DNA from: Tropheryma whipplei str. Twist
Lineage (GTDB): Bacteria; Actinomycetota; Actinomycetes; Actinomycetales; Microbacteriaceae
NCBI RefSeq assembly: GCF_000007485.1
Contig: NC_004572.3
Span: 310,001-374,000, forward strand
Length of the DNA stretch: 64,000 nucleotides
Direction: 5' to 3'
Part shown: positions 1 to 64,000 of the stretch, one piece after another
Layout of the letters: each line of letters opens with the position of its first letter
Position numbering within the stretch: position 1 is the first letter of the stretch
Notes under the pieces: model-generated
Told to the model about the DNA's origin: nothing
Databases searched by the model: none
The model's input: the letters and a program-made list of their open reading frames with translations, nothing else
Program-made: the position numbers and the translations under genes

Positions 1-1091
1 CCGTTGCATTCGGTATTACATTCACACTGTTTACTACCCCATTTTTTATAAGACTGTTTAGGAAAATTGGTTGGGGTCAGTTTATCCGACTTGATGGCCC
101 AAGGCAACACGCAATTAAACGGGGCACACCAACCATGGGTGGTCTTGTAATAGTTGTTGCATCGATTATTTCTTATTTTCTGGCAAATTTTTTCTTAGGG
201 CTCAGTGTAGAGCCTTCGGGACTGCTTGTTATTTTTATGTTTGTTGGAATGAGTCTTGTTGGTTTTCTGGATGACATCCTAAAGGTAAGAAAGCAGCACA
301 GTGGAGGGCTGGGTCCTTTCTATAAAGTTGTTTTACAAAGTTTTATTGCGGTGCCATTCGCCCTCCTTACCTTTCTTGTCAAGGACGCAAGAGGCATCCC
401 TCATTCGAGTATGTCCATTTCATTCGCGCGTGATACGGGGATTAATTTTTCCGCACTGTTTAGCTTAGGGATAATTGGCGTGTTTTCTGCATGGATTCTA
501 TATCTTCTCTGGATAAATCTTATTGCGGTTTCGTCTGTGAATGCAGTAAATATTACAGACGGTCTGGATGGGCTCGCTGCCGGCGCTATGATTTTCACAA
601 TGCTTGCATACGTAGTTATTGGATTTTGGCAGTCTGGTCAAAACTGCGCAAGAAAAAGCCTTCCACTGGAAAATATATCAAAATGTTATTCGGTAAATGG
701 GCCGCTTGATATGTCGATTCTTGCCGCAGCAATACTGGGATCATTGCTCGGATTTTTATGGTGGAATACAAATCCGAGCAAGATAATGATGGGTGACACT
801 GGTGCACTTGCGCTTGGTGGAGCGGCTGCTGCTTTGAGTATTCTTACCCACACCCAGTTATTGTTTCTTGTGCTGGGCGGCTTGTTCGTTATAGAGGCAG
901 GCTCTGTTATTTTGCAGATTGCTTTCTACAAGAAGTATCGACGCAGGATTTTTCTTATGAGTCCCTTACATCACCATTTTGAGCTAAAAGGTTGGGCTGA
1001 AATCACTGTTGTTGTGCGTTTTTGGATAATTGCAGGTTTATTCACTGCCCTTGGTATTGGTTTATTTTATGCGGATTGGCTATATTCGTGA
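1..1091 (+). CDS. mraY: MraY, phospho-MurNAc-pentapeptide translocase (5' end outside window)
   Basis: Transfers phospho-MurNAc-pentapeptide from UDP to undecaprenyl phosphate to make lipid I at the cytoplasmic membrane. The reading frame is open from base 3, so the start lies upstream of the window. Visible family motifs are the early GPxxHxxKxGTPTMGG-type stretch (about bases 93-146), the DDxxK-type segment near base 270, the NxTDGLDGLAAG motif near 550-580, and the C-terminal SPLHHHFE motif near 960-985. Several hydrophobic membrane segments alternate with these loops. The stop overlaps the GTG start of murE by three bases, indicating one operon. Identification is firm; only the N-terminus is missing. 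Confidence 0.97.
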   Translation, partial: VAFGITFTLFTTPFFIRLFRKIGWGQFIRLDGPRQHAIKRGTPTMGGLVIVVASIISYFLANFFLGLSVEPSGLLVIFMFVGMSLVGFLDDILKVRKQHSGGLGPFYKVVLQSFIAVPFALLTFLVKDARGIPHSSMSISFARDTGINFSALFSLGIIGVFSAWILYLLWINLIAVSSVNAVNITDGLDGLAAGAMIFTMLAYVVIGFWQSGQNCARKSLPLENISKCYSVNGPLDMSILAAAILGSLLGFLWWNTNPSKIMMGDTGALALGGAAAALSILTHTQLLFLVLGGLFVIEAGSVILQIAFYKKYRRRIFLMSPLHHHFELKGWAEITVVVRFWIIAGLFTALGIGLFYADWLYS

Positions 1092-2617
1092 CTTTGCAGG
1101 GTAAACCATACAGATTATCTGATCTAATAAAACAAACAGGTGTGCGCCTTACCGATTGTTCGAATCAGTTCTCAGATAGGTTTGTATCCGGGATAACACA
1201 AATCGCTCAGAGTGTTGAACGGGATGATATATTCGTTGCGTTTCAGGGTAAAACTCGTCACGGAGTTGAATTTCTAGATCAGGTACAAAGCTGTGCCGCG
1301 GTGCTGACTGACAATAAAGGCAGGCATATCATGCAGTCTGATTGTTTACCAACACGCAGTACGCCGATTCTTGTTACAGATTCTCCTCGTTCAGATCTTA
1401 TCGTGCTAGCAAAGAGAGTGTATCCGATCGATGATATTCGCATTTTCGGAATTACCGGGACAAATGGAAAAACAAGCACAATGCATATTGCTGCCAAGCT
1501 GCTTGAAATGATGGGCATTTCGTGTGGCATTAGCACGACAATAGGCAGTTCCGCTTCAGAGTCTGACAGTTGTCTAACAACCCCAGAACTATGCCAGCTA
1601 TATGCTCGTATTTTCACCGCAAAACAGGCACGGGCGGACTTTTTTGCCCTTGAAGCTTCCTCGCACGCAATAAATCGAGGCAGGCTCGGGGACATTGTTC
1701 TCGAAGTTGCTGCGTTCACCAATCTTACCCCAGAGCATATGGAAGAGCACAAAAATATGGAGGCTTATTATCAAGCAAAAAAGGCTTTGTTTTTGAATAA
1801 GAGGTCAAACAGTGCGGTTATCAATATTGATACACCATACGGGATACGTCTTTTTAAAGAAACGGGCTGCAGTGCTTCGGTTATTTCAGAAAACACAAAA
1901 TACGGGTTGGACCACAAGCTATTCTGGCAGGCAAGCGTTCGTAGAGTTGGGTTGTCATTCGGATTTACGCTTATCTCTCCGAGCGGTTACCGCGTTGAAA
2001 GCAGTATTAGTTTGCTCGGTAAAGCATTTGCTTTAAATACATGTATGGCAATAGTTATTCTTTGTAATCTTGGTATCGATATAGAAAGAATTGACAGTGT
2101 TCTACGTAAGGCCGGCGGTCTAAAAATGGTTTTACCAGGTCGAATGGAGGTTTTTCAGACAGGAAACAGTCCGCGAGTAATTGTTGATCATGGACATACT
2201 GTGGATGCGGTTGAAACAGCGCTTGTTGCAGCCAAATCGATAACTCGAGGTCGGCTTATAACAATCATTAATGCCGATGGTCAGAGGGATCCCTCAAAGC
2301 GTAAGCATCTTGGGCAGCTCTGCGGAGCTTACAGTGACAAATTGTTTATAACTGACGGGCATTCCCGCTTTGAAAATCCAGCAGAAATAAGACGCATGAT
2401 TCTTGACGGAGTTGAAGGTCCTCGAAGGCAAGTAGAGCAGATACCCTCTATGACACAGGCTGTTTTGGCGGCAATTGATATTGCTAGATCCGATGACACC
2501 GTTTTATGCTCTGGTTTTGGCGATGATCCTTATCTTGATGTCCTCGGGAAGAAAATTCCGTATTCTCTCAGAGATGAAGTGCGCAGGGGACTTGAAAGAT
2601 TTGCGCAGGGGACTTGA
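1088..2617 (+). CDS. murE: MurE-type UDP-MurNAc-tripeptide synthetase, divergent specificity motif
   Basis: ATP-dependent ligase that adds the third residue to UDP-MurNAc-L-Ala-D-Glu. The GTG at 1088 overlaps the mraY stop and is preferred over an ATG at 1022 that lies deep inside mraY. About 509 residues. The P-loop GTNGKTST lies around residue 123, followed by TTPE, EASSHA, FTNLTPEH and AKKALF segments typical of MurE. The region where DAP-adding enzymes carry DNPR reads DGHSRF (about residue 423), and the KGHE position reads GFGDDP (about 476); both differ from the DAP-type consensus. The gene lies between mraY and murD, whereas murE usually lies before murF and mraY. The C-terminus is altered by a short tandem duplication. 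Confidence 0.88.
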   Translation: MTLQGKPYRLSDLIKQTGVRLTDCSNQFSDRFVSGITQIAQSVERDDIFVAFQGKTRHGVEFLDQVQSCAAVLTDNKGRHIMQSDCLPTRSTPILVTDSPRSDLIVLAKRVYPIDDIRIFGITGTNGKTSTMHIAAKLLEMMGISCGISTTIGSSASESDSCLTTPELCQLYARIFTAKQARADFFALEASSHAINRGRLGDIVLEVAAFTNLTPEHMEEHKNMEAYYQAKKALFLNKRSNSAVINIDTPYGIRLFKETGCSASVISENTKYGLDHKLFWQASVRRVGLSFGFTLISPSGYRVESSISLLGKAFALNTCMAIVILCNLGIDIERIDSVLRKAGGLKMVLPGRMEVFQTGNSPRVIVDHGHTVDAVETALVAAKSITRGRLITIINADGQRDPSKRKHLGQLCGAYSDKLFITDGHSRFENPAEIRRMILDGVEGPRRQVEQIPSMTQAVLAAIDIARSDDTVLCSGFGDDPYLDVLGKKIPYSLRDEVRRGLERFAQGT

Positions 2618-2619
2618 AA
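2580..2619 (+). repeat. 18-bp direct repeat at the murE/murD junction
   Basis: The sequence TGCGCAGGGGACTTGAAA occurs at 2580-2597 and again, identically, at 2602-2619, an offset of 22 bp. The second copy supplies the murE stop codon (TGA 2615-2617) and the first base of the murD ATG (2619). With only one copy the murE frame would run straight into murD without a stop. Confidence 0.95.
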
Positions 2620-4061
2620 TGTCGAGGGTTGAGGGGCTTACAAGTTGGTATTCAGATTGGCAAGGTCTTTCTGCGGCAATTCTGGGGATTGGGGTTTCAG
2701 GTTTTGCCGCCGCCGATTCATTACGTGAACTGGGTGTTGATGTTACTGTATATGCCCCGGAAAAGCATACGCGGTATAACAAGCTTCTTGATGCGATTGG
2801 TGCAAGATATGTGTGTGCATATCTTGACGAATTGTGCGAGGTAGATGTTGATTTTATCGTGGTTTCGCCTGGTATTTCTCCTGATAATCCCGTGATTAAA
2901 CGATTACGTGACAGGCAGATCCCCATATTGAGTGAGATTGAGCTTGCATGGCGCGTCAGGGACAAAGTCAATACTTGTCCATGGATATTGATTACAGGCA
3001 CGAATGGCAAAACAACAACTGCTCTACTTACGGGCAGTATGCTTGCTAAAGACGGTGCGCGGGTTGCTGTCTGCGGAAATATTGGCACTCCAGTTCTTGA
3101 TGCCGTAAGAAACCCCAAGGGGTTTGATTATCTTGTTGTTGAGCTGTCCAGTTTTCAGCTCTCACTGCTCCCGATGCACGGAAATGGTGCGGTTAAGGGT
3201 TTTTCTTCTGCTTGTGTGAATCTTGATGAAGACCACCTTGAATGGCACGGCGCAAAGGAATTGTATTACTGTGCAAAGTCTCGTGTTTACCACGGCACAA
3301 CAGGTTTTTGTGTGTACAACCTAGATGATGAAGAGACAAAGAAAATGGTTGAACAAGCATGTGTTGCGCGAAATGTTAGGGCAATTGGTTTCGGTCTTTG
3401 CGTGCCAGATGTGGGCCAGGTTGGAATCGTTGATGGAATTCTGTGCGATAGGGCATTTTTATCCGCGAGAAAAGACAGTGCACTTGAGATTACAAGTGTG
3501 GAAAAACTTGAAAAAAACAAATTATCGATGCGGCATATTATTTCCGATGTGCTTTGTGCTGTAGCTCTGGCTAGGTCGGTTGAAACAAACCCGTTGTCGA
3601 TATCCCGGGCATTGGATGAGTTTTGCCTATCACCTCATAGGACCGAAGTGGTCGCAAAAGAGATGGGGGTTATGTGGGTAAATGACTCAAAGGCAACCAA
3701 TCCACACGCAGTTATTGCATCTCTCTCGAATTTTTCCAGAGTAATTTTGATTTTTGGCGGCCTTATGAAGGGTGTTGATGTTTCTGGTATATTCGACAGG
3801 TTTTATGAAACAATAAAGGCTGTTGTAGTAATCGGCAAAAATCAATCCTTTGTGGGGAACATAAAGTGCAAGAAGATTGTATGCATACCCGATTCAAATG
3901 ATCCGATGTCAGAAGCCGTCGCCGCCGCAGATCTGCTCGCCACTCCTGGTGATACCGTACTACTGTCACCGGGTGGTTCATCATTTGATCAGTTTGAGAG
4001 CTATGAGCATCGAGGCAATTGTTTTATAAATGCCGTGAAAGATCTTGTCAAGCGTAAATAA
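2619..4061 (+). CDS. murD: MurD, UDP-MurNAc-L-alanine:D-glutamate ligase
   Basis: Adds D-glutamate to UDP-MurNAc-L-Ala. The ATG at 2619 is chosen because the following residues (SRVEGLTSW, then the GIGVSGFAAA nucleotide-binding turn) match the usual N-terminus of actinobacterial MurD; starts further upstream read through the end of murE in another frame. About 480 residues, normal for the family. The P-loop GTNGKTTT is near residue 124, the central-domain motif LDEDHLEWHG follows, and the C-terminal domain has SKATNPHA and LLSPGGSSFDQF. The stop overlaps the ftsW start by one base, so translation is probably coupled. Confidence 0.96.
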   Translation: MSRVEGLTSWYSDWQGLSAAILGIGVSGFAAADSLRELGVDVTVYAPEKHTRYNKLLDAIGARYVCAYLDELCEVDVDFIVVSPGISPDNPVIKRLRDRQIPILSEIELAWRVRDKVNTCPWILITGTNGKTTTALLTGSMLAKDGARVAVCGNIGTPVLDAVRNPKGFDYLVVELSSFQLSLLPMHGNGAVKGFSSACVNLDEDHLEWHGAKELYYCAKSRVYHGTTGFCVYNLDDEETKKMVEQACVARNVRAIGFGLCVPDVGQVGIVDGILCDRAFLSARKDSALEITSVEKLEKNKLSMRHIISDVLCAVALARSVETNPLSISRALDEFCLSPHRTEVVAKEMGVMWVNDSKATNPHAVIASLSNFSRVILIFGGLMKGVDVSGIFDRFYETIKAVVVIGKNQSFVGNIKCKKIVCIPDSNDPMSEAVAAADLLATPGDTVLLSPGGSSFDQFESYEHRGNCFINAVKDLVKRK

Positions 4062-5173
4062 TGACAAAGCATAATAGGCTCATATCAGCAAATTATTTTT
4101 TATTATTGGCCAATGTGTTCGCACTGAATGCAATTGGGCTGGTTATGGTTATATCGGCATCTACAGGCGTCAGTGATGATGGTGCTCGCTCGGTTATAAG
4201 CCAGATTATTTACACAGTTATCGGGTTTTTACTAATGTTTACCATTTCGGTTCTGCCCGAGCAGTTTTTTTTCCGATTTAGTAATATCTTTCTCATTGCT
4301 GCGTGCATTTTGCAATCTGCTGTGCTGTCCCCACTTGGCGTAAACAGTGGGGGTAATACAAATTGGCTAAGATTTGGTCCGATTACATTACAGCCGTCTG
4401 AGCTTTTGAAGCTTGCGGTGATTCTGTGGCTTGCAACAGGCCTGACGAAGAGACGCAGTACTTCGAGTGATTTGTCAAAGGGTGTTATACCGTCGTTTGT
4501 TGTAATTCTTGCGGTTTGTGGACTGGTATTTCTTGGCAATGACCTTGGGAATGTGTTGATTATTGTGATTATTTTCTTTGGGGTTATGATTTTTGCCAAT
4601 ATTCCTATGATCAGTCTTGCATTTCCCCTTGGCGTATTCTCTGGAATAGTATTTTTGGCCGCCACTTTGAGTCCGAATAGAATGGGGCGAATATTGAATT
4701 TCTTGAATATAAGCTGTGACAAAGTGGACCAGCATTATTTGACGCTATGTTGGCAACCGATACAATCAGTGTGGGCTCTTGCAAATGGAAATGTTGCGGG
4801 CGTTGGTTTAGGCAGGTCGGTGGCGAAGTGGAATTGGCTTCCGTCTGCTACAAGTGACTATATTTTTGCAATTCTTGGTGAAGAGTTAGGCTTTGTTGGT
4901 TCAATTTCCCTCATTCTGCTGTTTCTTTTTTTGGCTATTACTATGGTGAGGATTGCAAGAGATGCAAATGATCTTTTTGCGAGGTCTATTATCGGGGGTG
5001 TAATGTTTTGGCTTGTCGGGCAGGCTCTTATAAATATCGCGGTTGTTCTAAGGTTTTTTCCGGTTTTGGGGGTTACCTTACCCTTTGTTTCTGCCGGAGG
5101 CTCTGCCCTTACAACATCTATGATGGCTGTTGGGCTTGTTCTGGGGCTCATCCGCAGGTCTAGTCGCGTATAA
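4061..5173 (+). CDS. ftsW: FtsW, SEDS-family peptidoglycan glycosyltransferase
   Basis: Polytopic membrane protein that polymerises lipid II at the division septum with a partner class B penicillin-binding protein. About 370 residues. Family marks are [16 protein letters not shown] (around residue 103-117) and the C-terminal [12 protein letters not shown] signature (around 340), with about ten hydrophobic segments. Its place between murD and murG is the classical dcw position and favours FtsW over the paralogous RodA. ATG 4061 overlaps the murD stop and the gene's own stop overlaps the murG start by one base. Confidence 0.95.
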
Positions 5174-6243
5174 TGAGTAGGATTTTATTAGCAGGCGGCG
5201 GAACTGCGGGGCATGTAAATCCGCTGCTGGCGCTCGCAGATGTGCTGAAGGTATCTGGTCATGCTACATTTGCGCTTGGTACATCTGAGGGGATTGAAAG
5301 TCGCCTTGTACCAAATTCGGGTATCGATTTTTTTACGATACCGAAGTTGCCCTTTCCCAGGAGGACCAGTAGACATATCTTGTGTTTTCCCTTTAAGTTT
5401 TTTTCTTCCGTCAAGCTTGTTAGATCGATTCTTATTGAGCACAAGATTCAAGTGGTTGTCGGGTTTGGGGGATATGTGGCAGCTCCTGCCTATGCCGCTG
5501 CGATCAGCCTAAATATTCCATACGTAGTGCATGAGTCGAATGCCAGGCCTGGGTTGGCAAATCTTCTTGCTGCGCATTTTGCAAAGTGTGTGGGTATTTC
5601 TGTGATAGGTGCCTTACCGTGCGGAAAACTTGTTGGAACTCCGATTAGGCGCGATCTTACCGCGGCGGCTTCTTTTGATCCTGTTTTGGCAAAGGAGAAG
5701 CTTGGGTTGGACCCGGTGAGAAAACTTCTTCTTGTTTTTGGTGGCTCACAGGGCAGCGCGAAGATTAACATGCATATGCGTGCGGCGTTGCCCAGGGTGC
5801 TCAAGTTATGCGATGAGAAGAATTATTTATGGCAAGTCTTGCATATAACCGGATACGGCGATTCTATTGATGTGAACATGCCTCATTATAGCTCTGTGCG
5901 TTATATGGACAGTATGGGTTACGCCCTTTCTGCAGCTGACCTCGTTGTTAGTCGTGCGGGGTCCAGTACAGTTGCAGAGTTGTGCACCTTTGGTATCCCG
6001 GCAATATATATCCCTTATCCATTTGGTAATGGTGAACAGAGGCGCAATGTCTCTCATATGGAGAGCGCAGCGCGTATTATTCAGGAGAATGATCTTTCTC
6101 AGATACGTCTTGAAGACGAGCTCCTAGAGCTTATGACTGACGATGAACGGCGTGAGGCAATGTCCATTGCGGCAAAACGGTTTGCTATCTGTAATGCTGC
6201 CCAAAATACTGCGAGCCTGATTGAGCTCGCACTTTCCTCTTAG
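5173..6243 (+). CDS. murG: MurG, lipid II synthase (GT28 glycosyltransferase)
   Basis: Transfers GlcNAc from UDP-GlcNAc to lipid I on the inner face of the membrane. About 356 residues. The N-terminal G-loop GGGTAGH is at residues 8-14, a second glycine-rich GGSQGS stretch lies in the C-terminal half, and the donor-binding region [11 protein letters not shown] is present. The ATG overlaps the ftsW stop by one base, and murC begins three bases after the murG stop. Length and motif order are typical. Confidence 0.97.
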
Positions 6244-6245
6244 GC

Positions 6246-7673
6246 ATGGGGATTTATGCGAAGGACGTACCCCTTCCCGAATCAATAAATAGAGCTCACT
6301 TTTGTGGTATTGGCGGTTCTGGTATGTCCGCAGTTGCAAGGCTCTTTCTGCAGCTTGGTATTTCTGTATCTGGTACTGATAGAAGTGATTCGATAACACT
6401 TTCTGAACTTTCCCAGGCGGGTGCAATTGTAAAAGTTGGACATGATCCAGCAATGCTTGAGGGTGTTGATACATTTGTTTATTCGGGGGCTATAGATAGC
6501 TCTAATCCGGAGTACGCGTACGCAGAACGTGCCCGCATTAATCTGTTACACAGATCTCTTGCCCTTAAGTGGATCACCCGAGGAAAAAGACTTATAAGCA
6601 TTGCGGGATCTCACGGAAAAACATCGACAACTGCCATGATTGCAACTGCCCTCCATGTACTGGGCAATAAATGCGGTGTTGCAAACGGGTCATACATGAA
6701 TTTTTTTTCAGCAAATGCACTTTTGGGATTAAATGACTTGTTTGTCATCGAGGCTGATGAGTCTGATGGCTCTTTTCTTTTCTACGACACGGATATATCA
6801 GTTGTGAACAATATCAGTATGGATCATGTGGATTATTACGGCTCGCAATCTGCTTTGGAAGGCAGTTTTTTTGACTTTTCATTACGTTCGTCCGATGCAG
6901 CGGTTATTTCGCTTGATGATGCGGCATGTATAAAGATCGCAAGCAAACTATTGCAGTCTTCTGGTTCTAGAGGACCCTCAAAGAGGGTAATAACTTTTGG
7001 TAAGAATAGGTCGGCGGATGTTTGTCTTTATGAGATGGGCTGCATGAATCCAGCAAGATTTACGGTTTTATATGAGGGCCGCTTTTATAATGCAGGTTTC
7101 AAAGGTCTTTTTGGGGAGCACCACGCGGTAAATACCTGTGCCGCGCTGTCAGTTCTATTGTGTCTCGGATACGGAATCTCTGAGTCGCTTGAGGCAATTC
7201 TATCTTTTAGCGGAACCAGAAGAAGGCTTGAGTTGCACTTTGATTCAGGCGGGAAAGATGGAATAAAAATTTTCGATGATTACGCTCACCACCCGAGGGA
7301 GATAAGAACAGCTCTAACTGCAATTCGCAGCGTGCAGCATACGCGGCTTATAGCTCTTTTTCAACCCCATTTATATTCGAGAACCGCGGCATTACACAGG
7401 GAGTTTGCATCTGTTTTGGAAAATTGTGCTGATTTTACAATTATCCTGCCGGTTTACGCAGCACGTGAGTCACCAATTCCTGGAGTAGATGCGAAGATTA
7501 TTTTTGATGCATATAGAGATAAACGCAATGTCGTGATGCTTGAAGGATTTGATCACACATTGAGTTTTTTTAGGCAATTCTTGCGCGATGGTGATTTAGT
7601 TATCACACTTGGTTGCGGAGATGTTTATAAGATAATTCCAAGTATTGTCGAACAGCTTAGATCGGCAAGATGA
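6246..7673 (+). CDS. murC: MurC, UDP-MurNAc:L-alanine ligase
   Basis: Catalyses the first amino-acid addition to UDP-MurNAc. About 475 residues. The N-terminal GIGGSGMSA nucleotide fold, the P-loop GSHGKTSTT (near residue 121), EADESDGSF, MDHVDYYG, and DDYAHHPREI are all in the expected order for MurC. The ATG lies three bases after murG. The order murG-murC-ftsQ is conserved in actinobacteria. Confidence 0.97.
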   Translation: MGIYAKDVPLPESINRAHFCGIGGSGMSAVARLFLQLGISVSGTDRSDSITLSELSQAGAIVKVGHDPAMLEGVDTFVYSGAIDSSNPEYAYAERARINLLHRSLALKWITRGKRLISIAGSHGKTSTTAMIATALHVLGNKCGVANGSYMNFFSANALLGLNDLFVIEADESDGSFLFYDTDISVVNNISMDHVDYYGSQSALEGSFFDFSLRSSDAAVISLDDAACIKIASKLLQSSGSRGPSKRVITFGKNRSADVCLYEMGCMNPARFTVLYEGRFYNAGFKGLFGEHHAVNTCAALSVLLCLGYGISESLEAILSFSGTRRRLELHFDSGGKDGIKIFDDYAHHPREIRTALTAIRSVQHTRLIALFQPHLYSRTAALHREFASVLENCADFTIILPVYAARESPIPGVDAKIIFDAYRDKRNVVMLEGFDHTLSFFRQFLRDGDLVITLGCGDVYKIIPSIVEQLRSAR

Positions 7674-7699
7674 GTGCGAATTCGGTGACGGTTTAGATA

Positions 7700-8449
7700 A
7701 TGACAGTTATAGATAATGCCTATCAGAACTTTCTTTATTGCCGCAAGCAGCGCAAAGATTACGAGAGGGTCTGTAAGATACGTACAAAGATTATAAGGAG
7801 GTTTATCCTGCTTGCATGCGCTGTCTTTCTACTGTTCTGTATGCTTTCGGCTTATTCACCAGTTATGTCTCTGCGCAGTATCCGAGTGGCTGGCAATATG
7901 CAAGTCAAGACCGATGATATAGTGGCCGCTCTTCGCGGGGAGTTTAACAAACCGCTTGCCTTTGTTGATCCGGAAACTGTTAGAAAAAAGCTGGCTAAAT
8001 TTAAGTTACTAAAGGAGGTTACAGTGGAAGCCAAACCCCCAGGGGCGATACTTGTTAGAGTCTCCGAACGTGTGCCGCTCGCCTTTTTAGAGAGACCGGA
8101 CGGCTTTCATGTGCTGGATGAAGACGGCGTTTCGCTGAAGGTAACCCAAAGTCCCCCATTGGGAATGGTAAGAATTGATGTGAAAGATGGTAATCAAGAG
8201 CAGCTTGTTGCTTCCCTTGGGTGGGTAATTGCAAATATTCCAGATGCCCTTAAAAAACGTGTAGACCTCATTTCTGCCGAGACCCCATCGGGAATAAATC
8301 TCAAACTTGATAACAGTACTAAAACCGTGTTTTGGGGTAGTTTTCAAAACAGCAAACTAAAAGCAAAAGTGCTTGAAAAGCTGTTATCCATTCCCGGGCA
8401 TTACAGTAGTTTTAATGTCTCCGCACCAGAAGCCCCAGCAGTGAGCTAG
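7700..8449 (+). CDS. ftsQ: FtsQ, divisome protein with POTRA domain
   Basis: Bitopic membrane protein of the divisome. About 249 residues: a basic cytoplasmic N-terminus, one hydrophobic segment around residues 34-54, then a POTRA domain beginning with SLRSIRVAGNMQV and the LLKEVTVEAKPPGAILVRVSER strand pattern that characterises the FtsQ/DivIB family. It closes the mur cluster. In most actinobacteria ftsZ follows directly, but here the next gene is on the opposite strand and is not ftsZ. Confidence 0.92.
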   Translation: MTVIDNAYQNFLYCRKQRKDYERVCKIRTKIIRRFILLACAVFLLFCMLSAYSPVMSLRSIRVAGNMQVKTDDIVAALRGEFNKPLAFVDPETVRKKLAKFKLLKEVTVEAKPPGAILVRVSERVPLAFLERPDGFHVLDEDGVSLKVTQSPPLGMVRIDVKDGNQEQLVASLGWVIANIPDALKKRVDLISAETPSGINLKLDNSTKTVFWGSFQNSKLKAKVLEKLLSIPGHYSSFNVSAPEAPAVS

Positions 8450-8514
8450 GCCGATAGTTTTTAGCATATGTGTTCTTATTTGTGTGTGTAATGGGGGATT
8501 CTTAGTGTCAAGGC

Positions 8515-9012
8515 TCACACTCCAAATCCAGCACGCGTTATCATCAGCCCGCATTCTTCATCTTCTCTAATAGTGAGCTCTATGGTCATTTCGTTACCAA
8601 TTAGATTTTTGAATCTTATCTGTACATCGGCACTTTTATCGGTTAATGTGATAACCCTGAATTTTAGGCTCTGTGCTGCCGGTGATATTTTGGAAACAAC
8701 TGTTGTATGACTTTTCAGTGTTCTGCTCAGAAGTGGATTTAGATATCTACTGACAAGCATCGGCTTTCCTTCACTAACGGCTAAGAAATACGCGTAAGTA
8801 ATTTTCTTTAAGTTTTCCACAGACAGTAAACCGTTAGGTTTATCGATTACAGATAAGGAATCTGTGCCGCGTATATCATCCGTGTTATTCACAGAATTTC
8901 TTGCCGTTTTATAGCTGTTGCATTGCACATGTTTGATGAATTTTGCATGCATTGTTATCCACAATCGCTTTCCTAAAATTTCAGGTCTACATATTACGTA
9001 GACTGAGTGCAC
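8515..9012 (-). CDS. Hypothetical protein, Rv3235 family-like
   Basis: Small soluble protein of up to 165 residues. The C-terminal two thirds (a helix ending in YAYFLAVSEGKP, a region LVSRYLNPLL, then alternating strands ending ITRAGFG) resemble the layout of the actinobacterial Rv3235 (DUF6459) family of unknown function; this is recognition by eye and not certain. The start is uncertain: the first ATG (9012) falls inside a 16-bp palindrome, and later in-frame ATG or GTG codons are possible. The N-terminal coding region contains three DnaA-box-like 9-mers, with a fourth just upstream. No signal peptide or membrane segment is evident. Confidence 0.6.
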   Translation of the reverse strand: MHSVYVICRPEILGKRLWITMHAKFIKHVQCNSYKTARNSVNNTDDIRGTDSLSVIDKPNGLLSVENLKKITYAYFLAVSEGKPMLVSRYLNPLLSRTLKSHTTVVSKISPAAQSLKFRVITLTDKSADVQIRFKNLIGNEMTIELTIREDEECGLMITRAGFGV

Positions 9013-9044
9013 TCAGTTTTTCTTGAAAGAAATTTTGTGGAAAA
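8813..9044. promoter_or_regulatory. Cluster of four DnaA-box-like 9-mers
   Basis: TTTTCCACA (8813-8821), TTATTCACA (8885-8893), TTATCCACA (8955-8963, exact consensus) on the plus strand and TTTTCCACA on the minus strand (9036-9044). The spacing is about 72, 70 and 81 bp. Single boxes also occur elsewhere in the window (TTTTCCACA in glnA near 35012, TTATCCACA in rel near 48616), but only here do several lie together. Three of the boxes lie within the 8515-9012 reading frame. Confidence 0.5.
9002..9021 (+). terminator. Perfect 16-bp palindrome followed by a T run
   Basis: ACTGAGTGCACTCAGT (9002-9017) is a perfect palindrome that can fold as a six-pair stem with a TGCA loop, followed by TTTTT on the plus strand. 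It looks like a weak plus-strand terminator, or alternatively an operator overlapping the start of the minus-strand gene. No plus-strand gene ends close upstream. Confidence 0.35.
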
Positions 9045-9065
9045 AGTTTGCTGTTGGTGTATTTT

Positions 9066-9129
9066 CAAACGGTGCAGGTCCCACAACCCCTGTTGTTGTA
9101 GTACACCCTAACAATCGGACAACCGTTTG
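9066..9129 (+). other. Nested inverted repeats in the intergenic stretch
   Basis: CAAACGGT (9066-9073) pairs perfectly with ACCGTTTG (9122-9129), and inside this lies ACAAC-CCCT-GTTGT, a second stem. The 9013-9214 interval has no convincing reading frame. The structure could be a leader RNA of the 9215 gene, a small RNA, or part of the neighbouring DnaA-box region. No known RNA family was recognised. Confidence 0.3.
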
Positions 9130-9214
9130 CCTCACCTGTATCTGTAACAGGGCAGTCATTCGTCTTCGGCCCAAGTGCATCGGTGAGCCTGTGAAACATA
9201 TTTTGTCTAGTTGA

Positions 9215-9733
9215 ATGCGATGGGGTATATCTGCAACATACGGCAGTGATAGACTTCTGTATGTTGTGGATTTGAGGGTGGATGGTTTTTTTCGGATTGT
9301 TGACCGCTTGTGTGGCGGCAGGCCTGCTCGTGTTGCCCTCGATTCTTCTGCGAATAAAAGGCTTCAGGTTGTCCTGCTGCTTCTTTTGTTTGATCTCTTG
9401 CTGACATTCGGGTTTTTTGTGTATTCATTGTCTGGCCTGTTTGTGCATCCCGTATCGGCCTACAGATCTGCGGTGCTTTTATGCCTTTCCCTGGGTTCCC
9501 TGTATTTTGTGCTTAGGGCCCGTTTGGGGTATGTGTGGGCTTTTGGTAGATTGAGGCTTTTTGCAAAAATAGCACCCTTAATTGCACTTGCAACTCTGGC
9601 TTTTTCTGGTCTGTATCCTTCTTGGGAATTCAAGCTTGAGCAGGTTCTTTTCTCTGTTATTCTCTTTACCTCTTCTATTGTTCTTGAGTCGCGTCGACTT
9701 ATATGGGTGTTTTTTTGTCCGGCCAAAACCTAG
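9215..9733 (+). CDS. Hypothetical four-helix membrane protein
   Basis: About 172 residues with four hydrophobic segments (approximately residues 48-72, 82-102, 112-132 and 140-158) after a 45-residue hydrophilic N-terminus. I do not recognise the family. It sits just upstream of the garA-like FHA gene in the same direction, with about 30 bases between them, so co-transcription is plausible. No clear ribosome binding site precedes the ATG at 9215, and a somewhat later start cannot be excluded. Confidence 0.6.
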   Translation: MRWGISATYGSDRLLYVVDLRVDGFFRIVDRLCGGRPARVALDSSANKRLQVVLLLLLFDLLLTFGFFVYSLSGLFVHPVSAYRSAVLLCLSLGSLYFVLRARLGYVWAFGRLRLFAKIAPLIALATLAFSGLYPSWEFKLEQVLFSVILFTSSIVLESRRLIWVFFCPAKT

Positions 9734-9763
9734 GGGTTTTTCTCCTGCGTGAGGGGGGTTTCT

Positions 9764-10180
9764 GTGTCTAATGTGCCTGAGGGCGAGACAACGCTTGTTA
9801 ATCTCAGTGCTGCTCTTTCTTATTCACAGCCTCTTACCCATGAGGAGCGCCAGGTAATTTCAGCTCTGCCGCCCGGGGCGGGGCTGTTGATTATCAGGCG
9901 TGGTGGTTATTCGGGCTCCCGGTTCTTGCTTGATACGCAAATTTCTATTGCCGGAAGGCATCCGGCCTCTGATATTTTTCTTGATGATGTTACCGTTTCT
10001 AGGCGTCATGCAGAATTCAAACGCGACGGTGATATTTTTAGAGTTGTTGACTTGGGTTCCCTGAACGGTACTTTTGTTATGCAGCAAAGAGTTGACAATG
10101 CTGTTCTGTGTGATGGCTTCGAGGTGCAAATTGGTAAGTTTCATCTAACCTTTTTTACCTCAAAGGCCCTGAAAGGCTAG
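9764..10180 (+). CDS. garA: GarA/OdhI-like FHA-domain regulator
   Basis: Small forkhead-associated protein of about 138 residues. In mycobacteria and corynebacteria this family binds and inhibits 2-oxoglutarate dehydrogenase and acts on glutamate dehydrogenase, and Ser/Thr kinases relieve the inhibition by phosphorylating an N-terminal threonine. The ETT motif is at residues 8-10, and the FHA domain has AGRHP (near 61), the VSRRHAEF motif and SLNGTF (near 98). GTG 9764 is preferred because a GAGGGGGG ribosome site (9751-9758) lies just upstream; a GTG at 9749 lacks one. It is followed by two MerR genes, as in the mycobacterial Rv1827-Rv1830 region. Confidence 0.9.
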   Translation: MSNVPEGETTLVNLSAALSYSQPLTHEERQVISALPPGAGLLIIRRGGYSGSRFLLDTQISIAGRHPASDIFLDDVTVSRRHAEFKRDGDIFRVVDLGSLNGTFVMQQRVDNAVLCDGFEVQIGKFHLTFFTSKALKG

Positions 10181-10185
10181 GTATT

Positions 10186-10863
10186 TTGTCTTCTGCGCAA
10201 GAAAAAACTGATCGTCCATTTACCATTGGTCAGGTTTTGTCCATCTTGAAAAAAGAATTTCCGGATGTCACATCATCTAAACTGCGGTTTTTAGAAGAGC
10301 AGAAGCTTATTATTCCGCCCAGGACATCTGCCGGCTACCGGGTGTTTTATCCTGCTGATGTCAAAAGAATAAGGGTTATACTGCGGATGCAGCGCGACGA
10401 ATATCTTCCGCTCAAGATTATTCGCTCCCGCCTTGATTCGGCAAATATTGCTCTTTCGACTACTTCGGGTGTCTCTATGCGGCGTGAGGAGCTTGTATCT
10501 CGTGCTGGTGTTCCGGCAACTCTTTTTACAGAGGCCGTAACCCATTCGCTTATCAAGCCATCAGAGTGTTACGGGCAGGATACTCTCAAACTATTGGTCT
10601 GCCTTGCAGCTCTGAAGAAAATGGGGATTTCACCCAAGCATCTGACATTTCTTAAAAAAACCGTTGATAAAGAGTACCTGCTTTCTCATAACGCTGTTCT
10701 TCCGCTGCGTGTAAGGAAGGATGAGGGGTTGCTTGAACATTCATTTTGTGAGCTCCTCAATAATATGCAGGTAATTCAGGCAATACTGGTATCTCAGGTT
10801 AAAAAAGATTTTTTACAAAGTTCTAAATCTAAGATTGATCCAAAAGATTTGGCCAGTTCTTAA
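10186..10863 (+). CDS. ftsR: MerR-family regulator, FtsR/Rv1828-like
   Basis: Transcription regulator of about 225 residues starting at TTG 10186, five bases after garA. The N-terminal winged helix-turn-helix has TIGQVLSILKKEFPDV, then LRFLEEQKLI and AGYRVFYPADVKRI, matching the Rv1828 group; the Corynebacterium member (FtsR) activates ftsZ. The C-terminal half is a second domain typical of this group, without obvious metal-binding cysteines. Orthology rests on the sequence pattern and on the garA neighbourhood. Confidence 0.85.
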   Translation: MSSAQEKTDRPFTIGQVLSILKKEFPDVTSSKLRFLEEQKLIIPPRTSAGYRVFYPADVKRIRVILRMQRDEYLPLKIIRSRLDSANIALSTTSGVSMRREELVSRAGVPATLFTEAVTHSLIKPSECYGQDTLKLLVCLAALKKMGISPKHLTFLKKTVDKEYLLSHNAVLPLRVRKDEGLLEHSFCELLNNMQVIQAILVSQVKKDFLQSSKSKIDPKDLASS

Positions 10864-10905
10864 GCTAAAGTTTCTACAGGATCTTTTGTAAATCGAGGAG
10901 TTGCT

Positions 10906-11382
10906 TTGTCTGGAAATCTTGCTGAGGCGCGGCAGAGGGCTGGGTACAGAGGCGTTGTTGCGGCCCGTGTTGCGGGTATCACGTACCGGCAGCTGGATTA
11001 TTGGGCCCGAACAGGCCTCTTGATTCCTACAGTTCAGGAGGCTAGTGGGTCTGGCAGTCAGAGGATATATGATTTCAAAGATATTCTTGTGCTGAAGCTT
11101 GTTAGGCGGCTTCTTGATGTTGGTATAAGCCTCCAACAGATTCGGGTTGCCGTTGAGCAGCTTCGTTCCGCGGGCTTGAAGGATTTATCGGCTGTAACCC
11201 TTATGAGTGACGGTGTAAGTGTCTATCTATGCAGGTCTAATAGTGATGTTATTGATCTTTTAGCAAAGGGTCAGGGTGTTTTTGGAATTGCCGTTGGCAA
11301 GGTTCTTCGCGAAATAGAGGATACTTTGACCGGTATTGAGTCTCGCGAGATGAATGCCGAGAGAAAGTATCTTTTATTGTAG
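10906..11382 (+). CDS. MerR-family regulator, Rv1830-like
   Basis: About 158 residues from TTG 10906, preceded by GAGGAG (10895-10900) at good spacing. The DNA-binding segment reads GITYRQLDYWARTGLL followed by GSGSQRIYDFKDILVLKLVRRLLDVGISLQQIR, typical of the second MerR gene of the garA cluster. In other actinobacteria a bifunctional-nuclease (DUF151) gene lies between the two merR genes; here it is absent and only about 40 bases separate them. Its target is unknown. Confidence 0.85.
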   Translation: MSGNLAEARQRAGYRGVVAARVAGITYRQLDYWARTGLLIPTVQEASGSGSQRIYDFKDILVLKLVRRLLDVGISLQQIRVAVEQLRSAGLKDLSAVTLMSDGVSVYLCRSNSDVIDLLAKGQGVFGIAVGKVLREIEDTLTGIESREMNAERKYLLL

Positions 11383-11826
11383 ATGCGCTGTCTGTTTTGC
11401 CGGTCTGATGATACAAAGGTTATAGATTCCAGGACATCTGAGGATGGCATAAGCATAAGGCGTCGCCGTGAATGCCAGTTGTGTAAGAGGCGTTTTAGCA
11501 CCCTTGAAACTGCAAGTCTTACCGTTATAAAGCGAAATGGAACCTCCGAGCCATTTAGGAGGGAGAAGGTTGTAACCGGGGTGCATAAGGCCTGCCAGGG
11601 TCGCCCTGTAACAAAGGCTGATCTTGCCGTTTTAGCTCAGAGGGTTGAAGAGAGCCTGCGTGCATCGGGTAATAGTCAGGTTGATTCCAATGATATCGGT
11701 CTTGCAATACTCCCTGAGCTTTTGAGGCTTGACCAGGTTGCCTACATAAGGTTTGCTAGTGTATATCAAGATTTTGACTCTCTGGAAGATTTTTCCAGGG
11801 CTGTAGAGAGGCTGAAAAATCAGTAA
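11383..11826 (+). CDS. nrdR: NrdR, ribonucleotide reductase repressor
   Basis: ATP/dATP-sensing repressor of ribonucleotide reductase genes. About 147 residues. The N-terminal zinc ribbon uses C3, C6, C31 and C34 and is followed by RRFSTLE and the ATP-cone domain (VIKRNGTSEPFRREKV onwards). The ATG immediately follows the stop of the preceding merR gene, so the two are co-transcribed. Length and motifs are typical. Confidence 0.96.
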   Translation: MRCLFCRSDDTKVIDSRTSEDGISIRRRRECQLCKRRFSTLETASLTVIKRNGTSEPFRREKVVTGVHKACQGRPVTKADLAVLAQRVEESLRASGNSQVDSNDIGLAILPELLRLDQVAYIRFASVYQDFDSLEDFSRAVERLKNQ

Positions 11827-11832
11827 GATCGA

Positions 11833-12840
11833 GTGTATTCATATTTTTTGAATTTTCTAAAGTGTGTGGATCCAGAACTTGCACACAGAATTGCCGCGGT
11901 TGCTCTAAAGTCTGGATTGGGCATGTTTGTGCCGCAGAGATTTCATATACATCTGGGGACCACATCTATGGGGCTTTATTTTGATACCCCACTCGGCATT
12001 GCTGCTGGGTTTGACAAATTTGCTGATCTTGTTATTCCGCTGTACAGTCTCGGCTTTGGGCATGTTGAGGTTGGAACGGTTACTTTGCACCCACAACCGG
12101 GTAATAAAAAACCAAGAATTCATCGGGTTATGTCCCAGAAGGCGCTTATAAACAGTATGGGATTCAATAATCCCGGTGCACAAAAAATGCGTGAAAATAT
12201 CTTAAAAGTTAGAAAAAGCGGTAGGCGTCTTCCAATAATAGGTGTGAATATAGGAAAGAGCAAGGTGTGCCCTCTTGAGGAATCGGCGAAGGACTATGTT
12301 AAATCCTTTGAGCTATTAGCAGATGTGTCAGATTACTTGGTGATAAATGTCTCATCCCCTAACACAGAGGGCCTGCGCACCCTGCAGAGTGTCGGAAATT
12401 TAAACAAAATACTACGTTCGGTGAAACCTATTGCCGACAGGTTTAAAAGGCCTGTTCTGATAAAAATATCTCCAGATCTGAGTAATAGTGATGTAACAAA
12501 CATTGCGCTGCTCGTGAAAGAATTCGGACTTGCGGGTGTTGTTGCTTCTAATACAACTACCAAGCGAACCGGTCTTCCGAATGAATTTTCAAGTCTTCAT
12601 GGTGGTTTGTCAGGCCCCATGCTAAAAGAAAGATCGCTTGAGATGTTAAAAATACTTCGTCGTGACCTTCCAAAGAATAAGTTTTGTATTATCTCAGTCG
12701 GTGGCGTATGGGATTATACCGATGTCCTAGAGAGGCTCGAGTACGGCGCTGATCTTGTGCAGGGATACACAGCTTTTGTGTATAACGGTCCATATTGGGC
12801 GTCAAATATAAATCGCGATCTTAGTCGTCTCAGGTCTTAA
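11833..12840 (+). CDS. pyrD: PyrD, quinone-dependent dihydroorotate dehydrogenase (class 2)
   Basis: Oxidises dihydroorotate to orotate in pyrimidine synthesis with FMN and passes electrons to membrane quinone. About 335 residues from GTG 11833. The N-terminal hydrophobic helical part, PLGIAAGFDKFAD, VGTVT, NSMGFNNPG, the catalytic-serine segment VNVSSPNTEGLR and the C-terminal phosphate-binding ISVGGV are all present and place it in class 2. It lies six bases after nrdR and ends a convergent pair with rnhA. Confidence 0.96.
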   Translation: MYSYFLNFLKCVDPELAHRIAAVALKSGLGMFVPQRFHIHLGTTSMGLYFDTPLGIAAGFDKFADLVIPLYSLGFGHVEVGTVTLHPQPGNKKPRIHRVMSQKALINSMGFNNPGAQKMRENILKVRKSGRRLPIIGVNIGKSKVCPLEESAKDYVKSFELLADVSDYLVINVSSPNTEGLRTLQSVGNLNKILRSVKPIADRFKRPVLIKISPDLSNSDVTNIALLVKEFGLAGVVASNTTTKRTGLPNEFSSLHGGLSGPMLKERSLEMLKILRRDLPKNKFCIISVGGVWDYTDVLERLEYGADLVQGYTAFVYNGPYWASNINRDLSRLRS

Positions 12841-12954
12841 TCGCATTTATTGTGTTGCCCTGTTATACCGTGTCGCCCCGTTATGCGATTTATTGATGGC
12901 TGTGAGAGTAATGTTTCTTCTGGCTACGCGATGGCGTTTATTTATCACTTATAC

Positions 12955-13440
12955 CTATTTTGCTGAGCGTTCTGTCCAGCCAGGCCCCGGAATGTGAGCG
13001 CTCCGAGTAGAAAAGTTGTTTGCAGCCTGTCTGGCAAGTGAGTCTGCCGCTTCATTGAGAGGGTGTCCAGTGTGCGCATTTACCCAGCTCATTCTTATAT
13101 TCCGGTTTTCCATCAGACTGTCTATTTCCTGAATTATTTCTTGATTTAGAACCGGTTTTCCGTCTGCTTTACGCCATTTACGCATTTTCCAGGAGTAAAC
13201 CCATTTTGTGAGCGAGTTAATAACATATTTGCTGTCTGACAGAATCAGAATTGGCCTGTCGGTATGCCTTGTAGCGATAAGAAGTTCTCTGACCGCTGTT
13301 AGCTCCGCAATATTGTTTGTTGCAATATCCCATCCACCAGAGTCCCATGTATTTTCGTCGACGTACCAAGCCCAGCCGGATGGCCCCGGGTTGGCGAGTG
13401 ATGATCCGTCGGTTGCTGCAATTATCTCGTTATTGGTCAT
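12955..13440 (-). CDS. rnhA: RNase HI
   Basis: Cleaves the RNA strand of RNA/DNA hybrids. About 161 residues. Catalytic acidic residues are visible as D11 (ATDGSS), E46 (NIAELTAV), D69 (LSDSKYVI) and the late aspartate in NEAADSLA, together with the basic-protrusion KMRKWRKADGKPV and the VNAHTGHPLNE segment. It lies downstream of the DUF3043 gene on the same strand with 15 bases between them. Between it and pyrD is a 114-bp gap with no gene, containing an imperfect 15-bp repeat (about 12851-12865 and 12871-12885). Confidence 0.95.
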   Translation of the reverse strand: MTNNEIIAATDGSSLANPGPSGWAWYVDENTWDSGGWDIATNNIAELTAVRELLIATRHTDRPILILSDSKYVINSLTKWVYSWKMRKWRKADGKPVLNQEIIQEIDSLMENRNIRMSWVNAHTGHPLNEAADSLARQAANNFSTRSAHIPGPGWTERSAK

Positions 13441-13455
13441 TTTGTTTTTTGTAAG

Positions 13456-13977
13456 TTAGCCCTTTCTTTTACCAAATACTAAGCCCAGTTTTACACTGGT
13501 TTTCGGCATGCGCAAGGGGCGTATAACAACCATTCTGCTTATGGCGTATAACCTAACACCCTTTTCAAAGGTGCTAAATTCTCTTGACAACACCCTTTTT
13601 ATCCTGAAAGCTAAAAGTGTACTTTCTGTCAGAAGCACAGCAAACAAAATTATTAGGAAATATTCAAGAAATATTTGCAATCTTATGGAGGGTATAAGAC
13701 TCAAAACAAGAACTAGCAGAATAACCGGCATTAAAAACTCGGAGACAAAGATATTCGAGTCAACATATTCTCTAACACGTTTTTTCTGAACCCCACGATC
13801 TCTCAGGGGCAAATAGCGCTCGTCCCCTTCTCTGTAGCCCTGCCGGGCAAGCTGTCTCTTTTGTTTGAGGTCTTCTCGGGCTTTCCTTGCAGCTTCTTTT
13901 CTGTCCCTCGGTATAACGGGGTTCTTCTTTTTCCTTTCACTCTCTCGCCTCTTGGGCGTTGCCCTTCCCTTAGTCAA
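13456..13977 (-). CDS. DUF3043 family membrane protein
   Basis: About 173 residues. The N-terminus is highly basic (KGRATPKRRESERKKK, then DRKEAARKAR), followed by REYVDSNIFVSEFLMP and two hydrophobic segments near residues 83-100 and 102-122. This is the arrangement of actinobacterial DUF3043 proteins, whose function is unknown. In other actinobacteria the family also lies next to the M20 peptidase and the cytochrome oxidase region, and that neighbourhood is preserved here (divergent peptidase at 14109). Confidence 0.85.
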   Translation of the reverse strand: MTKGRATPKRRESERKKKNPVIPRDRKEAARKAREDLKQKRQLARQGYREGDERYLPLRDRGVQKKRVREYVDSNIFVSEFLMPVILLVLVLSLIPSIRLQIFLEYFLIILFAVLLTESTLLAFRIKRVLSREFSTFEKGVRLYAISRMVVIRPLRMPKTSVKLGLVFGKRKG

Positions 13978-14036
13978 GGCCTAAAACAGTTAATTTCTAA
14001 AATCCACATTTCAATAAATAACTATACTTGGGTAAG

Positions 14037-14062
14037 AAAAATTAGGCAGTAAAAATTAGGCA
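14037..14062. repeat. 12-bp tandem direct repeat in a divergent intergenic region
   Basis: AAAAATTAGGCA occurs at 14037-14048 and 14051-14062, a 14-bp period, between the DUF3043 gene and the divergent M20 peptidase gene. It could be a repeated operator or a recent slippage product. Confidence 0.7.
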
Positions 14063-14096
14063 ATGAGCTACTCTATTATTTCGTCCCGTGTGGATC

Positions 14097-14102
14097 TAGA
14101 AT
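14097..14102 (+). promoter_or_regulatory. TAGAAT -10 element, probable leaderless promoter of the M20 peptidase
   Basis: TAGAAT at 14097-14102 is followed by six bases and then the ATG at 14109, and no Shine-Dalgarno sequence precedes the ATG. Transcription would begin at or next to the start codon. No good -35 hexamer is evident. Confidence 0.6.
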
Positions 14103-14108
14103 ACTTAT

Positions 14109-15449
14109 ATGCATAAGGATGATCTTGATAGAGAGTACTCGCAGGCTCTAAGGGATTTAAAAGAACTCATAAGGTTTCCGACCGTCGCGTGGCCGGGGTT
14201 TGACAGGTCTGTTCTTTTTGAGAGCGCTGAGAGAATTCGCGCGCTTCTTGTTGATACGGACTTTTTTGACTGCGTAGAGGTTGTGGATCATTGCGGGATT
14301 CCGTCTGTTTTCGCACAGAAGGCACCTGCCCCGGGCTATCCAACTGTCCTATTGTACGCACACCATGATGTCCAACCCGCAGGTGATCCAGATAAATGGG
14401 TTACTCCCGCATTTTCTCCGGACGAGCGTGATGGCAGGCTGTATGGCAGGGGGGCTGCTGATGATAAGGTCGCCATTGCCATGCACCTCGCGTCTGTGCG
14501 GATTTTAAAGACCCTGAACTCAAAAATAGGTGTTCGGGTGTTTATAGAGGGTGAAGAAGAAATACTTTCTCCAAATTTCCCCAAACTTCTCAAAAGCAGG
14601 AGATCATTTTTCGATGCTGATGTTGCGATTATTGCCGATTCTGGTAATCCGGACGAAGACACACCGGCTATTACGGTTTCCCTCAGAGGGTCTATTGGGG
14701 CAACTGTCCGTGTGACAACCCTTTCTCATGCTGCTCACTCCGGCTTAGGTGGCGCGGTTCCCGATGCGCTAATGGTTATGATACGTTTATTGAATTCACT
14801 ATATGACGATAGTGGGTCTGTCGCAATAGAGGGTTTGAAAACAACAGATCCTTCATCTGTTCTGACTGATTTTGAACTTACAGAACAAGCCCTGCGCAAT
14901 GAGGTTGGTGTTTTGCCGGATGTTAGCCTCGTGGGCAGAGGGTCTATTTCTGAAAGGACGTGGCATGCCCCATCAATCACTATTATCGGCCTGGATGTGG
15001 AGAATGTTGACCTTGCTAGCAATACCCTTCAACCGAGCACTCAGGCCAGGTTGGCATTGCGTATCTCTCCGGGTCAGGGCACTTTAGAGGCGTCGCGCTT
15101 ACTTGAACAGCACCTAAGAAATAACACGCCTTTCAATGCGCGCGTTGAAGTTTTTGATATAACAGCGGGGGAGCCCTATAGAGCAGTTGCCGGTGACAAA
15201 TACCTTAAGGCAATGCGGTGCGCTATGGAAGAGGCATGGGGTAAACGCCCAGCCTTGATTGGCATTGGCTGCTCTATTCCGATAGTGTCTATGCTTCAGA
15301 GTGAATTTCCGCAAATGAGTCTTCTTGTTACAGGCGTTGAAGATCCAAAAACTTACGCTCACAGTCCGAATGAGTCATTGAGCCTTAAAGTGTTCAGAAA
15401 TGCTATAGCAGCGCAGGTGTATTTTTTGCTGTCACTTGGCGGTGAGTGA
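14109..15449 (+). CDS. M20 family metallodipeptidase
   Basis: Zinc-dependent peptidase of the M20 (CPG2/dipeptidase) family, about 446 residues, probably cytosolic. Metal-binding segments are LLYAHHDVQPAGD, LYGRGAADDKV and IEGEEE, with the family's dimerisation domain in the middle and a late AHSPNES segment. It would release amino acids from short peptides, which fits an amino-acid-scavenging organism; that role is inference. The stop overlaps the likely start of erpA. Confidence 0.92.
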   Translation: MHKDDLDREYSQALRDLKELIRFPTVAWPGFDRSVLFESAERIRALLVDTDFFDCVEVVDHCGIPSVFAQKAPAPGYPTVLLYAHHDVQPAGDPDKWVTPAFSPDERDGRLYGRGAADDKVAIAMHLASVRILKTLNSKIGVRVFIEGEEEILSPNFPKLLKSRRSFFDADVAIIADSGNPDEDTPAITVSLRGSIGATVRVTTLSHAAHSGLGGAVPDALMVMIRLLNSLYDDSGSVAIEGLKTTDPSSVLTDFELTEQALRNEVGVLPDVSLVGRGSISERTWHAPSITIIGLDVENVDLASNTLQPSTQARLALRISPGQGTLEASRLLEQHLRNNTPFNARVEVFDITAGEPYRAVAGDKYLKAMRCAMEEAWGKRPALIGIGCSIPIVSMLQSEFPQMSLLVTGVEDPKTYAHSPNESLSLKVFRNAIAAQVYFLLSLGGE

Positions 15450-15810
15450 TTTGACCAACGGTTCATTGACTGACACCCCCCCCTCCCATGGAGTGCATTT
15501 GACAGATGTCGCTGTGAACAAGGTCAAGCAGTTTCTAGAGCAGGAACAGCGCGACGACCTGCGACTCAGAATAGCTGTTCAGCCCGGGGGGTGCTCTGGC
15601 CTCAGATATCAGCTGTATTTTGATGAGAGACTCTTAGAGGGTGATTGCGTAAAAGATTTTGATGGAGTTGCGCTGGTTGTTGATGACATGAGCGTTCCGT
15701 ATCTCGATGGTGCAACGATTGATTTTCACGACACAATTAGCAAGCAGGGTTTTACAATCGATAACCCTAATGCCAAGGGTATGTGTGCCTGTGGTGACAG
15801 TTTTAACTAG
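15442..15810 (+). CDS. erpA: ErpA/IscA-type iron-sulfur insertion protein
   Basis: A-type carrier that delivers Fe-S clusters to apoproteins. About 122 residues. The first cysteine lies in QPGGCSGLRYQL and the C-terminal pair in MCACGDSF, the usual actinobacterial form. The GTG at 15442 overlaps the peptidase stop; TTG 15436 or TTG 15451 (behind a GGTGAG site) are alternatives, and the difference is only a few residues. Its place just before ctaC suggests a role in maturing respiratory proteins such as the Rieske subunit encoded nearby. Confidence 0.92.
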   Translation: MSDLTNGSLTDTPPSHGVHLTDVAVNKVKQFLEQEQRDDLRLRIAVQPGGCSGLRYQLYFDERLLEGDCVKDFDGVALVVDDMSVPYLDGATIDFHDTISKQGFTIDNPNAKGMCACGDSFN

Positions 15811-15863
15811 AGTGTGAGTTTCTGCACAATTCGGTTTCCTGTCGCCTTCCAAGGTGAGTGATA

Positions 15864-15869
15864 TAGAAT
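15864..15869 (+). promoter_or_regulatory. TAGAAT -10 element before ctaC
   Basis: TATAGAAT ends at 15869, ten bases before the ctaC TTG start at 15880. The predicted transcript would have a leader of only a few bases. This is the promoter candidate for the respiratory cluster. Confidence 0.5.
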
Positions 15870-15879
15870 TACCCATGTT

Positions 15880-16752
15880 TTGAGAAAGTTTCTGACGGAC
15901 CTGCCTGTTATAAGGCCCATCAGATCTCTCCTTGTCGTATTTGTCCTAACCTTATCGCTTGTTTTTGTTGGCTGTACAACACAGCAAATGCACGGCTTCC
16001 TGCCTGGCTTTGTTGAGGGTGAGTCGTCTGTGACTGAAACAACACAGGTATATTCAGATCTCTGGTTTAATGCCTGGTTCGTTTTGATAGTGATCGGCAT
16101 TTTGGTGTGGGCAATGGTTGTTGTGGCAGTTGTCGTGTTTAGGCGTAAGAGAAGTGACACCACCCTTCCGCCCCAGGTGCAGTACAATCTGCCGGTAGAA
16201 ACCCTTCTTACAGGCCTTCCACTTATTCTCGTTGCTGTCTTTTTTGTTTTTAGTATAAGGGTTTCTGATGCTGTCAATTTGCCTAAACCGGCCGATGTGC
16301 ATATTGGGGTAATTGGAAAGCAGTGGGCGTGGGATTTTGTGTATTTTGACAGTAATACCTATTTTCCGGGCCTCCAAGCGCAGTATATTGAAAGCTCCCC
16401 AGGGAAGGTTGATGAGTCAAAATTACCGGTTTTGTACTTGCCAGTGAATAAAAAAGTTGAGATTGATCTCAGAAGTCGTGATGTCGTCCACTCATTCTGG
16501 ATTATCGATTTTCTTTATAAGCGGGATATTGTTCCGGGCCTTACGAATCGCATCTATTTTACCCCGACGCGTATTGGTGAATATCGTGGCAAATGCGCTG
16601 AGTTTTGTGGTGAGTTTCATTCTGCGATGCTTTTTGTTGTGAAGGTTGTGACGCAAGAAGAGTATAAAAAGCATATGGCAGATCTTGCAGGTATGGGATA
16701 CATTGGTACCGTTGGGTGGGAGAGTCTTGATCCTGCCAGTAAAAAACATTAG
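15880..16752 (+). CDS. ctaC: Cytochrome c oxidase subunit II (CtaC)
   Basis: Carries the CuA centre that receives electrons from the cytochrome c domain of the bc1 complex. About 290 residues from TTG 15880; an ATG at 15875 is ruled out because it hits a stop after two codons. The signal ends in a lipobox LVFVGC with the cysteine at residue 32, followed by two membrane helices. The CuA ligands are in [12 protein letters not shown] near the C-terminus. It heads the ctaC-ctaD-ctaF-ctaE-qcrC-qcrA-qcrB run that builds the bcc-aa3 supercomplex. Confidence 0.96.
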
Positions 16753-16763
16753 TTTGGGCGTGT

Positions 16764-18395
16764 ATGAATACTAGTGTCGCGGCGACGTTATCCGAGAGAA
16801 ACAGAAAGGGTAGCGCCCTGCTGTCTATTCTTACGACCACAAATCATAAGACCATTGGTTATATGTATCTGGTAACTTCTTTTTTCTATTTCTGCCTTGC
16901 TGGTGTTATGGCGCTCCTTATCAGGACGCAGCTATTCGAGCCGGGGATGCATCTTATTCAGACTCGTGAGCAGTATAACCAGCTCTTTACCATGCACGGT
17001 ACGGTGATGCTTTTTCTGTTTGCCACTCCGCTTTTCTCGGGTTTTGCTAATGTTCTAACTCCGGTTCAGATTGGCGCTCCGGATATGGCTTTCCCGCGTC
17101 TCAATGCCCTTTCCTACTGGCTGTATCTTGTCGGTTCTCTTATAGTTGTCTCGACTTTTCTTATACCACAAGGTGCAGCGAGTTTTGGATGGTTTGCTTA
17201 TACCCCTCTTTCTAGTTACGAATATTCGCCCGGCGTTGGAGGAACGCTGTGGGTTATAGGTTTGGCTTTTTCTGGTTTTAGTTCAATTATCGGGGCCGTT
17301 AATTTCGTTACAACAATTATTACCATGAGGGCGCCTGGGATGACAATGTTCAGGATGTCAATTTTTAACTGGAATGTTCTTGTAACTTCCCTTTTGATTC
17401 TTGTTGCATTTCCGGTTTTAGCTGCTGCCTTGTTTTCTCTGGGAATGGATCGAGTATTTCGCTCGGTTTTGTTTGACCCATCAACGGGTGGTGCAATTTT
17501 ATGGCAGCACCTATTCTGGTTTTTTGGGCATCCTGAGGTATACATACTCGCGCTACCGTTCTTTGGTATTGTGTCGGAGATATTTCCCGCCTTTAGCCGT
17601 AAGCCAATATTTGGTTATCGCTCTTTGATTTTCGCAACTATTTCTATAGCGGCCCTGTCGGTAACTGTTTGGGCTCACCACATGTATGTTACAGGTGCAG
17701 TGCTTCTTCCGTTTTTCTCATTTATGACAATGCTTATAGCTGTTCCAACCGGTGTAAAGATATTCAATTGGGTGGGTACCATGTGGAGGGGTTCGATTAC
17801 TTTTGAAACACCGATGGTTTGGTCGATTGGGTTTATTACGACGTTTGTCTTGGGCGGCCTAACTGGTGTTATTTTAGCCTCCCCTTCATTAAATGATCAT
17901 CTTTCAGACAGCTATTTTGTTGTTGCGCATTTCCACTATGTTTTATTTGGGACAGTTGTTTTTGCGATGTTTGCCGGGTTTTATTTTTGGTGGCCGAAAT
18001 TTACCGGAAAAATGTTGAACGAAACTCTGGGTAAAATTCATTTCTGGCTTACTTTTATTGGGTTTCATATGACATTTCTGATACAGCATTGGCTTGGGGT
18101 TATTGGAATGCCCCGCAGGTACTACACTTATCTTCCTGAAGATGGGTTTACCTGGCTTCATCAGTTGTCTACCGTTGGTTCGTTTATCCTGGCTATTAGC
18201 CTTATACCCTTTTTTCTGAATCTTTGGGTGACATATAGAAGGCCGAAAGTTGACCTTCCTGATGATCCTTGGGGGAATGGGTGCAGTCTGGAGTGGGCCA
18301 CGGCTTCACCCCTTCCAAGGCATAACTTTAGATCCATACCAAAAATAAGATCTGAGCGGCCTGCATTTGATCTTCATCATCCTGATGTGCGGTAA
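16764..18395 (+). CDS. ctaD: Cytochrome c oxidase subunit I (CtaD)
   Basis: Catalytic haem-copper subunit of the aa3 oxidase, about 543 residues, twelve hydrophobic segments. Haem a ligand H78 lies in FTMHGTVML, the CuB histidine and cross-linked tyrosine in [12 protein letters not shown] (near residue 256), the CuB histidine pair in AHHMY (near 305), and the haem a3/a ligands in [11 protein letters not shown]. It starts eleven bases after ctaC and belongs to the same operon. Confidence 0.98.
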
Positions 18396-18415
18396 GTGTT
18401 AGGGGGAATTGTTAC

Positions 18416-18835
18416 ATGGGCCAATCGATAAAGCTTTTTTTCTGGCTTGGGGTTTTTTTCATTTTTGTTTGTCTTGTTTATACCGGTGCGCATATTCTTC
18501 TTGGCTTGGAGATTGAATGGACCGGGAGTGTGTCTTTTTTTGTTGCATGTATTCTTTTCTTCATGGTTTCTGCCTATTTGTCCAGCATAAACAAAAGAAT
18601 TGCTACCCTCCCGGAAGACAAGGAAGATGCCGATATTGATGATGCACCACCGGATATTGGTGTATTTGCGCCATGGAGCTGGTGGCCAGCTGTTCTATCG
18701 GTTTTTCTGGGGATAGCTGCGATCGGTTTTTCTGAACTGCGCGGAATGTGGCTGGTTATGTTTACTGCGCCGTTTGTCTTATTGTCGATTGTTGGTTTTG
18801 TTTATGAACATGTCAGGGGTAGGTGGATCCGTTAG
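18416..18835 (+). CDS. ctaF: Cytochrome c oxidase subunit IV, actinobacterial type (CtaF)
   Basis: About 139 residues with hydrophobic segments near residues 6-28, 36-54, 85-104 and 108-130. It has the actinobacterial subunit IV pattern, including the IDDAPPDIGVFAPWSWWP middle loop. A GGGGG ribosome site (18402-18406) precedes the ATG. The protein is an accessory subunit of the aa3 oxidase in the bcc-aa3 supercomplex. Its placement between ctaD and ctaE fits. Confidence 0.9.
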   Translation: MGQSIKLFFWLGVFFIFVCLVYTGAHILLGLEIEWTGSVSFFVACILFFMVSAYLSSINKRIATLPEDKEDADIDDAPPDIGVFAPWSWWPAVLSVFLGIAAIGFSELRGMWLVMFTAPFVLLSIVGFVYEHVRGRWIR

Positions 18836-18910
18836 GAGCCCTGTTTATGGCGTCTTGTTTCTTTGGGCATTTGAGAAAGGCTTTGCGCTGTCCTGATATT
18901 TTTCCCGATG

Positions 18911-18916
18911 TAGAAT
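18911..18916 (+). promoter_or_regulatory. TAGAAT -10 element before ctaE
   Basis: TAGAAT at 18911-18916 lies seven bases before the GTG start at 18924, within the 88-bp gap after ctaF. This suggests a second, leaderless promoter inside the respiratory cluster. Confidence 0.5.
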
Positions 18917-18923
18917 TGATCAC

Positions 18924-19547
18924 GTGAAGAAAGCGCTTGGTGAGTATTACCATAGCGCTGTTCGCCCGAATCCTGTTGCAATTGGAACGGTTGTTTGGCT
19001 CGGCAGCGAGCTTATGTTCTTTGCTGGTTTTTTCGCCATATTCTTTTCACTCAGGGGTGCCGCCCTTGGCGTGTGGGCAGCCGACTCATCTAAACTTGAC
19101 AGGCTGTATGCTCTCGTTAATACTGTCATCCTTATACTGTCTTCCGTAACCTGTCAGTTCGCCGTTCGCGCATCTGAGAGATTTCAGCCCAGGCGTAGGT
19201 CCTGGCAACCTCGTGACTGGGGTGCCATCGAATGGTTTTATCTATCCGCCTTTTTGGGCCTTATTTTCCTTGCCGGGCAGGTTAATGAATATGCCTCTCT
19301 CTATGCTGAGGGTATTACATTAAAGAGCAGCGCATTCGGCTCCGTTTTTTACCTCACAACCGGTTTTCACGGATTGCATGTGCTAGGTGGTATCGCGGCA
19401 ATGCTCGTTCTGATAGGTCGTTTTTATGCTGTCAAGAGATTTTCGACTCATGACGCCGTGGCAGCGATCGCCGTATCGTACTACTGGCACTTTGTTGACA
19501 TTGTGTGGGTTTTTTTGTTTTCGTCAATTTATATTCTCGGTGTGTGA
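18924..19547 (+). CDS. ctaE: Cytochrome c oxidase subunit III (CtaE)
   Basis: About 207 residues from GTG 18924, five hydrophobic segments, with the family features GTVVWLGSELMFFAGFFAIFF near the start and TTGFHGLHVLGG and SYYWHFVDIVWVFLF near the end. It stabilises the catalytic subunit of the aa3 oxidase. Its stop overlaps the qcrC ATG (TGATG), so oxidase and bc1 genes are translationally coupled. Confidence 0.96.
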   Translation: MKKALGEYYHSAVRPNPVAIGTVVWLGSELMFFAGFFAIFFSLRGAALGVWAADSSKLDRLYALVNTVILILSSVTCQFAVRASERFQPRRRSWQPRDWGAIEWFYLSAFLGLIFLAGQVNEYASLYAEGITLKSSAFGSVFYLTTGFHGLHVLGGIAAMLVLIGRFYAVKRFSTHDAVAAIAVSYYWHFVDIVWVFLFSSIYILGV

Positions 19548-20371
19548 TGATCCGGTCTTTATGTAGTCTTTTGCGTGGAAATGCATCGTTCTTCGTACGC
19601 AGAAAGCTGCGTAATGGCCTGTTGAGGATTGGCCTTATTGCCGCTTGTCTTGTCGTAACCGGTGGCACATATTCTGCCCTTCTTCAGGCTACAGCGTTTG
19701 CCGAGCAGGCACCTGCCTCGGAGAGTCAGATTGCTCAGGGGCATAAGCTTTTTATTGCTAATTGTGCAACATGCCATGGATTGAATGGTGAGGGAACGCA
19801 GTACGCGCCCAGTCTGGTTGGTGCTGGTGCTGCATCAGCTGATTTTCAGCTTTCTTCTGGGCGCATGCCGCTTAGGATGAATGGACCTCAGGCGCTTTAT
19901 AAGCCTCCTCAGTATACGAAGGATGAAATAGCGGCTGTTGTTGCATATGTTGCCTCCTTGGGTCCTGGGCCCGCCATTCCAGAGGAAAAGTATTTAACTC
20001 CAGATGGGGATCTTGTCTTGGGCGCAGAGCTCTTTAAGGTGAACTGTGCTGCCTGTCATAATGTTGCTGGCGCAGGAGGTGCCCTGACAGAGGGGAAGTT
20101 TGCACCGCGGATTATAAATATGCCCCCTGTGCGCATATACGAGGCAATGCTGACAGGGCCACAATCCATGCCGATTTTTAATGACGCGTCTATAACGCCC
20201 GAACAAAAGAGGGATATAATCACATATTTGCATTATTTATCTACGCAACCCTCACCCGGGGGCTTTGGGCTTGGTTCACTTGGGCCGGTCGCAGAAGGTC
20301 TGTTTGCTTGGGTTTTTCTCGTTGGAGGTATAACTGCTTTTGCGGTTTGGATTGCCGCTAGATCTGATTAG
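19547..20371 (+). CDS. qcrC: Dihaem cytochrome c subunit of bc1 complex (QcrC)
   Basis: Fused dihaem cytochrome c of actinobacteria that replaces a soluble cytochrome c. About 274 residues from the ATG overlapping the ctaE stop. An N-terminal membrane segment (about residues 25-46) is followed by two haem-binding motifs, CATCH (C73) and CAACH (C167), and a C-terminal anchor near 245-265. It passes electrons directly to the CuA domain of CtaC in the supercomplex. Confidence 0.96.
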   Translation: MIRSLCSLLRGNASFFVRRKLRNGLLRIGLIAACLVVTGGTYSALLQATAFAEQAPASESQIAQGHKLFIANCATCHGLNGEGTQYAPSLVGAGAASADFQLSSGRMPLRMNGPQALYKPPQYTKDEIAAVVAYVASLGPGPAIPEEKYLTPDGDLVLGAELFKVNCAACHNVAGAGGALTEGKFAPRIINMPPVRIYEAMLTGPQSMPIFNDASITPEQKRDIITYLHYLSTQPSPGGFGLGSLGPVAEGLFAWVFLVGGITAFAVWIAARSD

Positions 20372-20424
20372 GATGGGCTAAGTATGCCGAAGGATGTACA
20401 ACGCGGGTTAAGTCTGGCAGAAAA

Positions 20425-21408
20425 TTGACCGTGTCAGAGTTTAAAGACCCAGGCCTGCCTCCACATAGACAGCGATTGACAGATATTGACCCCAGTGCGG
20501 CCAAGCGCAGTGAAAGGATTGTATCTGTCTTATTTTTCCTGTCAGCTTTAGGTAGCGTATGGTCCATAGTAGCGTATTTCATTTTTCCCATAGAAAGCTC
20601 GGCAGGGTCGCGCTCGGTTCACTCCAACAATATGTTCTTTGGGCTTGGTATAGCGTTTTCTCTGTTATGCTTTGGTATTGCCGCCGTTCACTGGGCAAAG
20701 ACACTCATGCTTGGTACCGAAATATCAGAAACAAGGCATCCCATACGATCAAGCGATGAGGATCGCAAACAGGCCGATGAGATTATAAAGACTGCAGATT
20801 CAGAATCGGGATTTACCCGAAGAACGATGATTAAGGCTGCCCTTGTTACTGCCCTGGCCGCTTTTCCTCTTCCGGCAATAGTGCTTTTTCGTGGTTTTGC
20901 CCCTCAAGAAGATCCTGTTCCGCTATTGTCGCACACTATGTGGAAAAAGGGTATTCGTCTAGTCCACGACCCGACCGGTGTTCCGATTAAGGCGTCTGAC
21001 TTGACCGTTGGGTCTATTGTTCATGTTATTCCAGACGGTCTCCTTGACAGGCACGACAAGCTTGAACAGAAGGCTAAGGCAGTTGTTCTGCTGATACGGA
21101 TGCCTCTTGACCAGTTGCGCGTTAGTCCAGAGCGCAAAATGTGGCACTATAAGGGTATTGTTGCCTACTCGAAGGTCTGTACGCATTTGGGTTGCCCCGT
21201 ATCTCTTTATGAACATAGAACCCATCGTTTGCTATGCCCCTGTCATCAATCCCAGTTTGATATCTCTGATGAAGCTGCAGTGGTTTTTGGACCCGCCGCA
21301 AGACCGTTACCCCAGCTGCCAATAACGGTTGATTCCGAAGGTTATCTGATTGCACAGAGTGATTTTAAAGAGCCTGTTGGGCCGAGCTTCTGGGAGAGAT
21401 CGCTCTGA
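20425..21408 (+). CDS. qcrA: Rieske iron-sulfur subunit of bc1 complex (QcrA)
   Basis: About 327 residues. The start may be TTG 20425 or GTG 20431, two codons apart. It has three hydrophobic segments in the N-terminal half, as usual for actinobacterial QcrA, then the 2Fe-2S ligand motifs CTHLGC (near residue 252) and CPCHQSQFD. The C-terminus ends in the usual PLPQLPITVDSEGYL strand region. The stop overlaps the qcrB ATG. Confidence 0.95.
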   Translation: MTVSEFKDPGLPPHRQRLTDIDPSAAKRSERIVSVLFFLSALGSVWSIVAYFIFPIESSAGSRSVHSNNMFFGLGIAFSLLCFGIAAVHWAKTLMLGTEISETRHPIRSSDEDRKQADEIIKTADSESGFTRRTMIKAALVTALAAFPLPAIVLFRGFAPQEDPVPLLSHTMWKKGIRLVHDPTGVPIKASDLTVGSIVHVIPDGLLDRHDKLEQKAKAVVLLIRMPLDQLRVSPERKMWHYKGIVAYSKVCTHLGCPVSLYEHRTHRLLCPCHQSQFDISDEAAVVFGPAARPLPQLPITVDSEGYLIAQSDFKEPVGPSFWERSL

Positions 21409-23018
21409 TGTTTGGGGTAAAATCTCGGGACAAAAAAGTGCGTGAGGGCAGGTCAACTATTGTTGATAGGCTGAGTGTTTATATTGATGATCGAACATCA
21501 TTGGCTTTTGTTATACGCAAGTTCGCGAGAAAAATATTTCCGGACCACTGGAGTTTCCTTCTTGGCGAAGTTGCCCTATACAGTTTTGTTGTTATTTTCA
21601 TAAGCGGGGTTTTTCTAACCTTTTTTTTCCAGGCCTCTCAGGCCCCCATTCACTATCAGGGTAGTTATGCTCCCCTGAAGGGCGTTGAGATGTCTGCAGC
21701 TATGGAGTCCACCCTTCGGATTAGTTTTGATATTCGTGCGGGCCTCTTGATAAGGCAGATTCATCACTGGGCGGCTCTTACCTTTGTGGCTTCCATTGGT
21801 CTGCACATGCTTCGTGTGTTTTTTACGGGTGCCTTTAGAAAGCCCAGGGAGATTAACTGGGTTATCGGTTTTCTATTATTTATTCTTGCCATGGCAGAGG
21901 GTTTTACGGGCTATTCTCTCCCGGATGATCTATTGTCAGGTAACGGCCTTCGCATTATTGACGGCATGTTGCTCGGGATACCATTTGTTGGCACATGGCT
22001 TTCTTTCCTCTTGTTCGGTGGTGAGTTTCCCGGCACGCAAATAATTGGTCGCTTGTATACCATGCACATTCTCCTTTTGCCGATTATTCTAATAGCCCTA
22101 ATTGCGCTTCATCTTGTTCTTGTTGTTGTGCATAAACATACTCAATATCCCGGCGCAGGCAGAAATGAAAGGAATGTTGTTGGATATCCAGTGTTACCTG
22201 TTTACGCGGCAAAAGCTGGCGGGTTTTTCTTTATTGTGTTCGGCTTAATTGTGCTTACTGCCTCTTTATTCACGATAAACCCAATATGGAATTATGGACC
22301 GTATGATCCATCCCCTGTCTCGGCCGGAACGCAGCCCGACTGGTATATAGGGTTTGCCGATGGCGCATTGAGGCTTGTTCCTTCAGGATGGGAGGTGGTT
22401 GTTTTCGGTCTTACCCTTTCCTTCAACATTCTTATTCCGGTGTTTGTTATGTTGCTTTTTTTGTTTGCGGTTGCCATTTATCCATTTTTCGAGGCGTGGA
22501 TTACGGGGGATACTCGCGAACATCACATTTTAGATCGCCCAAGGAATGCACCCACGCGCACTGCAATTGGTGCTGCTGGTGTTGTCTTCTATACGGTCTT
22601 GTGGGCTGCCGCTGGGTCGGATATTATTGCGACTCATTTTCAAATGGGAATTGAGATCATAATAATAATTCTCAGAGTACTTCTTATTATTGGTCCTGTT
22701 GTCGCTTTTATCTTAACCAAGCGCTTGTGTCTTGCTTTGCAAAGAAAGGATAGGAGTATTGTGCTGCATGGTCAGGAATCTGGCCGTATAGTTCGTTTAC
22801 CGGGTGGGGAATTTGTTGAGGTGGAAACTGCGATAAACGAGTATGATCGATGGCGTCTTGTTAGTTATGACACCTATAAGCCATTAGCTCTTCTTCCGCG
22901 TAAGAATGGGAAAGTCTATTTTAGAGACAGGGTGCGTGCATTTTTATCACGTTGGTTTTTTGAGGATCGAATAGTCCCCGTAGCTCCCGATGATATCGTG
23001 CACACATCAGATCATTGA
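21408..23018 (+). CDS. qcrB: Cytochrome b subunit of bc1 complex (QcrB)
   Basis: Quinol-oxidising subunit, about 536 residues. Haem ligands are visible in RQIHHWAALTFVASIGLHMLR and in the TMHILLLP ... HLVLVVVHKHTQ helix, and the PDWYIGF segment near the Qo region is present. It carries the C-terminal extension beyond the last helix that is typical of actinobacterial QcrB. It closes the respiratory cluster. Confidence 0.96.
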   Translation: MFGVKSRDKKVREGRSTIVDRLSVYIDDRTSLAFVIRKFARKIFPDHWSFLLGEVALYSFVVIFISGVFLTFFFQASQAPIHYQGSYAPLKGVEMSAAMESTLRISFDIRAGLLIRQIHHWAALTFVASIGLHMLRVFFTGAFRKPREINWVIGFLLFILAMAEGFTGYSLPDDLLSGNGLRIIDGMLLGIPFVGTWLSFLLFGGEFPGTQIIGRLYTMHILLLPIILIALIALHLVLVVVHKHTQYPGAGRNERNVVGYPVLPVYAAKAGGFFFIVFGLIVLTASLFTINPIWNYGPYDPSPVSAGTQPDWYIGFADGALRLVPSGWEVVVFGLTLSFNILIPVFVMLLFLFAVAIYPFFEAWITGDTREHHILDRPRNAPTRTAIGAAGVVFYTVLWAAAGSDIIATHFQMGIEIIIIILRVLLIIGPVVAFILTKRLCLALQRKDRSIVLHGQESGRIVRLPGGEFVEVETAINEYDRWRLVSYDTYKPLALLPRKNGKVYFRDRVRAFLSRWFFEDRIVPVAPDDIVHTSDH

Positions 23019-23032
23019 TCTTTTGTTCTTGA

Positions 23033-23038
23033 TATAAT
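23033..23038 (+). promoter_or_regulatory. TATAAT -10 element before the DUF3145 gene
   Basis: TATAAT at 23033-23038, about 55 bases before the DUF3145 start, would give a transcript with a conventional leader. A second AT-rich hexamer (TATAAC, 23043-23048) lies just behind. No clear -35 box was found. Confidence 0.45.
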
Positions 23039-23094
23039 CCCTATATAACCCTCGTCAGTCCGTTTGGGGAAGCGTTGTACTGATGGGAGTTTCT

Positions 23095-23577
23095 GTGGTA
23101 TTACCTGTTTCCGGGTATGTGTTTATTCACTCTGCGCCGCGTTTTCTGTGCACTCATTTGTCTTGGGCTGTCTCGAGTGTGCTCTCTAAGAGGGTTGATC
23201 TTGCCTGGACTTGTCAACCGTTTCTTGCGGGGACGTACAGGTCTGTTTATCGTTGGGTTTCGGACAAACCTGGTACTGGCGCGGCGCTTGCAGCAGTTTT
23301 ACGCTCTTGGGATAACATACGATTTGAGGTTACTGAGAATTGTACTGCTGATAATGACGGTGCTCGTTGGCTGTACACACCGGAACTTGGCATTCACTAT
23401 GCCCAGACAGATAGCGCTGGGAATATTGTTCTTACGGAAAACAGGTTGCAGGACATATTAACACGGTGCGAGGGCAATTTTTCTTCTGTTAGAAGAGAGA
23501 TAAATTTTTGTTTGGGTAATGCCTGGGACGAGCAACTTGAACCCTATCGCAGTAGCGCGGGTTACGCCTACGCATAA
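23095..23577 (+). CDS. DUF3145 family protein
   Basis: Soluble protein of about 160 residues belonging to an actinobacterial family of unknown function. It is recognised by FIHSAPRFLCTHLSWAVSSVL near the start, GTGAALAAVLRSWDNIRFEVTE in the middle and the acidic GNAWDEQLEPYR near the end. GTG 23095 is preferred because GGGAG (23085-23089) lies five bases before it; ATG 23083 would add four residues. It is convergent with fabF, and the 89 bases between them contain no T-rich terminator. Confidence 0.85.
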   Translation: MVLPVSGYVFIHSAPRFLCTHLSWAVSSVLSKRVDLAWTCQPFLAGTYRSVYRWVSDKPGTGAALAAVLRSWDNIRFEVTENCTADNDGARWLYTPELGIHYAQTDSAGNIVLTENRLQDILTRCEGNFSSVRREINFCLGNAWDEQLEPYRSSAGYAYA

Positions 23578-23666
23578 ATAAGAAGAATCGACAGTGCATG
23601 ACAATATAGCACTACGTGATTGGCATTATATGGTTGTTTAGAGACGAGATTTTGAAGAAGTCCAGT

Positions 23667-24902
23667 TCAGTCGGTTGGCGTAAATGCAACAACCGCATTG
23701 TGACCCCCAAAGCCAAACGAATTACTGGTTGCTGCAAACGGTCGAGAAAGCTTTTTGGGGTGCCTTTGAATTCTCAGTTGTATATCCGGGTCTTGTTCAT
23801 CACAGTTAATTGTTGGAGGGATTATTGACTCAGAAACGGCCTTAACGGTAAATACAGCTTCCAAGGCACCAGCACCGCCAAGCAAATGTCCTGTTGATGC
23901 CTTTGTGGCAGAGACATATACATTTGCCAGGTGATCTTCGAATAGAGCAAGAAGGGCCTTATATTCACTTATATCGCCCAGAATAGTGGCTGTAGCGTGT
24001 GCATTAACGTATGTTATGTCCTCAGGCGAGAGCCCGCTCATTTTAAGGGTGTTCCTCATGGCAGTTGTTGCCATCTTTCCGTCTGGCTCAGGCGCAGTGA
24101 TATGATGCGCATCACTATTAAAAAGCGCACCCGAGATTTCGGCATATATTTTTGCACCCCTTGCTCTGGCGCGGGTCTTTTCTTCTAAAATCAAGACCGC
24201 AGCGCCTTCAGATACAACAAAGCCATCGCGATTCTTAGAAAAGGGTCTCGATGCATGCTCAGGATTACCGGAATAGGTCGACAGGGCAGACAGGCTGGCA
24301 AAAGCTGAAATGGTGAGAGGATTTATGGCCGACTCACTACCTCCCGCAATAACAACATCAGCCTTATTAGATCGAATCATGTCGAATCCAACAGCAATTG
24401 ACTCAGTTGATGCAGCGCAAGCACTTACCGAGGTGTGAATACCAGCCCTCGCCTGCATCTTCATCCCAACAGCCACCGCAGGGGCGTTTGGCATGAGCAT
24501 TGGCACGGTCATTGGCAACACACGACCTGGGCCCTTCTCGGCAAGCCTATCCCATGCACTCAAGACGGTATTTATACAACCTATCCCAGTGCCCCAACTA
24601 ACAGCCGTTCTCTCAGGATTTTGTTTTATATCTCCCGCGTCTTCCACTGCTTGCCGTGCTGCAATAAGAGAAATCTGACCTGCCCTATCGAGCCTATTTA
24701 CTTCAGTACGCGCGAGCAAATCCTCCACGCCATCAGGTACCAGTCCAGCAAAAGTCACCGGCAAATCAAACCCTTTGGTGCACCGATCGGGCAGGGTGCG
24801 AACACCACTCTCGCCATCCAGGAGCGCCTGCCAGGCCAGTTCAGTCCCGATCCCAAGGGGACAACAGACGCCTAGACCTGTAACAACAACTTGTCTGGAC
24901 AA
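23667..24902 (-). CDS. fabF: FabF, beta-ketoacyl-ACP synthase II
   Basis: Condenses malonyl-ACP with growing acyl-ACP in type II fatty-acid elongation. About 411 residues from a TTG that follows the acpP stop directly. The catalytic cysteine lies in SVSACAAS (around residue 164) and the two catalytic histidines in VNAHATAT and STGHLLGGAGALE. It is the last gene of the aceE-fabD-fabH-acpP-fabF run. A complete type II set, rather than a FAS-I multidomain enzyme, fits Microbacteriaceae. Confidence 0.96.
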   Translation of the reverse strand: MSRQVVVTGLGVCCPLGIGTELAWQALLDGESGVRTLPDRCTKGFDLPVTFAGLVPDGVEDLLARTEVNRLDRAGQISLIAARQAVEDAGDIKQNPERTAVSWGTGIGCINTVLSAWDRLAEKGPGRVLPMTVPMLMPNAPAVAVGMKMQARAGIHTSVSACAASTESIAVGFDMIRSNKADVVIAGGSESAINPLTISAFASLSALSTYSGNPEHASRPFSKNRDGFVVSEGAAVLILEEKTRARARGAKIYAEISGALFNSDAHHITAPEPDGKMATTAMRNTLKMSGLSPEDITYVNAHATATILGDISEYKALLALFEDHLANVYVSATKASTGHLLGGAGALEAVFTVKAVSESIIPPTINCDEQDPDIQLRIQRHPKKLSRPFAATSNSFGFGGHNAVVAFTPTD

Positions 24903-25151
24903 TTATGCCTTGGCAGCAATAATAAAGTCAACGGCATCACCCACCGTACGCAATTCCCTGACCTTATCGTCGGGAATTTCTATACCGTACTTCTCCTCAG
25001 CATTGACAACTATCGTCATCATGGAAATTGAATCTATATCTAAATCATCAACGAATGCCTTGTCGAGCTGGACACTACCTTTATCTATCCCAGTTTCATC
25101 ATGAACAATCTGGGCAATACTTTCGAGAACTTTCTCCCTTGATAAAGACAC
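24903..25151 (-). CDS. acpP: Acyl carrier protein
   Basis: About 82 residues from GTG, preceded by GAGGTG. The phosphopantetheine attachment serine is in DLDIDSISMM; the sequence is acidic and helical as usual. It carries the acyl chain for FabH, FabF and FabD, whose genes flank it. Between acpP and fabH there are 76 bases without a gene. Confidence 0.96.
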   Translation of the reverse strand: MSLSREKVLESIAQIVHDETGIDKGSVQLDKAFVDDLDIDSISMMTIVVNAEEKYGIEIPDDKVRELRTVGDAVDFIIAAKA

Positions 25152-25227
25152 GCAAACACCTCTCTAGACTAAAACAAAACCAATTTTACGGCTGACACTG
25201 TGAATGGACAAAATCATCGGGAATATG

Positions 25228-26196
25228 TTACGGCATTACAACTGTTTGTCCGGCGTACACTAACCCCGCACCAAAACCTATTTGTAGTGCAAGTTCCCCA
25301 GAGAGTGATGGATTGCCCTTGATGAGTGAATGCATCGCCAGTGGGATTGATGCAGAACTCGTATTGCCAGTTTTGCATATGTCTTGTGCAATCAGGACAT
25401 TTTCCTCAAGTCCAATCTGTTTTGCCAGCTCATCTATTATCCGTATATTTGCCTGATGAGGAATAAACGCGTTTAAATCCCCCGGTTGCACCTGGTTTAT
25501 GTCCAAGATCTGCTTTGCAACCTTGGCCATTTGCCAAACCGCCCATCGAAAAATGGATGACCCCTCTTGCCTTAAGGTTGGCCATGCCGAGCCGCTTTTT
25601 ACATCTGTTGTTGAGCCTGTTAGACCCACTGATTCAAGCTGTCCGGGGTTTCCACCACACACTGTTTTCCCGATGCCCATTGATGTGCTCCCAACCAGGA
25701 TTGCTGCACCCGCACCATCCGCCAAAAGAAAAGAGATGGTTCTATCGAGCGGGTCAATAAACTCGGAGAGTTTGTCCACCCCTATAACAAGCGCTCTGGA
25801 TGCAACCCCACTTTTTATCATGAGGTCTGCCTGGAAAATAGCGTAGGAGAACCCTGCACATGCAGCGTTTATATCAAGCAGTATTGCGTCCTGCACCCCT
25901 ATTCTGAATCCGACATGTGCGGCAACGGAAGGAGTATGCCCGAAGTGAGTTATAGTTGCCACCAGAATAAGATCGATATCCTCAGGACGCATTTGCGCAT
26001 CATTCAGGGCCTCCTTTGAGGCTGCGTATGCCATGTCAACGACAGTTGTACCTGAAAGCGCGCGCTTTCTTGAAATTATTCCAGTTCTGCGCCTTATCCA
26101 CTCGTCACTTGAATTAATCGGACCGATTAATTCATCATTGTACACATCCCGCTCGCCCCTGTAAGCACCTAGGGAAACTATCTTTGAATATCGCAC
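25228..26196 (-). CDS. fabH: FabH, beta-ketoacyl-ACP synthase III
   Basis: Starts fatty-acid synthesis by condensing an acyl-CoA with malonyl-ACP. About 322 residues from GTG 26196, chosen because the protein then begins RYSKIVSLGAYRGERD as in the family; upstream in-frame codons read through the end of fabD. The catalytic triad is visible as cysteine in NAACAGFSYA, histidine in IPHQANIR and asparagine in KTGNTSSAS. The start lies 13 bases beyond the fabD stop. Confidence 0.95.
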   Translation of the reverse strand: MRYSKIVSLGAYRGERDVYNDELIGPINSSDEWIRRRTGIISRKRALSGTTVVDMAYAASKEALNDAQMRPEDIDLILVATITHFGHTPSVAAHVGFRIGVQDAILLDINAACAGFSYAIFQADLMIKSGVASRALVIGVDKLSEFIDPLDRTISFLLADGAGAAILVGSTSMGIGKTVCGGNPGQLESVGLTGSTTDVKSGSAWPTLRQEGSSIFRWAVWQMAKVAKQILDINQVQPGDLNAFIPHQANIRIIDELAKQIGLEENVLIAQDICKTGNTSSASIPLAMHSLIKGNPSLSGELALQIGFGAGLVYAGQTVVMP

Positions 26197-26209
26197 TCTA
26201 GGCAGAATT

Positions 26210-27229
26210 CTACAAAAGAAAACAGCAGGAAGCTTCTTCAAGGTCATCAATTGTATTGATAGGAATCCCCTTGACTTTCGGAAGACTCCGCCTTGCGAGG
26301 CCTGTGAGGGTTCCTGCTGGGGGGAGTTCAATTAGATAATCAATATTTTCAAAATTTTTTTGACAGAGATCCCAACGGACGGGTCTTGCTATCTGGTCAA
26401 TAAGAAGCTGTACATATTCGGATCCAGAAAATATCTCTGACCCGTCATAATTCGTCCATATACGTTTGTCGGGATCTTTTGCAAAAGATTTATCAGTTAC
26501 AAATTTGAGTTTTTTTAAATTCTGCACCGCGGGTCGCATAAATCTCGTGTGAAAAGCTCCGGCAACCTGGAGGGGTATCACTTTTATTTTTTCAGGAGGA
26601 TTGGCCAACAGGACATCGAGGTTCTCTCTAAGGCCGGCAAATACAATCTGACCGGGGCAATTGTAATTTGCTGGAAATAATTTGTACCGCTGGGTAATGT
26701 ATTCTTCCAGGTTTTCTGATTGCCCAAGAACAGCAACCATACCTGTATCGAAGATTTGTGTTGATTTATACATCTGATTTGCGCGATGTTTTACAAGTCT
26801 CATTGCATTTTTTTCTGTCAATACCCCGGCACCGAAAGCTGCTGTTATCTCACCAACCGAGTGTCCAGCAAGTCCTACACATCGCATAATCCGTTCAGTA
26901 GGGTTGGCTCCGTTCAGGCCCTCTTCTGGCATGGATTGAATAATTTTCGCCTTTTGTTGCAGTGTGCGAATTACAAAAATACCCAATGCAACAATAAGAG
27001 GTTGAGCTATCCGTGTATCCCGCAAAATATCAGTGTCAGAGATGGTTCCATGTTTTATCAGGTCTATTTTTAGAAAATCACTCTGGGCCTGGAAGAATTC
27101 TAAGGAGCCCGGAAGGTCCAGCCACTCGTTCAGAAGGCCCGACTTCTGAGCGCCTTGTCCTGGACACGTGATAACCGCATTCCCTGCGGCTGCACACTCT
27201 TCAGGGGTGGTATCACAGATGGATGCCAT
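26210..27229 (-). CDS. fabD: FabD, malonyl-CoA:ACP transacylase
   Basis: Loads malonyl groups onto ACP. About 339 residues. The serine nucleophile is in [14 protein letters not shown], with the N-terminal CPGQGAQ turn and GAFHTRFM carrying the catalytic histidine. The ATG at 27229 overlaps the aceE stop by 17 bases, so the two are transcribed together, coupling acetyl-CoA supply to fatty-acid synthesis. Confidence 0.94.
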
Positions 27230-30014
27230 GCCTGTTGCTTCTGTATTGGATCAGTTCACGCTTAAGCATGTCTTTGTCAACAAGACCGTTTTTTGCCAAC
27301 CGTGACAAAACGGCTATTACGATACTGCTCGTGTCGACTTGAAAAAAACGCCTCGCAGCCGACCGAGTATCAGAAAAGCCAAAGCCATCAGTCCCGAGGG
27401 TTATGTAGTCTCCAGGAACAAATGGCCTTATTTGTTCGGGCACAGCACGCATATAATCGCTAACCCCAATATACAGAGGGGTGGCAGTGCGCAGTCTCTG
27501 CGTTACATACGGAATTTTCTGCTCCTCTTCTGGATTGAACACATTATGCTTTTCACATTTATACCCGTCTCTGGCAAGTTGAGACCAACTGGTAACAGAC
27601 CAAACATCAATGTCAATATTGCATTTATCTTTCAGAATTTCTTGCGCTTCAAGAGCCCACGGAAGCGCGATTCCGCTTGCCAAAACACTTGCCACCGGCA
27701 CTATGCCTGGCTTGTATTTGTATATTCCGCGAATAAGACCCTCAAGATCAAGATCATCGGGTTGTGGTGGATTATGTATCGGTTCGTTGTATAGGGTTAG
27801 ATAAAAAATAACGTCTGGATCAATTTGATTATTGTGTGAATTATTGCGCCTCTGTCCGCCGTACATAATCTCCAGACCGTGCTGGATTATATTGCCTATC
27901 TCGTACCCAAATGCCGGATCGTAGGCGATAACTGCCGGATTTGTCGAGGCTAAGAGATGGGAATGACCATCACCATGCTGTAAGCCTTCACCTGCAAGTG
28001 TTGTTCGTCCGGCAACCGCACCTAATAGAAATCCACGTGCCATCTGGTCAGCAGCAGCCCATATTGCATCTCCCGTTCTCTGAAATCCAAACATTGAATA
28101 GAAGATATAAAATGGAACAAGCATTTCTCCATGGGTTGCATAGCTTGTTCCAAGCGCAGAAAAAGCCCCCATGGCACCGGCCTCGTTGATCCCGACATGT
28201 ATTACCTGTCCTGTTGTACTTTCTTCGTATTTGAGGAACAACTTGTGATCAACCGGGGTATAGTGCTGGCCCATGGGGTTGTAGATTTTTGCACTTGGGA
28301 AATAGGCATCCATTCCAAATGTCCTTGCTTCGTCTGGAATGATAACCGCAATCCTTTTCCCAAATTCACCGCTTTTCAGAAGTTCTCTTATTATTCTTGA
28401 TGCAACTGCGGTGCTGGCAACAGATTCACTGCCAGACTTGGCAACATCGTATACCCTTTCAGAAGGCAAATCTATACGTCTAAACCACCCACTTCTGAAA
28501 GGTAAACGTCCTCCCAGAGCATTTCTTTTCTTTAATGCATACTCTACGGCCTGGTGCGTTGGACCTGGGTTATAGTAGGGCGGCAAGGCTGGGTCTTTTT
28601 CAATTTGTTTATCGCTTATTGGAATGCCCAGGGCATTTCTGAAAAGTTTTATTTCATCAAGGGTTAGAGTTTTGATTTGATGGGTTGCGTTGCGCCCCTC
28701 GAAGTGCTGGCCCAAGCCATAGCCCTTTATCGTATGTGCAAGGATTACCGTTGGTCTGCCGTCTGTATTATGGACCGCATCAAAATACGCCGCATAAATC
28801 TTGCGAAAGTCATGACCACCGAGAGAGAGTTGATCAAGCTGATTATCTGTGTAATTTCCAACAAGGGATAGGCACTTTGGATTTTTACCAAATAGATGAG
28901 TTCTCATGTATGACCCGCCGTTTGCCTTGTATGTTTGGAAATCCCCATCACGAACTTCGTTTAGAAGCTCTATGAGCTCTCCTGTATCCTGTTCAAACAG
29001 GTCATCCCACTCTGCTCCCCACACGACTTTTATTGTTTTCCATCCGGCCCCTTTGAAAAAGGCCTCAAGCTCCTGAATTATCTTTCCGTTACCCCTAACA
29101 GGCCCGTCGAGTCGCTGTAAGTTGCAATTTATGACAAAGATCAGGTTGTCCAGTCCATCATTTGAAGCAACCTGTAATTGTCCGCGACTTTCTGGTTCGT
29201 CCATTTCTCCATCACCCAAAAAGGCCCATACTTTTTGTTGCGAGCAGTCCTTTATGCCATGCTGCGTTAGATACTTATTTGTTTGAGCCTGATAAATCGC
29301 ATTTATGGCACCAAGGCCCATGCTGACTGTCGGAAATTGCCAGTAACTTTGCATGCACCTTGGATGCGGGTAAGAGGGTACCCCAGATCTGCTTTTTTCT
29401 TGACGAAATCCATCCAGATCAGACTCTGATAGCCTTCCTTCTAGAAAAGAACGAGCGTATATTCCAGGTGAGGCGTGTCCCTGAAAAAAAACTTGGTCAG
29501 CACCCGAAGGATGACTCGGGCCCTTGAAAAAGTGATTAAACCCAATCTCGTAGAGCAGTGCAGAAGAGGCGTACGTTGAAATGTGACCACCGACCCCAGA
29601 CTCTTGTGCCCTGTGAACCATGACTGCAGCATTCCACCTCACAAACCCGAGAAATTCCGTTTCTAATCGCTCGTCTCCAGGGAAATTCGACTTCCCCGTG
29701 ATTGTATTTACATAGTCAGTTACAAGACCCCTTGGTAGCCAGATACAAGCCGACTCGTCTTTGTTTGACGCATTACTCGTATCATGTTTGCTAGGTAAAA
29801 TCCCGGTGCCTGGTTTTGTGGGTCCCCATAAGTCGCAATTGCGCGGGACACCCTTTTCTTTTGCAACTTCTAACAGTTTGGAGAGAATCTCCCCGGCGCG
29901 TTCATTTCCCGAGGCATGGATCAAGGCATCAAGGGAATCAAGCCACTCCTGCGTTTCAGCGTCAAACGCCTCACGATCGCTTGTTGGCTCAAATCCGCTT
30001 CTTGCAGGTGGCAT
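27213..30014 (-). CDS. aceE: AceE, pyruvate dehydrogenase E1 component (homodimeric type)
   Basis: Thiamine-diphosphate-dependent E1 of about 933 residues that decarboxylates pyruvate and acylates the lipoyl E2. The ThDP-binding motif begins at [12 protein letters not shown] and runs into [25 protein letters not shown] and the DEARTFGMD segment belong to the same E1 type. The gene heads a minus-strand operon with the fab genes, an arrangement shared with other actinobacteria. E2 and E3 genes are not in the window. The upstream region is shared with the divergent ahpE gene. Confidence 0.97.
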
Positions 30015-30109
30015 AGTGTCTCGCTAAAACTCTACCAGGGTATAATTGTTGTGCGCCGCAGGCGGAGTCTGTATTCTGGGCTTCTCTGGCGTGGATTTTG
30101 GGAGGGATC

Positions 30110-30568
30110 GTGTCTAACCAGGTTTTACCTAAAGGAAGTTTCGCCCCGGACTTCGAGCTTGTTGATCAAAACGGAGCGACAGTTGTTCTTTCTGAAGTTG
30201 CTGCTAAGAAGGATGTTGTTCTGTTCTTTTTCCCGCTTGCGTTCAGCGGGATTTGCACTGATGAGCTCATTCAAGTACGTGACAGTCTAGATTCTTTCAA
30301 GTCGTTTGAGGTTTTTGCCCTTTCCGTTGACTCTAAGTTTACGCTCAGGGCGTATTCTGAGTCGCAGGGGTTTTCCTTCGCGCTGCTCAGTGATTTTTGG
30401 CCCCATGGGGGAGTTGCGAAGCAGTTCGGTGCTTTCCTTGAAGATGTGGGCGTAGCCTCGAGAAGTACCTTTATCGTGGGAAAAGATCTGAAGATAAAGG
30501 CTTCGTTTTTTTCAGGCATTCACGAACCTAGAGATTTTTCTGAGATAAGGGCTGCCCTGGCTTCCTAG
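30110..30568 (+). CDS. ahpE: AhpE-like one-cysteine peroxiredoxin
   Basis: Thiol peroxidase of about 152 residues. The only cysteine is in FSGICTDEL (near residue 45), in the peroxidatic position, with PLAFSG replacing the classic PxxxTxxC; no resolving cysteine exists. GTG 30110 has GGAGGGA just upstream and gives the usual N-terminus (KGSFAPDFEL). A TATAAT at 30041-30046 is a plausible -10 element about 65 bases upstream. Detoxification of peroxides produced by the aerobic respiratory chain is the likely role. Confidence 0.9.
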   Translation: MSNQVLPKGSFAPDFELVDQNGATVVLSEVAAKKDVVLFFFPLAFSGICTDELIQVRDSLDSFKSFEVFALSVDSKFTLRAYSESQGFSFALLSDFWPHGGVAKQFGAFLEDVGVASRSTFIVGKDLKIKASFFSGIHEPRDFSEIRAALAS

Positions 30569-30633
30569 GGCGGGCCTTGCGCCTCCTGGGCGTATTTTCT
30601 GGATGCGTGGTGTGTATCTGCTTCATCGTGATT

Positions 30634-30707
30634 GGGCCTTTAGCTCAGCTGGCTAGAGCGCCACGTTTACACCGTGGAGGTCATCGGTTCGAGTCCGGTA
30701 GGGCCCA
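30634..30707 (+). tRNA. tRNA-Val (anticodon UAC)
   Basis: A full cloverleaf can be drawn: acceptor GGGCCTT pairs with AGGGCCC, D arm GCTCAGCTGGCTAGAGC, anticodon stem CCACG/CGTGG around loop TTTACAC with anticodon TAC, T arm with TTCGAGT loop. No CCA is encoded. Confidence 0.95.
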
Positions 30708-30728
30708 CTTTTCTTGTGGAGTGTGAAA

Positions 30729-31568
30729 TTGGCCCGCTCTTTGGATGTATTGTGTGCCACCTTTGAGAGCATGTGGCCGTCTTCTGATGCCTGCGAGTGG
30801 GATAATGTCGGCTTGCTATGCGGCTTTCCTGGTCTCAGTGTTGAGCGTGTTCATTTCGTTGTCGATGTTACATCTGCAACTATAAACGAGGCAATAAAAG
30901 CAGGGGCAGACTTGCTGGTATCCCACCATCCACTGATATTCAAGCCGATTAAGAAGCTAACTTGTGACACTTACGAGAGCTTTCTTCTTTCGCAACTTAT
31001 TGAATCTAAGTGTGCATTATTTTCTGTGCATACAAATGCTGATATTGCCCCTGACGGTCTTGCACAGCATTGGTCTCATCTCATTGGACTTCGTAATGTG
31101 AAACCTGTGAGATATTGCCCCGAATCCCCTTCCGTTGACTCTACAGAGACGCAATACGGCTTTGGAAGAATTGGCGATCTTGCTGAGCCGGTGAGCCTTT
31201 ATGACTTTGCAAAAGACTTAAAGGCATTTTTGCCAGAGACCGTGGGGGGCATAATGGTTGCGGGAGATGAAGCCAAGGAGATACACAGTGCTGCAGTAGT
31301 TCCCGGTGCGGGTGATGATTTCTTGGATCTTGTACTTGATTTACCTGCAGATGTGTATGTAACATCCGATTTGCGACATCATCCGGCCGTTGGGTTCAGG
31401 GAAAAGGGTATTCTTATCCGGAAAAACACAGCTCTTATTTGTGTTTCACATTGGGCTTCCGAATGGCTCTGGCTTGGATATGCCGCGGAGTTGATAAAGA
31501 AACGTTTTCCGGATTTGTCGATTGAAGTAAGTTCTCTTAGGACTGATCCGTGGGATTTTCGTGTCTAG
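30729..31568 (+). CDS. NIF3 family dinuclear metal-centre protein
   Basis: About 279 residues, similar to the YbgI/NIF3 group of toroidal metal-binding proteins of uncertain function. Metal ligands are suggested by LVSHHPLIFKPIKK in the first third and by the late CVSHWASEW segment; EWDNVGLLCG is the family's N-terminal signature. TTG 30729 lies seven bases behind GGAG (30718-30721); GTG 30723 and TTG 30714 are alternatives. The stop overlaps the next gene by eight bases. The NIF3/zinc-ribbon pairing is common in actinobacteria. Confidence 0.9.
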   Translation: MARSLDVLCATFESMWPSSDACEWDNVGLLCGFPGLSVERVHFVVDVTSATINEAIKAGADLLVSHHPLIFKPIKKLTCDTYESFLLSQLIESKCALFSVHTNADIAPDGLAQHWSHLIGLRNVKPVRYCPESPSVDSTETQYGFGRIGDLAEPVSLYDFAKDLKAFLPETVGGIMVAGDEAKEIHSAAVVPGAGDDFLDLVLDLPADVYVTSDLRHHPAVGFREKGILIRKNTALICVSHWASEWLWLGYAAELIKKRFPDLSIEVSSLRTDPWDFRV

Positions 31569-32262
31569 TTTTTATACAGAAAAGCACAGGAATCTATTAT
31601 CTGATTTACAAACACTTGATACAGAGATTCAGCGCTGTCATGATGCAGAGTTATCGCGTAATAGGCGTCTTGATACACTTAGCGCAGCTTTGCGTGCCGC
31701 AAATGGGACCTTGCTTGCCTTAACTGTTGGCTCAGAGAAAGCTAATGCTCTTTATGAAAAGTATAAGAGCGATCTTGCAAGTGCAATGCAAAGAAAAACA
31801 CGTGTGAATAACCTGCTTCTTTCAGCTAAAAAACCAAAAGAATTACACAGTTTACAGAAGGAGGTGACAGGGTTAGATCGCAGATTAACCGGATATGCTG
31901 ACAGGCTAAGCGCAGCAGATGAGGCAAGGTCTGCTTATATGAGTCGCTTGCAGCAAATTAATTCCAGAATTGTTGAAATAAAGGATGAAATGCGCAGACT
32001 CAAAGACCAGAATGATCAGCGGGATGCTGCATCCGACATGTTACTAGAAAAGCGACAGGACATTGTAGGCGCTATACCGGACGAGCTTTTGCAGATGTAT
32101 AACAAGCGGAAAGATGGCCTGGGGTATGCTGTTGCAACTATAGAAAACGATACATGCACGGGGTGCTGTCTTACTTTAAACTGCTCAGATATTCAAAGAT
32201 GGCAGAGTGCTGGGGGCAAGAAGCCTTTCTTTTGCCCTTACTGTGATTGTTTTCTTATTTGA
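31561..32262 (+). CDS. Coiled-coil protein with C-terminal C4 zinc ribbon
   Basis: About 233 residues. Residues 1-175 are charged and helical with heptad-like spacing, suggesting a long coiled coil, and the C-terminus has a four-cysteine zinc ribbon (CTGC ... FCPYC, with additional cysteines between and after). This is the family often annotated as C4-type zinc ribbon or DUF164; the function is not established. GTG 31561 overlaps the NIF3 gene. The stop codon (32260-32262) is immediately followed by the rnpB promoter. Confidence 0.85.
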   Translation: MSSFYTEKHRNLLSDLQTLDTEIQRCHDAELSRNRRLDTLSAALRAANGTLLALTVGSEKANALYEKYKSDLASAMQRKTRVNNLLLSAKKPKELHSLQKEVTGLDRRLTGYADRLSAADEARSAYMSRLQQINSRIVEIKDEMRRLKDQNDQRDAASDMLLEKRQDIVGAIPDELLQMYNKRKDGLGYAVATIENDTCTGCCLTLNCSDIQRWQSAGGKKPFFCPYCDCFLI

Positions 32263-32268
32263 TAGACT
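32263..32268 (+). promoter_or_regulatory. TAGACT -10 element of rnpB
   Basis: TAGACT directly follows the stop of the zinc-ribbon gene and lies seven bases before the predicted RNase P RNA 5' end (about 32275), the correct distance for a -10 element. Confidence 0.6.
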
Positions 32269-32275
32269 CTATCCG

Positions 32276-32622
32276 GAGGGCTTGCGGGCGGTCGCGGTGT
32301 CTATTGGTACCGAGGAACGTCCGGGCTCCGTAGAGCAAGGCGGTGGGTAACGCCCACCCGGGGTGACCCGAGAGCTGAGTGCCACAGAAAATAACCGCCG
32401 TTACGGTAAGGGTGAAAAGGTGGTGTAAGAGACCACCAGGGATTGGGGTGACCCAATCTGCTGGGTAAACCTCGCCTGGAGCAAGATCAAGCAGGGAACT
32501 TAGGCTGCTCGTTTAGTTCCCGGGTAGATCGCTAGAGCCTGTTGGCAACAACAGGTCAAGATGGATGGCCGCCTCGTTGGTTTTTAATCCAACGAACAGA
32601 ACCCGGCGTATAGCAAGCCCTC
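32276..32622 (+). ncRNA. rnpB: RNase P RNA (type A)
   Basis: Catalytic RNA of RNase P, about 347 nt. The ends are set by the P1 helix: GAGGGCTTGC (32276-32285) pairs with GCAAGCCCTC (32613-32622). Conserved family segments are present: GAGGAACGTCCGGGCTC near 32311, the ACAGAAAATA stretch near 32383, GGTAAGGGTGAAAAGG near 32405, GTAAACC near 32464, and ACAGAACCCGGCGTATAG near the 3' end. It lies between the zinc-ribbon gene and convergent map. Confidence 0.96.
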
Positions 32623-32743
32623 GTTCATGGTCAAGGTTTTATTGCTCTAGCATTCAATACTGCAGGATGGTGTCCGCCTATGGCGTAATGTATATTCACA
32701 TATATTTTTCTAGTTAGTTCTAAGTTAGATAGTGTTTTGGTAC

Positions 32744-33613
32744 CTATGACAGGGTGAGTATTTCCGCCCCATTTTGCGTAACAACAATTGTGTGCTCGAA
32801 CTGTGCGGAAGGTAAAAGATCTTTTGTAACTGCAGTCCACCCATCTTCCCACATATTCCAATGCCTTGTACCGAGGTTCAGCATGGGCTCTATGGTAAAT
32901 ATCATTCCGGGCTTAAGAATGCGATCATAATACGGTGTTGCATCATAGTGGGGTATAACAAGTCCAGTATGGAATGCCCTTCCAACACCGTGGCCTGTGA
33001 ATTCTCTTACCACACCGTAGTTAAAGCGCTTTGCAAGCCGCTCTATTGTAAGCCCTATTACATTGACCCTTCTCCCGGGTGCAACCGCCTTTATTGCCAC
33101 ATGCAGGGCTTCTTCTGTATTTTTCACGAGATTTTTGGTTGCTTCAGGAGCATTTCCGATGATAAATGTCCTGTTTGTATCACCGTGCATTCCCTCAAAA
33201 AATGCTGTTACATCTACATTCACAATGTCGCAATCTTCCAAAACAGTGTTATCCGGTATTCCGTGGCAAATCACTTCGTTTATTGAAGTGCAGATAGACT
33301 TTGGAAAGCCTTGATAGCCCAATGGTGATGGGTATGCGCCTTTTGAGGTTATAAACTCATGCGCAAGTCTATCGAGTTCGTCTGTTGTAATTCCTGCCCG
33401 TATATGCTCTGCGAGATAATCCAATGTTTGGCTTGCTATTGACCCGGCAGCCCTCACTCGTTCAATTTCATCTTTGTTATAAATATCCGAACCTGTATAC
33501 CTTGGGACTCTTTTTTTTCCAACATAATTGGGCCGCGCAATTTTGGGATCAACCCATCTTGCGGCGGAAATATCTCCCGGCACAAGATGGCCATATGCAT
33601 TCTTTGGGGTCAT
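32744..33613 (-). CDS. map: Methionine aminopeptidase type I
   Basis: Removes initiator methionine; about 289 residues from an ATG overlapping the panB stop by one base. It has the SH3-like N-terminal extension of actinobacterial MetAPs (PxxVGKKRVPRYTG) and the dimetal ligands in NVDVTAFFEGMHGDTNRTF, GHGVGRAFH, and FTIEPML with a final glutamate. The nested longer frame into panB is not used. It is convergent with rnpB, and the 121 bases between hold no recognised gene. Confidence 0.95.
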   Translation of the reverse strand: MTPKNAYGHLVPGDISAARWVDPKIARPNYVGKKRVPRYTGSDIYNKDEIERVRAAGSIASQTLDYLAEHIRAGITTDELDRLAHEFITSKGAYPSPLGYQGFPKSICTSINEVICHGIPDNTVLEDCDIVNVDVTAFFEGMHGDTNRTFIIGNAPEATKNLVKNTEEALHVAIKAVAPGRRVNVIGLTIERLAKRFNYGVVREFTGHGVGRAFHTGLVIPHYDATPYYDRILKPGMIFTIEPMLNLGTRHWNMWEDGWTAVTKDLLPSAQFEHTIVVTQNGAEILTLS

Positions 33614-34422
33614 TATGCTGGAATATGGTCTTTCTGAGGGAAATTGCCCTCTAGAACATCTTTTCGCCATAGTTTTACGCAGGATGCCACAGTATTATCA
33701 ATACTTGCGTATCGTGGCGCGAATGTTATTTTCTTTTCACTCAGGCCAATTAAATCATTTATGACTAATAACTGTCCATCTGTGTATCTCCCCGCGCCGA
33801 CGCCAATTGTTGTTATCTTGATTTCTGAGGTTATGGTTTTCGCAAGATCTTCAGTTACCATTTCCATAACAACCGCAAAAGCCCCTGCCTGCTCAACAGC
33901 CTGTGCATCCAGGTAAATCAAATCGGCGTTATCACGTCCCTGTATTTTGTACCCCCCAAGAGCGTTAATGGTCTGCGGGGTAAACCCAATATGTCCCATA
34001 ACCGGCACACCAGCTCTTACAATCGCGCTTATCCTACATGCCATTCGAGCACCACCTTCAAGCTTTACAGCCGAGGCCCCAGTTCTTTTTATAACCTCTA
34101 TTGCTGTTTCGACAGCTAATTCATCAGATTTTTCGTATGTTCCAAAGGGAAGGTCAACAATAATAAAGCTATTTGGTGCACCTCTTACAACGCCTGCGGC
34201 AAGGTAAATAATTTCGTCAAGACAGACACTGCCTGTGTTTTCATATCCATAAATCACACCGCTTGCTGAATCACCAACTAGAAGAAAGTCGAGCTCGCAA
34301 TCACTCAGGACCCTGGCTGTTGAAAAGTCATAACATGTAAGACCCACCAGCTTCCTGCCGCAGGAACCTTTATGAAAGCGATGTATCCTTGTTCGTCTGG
34401 TTGGAGAAGGTTTGCGTGACAT
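33613..34422 (-). CDS. panB: PanB, ketopantoate hydroxymethyltransferase
   Basis: First committed step towards pantothenate: transfers a hydroxymethyl group from methylene-THF to 2-ketoisovalerate. About 269 residues. GLTCYDFSTAR, LLVGDSASGVIYGYENT, VDLPFGTYEKS, AVKLEGG and VPVMGHIGFTPQ match the PanB core with its metal-binding acidic residues. ATG 34422 is used; GTG 34431, overlapping the glnA stop, would add three residues. No other pantothenate gene is visible in the window. Confidence 0.94.
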   Translation of the reverse strand: MSRKPSPTRRTRIHRFHKGSCGRKLVGLTCYDFSTARVLSDCELDFLLVGDSASGVIYGYENTGSVCLDEIIYLAAGVVRGAPNSFIIVDLPFGTYEKSDELAVETAIEVIKRTGASAVKLEGGARMACRISAIVRAGVPVMGHIGFTPQTINALGGYKIQGRDNADLIYLDAQAVEQAGAFAVVMEMVTEDLAKTITSEIKITTIGVGAGRYTDGQLLVINDLIGLSEKKITFAPRYASIDNTVASCVKLWRKDVLEGNFPQKDHIPA

Positions 34423-34427
34423 ACAGA

Positions 34428-35852
34428 TCACACCCCATAATACATCCCAAATTCAAGTGGATGAGGATACTGCGCAATCCGGTTAAGCTCATTCTTCCTC
34501 TTGTAATCAATCCATGCGCTAATGAATTCACGGGTGAATACATTCCCCTCAAGGAGGAAATCACAGTCTTGCTCAAGAGCACGCAGTGCATCGCTGAGTG
34601 AGCTTGGTAGATATCGCAGGTCCCTTGACTGCTCCTTTGTGAGCTCGTACATATTCTGCTCAACCGGGCTGCCCGGGTGTATTTTATTCTTTATTCCGTC
34701 TATTCCTGCCATAAGCAAGGCAGAAAACGCGAGATATGGATTTGAAGAGGAGTCCGGCACTCTGTATTCAATTCTTTTACTGCCTTCAGCTCCGATTGTT
34801 GGGGGGATCCTGATAGCAGCCGAACGGTTGCCCGCAGAGTAAACGAGACTGGTTGGTGCTTCAAATCCGGCAACAAGTCTCTTGTATGAGTTCGTTGACG
34901 GGTTCGTAAATGCTGCTAGAGCAGGGCCATGTTTTAGCAGGCCACCTATGTACCACAGGGCGATATCGCTCAAATTGGCATACCCGGTTTCACTGTAGAA
35001 CAGGGGTTTTCCATTTTTCCACAGTGACTGATGAGTGTGCATCCCGGACCCATTGTCTCCGGCAATTGGCTTTGGCATAAAGGTAGCGCTTTTTCCCCAT
35101 TCATGTGCTGTGTTTTTGACGACATATTTGAATTTCAGCAAATCATCTGCTGCATTGACGAGTGTGTTAAATCTGTAATTTATCTCACCTTGACCCGCGG
35201 AGCCAGCTTCATGATGACCTTTTTCAACACGCAGACCAACCTTTGTTAGGGCATTCATTATGTCATCGCGCAGGTCGGCGTGTTGATCCGCAGGGGGAAG
35301 GGGGGCGTATCCTCCCTTGTGTTTGAGCTGATTACCAAGGTTCCCACCCCCTTTCCTGCGTGATGAGTTCCAAATACCTTCCTCTGAATCAACAGAATAG
35401 GATGATGAGTGATTGCTGATCTTGAACCGAACGTCATCAAAGATGAAAAACTCAGCTTCGGCTGCGAAATACGCTGTATCTGCAAAACGGCACCCCGCGA
35501 GGTACTTTTCTGCCTTTTTAGCCACATTACGTGAGTCGCGCTCGTAAACGTCCCCCGTGCGTGGATCGTGCACATCAAAGATCATCGCAAGGGTTTTGTG
35601 GTGTCTAAACGGGTCAATATAGGACGTCGATGGATCTGCGACAAGAAGCATATCTGAATGGTTTATATCCGCATAGCCCCTCAGAGAGGAAGCATCAAAG
35701 ACCTGGGGTGACTGAAAAAACTCATCATCCACTGCGTGAGCAGGGACGGCAAAATGATGTTGAGCGCCGAGAAAATCACAGAAGCGAACATCAAGCACTT
35801 CAATTTGATTCGATTTTATATACTCAGCTGCCTCTTTTGCATTTTCAAACAC
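34428..35852 (-). CDS. glnA: Glutamine synthetase type I
   Basis: Makes glutamine from glutamate and ammonia; 474 residues, the classical GSI length. GTG 35852 is chosen because GAGG lies six bases upstream and gives the standard N-terminus (NAKEAAEYI). Signature segments: DVRFCDFLG, DPSTSYIDPF, AAEAEFFIFD, GSGMHTHQSLW (active-site region), NRSAAIRIP and EYRVPDSSSNPYL. The adenylylation tyrosine is conserved in NMYELTKEQ, so control by GlnE-type modification is possible. It is first in a glnA-panB-map operon. Confidence 0.96.
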   Translation of the reverse strand: MFENAKEAAEYIKSNQIEVLDVRFCDFLGAQHHFAVPAHAVDDEFFQSPQVFDASSLRGYADINHSDMLLVADPSTSYIDPFRHHKTLAMIFDVHDPRTGDVYERDSRNVAKKAEKYLAGCRFADTAYFAAEAEFFIFDDVRFKISNHSSSYSVDSEEGIWNSSRRKGGGNLGNQLKHKGGYAPLPPADQHADLRDDIMNALTKVGLRVEKGHHEAGSAGQGEINYRFNTLVNAADDLLKFKYVVKNTAHEWGKSATFMPKPIAGDNGSGMHTHQSLWKNGKPLFYSETGYANLSDIALWYIGGLLKHGPALAAFTNPSTNSYKRLVAGFEAPTSLVYSAGNRSAAIRIPPTIGAEGSKRIEYRVPDSSSNPYLAFSALLMAGIDGIKNKIHPGSPVEQNMYELTKEQSRDLRYLPSSLSDALRALEQDCDFLLEGNVFTREFISAWIDYKRKNELNRIAQYPHPLEFGMYYGV

Positions 35853-35897
35853 ACAGCACCTCTGACCACGTCCCACACGCGCCTTGCGTGCACACCT

Positions 35898-35932
35898 GTG
35901 TATTGTACACGTTTGTTATTTTTGATTGTCAC
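35898..35932 (-). promoter_or_regulatory. glnA promoter with overlapping inverted repeat
   Basis: On the minus strand TACAAT (35902-35907) is a -10 candidate, with GTGACA (35927-35932) upstream at 19-bp spacing as a -35 candidate. A perfect inverted repeat GTGTA-TTG-TACAC (plus strand 35898-35910) covers the -10 element and could be an operator. No known GlnR or AmtR consensus was recognised. Confidence 0.5.
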
Positions 35933-35962
35933 TGTTACGGCCTCATATGTCCGCTTTCGAAG

Positions 35963-35968
35963 TAGAAT
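35963..35968 (+). promoter_or_regulatory. TAGAAT -10 element, probable leaderless promoter of thrS
   Basis: TAGAAT lies six bases before the thrS GTG at 35975. The TAG of this hexamer is also an in-frame stop, so thrS cannot start further upstream. Confidence 0.6.
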
Positions 35969-35974
35969 GAGTCA

Positions 35975-37897
35975 GTGGACGGTTTTGAATTTTTTTCTGG
36001 TCGTTCGGATGTTGTTGCCATGATTTGCGATGATAGGTTACTTGACCTGTCAGAATCAATTCCATCCGGTAAGGTGCCCGAGCCAATTGAGCTTGACTCG
36101 CCGCATGGTTTGGATATACTCAGACATTCTTGTGCGCACGTCTTGGCGCAGGCGGTTCAGAGTATTTATGGGGACGCAAAACTTGGTATTGGCCCGTTTA
36201 CGGAAAACGGGTTTTATTACGATTTTTCCGTAAACGAACCTTTTTCTTCGGATAGCTTGCGAGTTATAGAGGATAAGATGCGCGAGATAGTGCATAGCGA
36301 TCAGAAATTTGTGCGAAAAGTTGTAGATAGGCAGTCGGCGCACAGTCAGTTTCGTGATGAACCTTTCAAATTGGAGATTATTAACGCAACCGATGACACT
36401 CTATCGATCTATTACAATATCGATGCAGATTCTGGTTCTGTTCGTTGGATGGATTTTTGCCGCGGCCCGCATCTTCCATCGACTCGGTTCATAGGGGATG
36501 CATTCGCCCTGACGCATGTGTCATCTGTGTATTGGAGGGGCAATTCGGATAATCCACAGATGCAGCGTGTTTACGGAACAGCCTGGGGCAGTGCCAAGGA
36601 TCTTAAGGGGTATCTGGATCGTGTCGAGCTTGCAAAGCTTGTTGATCACCGAAAGCTTGGGAAAGAGCTTGATTTATTCAGCCTTCCAGATGAGATCGGC
36701 CCGGGTCTTGCGCTCTTCCATGTTAAGGGCGGGATTATTCGCAGTGAAATGGAGCAGTACGCGCGCCTGCGTCATCTTGAGGAGGGTTACAATTTTGTGT
36801 ACAGCCCGCATATAACAAAAAGGGATCTCTTTGAAAGAAGCGGACACCTGCAATGGTATGGCCAAAGCATGTTTCCACCAATGAGGCTTGATAAGGATTC
36901 GTGTTCTCAAGGGTTTGATTATTATCTGAAGCCCATGAATTGCCCTTTTCACAGCCTTGTGTTTAGCTCACAGCCCAGGAGTTATAGACAATTGCCTCTT
37001 AGACTTGCTGAATTTGGGACTGTGTACCGTTATGAGCAAAGCGGGGCAATTCATGGGCTTGCCCGTGTGCGCGGGCTTACTCAGGATGACGCACATATAT
37101 ACGCCACAAGAGAGTCTTTTGAAGACGAGGTATCCAAGGCTTTGCAATTTACAATTTCACTTCTTGGTGATTATGGGCTGGATCAGTTTTATATTGAGAT
37201 ATCAACTCGGGATGCATCGGGTAAGTTTTTAGGCTCCGATGAAGATTGGGCTTATGCAACGCATATTTTGCAAAAAGTTGCTCAGGATTCTGGCCTTCAG
37301 ACGCGAGACGACCCGGGCGGAGCGGCATTTTATGGACCTAAAATTTCTGTTCAGGCAAAAGATGCAATAGGTCGCTATTGGCAGATGTCGACCATTCAGC
37401 TTGATTTTAATCTTCCTGAAAGATTTGGCCTTTTCTACACAGACCGTGCCGGAGAAAGAAAACGCCCGATTATGGTTCATCGTGCCCTCTTTGGGTCATT
37501 TGAGAGGTTTTTCGCTGTTCTTACGGAGCATTATGCTGGGGCATTCCCCCCTTGGTTATCCCCAGAACAGGTGGTCGCCCTTCCTGTTACATCTGCCCAT
37601 ATACCGTATCTCGAGGAATTTGTTTCTAGATTCTCGTCGCGTTTGATCCGGGCGAGGGTTGATTATATGCAAGATCGTTTACCGAAAAAGATCCGTAGCT
37701 ATGTAAAGGAAAAAATCCCCTTTGTTCTGGTCGCAGGTGATCGTGATTTGACAAACAGAACCGTTGCAATTAGATTTCGCGATGGAACTCAGATATCTGA
37801 TTTACCCATTCAGAAATGCTTTGATGGAATTTGTGCAAGTATAGACCGTAAAAAACAGATTCAGACGCGTATAGATTTCGATTCTGTTCTTGAATAG
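35975..37897 (+). CDS. thrS: Threonyl-tRNA synthetase with shortened N-terminus
   Basis: Class II synthetase, about 640 residues. The editing domain has HSCAHVLAQAV and DFCRGPHLPST, the catalytic domain shows PMNCPFH (zinc cysteine), RVRGLTQDDAH and the ERFF segment of motif 3, and an anticodon-binding domain ends the protein. The N-terminal TGS domain is incomplete: only its last part (SDVVAMICDDRLLDL) is present before the editing domain, and an in-frame stop just upstream rules out a longer start. GTG 35975 follows a leaderless-type promoter. Confidence 0.95.
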   Translation: MDGFEFFSGRSDVVAMICDDRLLDLSESIPSGKVPEPIELDSPHGLDILRHSCAHVLAQAVQSIYGDAKLGIGPFTENGFYYDFSVNEPFSSDSLRVIEDKMREIVHSDQKFVRKVVDRQSAHSQFRDEPFKLEIINATDDTLSIYYNIDADSGSVRWMDFCRGPHLPSTRFIGDAFALTHVSSVYWRGNSDNPQMQRVYGTAWGSAKDLKGYLDRVELAKLVDHRKLGKELDLFSLPDEIGPGLALFHVKGGIIRSEMEQYARLRHLEEGYNFVYSPHITKRDLFERSGHLQWYGQSMFPPMRLDKDSCSQGFDYYLKPMNCPFHSLVFSSQPRSYRQLPLRLAEFGTVYRYEQSGAIHGLARVRGLTQDDAHIYATRESFEDEVSKALQFTISLLGDYGLDQFYIEISTRDASGKFLGSDEDWAYATHILQKVAQDSGLQTRDDPGGAAFYGPKISVQAKDAIGRYWQMSTIQLDFNLPERFGLFYTDRAGERKRPIMVHRALFGSFERFFAVLTEHYAGAFPPWLSPEQVVALPVTSAHIPYLEEFVSRFSSRLIRARVDYMQDRLPKKIRSYVKEKIPFVLVAGDRDLTNRTVAIRFRDGTQISDLPIQKCFDGICASIDRKKQIQTRIDFDSVLE

Positions 37898-37905
37898 TTG
37901 ATTAT

Positions 37906-38442
37906 ATGCAGGAAGGTTCATCTGATTTTGCCGGTATTCCGGATGGATATAAAAGACTTTGGACCCCACATCGTGTTGTGTATCTGGAAGGTGCCAGGCA
38001 TGATGGAAATCCCGAGACCTGTCCATTTTGCTCTGCATACAGAAAAACAGATGAGGAGGGTCTTATAGTCTATCGAGGGGACTTGTCTTATGTTGTTATG
38101 AATCTTTATCCATACAATTCGGGACATACCCTTGTGTGCCCATATCGGCATATTGCAACCTATGATCTTGCGAGTTCTGATGAGATTCTTGAAATGGGTC
38201 TTTTGCTGCAGAAAGCTATACTGGTTAGCAAGCGCGTGTTGGGCTGTGAAGGCTTTAATATCGGTATAAATCAAGGCCGCGTTGCGGGTGCTGGGATTGC
38301 TGGGCATTTGCATCAGCACATTGTTCCGCGTTGGGCTTTTGATTCTAATTTTTTTCCGATTATTGCGAGGACAAAAGCCTTGCCAAAACTGATAGAACAA
38401 GTGAGATGTGACCTACAGCGTGGGTGGGACGATTTAGTTTGA
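37906..38442 (+). CDS. HIT family hydrolase/phosphorylase (Rv2613c-like)
   Basis: About 178 residues. The histidine triad reads HLHQHIVPRW, preceded by CPFC and the NLYPYNSGHTLVCPYRH segment, a layout shared with actinobacterial AP4A phosphorylase-like HIT proteins such as Rv2613c. Likely substrate is a dinucleoside polyphosphate; this is by family only. In other actinobacteria the gene also follows thrS. It starts nine bases after thrS and precedes pdxS by 13 bases. Confidence 0.88.
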   Translation: MQEGSSDFAGIPDGYKRLWTPHRVVYLEGARHDGNPETCPFCSAYRKTDEEGLIVYRGDLSYVVMNLYPYNSGHTLVCPYRHIATYDLASSDEILEMGLLLQKAILVSKRVLGCEGFNIGINQGRVAGAGIAGHLHQHIVPRWAFDSNFFPIIARTKALPKLIEQVRCDLQRGWDDLV

Positions 38443-38454
38443 CGGGGGCGTGAT

Positions 38455-39318
38455 ATGGGGCTTGACAATTTAAAGGTAGGTCTTGCGCAAATGCTCAAAG
38501 GGGGCGTAATAATGGATGTTGTTACACCCGATCAGGCAAAGATAGCCGAGGATGCTGGCGCTGTTGCTGTTATGGCATTGGAAAAAATACCGTCTGATAT
38601 TCGTGCTTCTGGTGGCGTGTCGCGTATGAGCGATCCCGGTTTGATTGAGCGGGTAATGGATTCAGTGTCAATTCCTGTTATGGCGAAAGTAAGGATCGGT
38701 CATTTTGCCGAAGCGCAAATCCTTCAGTCACTAAAAGTTGATTACATAGATGAATCGGAAGTTTTGTCTGTTGCGGATTCTTCGTATCATATCGACAAAC
38801 GAAAATTTACAGTTCCTTTTGTTTGTGGTGCGACCAATCTCGGCGAAGCCTTACGTCGTATTTCGGAAGGCGCTTCTATGATCAGGTCAAAAGGGGAGGC
38901 TGGTACGGGCGATATTGCGCAGGCTACAAAACATATACGTGCTATCCTGTCTGAGATATCTGCGTTGACACAAGCGCGGGAAGATGAACTTCCTGCCAGG
39001 GCCAGGAAGCTCGGCGCGCCAATTGATCTTGTGCGAGAGACAGCCAGGCTTGGCAGATTGCCGGTTGTTTTGTTTACTGCCGGCGGCATTGCAACACCAG
39101 CGGATTCTTCGCTTGTTATGCAGCTTGGATCTGACGGGGTATTTGTTGGTTCGGGAATTTTTAAATCTGAAGATCCAAAAGCCTATGCCGCAGCAATTGT
39201 TCAGGCGACTGCTCAATACGATGATGCGGATCTCCTAGCCCGCGTGTCGCGTAATTTAGGTCAGGCTATGCCCGGTGTTTCCAATCTTGATGTGCGTTTT
39301 TCGAATCGGGGTGTGTAA
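38455..39318 (+). CDS. pdxS: PdxS, pyridoxal 5'-phosphate synthase subunit
   Basis: Synthase subunit of the DXP-independent vitamin B6 pathway, which builds PLP from ribose 5-phosphate, glyceraldehyde 3-phosphate and ammonia. About 287 residues. Catalytic lysines are in [14 protein letters not shown] and [13 protein letters not shown], and [16 protein letters not shown] is the N-terminal signature. The pdxT ATG overlaps its stop, so the two subunits are produced together. Confidence 0.97.
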
Positions 39319-39884
39319 TGACCGTTGGAGTTCTCTCCCTCCAGGGAAGTTTTTATGAGCACCTGTTTATTTTGAGCAGGCTAAACACTGACCACATTCA
39401 AGTAAAAACTTCTGAAGATCTTTCCCGGGTCACGCGACTTATAATTCCCGGTGGGGAGTCTACTGCTATGCTCGCTCTGACCCAGAAGAGCGGCCTGTTT
39501 GATTTGGTGAGAGACCGCATCATGTCTGGCATGCCTGTGTACGGCACGTGTGCGGGCATGATTATGCTATCGACGTTTGTAGAAGATTTTCCTAACCAAA
39601 AGACTTTGTCTTGTCTTGATATTGCCGTTCGGCGCAATGCCTTTGGAAGGCAGATAAACAGTTTTGAGAGCGAAGTTTCCTTTCTAAACTCAAAAATTAC
39701 TGTGCCTTTTATTCGTGCGCCAAAGATTACTCAGATTGGTGAGGGCGTTGATGTTTTGTCTCGTCTCGAGTCGGGCGATATCGTTGCTGTAAGACAGGGA
39801 AATGTCATGGCAACAGCATTTCATCCCGAGCTTACCGGGGGTGCAGCCGTGCATGAATATTTTTTACATCTGGGTCTAGAATAG
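39318..39884 (+). CDS. pdxT: PdxT, glutaminase subunit of PLP synthase
   Basis: Class I glutamine amidotransferase of about 188 residues supplying ammonia to PdxS. The nucleophilic cysteine is in YGTCAGMIML, the oxyanion region is IPGGES, and the His/Glu pair is in FHPELTGG. Translation is coupled to pdxS through an overlap of start and stop. Confidence 0.97.
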   Translation: MTVGVLSLQGSFYEHLFILSRLNTDHIQVKTSEDLSRVTRLIIPGGESTAMLALTQKSGLFDLVRDRIMSGMPVYGTCAGMIMLSTFVEDFPNQKTLSCLDIAVRRNAFGRQINSFESEVSFLNSKITVPFIRAPKITQIGEGVDVLSRLESGDIVAVRQGNVMATAFHPELTGGAAVHEYFLHLGLE

Positions 39885-39926
39885 AGCTCAGGCTATTGGT
39901 ATGTCATAATCGATACACGGTGATGT

Positions 39927-40685
39927 ATGTCAGGACATTCAAAATGGGCAACAATAAAGCGCAAAAAGGCGGTTAATGATGCTCAAAGATCAAAGAATTT
40001 CGCGAAGCTTATAAGACTTATTGAGGTCGCCGCTAAGCAAGGGGGGCCTGATCTTGCGGGCAACCCGGGCCTTGCTGAAGCTGTTCAAAAAGCCAAAAAA
40101 AATTCTGTGCCTAACGATAATATCGACAGGGCGATAAAACGTGGCTCGGGCCTGACTGGCGAGCACATAAATTACGTGAGTCTTGTCTACGAAGTAAAGG
40201 CTTTTGATGGTGTTGCACTATTGGTTGAATGCCTTACTGACAACAAAAACCGATGTGCGGCTGGTATTCGTTCCATTGTTACGCGATCCGGTTGCTCTAT
40301 GGTGAATCCCGGCAGTCTTGCGTACAACTTTAAGAGGAAAGGCATTGTTGTTCTTCAGGACCGTGATGCGAATGGAAATCTTCTCTCTGAAGATCTTGTC
40401 TTGTCGGCGGTTCTTGAAGCCGAAGTTGATGATATTGTGCCAACCGGAGACTGCGGATTTGAGATTATTGCCGAGCCGTCAAATTTGTCTGCCGTCTGTA
40501 ACGCCCTGAGGGATAGTGGGATACAGTACAGGTCAGTAGAAACGGTGTATGTACCAAACTCGACTGTTTCTTTGCCAGAGCAAAAATACGATCGGATTAT
40601 TCGCATGATAGAAGCTCTCGAGGAGAGTGATGATGTTCAGGGTGTCTATACAAATCTTTCCGGGAAAGACCTCGCATGCGAATAA
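39927..40685 (+). CDS. yebC: YebC/PmpR-type protein
   Basis: About 252 residues. The N-terminus GHSKWATIKRKKAVNDAQRSKNFAKL is the family signature. Members are described as transcription regulators or, more recently, as ribosome-associated factors. Its 3' end overlaps ruvC by ten bases, and the yebC-ruvC-ruvA-ruvB order is widely conserved. GGTGA seven to eight bases before the ATG may serve as ribosome site. Confidence 0.95.
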   Translation: MSGHSKWATIKRKKAVNDAQRSKNFAKLIRLIEVAAKQGGPDLAGNPGLAEAVQKAKKNSVPNDNIDRAIKRGSGLTGEHINYVSLVYEVKAFDGVALLVECLTDNKNRCAAGIRSIVTRSGCSMVNPGSLAYNFKRKGIVVLQDRDANGNLLSEDLVLSAVLEAEVDDIVPTGDCGFEIIAEPSNLSAVCNALRDSGIQYRSVETVYVPNSTVSLPEQKYDRIIRMIEALEESDDVQGVYTNLSGKDLACE

Positions 40686-41227
40686 TGGCTGTTGATCCTG
40701 GCTTGACCAATTGTGGAGTGGCCGTTGTAAATGCGACCGGGCCTCTTTCTCTTGAGCTCTTGGCGGTAAAAGTTTTTCATACCGATAGATCTTTGTCATT
40801 TGAAAATCGTATTGGAAAGATTGGTGATAGTCTTCTATCAATGCTCGAGGAGTTTTCCCCGGATTTATTTGCGCTTGAAAAGGTGTTCGCGCAGCATAAT
40901 TTGAGTACAGTGAGTGGCGTTGCGGGTGTTATAGGCGTGGCGAGTTATCTATGTTACAAACATGGTACCCATATTGCGTTTCACACACCGAGCGAAATAA
41001 AGGCCTCTATTTGTGGGTATGGAAACGCAAAGAAGGATCAAATTCGTAGCATGGTAAATAGGGTTTTTTTATCCCAAGATATTCCACTCAGGCATGATGC
41101 GTCAGATGCTTTGGCCCTTGCTGTATGTTGCGCCAGGCGATATGCACTGCACAATGAGCATTTTACCGAGGCGAGGCTGCGATGGCTATCAGCACTCGGG
41201 GCCAGTTCGACAGAGCGGGGTCGGTAA
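40676..41227 (+). CDS. ruvC: RuvC, Holliday junction resolvase
   Basis: Endonuclease of about 183 residues that cuts Holliday junctions presented by RuvAB. Acidic active-site residues are D7 in AVDPGLT, the glutamate in FALEKVF and the late aspartates in RHDASDALALAV. The ATG lies inside the end of yebC, so translation is coupled. Confidence 0.95.
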   Translation: MRIMAVDPGLTNCGVAVVNATGPLSLELLAVKVFHTDRSLSFENRIGKIGDSLLSMLEEFSPDLFALEKVFAQHNLSTVSGVAGVIGVASYLCYKHGTHIAFHTPSEIKASICGYGNAKKDQIRSMVNRVFLSQDIPLRHDASDALALAVCCARRYALHNEHFTEARLRWLSALGASSTERGR

Positions 41228-41265
41228 GTGTCTGTATATGCATTGCTTGCGCCAGAGGGCTTGCT

Positions 41266-41850
41266 TTGATCGCGTCACTTTCTGGATTGTTGGAGGCTGT
41301 ACGTCCCGGCAGTGTTGTTGTGAACATGCATGGTATAGGCTTTTTGGTTCGTGTGCCACAATCTTTTAACCCTGAAGTAGATGCTGAGGTAAAACTTTAT
41401 ACCAGTCTTCAAGTCCGAGAAGACTCGGTTTCGCTTTACGGTTTTGCATCTGTTCTGGAATGCACTGTTTTTGAACAGCTAATAACAATATCCGGTGTTG
41501 GCCCGCGGGTTGCGCTTGCCATCCTTTCGGTTTTGACCCCGGCAGAGGTTGCTGCGGCCGTTCTGGAAGGTGATGACAAGCCCTTGCAGCGAGTGAGTGG
41601 TGTTGGAAAAAAGCTTGCCGGAACAATAGTGTTACAGCTTGCTGGGAAATTGACTTCGGTCCCATTAGAGAACAGGAAACAGGAACAAGCGGTTGATAGA
41701 AGTGCCGAGATTGTCCAGGCTCTTATTGGGTTGGGCTGGCAGCGACAGGAATCTGCTGCGGCCGTGGAATCTGTTTTAGAAAAAGATCAGTCTTTGACTA
41801 TGCCAGAAATTTTGAGAAATGCCCTTAGATATCTTGCAAAACAGGAATAA
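41266..41850 (+). CDS. ruvA: RuvA, Holliday junction-binding subunit
   Basis: About 194 residues from TTG 41266, chosen because AGAGGG (41254-41259) lies six bases upstream and the protein then starts [18 protein letters not shown], the usual RuvA OB-fold N-terminus. Two helix-hairpin-helix motifs follow ([13 protein letters not shown] and [16 protein letters not shown]), and the C-terminal domain that contacts RuvB ends the protein. Confidence 0.94.
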
Positions 41851-41854
41851 CCTC

Positions 41855-42856
41855 TTGGATGTGACGTCTGACGAAAAACAAACAGAAGGTGCTTTGCGCC
41901 CGAAACTGCTTGCTGAGTTTGTAGGACAAAATAAGGTAAAGAATCAGCTGGCCCTTTTGATACAGGCAGCAAAAATTCAGGGGCGTGTTACCGATCATGC
42001 ACTTTTAGCGGGACCCCCAGGCCTTGGAAAAACAACTCTTGCAATGATTGTTGCCGCTGAATGTGGGGTTTCAATACGAATGTCAAGCGGCCCTGCCATA
42101 CAGCATGCCGGAGATCTTGCTGCTCTTTTATCTAGCCTCTTGCCCGGAGAACTTCTCTTTATCGACGAAATTCACAGGATGAGTAGGGTCGCTGAGGAGA
42201 TGCTCTATCTTGCCATGGAAGATTTTCGCATTGATATTATGGTTGGCAAGGGTCCTGGTGCTACGAGCGTTCCCCTTGAATTGTCCCCTTTTACGCTGGT
42301 CGGCGCAACCACCAGAGCAGGTCTCTTGCCTGGGCCATTACGGGATCGTTTTGGGTTTACTGCACGCCTCGATTTCTATTCTCCAGAAGAGCTTTTGCAG
42401 GTCTTGATTCGGAGTGCACGACTTATGGAGATTCAGTATTACGACGATGCCCTGGAAAGTATTGCCGTCAGGAGTCGAGGAACACCTCGTGTTGCGAATC
42501 GTCTTTTGCGCAGAACGCGTGACTATTTGCTCGTATCGAATTCATCAGAAATTCTCTCAAAGGAGATAGCACTCAAAGCAATGGATGTTTATGAAGTCGA
42601 TTCGTTGGGTCTTGACCGACTTGATAGGGCGGTGTTGCATGCTATCTTCGATCGTTTTTCAGGAGGCCCGGTTGGAATAAAAACCCTTTCAGCCTATCTG
42701 GGCGAGGAGGCTGAAACTATTGAAAACTCTATAGAGCCGTTTTTGGTTAGGCAGGGTCTCCTTGTCAGGACCCCCAGAGGCCGTCAGATTACCGATTTAG
42801 CCAGGAAACACATGGGTTTCAAGGAAGATCTATCTGGCTTTGAGTTATACTTATGA
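41855..42856 (+). CDS. ruvB: RuvB, branch-migration ATPase
   Basis: AAA+ motor of about 333 residues. Walker A is GPPGLGKTT, Walker B DEIHRM, sensor 1 GATTRAG, and the arginine-finger loop and winged-helix domain ([16 protein letters not shown]) follow. The start is uncertain: TTG 41855 behind AGGA (about 41842) is used; GTG 41861 would be slightly shorter and ATG 41819, inside ruvA, slightly longer. Confidence 0.94.
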
Positions 42857-42877
42857 GGTTCGTCTTAGAAGGTTGTC

Positions 42878-43369
42878 ATGTCTCTTGAGTTATTGTTCCC
42901 CATTGCCCTTGTTCTCCTCCTGGTTGCTTTTTTCTTTTCGCAAATGAAAAGAAAAAGGGAGATGGCTGCTCTTCAAGCCAAGTTGCTCCCGGGTGTGTGT
43001 GTAATGACTTCTTTTGGCCTTTTTGGTACTTTGAAGAATATAGATGACGAAAAAGCGCTCCTCGAGATTGCTCCCGGGTGTGTTGTGTCAGTTCATGCGA
43101 GAACGATTGCCCGGGTTGAGGAATTGCAGGCGCCAGGTGAACAGGTATTAGATGAAAGACCCGAGGATACAGATGTACTGCGAAGCCCTGAGGGTGCTGG
43201 TGTATCGGTATCTAAAAATACTTCACGAAGTGCTTCACGGAGATCTGGTGCTACAAAACAAGCGGTGAAGCAGAGAAGTACGGCGGGAAAAACTGGGACT
43301 GCACGTTCTGCCGCCTCTTCATCCGCTGCACCCAAGGCGAGGTCGACACGTTCTGCAAGGGATAAGTAA
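42878..43369 (+). CDS. yajC: YajC, Sec translocon accessory subunit
   Basis: About 163 residues. One N-terminal membrane helix (about residues 5-20) is followed by MKRKREMAALQAKLLPG and the small YajC domain, which matches the family. The last 70 residues are a low-complexity tail rich in Ser, Ala, Arg and Thr, probably disordered. Its location before secD-secF supports the assignment. Confidence 0.9.
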   Translation: MSLELLFPIALVLLLVAFFFSQMKRKREMAALQAKLLPGVCVMTSFGLFGTLKNIDDEKALLEIAPGCVVSVHARTIARVEELQAPGEQVLDERPEDTDVLRSPEGAGVSVSKNTSRSASRRSGATKQAVKQRSTAGKTGTARSAASSSAAPKARSTRSARDK

Positions 43370-43390
43370 GGCTTCTGCAGAATCTCGTGA

Positions 43391-45070
43391 ATGCATAAAT
43401 TCCCACCTGCAATAAGAAAGGCGAGGAGATCTCTTGGCATCCTGGCTGTGGTTGTCCTTCTCCTTCTTTCTCTAGATATCTGGCAGGTCTTTTTCTCTGG
43501 CAGTACCTTTCTGCCGAAGCTCGCCCTAGATCTTGAGGGCGGAACGCAGATTGTCTTGCGTGCTAAGTCTGCCGAAAAGGAGATTACCAGCGAACAGCTC
43601 CAGCAGGCAGTTGCTATTATTCGCAATAGGGTTGATTCAAGCGGAATCTCCGAGGCAGAGATTTCCGTCCAGGGTAGTACAAATATATCCGTATCTATTC
43701 CTGGCACACCCTCTAAGGAGGTTTATGACAGGATTCGCTCTTCATCCAAGATGGATATGCGTGCTGTTTTACTAACGAAGCCCATTCAGCATGCTGCTAT
43801 GAATGAAGGGTCCACACATGCAGGTTCGACAGCCAGCGCCGCGATTGGTGATAAGAATGCCACACGTGGGTCGCCGAAATCTAGCGAGCATCGGAAAAAT
43901 ATTCCCAAGACTCCACACGATACGTCTGGCATGATTCCTTCTCCGCGCCCAAAAAATGGCAGCGATATGGCGTGGATTACGAAATACTGGCGCGATCGTT
44001 TTGATTCACACAATTGTAAAGATAACGCCGGGGACAGTACCCCAGATAATCTTCCCCTTGTTGTATGTGATCAGTACGGAACCACAAAGTATCTACTGGG
44101 ACCTGTTGAAGTAAGCGGAACTGATATATCAAGAGCGGTGGCAGATCCCGTTTCATCGCATTTTGCAGGTGCTTCTATTGGCTGGGGTGTTACGATTACC
44201 TTTAACGCGCACGGTGGTGAGAAATTTAAGGATGTGTCAAATCGCCTTATATCTCTTGCGGCCCCCAGAAATCAGTTTGCAGCCGTTTTGGATGGAGTTG
44301 TTATAACAGCTCCTGAAGTCAGGGGTGTTACCAGTAATCCGCAGATAACGGGTAACTTCAACCAGACAACTGCCACTGCTCTTGCCAGTCAGCTTAGTTT
44401 CGGGTCTCTTCCAGTTAGCTTTGAGGTCCAGTCAAGCGAAAATATTTCCGCCACCCTAGGATCGAGCCAGTTACAAAGCGGAATCTTGGCTGGGATCCTG
44501 GGAATGATTCTTGTTGTGGTTTATTCATTGTTTCAGTACCGACTTCTTGGGCTCTTGACAGTATCATCTCTCATTTGCTCGGCTATTGTTACTTATCTTG
44601 TAATAACCTTCCTTTCCTGGCAAAACGGGTATCGTCTCTCTTTAGCTGGTGTTGCCGGTCTGATTGTTGCAATTGGTATTACTGCCGATTCCTTCATAGT
44701 GTATTTTGAACGGGTTAAGGATGAGTTACGAGAAGGAAGGGATATTGTCCGTGCAGTGGATCGTGGGTGGTCACGCGCACTGCGGACAATTTGCGCCTCT
44801 GATGCAGTGAACTTTTTGGCTGCTATTGTTTTGTTTTTAGTCGCGGTGGGAAGCGTAAAGGGTTTTGCGTTTACCCTTGGCCTTACAACTCTTGTTGACT
44901 TGCTTGTTGTTGTATTCTTCACGCATCCCGTTTTGCAGTATCTTTCCCACAGTAGTTTCTTTACTCGGAAATACAGTGGTTTGAATGTTAAATCAGCTGT
45001 TTACAGGGGTAGGCTTATGACGCGTGATAAATCTCAAAAGACGATAGCAGAGCGAAAGGCCGGGCATTAA
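43391..45070 (+). CDS. secD: SecD, protein-export membrane protein
   Basis: About 559 residues. Residues 1-50 hold the first membrane helix, then LALDLEGGTQIVLRA opens the large periplasm-side domain, which includes a polar insertion (around residues 135-215) rich in Ser, Pro and Lys. The five C-terminal helices carry AGVAGLIVAIGITADSFIVYFERVKDE, the SecD motif. It works with SecF using the proton gradient to complete translocation. The stop overlaps the secF ATG. Confidence 0.96.
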   Translation: MHKFPPAIRKARRSLGILAVVVLLLLSLDIWQVFFSGSTFLPKLALDLEGGTQIVLRAKSAEKEITSEQLQQAVAIIRNRVDSSGISEAEISVQGSTNISVSIPGTPSKEVYDRIRSSSKMDMRAVLLTKPIQHAAMNEGSTHAGSTASAAIGDKNATRGSPKSSEHRKNIPKTPHDTSGMIPSPRPKNGSDMAWITKYWRDRFDSHNCKDNAGDSTPDNLPLVVCDQYGTTKYLLGPVEVSGTDISRAVADPVSSHFAGASIGWGVTITFNAHGGEKFKDVSNRLISLAAPRNQFAAVLDGVVITAPEVRGVTSNPQITGNFNQTTATALASQLSFGSLPVSFEVQSSENISATLGSSQLQSGILAGILGMILVVVYSLFQYRLLGLLTVSSLICSAIVTYLVITFLSWQNGYRLSLAGVAGLIVAIGITADSFIVYFERVKDELREGRDIVRAVDRGWSRALRTICASDAVNFLAAIVLFLVAVGSVKGFAFTLGLTTLVDLLVVVFFTHPVLQYLSHSSFFTRKYSGLNVKSAVYRGRLMTRDKSQKTIAERKAGH

Positions 45071-46038
45071 TGGCGTGGTTTGCGCGGTTTAGTGACGATC
45101 TTTACAGTGGACGGAGATCAATAGACTTCGTTGGTCGGTATAAGATATGGTATTCCGCGTCTTTTGTTATTCTTCTTGTCGCAATTCTCGGACCGTTCTT
45201 TCACGGTGGATACAAATTTGGCATTGAATTCACCGGAGGTTCTCAGTTTGTTATTTCTGATGTGAAGCAAAAAAGCATTGAGCTTGCGAGAGAAGTAGTG
45301 AAGAAAACTGTAGACAAGCCATCTGTTGTGACAACTTTCGGTAAGGGCCTTGTTGTAAGAACAGATCAGCTATCAGATACTCAGTCAAATAGTGTGCGTG
45401 ATGCCCTTGCCGATACGTATGGGGTGTCACATGACGCGGTCGCGGCATCATACATTGGTCCAAGTTGGGGGCAAGACGTTACAAGACAGGGAATACAGGG
45501 GCTTGTTATTTTTTTGCTCCTTGTCTTTGTTGTTATGGCACTTTACTTCAGAACTTGGAGGATGTCCCTATCGGCTATTATTGCGCTTTTTCACGACCTT
45601 ATCATCACAGCTGGTATTTACGGTTTGTTGGGTCTTGAAATAACTCCTGCTGCAGTTATTGGCTTATTGACAATTCTCGGATATTCACTCTATGACACCG
45701 TTGTTGTCTTTGATAGGGTACGTGAAAATAGGGCTCTTGATCCAACTTGCTCGGATTATAAGGGGATAGTGAATAGGGCAGTCAATCAGACGTTTGTCAG
45801 GTCTATTAATACTTCTCTTATAGCAGTCTTGCCGGTTGCTTCGATATTGTTCATTGGCTCTTTGATCCTTGGTGCAAGTACGCTGAGTGATATATCTGTT
45901 GCGCTTTTTATCGGAATGCTGGCCGGTGCGTATTCAACGATTGTTATAGCTTCTCCAACATATGCTTTGTTATGCAAGAAATTACCTTCTGGGAAAGAAA
46001 AGCGTCTAAGAAAAGCATCTGTCAAGGCGCCGGGTTGA
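45070..46038 (+). CDS. secF: SecF, protein-export membrane protein
   Basis: About 322 residues with six hydrophobic segments. FGIEFTGGSQFVI and the later LTILGYSLYDTVVVFDRVRENR are SecF signatures. The ATG overlaps the secD stop by one base. In many actinobacteria rel follows secDF closely, and here rel is the second gene downstream, after one inserted gene for a secreted protein. Confidence 0.96.
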   Translation: MAWFARFSDDLYSGRRSIDFVGRYKIWYSASFVILLVAILGPFFHGGYKFGIEFTGGSQFVISDVKQKSIELAREVVKKTVDKPSVVTTFGKGLVVRTDQLSDTQSNSVRDALADTYGVSHDAVAASYIGPSWGQDVTRQGIQGLVIFLLLVFVVMALYFRTWRMSLSAIIALFHDLIITAGIYGLLGLEITPAAVIGLLTILGYSLYDTVVVFDRVRENRALDPTCSDYKGIVNRAVNQTFVRSINTSLIAVLPVASILFIGSLILGASTLSDISVALFIGMLAGAYSTIVIASPTYALLCKKLPSGKEKRLRKASVKAPG

Positions 46039-46224
46039 TGTATGTCCTATTCATAGTTGCCTGAGATCTGTATAAAACCGCGCACGCTCTAGCGCACAGG
46101 CTGCTGAAATGCTTGGAATCCCTTCGAGTGCGTTTTGACCTGTTGAAAACTTCATATATTGAGTGTTTTTTGTCGTACTGTTTTTACGAAACAATTTATT
46201 GCACAATTTCTGTAAAGGATCTGA

Positions 46225-47007
46225 ATGTTTAGAAAGACCATAATTCCTGTGATGGTTCTGCTCTGCGTACATTCCCAGTTTTTCTCGTCATTCACGAAGA
46301 CAGATCATGTTTACGCCGATACATCTCTTACCCCGGGAGACGGTGAATATATCGCTGAAAAATCAGAACACAGAGTGAAGCACCCACGTCCTAATCGCGG
46401 TGGTCATGGTCGCAAAAGGGTTGGGTCTGTTTCACCTAGCAGGGTAAAACCTGATTGGCATTATGTCAGAGGTACAGATACTTTATGTGCGCCAGGCACC
46501 TGGGGGTGTGCGCCACTTGGTAACGACAAGCCTCCTGGCAAAACACCTGTACGCAAACCTATAAAGCGGAGTATTTCAATACGTGATCTATATGATCAGA
46601 AGAGAATAGCACCCCCGCCTCCAACAATCAGTGTAAAGCCGTACGCATTAGTGCGCAGACCAGTTGATATAACTGCAATTGCAAGAAGCAGAAGCGGTAC
46701 TTTCAATCTCTTGGGTGATGATTTTGATGTCAGGATTTACCCGGTTAGATATTCCTGGACATATGGCGATGGCTATTCGGATGTGTCTTACACGAATCGA
46801 GCCAGTCATGTGTATGGGCAGGTAGGAAATCATATTGTAACCCTGAGAGTCTTTTATAGAGCAAAAGTTAACTGGGGGACCGGATGGGAACCTGCGATTG
46901 GTGAAATATTTCTGGATGCCCAACCACGTAATATTGACGTTTTTGGCTGGAAGATAAGTCTCTTTGCTGATAACTGTTACACAAACCCGTTTGGTCAAGG
47001 ATGCTAA
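46225..47007 (+). CDS. Secreted PKD-like protein of unknown function
   Basis: About 260 residues. An N-terminal hydrophobic stretch (residues 6-22) followed by VYADT suggests a cleaved signal peptide. A basic, proline-rich linker leads to a PKD-type domain with YSWTYGDGYSDVSY and HVYGQVGNHIVTLRVFY. The C-terminus ends in a cysteine pair (DNCYTNPFGQGC), a layout I associate with PKD-domain proteins of Microbacteriaceae; that is from memory of the family. Basic and Tyr-rich, probably cell-surface or extracellular. The 186 bases upstream contain no gene. Confidence 0.75.
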   Translation: MFRKTIIPVMVLLCVHSQFFSSFTKTDHVYADTSLTPGDGEYIAEKSEHRVKHPRPNRGGHGRKRVGSVSPSRVKPDWHYVRGTDTLCAPGTWGCAPLGNDKPPGKTPVRKPIKRSISIRDLYDQKRIAPPPPTISVKPYALVRRPVDITAIARSRSGTFNLLGDDFDVRIYPVRYSWTYGDGYSDVSYTNRASHVYGQVGNHIVTLRVFYRAKVNWGTGWEPAIGEIFLDAQPRNIDVFGWKISLFADNCYTNPFGQGC

Positions 47008-47247
47008 GCGACACTCCAGCATACTGAGCATATAGATTGCATTTTGTATAACAATATTTGAGATTTATTAATGGGCTTCTGTGTCTTCTCTTAGCTTCAG
47101 AGATCTTGTATTGCGTAAGCGTAACAGGCCAGGCTCAGACCATCTAAGTATGTAGGTAAATATAAATTACATGCATCTGTCGTGTTGACTATTTTTCTGT
47201 GTTTTGCGGGGTTCCTGAAGAGCTAAAATGTGCACAGGAGCTTTGTA

Positions 47248-49467
47248 ATGAAAATAGCAAATATAAGTCTTTTCTCCAGGTTGTTTAGTCAGTATCGTAC
47301 AACCGGCATAGATAATATTTTGAAAGTCATTGCAAAGCATCACCCAAAGGCTGATCTATCCGGGGTAACTCTGGCCTACAAAATTGCCAGTGAGTGTCAT
47401 AAGGGTCAAAAGAGGTACTCTGGAGAAGAATATATTTCGCATCCAGTTGCGGTGGCGGAAATACTGTCAGATCTTGGAATGGGCCCAAATGGCGTTTCTG
47501 CTGGACTTTTGCATGACACCGTTGAGGATACTGATTTCACAATAGACCAAGTATCGGAAACTTTTGGCCAGGAAGTCGCTCTGTTAGTTGACGGGGTGAC
47601 AAAGCTCGATCGCATGAAATACGGCGTAAATGTGCAGAGCGAGAGCTGGCGGAAGATGATTGTTGCGATTTCTAAGGACATAAGAGTTCTTGTTATAAAG
47701 CTTGCTGACAGACTGCATAATGCAAGAACTTGGGGTTTTGTTCCGATTGAATCGGCTAAGCGTAAGGCCCGTGAGACTTTGGAAATATATGCCCCATTAT
47801 CTGGCAGACTCGGCATACAAAATATAAAAACTGAATTAGAAGATCTATCTTTTATGGTGCTTGAGCCAAAGATTTATCAGGAAATTTTGGAGCTTGTAAA
47901 TAAACGCTCCCCCAGGCGAGAGAAACTTATAAATGAGGTTCGCTCGGGGATTGACGATGAATTGAAGCTTCTGAGAATTCGCGGTAAGGTATCGGGGAGG
48001 CCAAAGGAAATATATTCGATTTATCAAAAAATGGTCTTGCGCGGTCATAGTTTCTCAGACATACAAGACTTAGTAGCTTTCCGAATCGTGGTTCCTACTC
48101 TGCGTGATTGCTATGCAGTTTTGGGTAGTATGCACACACGGTGGACACCAATGCAGGGGAGATTTAAGGATTATATAGCAACCCCAAAGTCGAATTTTTA
48201 TCAGTCAATACACACAACAGTTATGCTCGATGGGGGTTTTCCGGTAGAAATACAGATCAGAACCCCAGAAATGCATCGTCAGGCAGAATTTGGGATTGCT
48301 GCCCACTGGAAATACAAGGAAAAACTGCGATCTCCTACGGTTGCATTCAGAAAAACTGCGGCACTTGATCATGAGTCTGTCTATATCTCGCGCATAGCCG
48401 ACTGGCAGGAAAGCAGTGATTCAAACGAGTTGCTCGAGAATATGCGCTATGAGTTGAGCGTAAAGGACATTTATGTTTTTACGCCTGCCGGCAAGCTTGT
48501 AGGACTTCCAGCAGGATCAACACCTGTTGATTTTGCCTATGCCGTACATACCGAAGTTGGGCACAGAACTGTTGGCGCAAAGGTTAATTCCAGTATGGTT
48601 TCACTGGACACACCGTTATCCACAGGCGATGTAGTAGAGGTACTGACGATTAAGTCTGCCAACTACTCTCCAAACAAAAACTGGCTTGAGTTTGTAAAAA
48701 GCACAAGGGCGAGAAATAAGATAAAAAGTTTCTTTACTAAAAGCCGGAGAGAAGAGGCAATTGAGCTGGGTAAAAACGCTCTTTTAAAATGCTTTAGAAA
48801 GCGCAATGTGTCCGTAAAATATGTTCAAAAGCGCCTACCCGAACTCCTGTCATCTCTGCGCTTTAGTGATATCAATGATGTCTACCGCGCTGTTGGCGAG
48901 GGAAGGCTTAAAGCCTTGGCCGTTGTTGACACCCTGTCCAAGCTGATTCATGACACCGTTGAGGATGAGACATCCCCGATACAGGTTATTAGAACAGACA
49001 AACCTGCAACAGACAAACCTGCAAACGAGCCATCTGTTCTGGTTCGGGGGATACATGATATCCTAGTGCGCCTTGCAAGGTGCTGCACACCAGTTCCCGG
49101 CGATGAGATTATCGGTTATGTCACGAGAGGTACGGGGGTTTCGGTTCACATCATGTCCTGCGGCAATATCTCACATATGCCGGAGAAAGATAGCAGGTTG
49201 GTCAAAGTTGAATGGAGCCGTAGCGCCCAGACAAAGCCATTCAGGGTGTCTATTCAAATTGATGGCCTAAACAGGCCCGACTTGATCAATGATATTACCA
49301 AGGTTTTTTCTGAATATCGTATAAATATCCTATCTGCTAATCTCTCAACAAATCAGCATAGGGCCAGTAATAAATTTGTATGCGAAGCCTATGACGTCTC
49401 GCGTTTGGAAAAGGTTATGTCTGAAATACGGAAAATAGACTCTGTATACGATTGTTATAGAGCCTAA
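47248..49467 (+). CDS. rel: Rel, bifunctional (p)ppGpp synthetase/hydrolase
   Basis: Stringent-response enzyme of about 739 residues. The ATG at 47248 has AGGAG (about 47235) upstream and is preferred over GTG 47230. Domain order: HD hydrolase (SHPVAVAEIL, LLHDTVEDTD), RelA/SpoT synthetase (RGHSFSDIQDLVAFRIV, GRFKDYIATPKSNFYQSIH), TGS (VFTPAGKLVGLPAGSTPVDFAYAVHTEVGH), zinc-finger/CC region (LARCCTPVPGDEIIGY) and C-terminal ACT. All domains appear intact, so both activities are expected. A 15-bp tandem repeat lies between the TGS and CC regions. The 240 bases upstream hold no recognised gene. Confidence 0.96.
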   Translation: MKIANISLFSRLFSQYRTTGIDNILKVIAKHHPKADLSGVTLAYKIASECHKGQKRYSGEEYISHPVAVAEILSDLGMGPNGVSAGLLHDTVEDTDFTIDQVSETFGQEVALLVDGVTKLDRMKYGVNVQSESWRKMIVAISKDIRVLVIKLADRLHNARTWGFVPIESAKRKARETLEIYAPLSGRLGIQNIKTELEDLSFMVLEPKIYQEILELVNKRSPRREKLINEVRSGIDDELKLLRIRGKVSGRPKEIYSIYQKMVLRGHSFSDIQDLVAFRIVVPTLRDCYAVLGSMHTRWTPMQGRFKDYIATPKSNFYQSIHTTVMLDGGFPVEIQIRTPEMHRQAEFGIAAHWKYKEKLRSPTVAFRKTAALDHESVYISRIADWQESSDSNELLENMRYELSVKDIYVFTPAGKLVGLPAGSTPVDFAYAVHTEVGHRTVGAKVNSSMVSLDTPLSTGDVVEVLTIKSANYSPNKNWLEFVKSTRARNKIKSFFTKSRREEAIELGKNALLKCFRKRNVSVKYVQKRLPELLSSLRFSDINDVYRAVGEGRLKALAVVDTLSKLIHDTVEDETSPIQVIRTDKPATDKPANEPSVLVRGIHDILVRLARCCTPVPGDEIIGYVTRGTGVSVHIMSCGNISHMPEKDSRLVKVEWSRSAQTKPFRVSIQIDGLNRPDLINDITKVFSEYRINILSANLSTNQHRASNKFVCEAYDVSRLEKVMSEIRKIDSVYDCYRA
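48994..49023 (+). repeat. 15-bp in-frame tandem repeat in rel
   Basis: ACAGACAAACCTGCA occurs twice in direct succession (48994-49008 and 49009-49023), coding for TDKPA TDKPA in a linker between conserved domains. Copy number could vary without loss of frame. Confidence 0.9.
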
Positions 49468-49494
49468 AAACTGTGGCCGAAACCTCTTGTGACT

Positions 49495-49519
49495 GAAACC
49501 TCTATGGAAGGGTTTTTTT
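49495..49519 (+). terminator. Candidate rel terminator
   Basis: AAACC (49496-49500) can pair with GGTTT (49511-49515), followed by a T run to 49519, 30 bases after the rel stop. The stem is short, so this is a weak candidate between convergent rel and rpsT. Confidence 0.4.
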
Positions 49520-49527
49520 AAGGGGCC

Positions 49528-49815
49528 TTACTCTCCGGCAGTCGAGTTTCTCAGGCGAGTTGCCACAACAAGTTTTGCTATGCCAGACTTCCTGTTGGCC
49601 GCCTGATTGGGGTGTATAACGCCTTTGCTAACGGCTCTATCAAGCTTCAAAGAAGCACGTCTGAGGGCATCTTCCGCCCTTGGCAAATCATTATCGCGCG
49701 CCGCACGCTTGACCAGGCGGATAAGTGTCTTGAGCTCACTCTTGACCGCCTTGTTTCGCAAGCGGTTATTCTCGTTTGTCCGGTTCCTTTTTATCTGAGA
49801 CTTTATATTAGCCAC
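49528..49815 (-). CDS. rpsT: Ribosomal protein S20
   Basis: Basic ribosomal protein of about 95 residues from a GTG start. [28 protein letters not shown] and [18 protein letters not shown] match S20 throughout. It is divergent from lepA, as in many actinobacteria. The upstream 277 bp contain tandem repeats and inverted repeats that may belong to its leader. Confidence 0.96.
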
Positions 49816-49844
49816 TGACTAAGACACCTCGCGCTCTAGAATTC

Positions 49845-49914
49845 TTTAACACAAATAACCCTTTTGAATATTAACCCTTTTGACACAAATATTAATTGAC
49901 ACAAATATTAACCC
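49845..49914. repeat. Degenerate tandem repeat upstream of rpsT
   Basis: Four adjacent related units of 16-19 bp: 49845-49861, 49862-49877, 49878-49895 and 49896-49914. Each starts with TTT(A)A or TTGACA-like bases and three end in AACCC; TTGACACAAATATTAA occurs twice exactly. On the minus strand the units read roughly GGGTTAATATTTGTGTCAA. Confidence 0.75.
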
Positions 49915-49959
49915 GTACAAGAGACGGCAAGCACCCACGCAGCACCGTCAGGCTTACGC

Positions 49960-50008
49960 TCGAGCTAAACTGACCGGAAGGAGGAGGGCGACAAACCCCA
50001 CAGCTCGA
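49960..50008. other. Candidate structured RNA or operator between rpsT and lepA
   Basis: TCGAGCT (49960-49966) pairs perfectly with AGCTCGA (50002-50008). Inside are CCGGAAGG and GGG/CCC segments that could form a second small stem. The region is more GC-rich than its surroundings. It is not in the lepA transcript if lepA is leaderless, so it may be part of the rpsT leader or an independent RNA. No family was recognised. Confidence 0.35.
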
Positions 50009-50080
50009 ACCAGCCAGTCAGATCGGGCAAAACTATGCTATCAGATGTAATAATGGCCCATGATCGCAACAATTTATGCA

Positions 50081-50086
50081 TAGAAT
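50081..50086 (+). promoter_or_regulatory. TAGAAT -10 element, probable leaderless promoter of lepA
   Basis: TAGAAT lies six bases before the lepA ATG (50093). The intervening bases are all T and contain no ribosome binding site. Confidence 0.6.
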
Positions 50087-50092
50087 TTTTTT

Positions 50093-51898
50093 ATGACTGA
50101 TAGGGTTCTGCCTGAGCAAATACGTAATTTTGGGATTATTGCGCATGTAGATCACGGTAAATCAACTCTTGCCGACCGCATACTTCAACTAACTGGCGCG
50201 GTTTCTGATCGGGATATGCGTGAACAGTATCTTGACCGGCTTTATATAGAGCGCGAGCGGGGCATAACCATAAAAAGCCAGGCTGTTACGCTGCAGTGGG
50301 ATTGCGATGCGACGCAATATGTCTTGAACATGGTTGACACCCCCGGACATGTTGATTTTACATATGAAGTCTCTCGTTCTTTGGCCGCGTGTGAAGCGGC
50401 TGTTATTCTCGTCGATGCCACCCAAGGGGTTGAAGCGCAAACCTTGGCCAATCTTCATCTTGCAATTGAGAATAATCTCTTGATAATACCCGTTTTGAGC
50501 AAAGTTGATCTGCCTTCTGCCGACGTCGAAGGGGCAACGCTGGAGCTGTCAGAGGTTTTGGAATGTCGAGTAGAAGACGTAATGCATGTATCGGGTAAAA
50601 CAGGTTATGGCGTAAAAGAACTACTTGATCTAATTGTCAGAAAAGCTCCGCCCCCGAAAGGGGATGTTACCTCTGCCCCTCGCGCGCTTATCTTTGATTC
50701 TATCTATGACTCGTACAGAGGGGTTGTAACGTATGTAAAAATGTGCGATGGAACGATACGTGTCGGTGACAAAATAAGAATGATGTCGACAGGCGCTGAG
50801 CATACCTTATTGGAAGTGGGTGTTTCTAACCCCGAACCGCAATCGCGCCACAGTCTCTCAGTTGGTGAAGTCGGTTATTTCATAACAGGCGTCAAAGACG
50901 TCAGGAAATCCAGGGTTGGGGATACAATTACAACCGATACTCACACAGCTACAGTACCTTTGCCAGGCTACTCAAATCCCAAGCCGATGGTGTTCTCAGG
51001 TATTTACCCGCTTAACGGAAACGAGTACTCTGCGCTTCGCGAAGGGCTTGACAGATTAAAACTCTCTGACGCATCGATTGTGTACACTCCAGAGACATCT
51101 GCTGCTCTTGGCTTTGGTTTTAGATGCGGATTCTTGGGTCTCTTGCACATGGAGATAGTAAGTGAAAGACTTAACCGTGAATTTGGTCTTGCGACGATTT
51201 CAACGGCCCCCAGTGTCGCTTACGAAATCACTCCTGATGGTGAAAAAACTTTGGTCGTTATGAACCCTAGTGACTTTCCGTCTGGCAAAATAAAAGAAAT
51301 AAAAGAGCCAACCGTCAAGGTGTCCATATTGTCTCCAAAGGAGTACATCGGTTCGATTATGGAACTCTGTCAAGCACGACGTGGTGTTATGCAGGGTATT
51401 GAGTACTTTGGCTCAGTAAGAGCTGAACTTATTTACGTCATGCCCCTCGCTGAAATAGTGTTTGACTTTTTTGACAGTTTAAAGAGTAGGACAAAAGGGT
51501 ACGCTAGCTTTGACTATAATCCTGAAGGCAGTCAGCCCGCCGACCTGGTAAAAGTTGATATCCTATTGCAAGGAAACAAGGTAGACGCATTTAGTGCAAT
51601 AGTCCACAGCAGTAAGGCGTACTCTTATGGGTCCAGTATTTCAAAGCGCTTGAGTGAGCTTATTCCACGACAACAGTTTGAGGTGCCTATTCAGGCCGCG
51701 ATTGGATCCAGAGTTGTAGCGCGTGAAACCATTCGTGCTGTTAGAAAGGATGTTGTGGCCAAGTGTTACGGTGGTGACATTACTAGAAAACGCAAGTTGC
51801 TTGAAAAGCAGAAGCAGGGCAAGGCCCGCATGAAGCTGATTGGCAGGGTCGAGGTTCCGCAGGAGGTATTTGTTGCAACGCTTTCATCGTACAAATAA
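50093..51898 (+). CDS. lepA: LepA, elongation factor 4
   Basis: Ribosome-associated GTPase of about 601 residues. The G domain has [31 protein letters not shown] and SKVDLP; the LepA-specific C-terminal domain shows [21 protein letters not shown] and [21 protein letters not shown]. Start by ATG behind a leaderless-type promoter. Confidence 0.97.
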
Positions 51899-51911
51899 AC
51901 GTGGTGGCCTT

Positions 51912-52514
51912 ATGTCACGGGCCTCGGCTAAATCATTTAGATTTGCGCCCGCACAGTATCCATGTGTTGGTGTGACAGATTGTCTGGGGTCTCCAAAATA
52001 TGTTCCGAGTGGTTATAGACTGGTTGAAGCTTCAGTAAGCCTAGGTAGTGGTGATAAGCGTTTCTTTTCTTCTCGAGAATTGCTTATGTGCTGGAAAGTT
52101 CATCGTCTTGCTGGACTTAATGTGAGGGTTTTAGATCCTGGGGAAGTTGATTGTCTGGGTGGATCACCGATATTGAGAGATAAGGAGCGAATTCTTGATG
52201 AGAGTGGTTTTGATTTTGCCCGCCCTGGATGCATTGTTGCGCTAAGGAGCGGCCTGCGGCGTGTTCGTTCTGTTATGCGGGTTGTTTATGCTGTCAGTGA
52301 TGTGAATCGAGTGGCCCTAATTTTGGCTTCAATTGTCGGTCATGGGTTGCATCTTGAGGAGGGGTTTTTTATCGAAAAGCATCCTGATTCTTCTGTTAGA
52401 TTTACTGTGAGAATCCTCAGGAGGGCCTCATGTGTTTCTTGGATAACAATGAATGCGAGCAAACATCTAGTTTCGCGGTATCTTCGCGTCTTAGATCCTA
52501 CTTGGGCTCTATAG
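51912..52514 (+). CDS. DUF1990 (UPF0548) family protein
   Basis: About 200 residues. ATG 51912 has GGTGG just upstream; an earlier start would overlap lepA. Recognised by LPSGY-like (VPSGYRLVEASVSLGSG), FFSSRELLMCWKVHRLAGLNVRVLDPG, VYAVSDVNRVALILASIVGHGLHLEEGFFIEK and the final SRYLRVL, which follow the layout of DUF1990. Function unknown. In actinobacteria this family is often found next to lepA. Confidence 0.8.
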   Translation: MSRASAKSFRFAPAQYPCVGVTDCLGSPKYVPSGYRLVEASVSLGSGDKRFFSSRELLMCWKVHRLAGLNVRVLDPGEVDCLGGSPILRDKERILDESGFDFARPGCIVALRSGLRRVRSVMRVVYAVSDVNRVALILASIVGHGLHLEEGFFIEKHPDSSVRFTVRILRRASCVSWITMNASKHLVSRYLRVLDPTWAL

Positions 52515-52959
52515 CCTTAGTGTCTTTGAATCTGTAAATTGTTGTCATTTTATTTGACAGTGTTTATACAGCTTTTTGCTCTAGTGAGGGATTTTACGCG
52601 TAGAACATAATGACCTTTATCAGATTCATGTACTGGATTGATGCCGAGGACTTTTCCATATACAAGCGTTTATCTTTTGAAACTTGTAGTGGATTCTGAA
52701 TTCTTTGCTTTCAGGCTCTGGGGAAGATGTGTGTTTGACTGGAAAAATAACAATATTGATAGTTTTGAATAAGGAGGTCAAGGTCTGATTTATGCTAGTT
52801 TTGACCCTTGAGTATTATGTTCGATAGAGGGAGTGAAGAAGGTCTGTAGATCAGAGTCTTATCGGGGGTGAAAGGGTTTATTCATGTCCCTTGAGCTTCG
52901 GATTTGTGGTATGCCTTGTAATTTTTGGGCTATCTTTCTGAATTTTTGACCTTTGTAAG
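52515..52959 (+). other. 445-bp stretch without a gene between DUF1990 and dnaJ
   Basis: No reading frame of more than about 30 codons with family resemblance was found. In many actinobacteria hemW and hrcA occupy this place between lepA and dnaJ, so this may be where they were lost. The stretch contains a strong AAGGAGG site (52771-52777) inside an inverted repeat (GGTCAA 52776-52781 with TTGACC 52801-52806), with an 11-codon frame starting at ATG 52792. No clear similarity to HrcA or HemW could be demonstrated. Confidence 0.5.
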
Positions 52960-54006
52960 ATGGAAGATTTATATGGCATTCTTGGTGTTGACCATAATGC
53001 GAGTGTTGACGAAATAAGAAGAGCTTATAGGCGCCTTGCGCGTGAGTTGCATCCCGATATAAATCCGGATTCAGCTGATCGCTTTAAGGCTGTAACACAT
53101 GCTTACAATATTTTGAGCGACCCTGAACAGCGTCAACGGTATGATCGGCATGTATCAGGTGGTTTTTCGTCTGATTTTAATCTGTCTGATCTATTCCAGA
53201 GTTTTTTTGATACATCTGCTGAATTTCAGAGAGGCTCTGATTTACTTGTCAATATTGATATTGACCTAAAAACAGCTATTTATGGCGGATCACAGGTTGT
53301 AAAGATCGACTCACTCGTTGTTTGTGATGTGTGTAATGGCACTCGGAGTGAGCCGGGATATAAGGCCGAGGTATGTTTTGACTGCAACGGTTCTGGTGTA
53401 GTCAGGGGTGAGGTAAGGACGACGCTTGGCAATTTGATTACCCAGAATACATGCTCGAAGTGCCGAGGTAATGGCGAGAGGATAGATCATCCCTGCAGGA
53501 GATGTTACGGTAACGGGAGCCGCAGTGCCCCCAGAGATATTACAATCAATATTCCCCCCGGGGTAGAAACCGGAATGAGAATAAAAATCCCGAATATGGG
53601 CAATGCCGGCGGGGCAATGCCAGGTGATTTATATGTTGATTGCAAGGTTAAAGAACATCCTTATTTTCTCCGTGACGGTCAGGATCTGTACTGCCGACTC
53701 GATATAAGCCTCGTTGACGCCTTACTTGGCACAAAGGTAAAAATTGACAGCTTAGATGGAGAGCTTGCTGTTGTTATTCCAGCTCTGAGTCAGAATAGGG
53801 ATGTGATTCGGATTGCGAATAAAGGCGCAGTGACTCTGAGGGGGGGAAAGGGCGATCTTTGTATTGTTCTGAATGTATTGCTCATGCAGAAATTAGATCC
53901 AGAACACCGTGCGTTACTGAAAAAGATTATGCCTAACCCACCAAAACCGAAGCTTGCAAAGCGTACATCAGGATTTTTTTCGTGGCTGAAAAATAAGTTT
54001 ACATAA
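52960..54006 (+). CDS. dnaJ: DnaJ-type co-chaperone (DnaJ2)
   Basis: Hsp40 of about 348 residues. The J domain has ELHPDINPD with the HPD triad near residue 34. The glycine/phenylalanine linker is very short. The zinc-finger domain keeps four CxxCxG repeats (CDVCNG, CFDCNG, CSKCRG, CRRCYG), followed by the two C-terminal substrate domains. Its location before rsmE corresponds to the actinobacterial dnaJ2, not to the dnaK-grpE-dnaJ operon. Confidence 0.93.
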   Translation: MEDLYGILGVDHNASVDEIRRAYRRLARELHPDINPDSADRFKAVTHAYNILSDPEQRQRYDRHVSGGFSSDFNLSDLFQSFFDTSAEFQRGSDLLVNIDIDLKTAIYGGSQVVKIDSLVVCDVCNGTRSEPGYKAEVCFDCNGSGVVRGEVRTTLGNLITQNTCSKCRGNGERIDHPCRRCYGNGSRSAPRDITINIPPGVETGMRIKIPNMGNAGGAMPGDLYVDCKVKEHPYFLRDGQDLYCRLDISLVDALLGTKVKIDSLDGELAVVIPALSQNRDVIRIANKGAVTLRGGKGDLCIVLNVLLMQKLDPEHRALLKKIMPNPPKPKLAKRTSGFFSWLKNKFT

Positions 54007-54039
54007 GATACCTTTCTAAAAAATTCTGTCGGTGTTATC

Positions 54040-54747
54040 ATGAGCGGATTTTTTATTGCTGAGAACCTTTCTGAGCTATCAGAAGGTGACACGGTTTTTC
54101 TATCAGATAGGGAACAGAGGCATGCCTGTCTTTCGCGAAGAATAAGAGTTGGCGAGGAAATTGGTCTAACAGACACAATGGGTCGCACAGCGAATGCCCG
54201 GGTCACTGTGTCAAGCCAGCCAGGAACCATTACCGCAAGGATAATGAATCTTACTCTTCATAAGCCCAATCGCGTCACTGTTTCCTTGCTTCAAGCTCTG
54301 TGCAGACGCGCAAGCGCAGAATCTGCTGTGCGGAGCGCTGTTGAGCTCGGTGTTGACAGGATAGTGCCCTGGAAATCAGATCGAAGTTTCAATTCATCGA
54401 GTCGCAGGTGGTCGAGTATTGCACGTGAGGCTGCCAAGCAGTCACGGCGTGCATGGTTTCCCGTTGTGAAGGCTGATATACCATCAGAACGGCTTGTCGA
54501 AGAAATTGGAGACTCTCTTGCCATCATTTTAGATCCAGGATCCAATACAAGACTTAGCTCTCTCGGGAATTTGTTTCTACAGAGAAAATCAGTTTTTCTT
54601 CTAATTGGCCCTGAAGGTGGGATTACCAGGGAAGAGATTTCCACAATACCGGGAATTTGCTGTAGCTTGGGAATTGAGACTCTTAAATCCTCCACAGCGA
54701 GTGTTGCGGCCTTGTCGCTTGTTAATTTTTTCCTGGGGCGATGGTAA
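54040..54747 (+). CDS. rsmE: RsmE, 16S rRNA m3U1498 methyltransferase
   Basis: SPOUT-family enzyme of about 235 residues that methylates U1498 of 16S rRNA. The N-terminal PUA-like part has DREQRHACLSRRIRVGEEI; the SAM-binding knot region shows LLIGPEGGITREEI and LGIETLKSSTASVAAL. It lies 33 bases after dnaJ, and this pairing is widely conserved. Confidence 0.94.
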   Translation: MSGFFIAENLSELSEGDTVFLSDREQRHACLSRRIRVGEEIGLTDTMGRTANARVTVSSQPGTITARIMNLTLHKPNRVTVSLLQALCRRASAESAVRSAVELGVDRIVPWKSDRSFNSSSRRWSSIAREAAKQSRRAWFPVVKADIPSERLVEEIGDSLAIILDPGSNTRLSSLGNLFLQRKSVFLLIGPEGGITREEISTIPGICCSLGIETLKSSTASVAALSLVNFFLGRW

Positions 54748-54782
54748 TTTTCCTGCCTCATCGGGTATTATCATAGCCAGAT

Positions 54783-55106
54783 ATGACGTCTATTTTTACA
54801 AGAATCATAAATCGTGAGGTTCCGGCAGAGATTCTTTTTGAGGATGATGAATTTATATGTATAGAGGATATTGCGCCAAAGGCGAAAATTCATTATCTTG
54901 TAATAGCGAAACATCCGTGGAAAGACGTAACAGAGGCGGTGCGTGATGACCCCCTCTTTGTGAATAAAATTCTTGCAATAGCGGTTAGGCTAACAAAGGA
55001 TTTTGGCAGTCAGTTTAGGCTCATTTTCAATACCGGGGCCCTTGTCGGGCAGACTGTTTTTCATGTTCATGCCCACATATTGTCGGGTGAAGCACTGGGT
55101 GAGTGA
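54783..55106 (+). CDS. hinT: HIT family protein (HinT-like)
   Basis: Purine nucleoside phosphoramidase-type protein of about 107 residues. SIFTRIINREVPAEILFEDD opens the protein, and the histidine triad HVHAHIL lies near the C-terminus. The stop overlaps the ybeY GTG. A phoH gene normally between the two in actinobacteria is absent. Confidence 0.93.
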   Translation: MTSIFTRIINREVPAEILFEDDEFICIEDIAPKAKIHYLVIAKHPWKDVTEAVRDDPLFVNKILAIAVRLTKDFGSQFRLIFNTGALVGQTVFHVHAHILSGEALGE

Positions 55107-55618
55107 CAGGTTTGCTGTATCTGCAGAACAGCTCGGGGTACAACGATTGTTATTTTAAAACCGAATCTCTAGTTGATTTTCTCTACCGTACGTTATTCAT
55201 AGACAAGGGCTCATATCTTGGTGTGAGTTTTATAACTGCAGCAGAAATGCGTGACTTAAAGATTAAGCATTTTGGGGTGAATGAGGATTCCGATGTTTTA
55301 AGTTTTCCAATCGATGAAATAGCCCCTGGCAGTGAAAATTCACTTGTCTATGGTGTCCTGGGTGATATCGTCGTCTGTCCAGAGACCGTAATGCGCCAGG
55401 CTGTGCGGCATCCATTTGAGCATGAAATCTATTTGCTCGTGGTACATGGTTTTTTGCATTTGCTCGGGTTTGATCACTCTGATGCGCCCTCTAAAAAGGA
55501 AATGTTTTCTCTCCAGGCAAAGCTCATAGAGGATTTTTTTGCCCTGGAGAATCTTGGAACGCCTTCTGAAGAGATTACAATAACCCCAGACCTTAGGCCT
55601 TCGCTTGGTCGTATCTAG
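55103..55618 (+). CDS. ybeY: YbeY, endoribonuclease for 16S rRNA maturation
   Basis: Metal-dependent RNase of about 171 residues. The zinc site [13 protein letters not shown] is present, with VLSFPIDE and [10 protein letters not shown] upstream. The GTG at 55103 overlaps the hinT stop (GTGA). The gene's 3' end overlaps era by 14 bases; the corC-type gene often found between ybeY and era is absent. Confidence 0.95.
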
Positions 55619-56510
55619 ATCCCCCGGAGGCTATAGATCGGGGATAATTACACTCGTTGGCAGGCCAAATGTTGGAAAGTCGACGCTTATAAATTCTCTT
55701 GTTGGAGAACATCTTTCGATAACCAGTGATAAGCCACAAACTACAAGAAGAATTATCCGCGGTGTTATAAGCAGGATGAATGCACAAATTGCAATAACAG
55801 ATACACCGGGGATTCATAAACCGAAAACCCCATTCGGTAAAGGTTTGAATGAAATGACCACTTGTGCTCTGTCTGCCTCCGACTCAATTGGTATATGCCT
55901 CCCGGTAAATCAAAAAATAGGCTCGGGGGACAGGTTCATCCTGGATAAAGTTGAGGCCATTGGGCCATATAAAAAAATTGCAATTGTAACAAAAATTGAC
56001 CGCGTAGAAAAGCGTGATTTGTTGCTAAAGTTATCCGAAATATCTGACCTTGGGTGTAATTTTGCCGCCGTTGTTCCAGTTTCTGCAAAACGGGCGGTTC
56101 AGATTGATTTATTGAAAGATGTCTTTTTCGAGAATTGCCTCAATTTTTCTGAAAAGCTATTTTTTGATCATGAAAAGCCTTCCGTGTCTGATCAGATATC
56201 TGAGCTAATTCGTGAAAAAGCACTTTGTCTATTGGAGCAAGAGATTCCCCACTCATTGCTTGTAGAGGTTGAAGAGATTTTGACGGATAGCAATAGGGTT
56301 TTTATTCATGCCAATTTGTATGTTGAAAGAAACAGTCAAAAAATGATTGTTTTAGGCAAGGGTGGCAGAACAATTAAAAACATATCAATTACTTCGCGGT
56401 TAGCCATTGAATCATTTCTTGGCAAAAAGGTATATCTACGTCTTATTGTGAAGGTTGTGAAGAACTGGCAAAAAAGTGAGTCATTTCTTGGCAAGATTTA
56501 CCTTTCCTGA
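55605..56510 (+). CDS. era: Era, ribosome-assembly GTPase
   Basis: About 301 residues. G1 is [10 protein letters not shown], the switch has [12 protein letters not shown]3 is DTPGIHKP and G4 is TKID; the C-terminal KH domain shows [21 protein letters not shown]. The TTG at 55605 is the only plausible start and overlaps ybeY, so the N-terminus lies in the end of that gene. Confidence 0.95.
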
Positions 56511-56535
56511 ATGGTACGTGTGTAAGAATTGGGAT

Positions 56536-57261
56536 GTGAGCGGGCATTATCGTGACAGAGCTATTGTTCTTAGAACAAAACCACTGGGTGAAGCAGACAG
56601 GATCATTACCCTCTTTACACGGTCCAATGGAACATCGGATTTTGTTGCCAAGGGAATTAGGCGTCCTAAGTCTCGCTTTGGCTCTTCGCTTGAACCTTTT
56701 ACCGTAATCGATGCTTTTTTGTACATCGGTCGTGGTATGGACGGTGTAAGTCAGGCAGAAATTCTGGCATCATATGGGTCGAGGCTTGTGAAAAGTACGG
56801 AATCTTATATTGCTGCAAATGTTATTGCAGAGACTGGGAGACGTCTCGGTATTGCCGGTGGGTCGGTTCAGCAGTTTGATCTTTTACACGGTGCCTTTTC
56901 AGCACTTTCGAGAGGAATTAGCTCGCCTGAGGCTATCTGCAGTTCATACCTTCTGCGTTCTATGTCTGCAGCGGGATGGCGGCCTGCGCTTGAAAATTGC
57001 GCCAAATGCCTTTTACCTCTCGTAGAGTACACAATAGATATTTCTGCAGGTGGTCTTGTTTGCACTTCTTGTTCAGAACATCCGGTGGTAAACAATAAGT
57101 TATGCGAGTATCTTTTGGCCTTGAGGGAGGGCGATTGGCCCTATATAAACGAGTCCGATGAGTCGCTTCGCGGACAGGCAAGAAACTTTGTCTTTGAGTA
57201 TACGCAGTGGCATATTGATCATCCATTGAAAAGCCTAAAAATTGTTGCGAAGTCCTGGTGA
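56536..57261 (+). CDS. recO: RecO, recombination mediator
   Basis: About 241 residues, loads RecA with RecR. GTG 56536 is selected because the protein then begins GHYRDRAIVLRTKPLGEADRI, the normal RecO OB-fold start; earlier in-frame codons lie in the end of era. Four cysteines (CAKC, CTSC) suggest the zinc site seen in many RecO proteins. GTG 56518 is an alternative. Confidence 0.92.
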   Translation: MSGHYRDRAIVLRTKPLGEADRIITLFTRSNGTSDFVAKGIRRPKSRFGSSLEPFTVIDAFLYIGRGMDGVSQAEILASYGSRLVKSTESYIAANVIAETGRRLGIAGGSVQQFDLLHGAFSALSRGISSPEAICSSYLLRSMSAAGWRPALENCAKCLLPLVEYTIDISAGGLVCTSCSEHPVVNNKLCEYLLALREGDWPYINESDESLRGQARNFVFEYTQWHIDHPLKSLKIVAKSW

Positions 57262-57288
57262 GGATATGCTGGCAGGAAATGTGTAATC

Positions 57289-58038
57289 GTGGAGATATTT
57301 TCAGTCGACTGGACGGGTCAAACTCCGCCGCATATCCCGAGGAAATCTTTGCCAAGACATGTTGCGGTTGTTATGGATGGAAATGGGCGCTGGGCTAATC
57401 AGCGTAATTTGCCGCGTATTGAGGGGCATAAAGCCGGCGAAAGCGCTTTGATTGATGTTGTGGCCGGGGCTGTTCAGGTTGGTGTACCGTATTTATCTCT
57501 GTATGTATTTTCAACAGAAAACTGGCTTAGGGCACCTGATGAAGTTCGGTTTCTGTTAAGATTTACGCGCGATGTAATTGCTCGGCGTCGTGAACTTTTT
57601 GCTCATTGGGGTGTTAGGGTGCGCTGGTCTGGCGTACCAAATAGGCTTGGTAAAGTTCTTGTCAAAGAATTGAGGGATACGGAGGAAATTACCAAGAAAA
57701 ACACTGCTATGAATCTGAATGTGTGCCTCAATTACGGTTCGAGACAGGAAATTGTAAATGCTATAAAAAGCATTGTAAGTGATGTAAATAGTGGTCTCAT
57801 CTCTGCTAAGTCAGTTAACGAAAAAATCATCTCTAGGAGAATGTACATGCCTGATTTTCCAGATGTTGATTTATTCCTGCGATCTTCCGGTGAAAATAGG
57901 ATGAGTAACTTTATGCTCTGGCAGTCTGCATATGCAGAGCTTATCTTTATGTCAAAACTTTGGCCAGATTTTAGACGTGACGATTTCTGGGCTGCATTGC
58001 GTGCCTACTCGGGCAGAAGTCGTAGGTTTGGCAGATAG
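57289..58038 (+). CDS. uppS: UppS, Z-prenyl diphosphate synthase
   Basis: Cis-prenyltransferase of about 249 residues that makes the undecaprenyl (or decaprenyl) carrier used by MraY and MurG. The pyrophosphate-binding VVMDGNGRWANQ, the YVFSTENW segment, and RSSGENRMSNFMLWQSAYAELIF are diagnostic. It follows recO by 27 bases, an actinobacterial arrangement. Product chain length cannot be read from the sequence. Confidence 0.95.
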   Translation: MEIFSVDWTGQTPPHIPRKSLPRHVAVVMDGNGRWANQRNLPRIEGHKAGESALIDVVAGAVQVGVPYLSLYVFSTENWLRAPDEVRFLLRFTRDVIARRRELFAHWGVRVRWSGVPNRLGKVLVKELRDTEEITKKNTAMNLNVCLNYGSRQEIVNAIKSIVSDVNSGLISAKSVNEKIISRRMYMPDFPDVDLFLRSSGENRMSNFMLWQSAYAELIFMSKLWPDFRRDDFWAALRAYSGRSRRFGR

Positions 58039-58089
58039 AATGCGCTGTTGACACTGTTAACCTGTAAGACATTTCGCGCACGGTGTTCG

Positions 58090-58095
58090 TACACT
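58090..58095 (+). promoter_or_regulatory. TACACT -10 element, possible leaderless promoter of dgt
   Basis: TACACT is followed by six bases and then the dgt ATG (58102), the same geometry as the TAGAAT promoters in this window. No Shine-Dalgarno sequence precedes the ATG. Confidence 0.45.
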
Positions 58096-58101
58096 TCTCA
58101 T

Positions 58102-59487
58102 ATGAAACAGTTTACTTACAATGATTTCGATCGAGAGCGTCTGTATCCCGAAAAAACAGAAAACATAAGGGATAGTTTTACTCGTGATCGAGCCCGTGTT
58201 GTTCATGCTGCTTACATGAGACGATTGGCCGATAAAACCCAGGTCTATAGTCCTCTTTTACATTTAACAACCGTTAGGAACCGCCTTACACATTCAGTTG
58301 AGGTTGCTCAGATTGGAATGGATATTGCACACCTAATTGGGGTGAATCAAAATATTGTCGATACGGCGTGCTTGGCGCACGACATAGGCCATCCACCGTT
58401 CGGACATAACGGAGAGAGGGTGTTGAACAAATGGGCGTGTGAGATAGGTGGTTTTGAAGGAAATGCTCAGACTTTTCGGGTTATTACACGTCTTGAGCCA
58501 AAAGTTTACGCACCTGATACTAGACGTAGTTTTGGGCTAAATCTTACAAGGGCCAGCCTAAACGCAGTGTGTAAATACCCCTGGTCATTGAAAGATGCAC
58601 GAAGGTTTTGTATTGCAACAAAAGAGACTACGGGTCTTCAAAACCTTCTGTGTGACTGTGATGCGGTTCATAAATTTGGCTTTTATGAAGAAGATAGGGA
58701 AACTTTTTCCTGGGTACGCAAGCTCTCGAGGGCTCATATCTTGAGCATTGAGGCTCAGATAATGGATTTTGCTGATGATGTAGCTTATTCGGTTCATGAT
58801 TTTGAAGATTCTCTGCTCTTAGAGCGGAACTTACACTCTGTTTTGCGCTCACAAAACTTACCGCACCAAATTCAAAGATTTATGACAGAAACCTTCAGTT
58901 GTGAAATCGCTGATAAAGCCGATGAGGCTTTTTCTAATCTAAGTGAGATGTGGCGTGATTTGTCTCGCAATATTGCTTTTGGCTCGTTACACAATAAATA
59001 TCTGACAGGTATTTCTATGCGGGGGTTTTTAGCGCGTTTGAAGAACCTTACAAGTAATCTAATAGGACGCTTCGCATATGCTGCGATTGAACGCACGCGA
59101 GAATCACTTGTTGAGCGTGATAGATCTGACGCACAGCTTGTTGTACCGAATACAACTCTGGCCGAGATAGCGCTCCTGAAATCAATGGTTTTTGTGTGTG
59201 TTATGCAGAAAAGAAAACAGTTTTATGTTTTACAAGCCAAGGCCCTGCTGCGACTTGTAGAAAAAATATGGGAACTTGCCTGTAAGGATGCATATGCCCT
59301 TGATGATCTTTTTCGCGAGGATTGGGAGCTTGCAAAGTGTGAGGCGGAAAAACGCCGGGTTGTTTTGGATCAAATTGCTAGCCTTACTGATCTTGATGCT
59401 CTATTACTTATGCAACGGTACTGCTCAGAATCAGATGCTGTAAGAGAATTTCTCATGAAATCAGAGAGCGCGAGATCACAATTATGA
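58102..59487 (+). CDS. dgt: Deoxyguanosinetriphosphate triphosphohydrolase-like protein
   Basis: HD-domain dNTPase of about 461 residues. ATG 58102 gives the standard N-terminus (YNDFDRERLYPE); an upstream ATG at 58048 would add 18 unrelated residues. HD residues are in RLTHSVEVAQIG and CLAHDIGHPPFGHNGE. The ATGA overlap with dnaG couples the two; dgt-dnaG adjacency is common in actinobacteria. Confidence 0.94.
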   Translation: MKQFTYNDFDRERLYPEKTENIRDSFTRDRARVVHAAYMRRLADKTQVYSPLLHLTTVRNRLTHSVEVAQIGMDIAHLIGVNQNIVDTACLAHDIGHPPFGHNGERVLNKWACEIGGFEGNAQTFRVITRLEPKVYAPDTRRSFGLNLTRASLNAVCKYPWSLKDARRFCIATKETTGLQNLLCDCDAVHKFGFYEEDRETFSWVRKLSRAHILSIEAQIMDFADDVAYSVHDFEDSLLLERNLHSVLRSQNLPHQIQRFMTETFSCEIADKADEAFSNLSEMWRDLSRNIAFGSLHNKYLTGISMRGFLARLKNLTSNLIGRFAYAAIERTRESLVERDRSDAQLVVPNTTLAEIALLKSMVFVCVMQKRKQFYVLQAKALLRLVEKIWELACKDAYALDDLFREDWELAKCEAEKRRVVLDQIASLTDLDALLLMQRYCSESDAVREFLMKSESARSQL

Positions 59488-61295
59488 GCAAGATCAAGCA
59501 AGAGGTTATTCACGAAATAAAAGAAAGAGCAAACATCCGAGAGATTATTGGCGAGTACACAAACTTGAAGCGTCAGTCTGCTGGTGCATACGCCGGGTTG
59601 TGTCCATTTCATAGCGAGCGAACACCGAGTTTTCATGTTCGTGAAACGGGTCTATATCATTGCTTTGGCTGCGGTAAGGGTGGGGATGTTATTAGCTTTG
59701 TTCAGGAAATAGAAGGCCTAAATTTTGTTGATGCGGTCGAGCAGCTCGCAAGAACTCTAGGGATCACAATTGTTTATTATGAAGGTGACTCCACGCCGGA
59801 TAGTAGAAGTAATCTGCTTGCCGCCTGCAAATCTGCCGCAGAGTTCTATTCTGAACAGCTACTGAGTTCCACCCCCGCAGTCACTTTCCTAAAGTCTCGG
59901 GGATTTGACAGAGACCTGTGTGAGAGATATCAAATTGGTTTTTCGCCCACGAATTCTGGTGACCTTTATAAACACCTAAGAGATAAAGGATTTACCCTAC
60001 AACAAGCAGTTGCAGCGGGATTGCTAAATCCATCTGGTATGGATCGCTTCAGAGCACGAATAGTATGGCCGGTGAAGGATGTTACTGGAAACATAGTAGG
60101 CTTCGGTGCAAGAAAACTTGCTGAAGATGCTCAGGGACCAAAGTATATAAACAGTCCCGAAAGCAGCCTATATAAAAAGAATTCCCTCCTATATGGGTTT
60201 GATGTTGCAAAAAAGGCTATTTCAAAGAAGGATCGTGTTGTGATTGTTGAGGGTTATACAGATGTTATGTCCTGTCACCAGTCTGGCATTGATGAAGCCG
60301 TCGCAACTTGTGGCACTTCTTGGGGTATCGGTCATATGAGGCTGATAAAGCGGATGCTTTCCGATTCCGGAGTGCTTATCTTTGCTTTTGACGGTGATCA
60401 AGCAGGTCAGCATGCAATTATGCGCGCATTCAAAGACAGCCCGGAGATAGCTGCCAGATCATATGCTGCAATTTTCCCAAAAGGACTTGACCCATGTGAG
60501 CTGCGCATTAAAAATGGAGCGCAGGCAGTTATTGACTTGGTTGAGCGGGCTATTCCGTTGTACGAATTTGTAATTAATCATCAGTTGTCTAAATGCCCAC
60601 TGGGGACATTCCCGGAGAGGCGTGCAGCACTTGCAAAGATTTTGCCTTTCTTGAAAGAAATTTCTGACAGAATCCTTCGTGATCATTACACAGGCCTTGT
60701 TTGCAGTCGGCTTGGAATTGACAGAGAGCAGGTCGATTTACTTTTGCCAAAACTTGAACATATATCTTCTAGATTCCATCCTTCAAAAATCCCATGGCAG
60801 GAAGATTGGAAAAAAAAGGAGTTTGCTGCCCCTACCAATCCTCCTGATGCCAGATTTGCGCTTGAGCAACAAGTTATAAAGAGTTTGTTGCAGTACCAGC
60901 ACCTTCTTGAAAGGGATACCGCTATTGCCATGTGCGACTATTCCTTTCACAACCCAACCCTCTCTTTTATTGCCCAGATGATAGGCATGGTGATTCGGGA
61001 GCAGAATAGGAGTATCTCTCCTGCTGAATTTTCAAAATTAATCCATTCAACAGTTCCAAGTGAATATCACGCCACTCTACAGGCCCTTGAAGTTCTGCCC
61101 GTACCAGTGTCTCCGGATAAATTGGATTCATATTTAGAGGGCCTTGTGAGGAGTTTTGAAAATCAGCATCTTCTCGAAGAAAAGGCACTTCTTTTGAGGC
61201 AACTTAGCTCGGAGAAGAGCCTGGAGAAGAGCCTGGAACTACGACAGAGAATTGTTGAGCTTGAGAAGCAGCGCAACAGTCTTTTGCCAGACTGA
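59484..61295 (+). CDS. dnaG: DNA primase
   Basis: Synthesises replication primers; about 603 residues. The zinc-binding domain has CPFHSERTPSF and YHCFGCGKGGD, the TOPRIM core has VVIVEGYTDVMS and the acidic FAFDGDQAG, and a C-terminal helicase-binding region follows. The ATG overlaps the dgt stop. The C-terminus contains a short in-frame repeat (EKSL EKSL). Confidence 0.96.
   Translation: MSKIKQEVIHEIKERANIREIIGEYTNLKRQSAGAYAGLCPFHSERTPSFHVRETGLYHCFGCGKGGDVISFVQEIEGLNFVDAVEQLARTLGITIVYYEGDSTPDSRSNLLAACKSAAEFYSEQLLSSTPAVTFLKSRGFDRDLCERYQIGFSPTNSGDLYKHLRDKGFTLQQAVAAGLLNPSGMDRFRARIVWPVKDVTGNIVGFGARKLAEDAQGPKYINSPESSLYKKNSLLYGFDVAKKAISKKDRVVIVEGYTDVMSCHQSGIDEAVATCGTSWGIGHMRLIKRMLSDSGVLIFAFDGDQAGQHAIMRAFKDSPEIAARSYAAIFPKGLDPCELRIKNGAQAVIDLVERAIPLYEFVINHQLSKCPLGTFPERRAALAKILPFLKEISDRILRDHYTGLVCSRLGIDREQVDLLLPKLEHISSRFHPSKIPWQEDWKKKEFAAPTNPPDARFALEQQVIKSLLQYQHLLERDTAIAMCDYSFHNPTLSFIAQMIGMVIREQNRSISPAEFSKLIHSTVPSEYHATLQALEVLPVPVSPDKLDSYLEGLVRSFENQHLLEEKALLLRQLSSEKSLEKSLELRQRIVELEKQRNSLLPD
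61211..61234 (+). repeat. 12-bp in-frame tandem repeat in dnaG
   Basis: GGAGAAGAGCCT occurs twice in succession (61211-61222, 61223-61234), coding for two EKSL units near the C-terminus of primase. Copy-number change would keep the frame. Confidence 0.9.
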
Positions 61296-61333
61296 GTATC
61301 TAAAGGCGGATATTACTCTGGATGCTTTAGGTG

Positions 61334-61379
61334 TTCCTTTGTGATATTGCGCAATTTCGCAGCGCAATACACAAAGGAA
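61334..61379. terminator. Long near-perfect hairpin downstream of dnaG
   Basis: TTCCTTTGTG (61334-61343) pairs with CACAAAGGAA (61370-61379), and TATTGCGC (61345-61352) with GCGCAATA (61362-61369), with one bulged A (61344) and a nine-base loop. Eighteen base pairs in all. There is no T run after it, so it may be a U-less terminator for the dgt-dnaG operon or a protein-binding site. It lies 38 bases after the dnaG stop. Confidence 0.7.
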
Positions 61380-61435
61380 GATTAATTATTCGTAAATTCT
61401 GGACAAAGCATGCCATGATATCCTTTATCGCACAG

Positions 61436-61508
61436 TCCTCGATAGCTCAATTGGCAGAGCAGCCGGCTGTTAACCGGCAGGTTCTTGGTTCGAGTCCAAG
61501 TCGGGGAG
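61436..61508 (+). tRNA. tRNA-Asn (anticodon GUU)
   Basis: Cloverleaf is complete: acceptor TCCTCGA with TCGGGGA, D arm GCTCAATTGGCAGAGC, anticodon stem CCGGC/ACCGG-type around CTGTTAA with anticodon GTT, T arm GGTTCGAGTCC. Discriminator G; no CCA encoded. Confidence 0.95.
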
Positions 61509-61560
61509 CTTTTAGTACCGCAACCGCTTGGCTGCATGTTCTGGGCTGTTATTGTGCTTG

Positions 61561-61586
61561 ACCTTTTGGTTAAAGGTTTATCTTTT
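61561..61586 (+). terminator. Candidate terminator after tRNA-Asn
   Basis: ACCTTT (61561-61566) pairs with AAAGGT (61572-61577) around a five-base loop and is followed by TTATCTTTT. It lies about 50 bases after the tRNA. Confidence 0.55.
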
Positions 61587-61790
61587 GCGTGACCTGACTT
61601 GGCCAGATTGCATTACCTCTTGATCCGCAAGGGCGTGTGTGTCTTGCACTTAAACCCGCTCCTCCCCACACATCCTTTTGCAGCGCATATTCCGTTTTTC
61701 TTGTGTCAAGCTTGTTGCATTACGTGTTTTGTGTTACGGTCGTACTGTTTTGCGTGCAGTCTTGCGCTTTCCAGATTTTTAGGAGGTTAC

Positions 61791-62492
61791 TTGACAGCAG
61801 TTAGTATTCGGTCTTCTTTTCCCAGCAGGGATGATAGATATTCCAGGTATGTGCCAAGTGTGGGCGCAAGAAGGAGGGGGCTCTTGAGGCGCAGTGAGGG
61901 CCGGTCTGCCCCTATGGCCTCTCTTGCCGTTGTTTTTATTTCTATTGCCGTCTCGACTGTTACAATGCCGGTTTATGCTGTCGATACGTATTCGGTTGCT
62001 TCTAATCCTTATGAGGTGCAGGCCGTGCAGGTTGGTGGCGCTCATACACTGCCCGCACTCAATGGCGATGCTTATTCTGTGGTGCGTCGTGGCGTTTCAT
62101 CCTATCGTCCTGCTGTATTTGGCCTGAGTGCGGCACTAGTGCCCGTCCCATATACTCCGTCGAGTGTGCTTGATGTTGCGTCAGAGTATGTTGGTGTTCC
62201 GTATAGATTTGGCGGCGCGGACCCCTCTTACGGTTTTGACTGTTCCGGACTTGTGAAGTATGTTTTTGCTCGCTTTGGCATAGCCCTCCCGCACTCTGTC
62301 TCTGGCCAAGCCGCCGCGGGGAGAATTGTGCCGCGCTCGCAGGCAAGACCCGGAGATCTTGTTTTCATGCCGGGTCACAATGGTTTCTATGTTGGCCCAG
62401 GCTTGATTCTCCACGCACCGGACTATGGCCGATCTGTCCGTGTGGCGCGGATCTGGACGGATAACTACTATATTGTCAGAGTAGGTGGCTGA
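61791..62492 (+). CDS. Secreted NlpC/P60 peptidoglycan hydrolase
   Basis: C40 cysteine peptidase of about 233 residues, probably cutting within wall stem peptides. TTG 61791 is chosen because AGGAGG (61781-61786) lies four bases before it. A basic N-terminus (residues 1-40) leads to a hydrophobic segment (about 42-58) ending MPVYAVD, a long signal or anchor. The catalytic domain occupies the last 115 residues: cysteine in FDCSGLVKYVF, histidine in MPGHNGFYVG, and a third polar residue in LHAPDYG. The stop lies three bases before tRNA-Arg. The 210 bases between the preceding terminator and this start hold no gene. Confidence 0.9.
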   Translation: MTAVSIRSSFPSRDDRYSRYVPSVGARRRGLLRRSEGRSAPMASLAVVFISIAVSTVTMPVYAVDTYSVASNPYEVQAVQVGGAHTLPALNGDAYSVVRRGVSSYRPAVFGLSAALVPVPYTPSSVLDVASEYVGVPYRFGGADPSYGFDCSGLVKYVFARFGIALPHSVSGQAAAGRIVPRSQARPGDLVFMPGHNGFYVGPGLILHAPDYGRSVRVARIWTDNYYIVRVGG

Positions 62493-62495
62493 TTT

Positions 62496-62567
62496 GCCTC
62501 TGTAGCTCAATGGAAGAGCGGTTCCGTCCTAAGGAAATGGTTGGGGGTTCGAGTCCCTCCAGGGGCG
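62496..62567 (+). tRNA. tRNA-Arg (anticodon CCU)
   Basis: Acceptor GCCTCTG pairs with CAGGGGC, D arm GCTCAATGGAAGAGC, anticodon loop GTCCTAA with anticodon CCT, T arm GGGGGTTCGAGTCCCTC. The first anticodon-stem pair (27-43) is a G/A mismatch and position 32 is G, both unusual. No CCA encoded. Confidence 0.85.
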
Positions 62568-62621
62568 CGTCGTTTTCTGTTCAGTTACCTGGGTGTTTTT
62601 AGAGCGAACTAGTGGTTGTTT

Positions 62622-64000
62622 ATGCGTAGGGCCAAGATTGTTGTTACTCTCGGTCCGGCAGTATCAGATCTTGATTCTGTGAGAGATCTTATATCCGCTG
62701 GTGCCGACGTCTTTCGCATGAATCTCAGCCACGGATCGTTGGATTTTCACAGGGAGGTATTTCTGAATGTTAGGACGGCTGCTGCTGAGCTAGACAGGCA
62801 TATTGCTATATTTGCTGATCTTCAGGGTCCAAAAATACGTTTAGGGCGTTTTGCTTCTGGGCCGTATACCCTACAAGAGGGTGATATCTTTACAATCACA
62901 ACCGAGCAGGTGTTGGGAACGAAAGAGCTTTCCAGCACAACTTTGCCGACATTACCAGATAATGTCTCAGAGGGGGATTTGCTTTTAATTGATGATGGCA
63001 AAGTTGCCCTGAGGGCGATTGGGAATGACGGGGTTCGGATCACTACACGTGTTGAAGTTCCGGGAAAGGTCTCGAATAATAAGGGTATTAACCTTCCGGG
63101 TGTTGGAGTTAAAGTTCCGGCCTTATCTGAAAAGGATATTGACTCACTCCGCTGGGCCCTTTCTCTTCCAGTTGATATGATTGCCTTGAGTTTTGTGCGC
63201 TGCGCATCAGATGTGGATGCTGTGCACAAGGTTATGGATGAAGAGGGTATTCGCCTTCCTGTTATTGCAAAGATAGAAAAGCCTCAAGCAGTATCTGCCA
63301 TAGAGGAGATTGCACTGCGGTTTGATGCGATTATGGTAGCAAGGGGTGATCTTGGGGTTGAACTGCCGCTTGAAGATGTGCCGGTAGCCCAGAAGGAAAT
63401 TGTTAAGGTTGCACGCAGGTTTGCTCGGCCGGTTATTATCGCAACCCAGATGCTTGAGTCAATGATCTCTTCCTCGCGGCCCACCAGGGCTGAGGCGAGT
63501 GATGTTGCAAACGCTGTTCTTGATGGAGCCGATGCACTGATGCTAAGCGGTGAGACAAGTGTTGGTGAGTGGCCCGTTGAAGCTGTGCGGGTCATGTCGA
63601 GGGTTATTGAAAAAACAGAGGAAAAGGCAATTTCACAAATAGTCGGTTTTGGTACAACTCCAAAAACACAGGGTGGTGCCCTCGCCTGGGCCGCAGCAAA
63701 GGTTGCTGAGTTTATCGATGCGCGTTATCTGTGTGTCTTTAGTGAAAGTGGAGATTCAATAAGACGGGTGTCGCGACTGCGTCATGATATACCCATTATT
63801 GGATTTAGTCCGGTTGGGTCCGTTGTCCGACAGGTCTCTCTCTCTTGGGGTGTTCGATGTTTTTTGATAGAGAGGCTCCATCAGACTGATCAGATGATGC
63901 GTAAGGCTGAACATGTTCTCCTCACAAACAATTTGGCCGAGATTGGAGAGAAGATTGTGATTATTTCAGGATCACCAGTTGGGGTGCCGGGGAGTACAAA
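62622..64000 (+). CDS. pyk: Pyruvate kinase (3' end outside window)
   Basis: Last step of glycolysis: makes pyruvate and ATP from phosphoenolpyruvate. Open from ATG 62622 to the window edge (459 codons visible). Family segments: KIVVTLGP at the start, FRMNLSHGS, DLQGPKIRLG, the signature AKIEKPQAV with the catalytic lysine, MVARGDLGVELP, TQMLESMI and MLSGETSVGEWP. The C-terminal allosteric domain begins but is truncated. Pyruvate produced here would feed the AceE complex encoded elsewhere in the window. Confidence 0.96.
   Translation, partial: MRRAKIVVTLGPAVSDLDSVRDLISAGADVFRMNLSHGSLDFHREVFLNVRTAAAELDRHIAIFADLQGPKIRLGRFASGPYTLQEGDIFTITTEQVLGTKELSSTTLPTLPDNVSEGDLLLIDDGKVALRAIGNDGVRITTRVEVPGKVSNNKGINLPGVGVKVPALSEKDIDSLRWALSLPVDMIALSFVRCASDVDAVHKVMDEEGIRLPVIAKIEKPQAVSAIEEIALRFDAIMVARGDLGVELPLEDVPVAQKEIVKVARRFARPVIIATQMLESMISSSRPTRAEASDVANAVLDGADALMLSGETSVGEWPVEAVRVMSRVIEKTEEKAISQIVGFGTTPKTQGGALAWAAAKVAEFIDARYLCVFSESGDSIRRVSRLRHDIPIIGFSPVGSVVRQVSLSWGVRCFLIERLHQTDQMMRKAEHVLLTNNLAEIGEKIVIISGSPVGVPGST

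Follow-up and report, generated by a model that had tools for sequence, protein, structure and literature searches.

Introduction

Among the described DnaA sites outside replication origins, datA, DARS and the DnaA-box clusters of B. subtilis and Streptomyces hold, inactivate or recycle DnaA (PMC4585315). Within the actinobacteria, mycobacterial DnaA binds non-oriC sites both in vitro and in vivo, at Rv0010c-Rv0011c, upstream of dnaB and at Rv3843c-RVnc0040, and mutating one such site lengthens the cells while the initiation rate is unchanged (PMC7738170). The cluster of DnaA-box-like sites described here, from Tropheryma whipplei, shares with the mycobacterial sites an actinobacterial host and a position away from oriC. 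It differs in its gene neighbours, in that binding has been shown for the mycobacterial sites and is predicted here, and in its build, the mutated mycobacterial site being a palindrome of two box-like sequences rather than four spaced boxes. E. coli datA and DARS, like the clusters of B. subtilis and Streptomyces, resemble it in packing 3–6 DnaA boxes into a short stretch outside the origin; however, the B. subtilis and Streptomyces clusters lie close to oriC, and this one is far from it (PMC4585315). E. coli datA and DARS2 use IHF sites. Actinobacteria use an IHF-like protein that is different from E. coli IHF. In the portions returned as literature search matches, T. whipplei was linked to DnaA boxes, or to its division cluster, in passing mentions only.

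Results

Four DnaA-box-like sites lie beside the division cluster

The window is the whole stretch of DNA that we analysed, 64,000 nucleotides spanning positions 310,001–374,000 of a single-contig genome of 927,303 bp. Listed features are numbered within the window, and positions in kb are those of the contig. Counts used the consensus TTWTNCACA unless another pattern is given. A sequence-only reading had reported four DnaA-box-like sites within 232 bp, and we found all four where it placed them:

8813..8821, + strand, DnaA-box-like site 1, TTTTCCACA, exact TTWTNCACA match
8885..8893, + strand, DnaA-box-like site 2, TTATTCACA, exact TTWTNCACA match
8955..8963, + strand, DnaA-box-like site 3, TTATCCACA, exact TTWTNCACA match
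9036..9044, − strand, DnaA-box-like site 4, TTTTCCACA, inverted, exact TTWTNCACA match

The site 3 type, TTATCCACA, has six copies in the genome, site 3 among them. The cluster holds no one-mismatch site beside its four exact ones, and the nine further TTWTNCACA sites in the window are each isolated, as the same reading had it. Spacings within the cluster, at 72, 70 and 81 bp, are more even than is usual for this span (P 0.005). The proposed phasing at about seven helical turns was not supported: with 10.5 bp per turn, these spacings amount to 6.9, 6.7 and 7.7 turns, and the boxes are therefore out of helical phase.

Genome-wide there are 113 TTWTNCACA sites, and four fall within less than 250 bp at only two places, the dnaA-dnaN origin and the window cluster. 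The tightest groups of four sites span 177 bp (oriC), 223 bp (the window cluster) and then 801 bp, this last belonging to an array with a period of 267 bp. Five TTATACACA sites at exact 267-bp intervals (G000:C1:275306-276382) are evidently a tandem repeat and not a DnaA cluster. When sites are placed uniformly at random, finding four of them anywhere within 223 bp has P 3.3e-4; for three among the 16 TTWTCCACA sites outside the origin the value is 8e-5. Under a local first-order model, 0.05 sites would be expected in 232 bp. As a further control we took 600 orderings of the consensus letters, including the true one, over 424 kb of the genome with oriC left out. Only 2 of the 599 permuted patterns reached 223 bp, and both were a single tandem repeat read one base apart. 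The genome-wide count, a check that the earlier reading had called for, and the permuted patterns thus show a cluster beyond chance and the sole one outside oriC, and it is unlikely to be a chance product.

The boxes resemble those of oriC, but the cluster is not an origin

The dnaA gene occupies bases 1–1437 of the contig, and the dnaA-dnaN spacer, at 1.4–1.6 kb, is oriC; TTTTCCACA occurs in this spacer at 1443, 1475, 1527 and 1620. The likeness extends to the flanks, as AGTTTTCCACAG is common to site 1 and two oriC boxes, and TTTTTCCACAAAAT to site 4 and a third oriC box. The base before the box is G at three of four sites in the cluster, three of four in oriC and 4 of 25 sampled isolated sites, which mostly lie within long open frames. 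This contrast, with P 0.004 pooled and 0.03 when the cluster is taken by itself, concerns a feature chosen after looking and few sites. In both 9-mers and flanks the clustered boxes thus match those of the genome's own oriC, and they are of the organism's own box type. Local similarity between cluster and oriC was slightly above the null (5 of 300 shuffles were equally high) because of the boxes themselves. We rejected the cluster as a copy of oriC, as the likeness is confined to the boxes and their flanks and the box order differs.

The suggestion of an unusual origin element was not supported. The cluster lies 319 kb from dnaA, GC skew is positive on either side of it with no switch there, and the true oriC is elsewhere; with no dnaA nearby and no skew switch, the cluster is therefore not an origin. 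In the sampled stretches, GC skew stays mostly positive between ~280 and 410 kb and is then mostly negative as far as ~660 kb, which suggests a terminus near 410 kb. This would place the cluster ~78% of the way along the oriC-to-terminus arm, though only roughly, as the skew is scrambled in other parts of the genome. Sampled skew also changes from negative to positive near 270–290 kb (G000:C1:245001-300000), which is neither at oriC nor at the cluster; an inversion may have left this trace. Sequenced T. whipplei strains have been reported to differ by a large inversion (PMC2078596).

The cluster sits where the division cluster is broken

The genes around the boxes are as follows:

7700..8449, + strand, ftsQ, final division-cluster gene before the junction (PRK05529.1, 4e-127)
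8515..9012, − strand, 165-aa orphan ORF that extends over sites 1–3
9215..9733, + strand, hydrophobic ORF of 172 aa without family assignment, first of the downstream run
9749..10180, + strand, FHA-domain protein of OdhI/GarA type
10186..10863, + strand, FtsR, MerR-type regulator (NF050798.1, 1.4e-48, over cut-off)

The downstream + strand run consists of the 172-aa ORF, the FHA protein, FtsR and then a second MerR-type protein. BLASTP did not support the 172-aa ORF as a diverged PgsA. The overlap with a small gene seen in the sequence-only reading was borne out, as sites 1–3 fall within the orphan ORF. This ORF matched no family above cut-off and had no convincing homolog among 40 relatives, and its predicted fold, with a mean pLDDT of 34, gives no information. 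Over the 5′ part, which contains boxes 2 and 3, its codon score is negative (non-coding-like), and a real gene, if any, may therefore start near 8830.

At the point where that reading had expected ftsZ, the usual position following ftsQ, the gene is missing. It maps instead to about 616.3–617.4 kb on the − strand, ~298 kb from the cluster, with sepF-, divIVA- and lspA-like genes at about 615–617 kb, beside a metallopeptidase-like gene (names of these neighbours are from translations). In one relative (L020) the gene order is der-like, pgsA-like, FHA, FtsR-like, MerR-like, again named from translations, and der in this genome is at 50.6–51.9 kb. This order, together with the distant der and ftsZ here, therefore places the cluster where rearrangement has joined two ancestral gene blocks. 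Relatives sought via FtsQ in a contig collection yielded none.

In C. glutamicum, FtsR regulates ftsZ, and its site is the 25-bp inverted repeat AACCCTAAAGTAAAGGTTGAGGGTA (PMC6683498); the best match to this repeat in 8401–9300 was weak and lay outside the boxes. The two flanking ORFs had no PHROGs match, which argues against a mobile or phage element, and no plasmid similarity was found. An RNA element was also discounted, as Rfam placed RNase P and three tRNAs in the window, all of them away from the cluster.

Relatives carry a different cluster between rplI and dnaB

A two-box search over 60 family genomes, this genome included, gave matches in 13, and we inspected 14 loci. Five of these hold dnaA and dnaN and are origins. 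A further six lie between rplI-like and dnaB-like genes (names from translations), with boxes around a similar GC-rich core near CGGCGTTTCGCGCAG:

L061, 3789–3864, rplI-dnaB box cluster
L062, 3524–3599, rplI-dnaB box cluster
L064, 3770–3943, rplI-dnaB box cluster
L065, 3537–3612, rplI-dnaB box cluster
L066, 3392–3467, rplI-dnaB box cluster
L067, 3449–3524, rplI-dnaB box cluster

Like the window cluster, these Microbacteriaceae clusters carry several TTATCCACA-type boxes in a spacer outside the origin, but they differ in lying between rplI and dnaB, in their shared GC-rich core and in having outer boxes 67 bp apart. Their position is close to the place upstream of dnaB that mycobacterial DnaA binds (PMC7738170). 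In this genome the rplI-dnaB arrangement is lost: rplI is at 125.4–125.9 kb and dnaB, which comes about a dozen bases after another gene, at 850.4–851.8 kb, with no box cluster near either. As with ftsZ, neither gene keeps its usual gene context in this reduced genome. No alignment of the window cluster to the rplI-dnaB element rose above a null in which the boxes were preserved, and the window cluster is therefore not established as a moved copy. A common function of the two is no more than possible.

Discussion

We favour, at a probability of roughly 0.55, the reading that the cluster is a lineage-specific, non-origin DnaA-binding locus with a role in titration and/or transcriptional regulation. 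Its boxes are clustered beyond chance and away from oriC, as in the broad datA / DnaA-box-cluster class, and such a locus would be of a known kind in a new place. We infer DnaA binding from its standing as the sole non-origin cluster, the permuted-pattern control, the lack of near-miss sites and the oriC-like boxes and flanks; the non-coding-like 5′ part of the orphan ORF and the experimentally known actinobacterial non-oriC DnaA sites (PMC7738170) add to this. Counting against it are the distance from oriC, unlike the B. subtilis and Streptomyces clusters (PMC4585315), and the wide spacing of the boxes, which form no obvious cooperative array. Titration would be the simplest role. Lying some three quarters of the distance between oriC and the apparent terminus, the locus would be copied late in every replication round, and DnaA bound there would lower the free DnaA pool. 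Bound DnaA might also modulate transcription of the run starting at 9215, including ftsR.

That last effect could instead be the main one, with DnaA at the boxes regulating either the orphan ORF or the downstream run (9215 ORF, FHA, FtsR, MerR); titration would then be incidental. The 9215 start lies ~170–400 bp downstream of the boxes, a promoter-like site on the + strand (8952–8979) overlaps box 3, and FtsR is the ftsZ regulator of C. glutamicum. Promoter-like sites are, however, no commoner than in shuffles (1 found, 2.3 expected), and the operon structure is inferred from spacing; we consider a purely local switch doubtful. A stronger version, in which the lineage, after genome reduction broke ftsQ-ftsZ and rplI-dnaB, built a new DnaA control site before the FtsR operon so that the initiator directly times division-gene expression, seems to us improbable. 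A functionless cluster left by chance in a rearrangement-made spacer would fit the position at a junction, the AT-richness of the spacer and a box pattern chosen after reading the sequence. The genome-wide P of 3e-4, a control matched by one tandem repeat alone, the low expectation of the local model and the origin-like flanks make this account unlikely. A secondary or relic origin would explain why the box types are those of oriC, and the slight excess of similarity over shuffles is accounted for by the boxes themselves; with dnaA and dnaN absent, skew positive on both flanks, a different box order and a clear oriC already at dnaA-dnaN, we regard it as highly improbable.

If DnaA binds at the favoured non-origin locus, this strongly reduced genome has just a single DnaA-box cluster left outside its origin, newly placed beside division genes, and would offer a simple two-locus case for how DnaA is divided between origin and chromosome. 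Binding would also suggest that DnaA-box clusters can be lost and then rebuilt elsewhere during genome reduction.

Two other box groups in the family were seen. At L063 (3558–3632, G002:C7), boxes with a palindromic pair, TATCCACAGCTGTGGATA, lie near gyrA-like and cyclophilin-like genes, a neighbourhood that resembles the mycobacterial Rv0010c-Rv0011c site. At L060 (3815–3888; G018:C1:1117814-1117887) there is a dense box-like group with no dnaA or dnaN in the surrounding 7.5 kb, and the same genome also has an rplI-dnaB cluster, 69 kb from this group.
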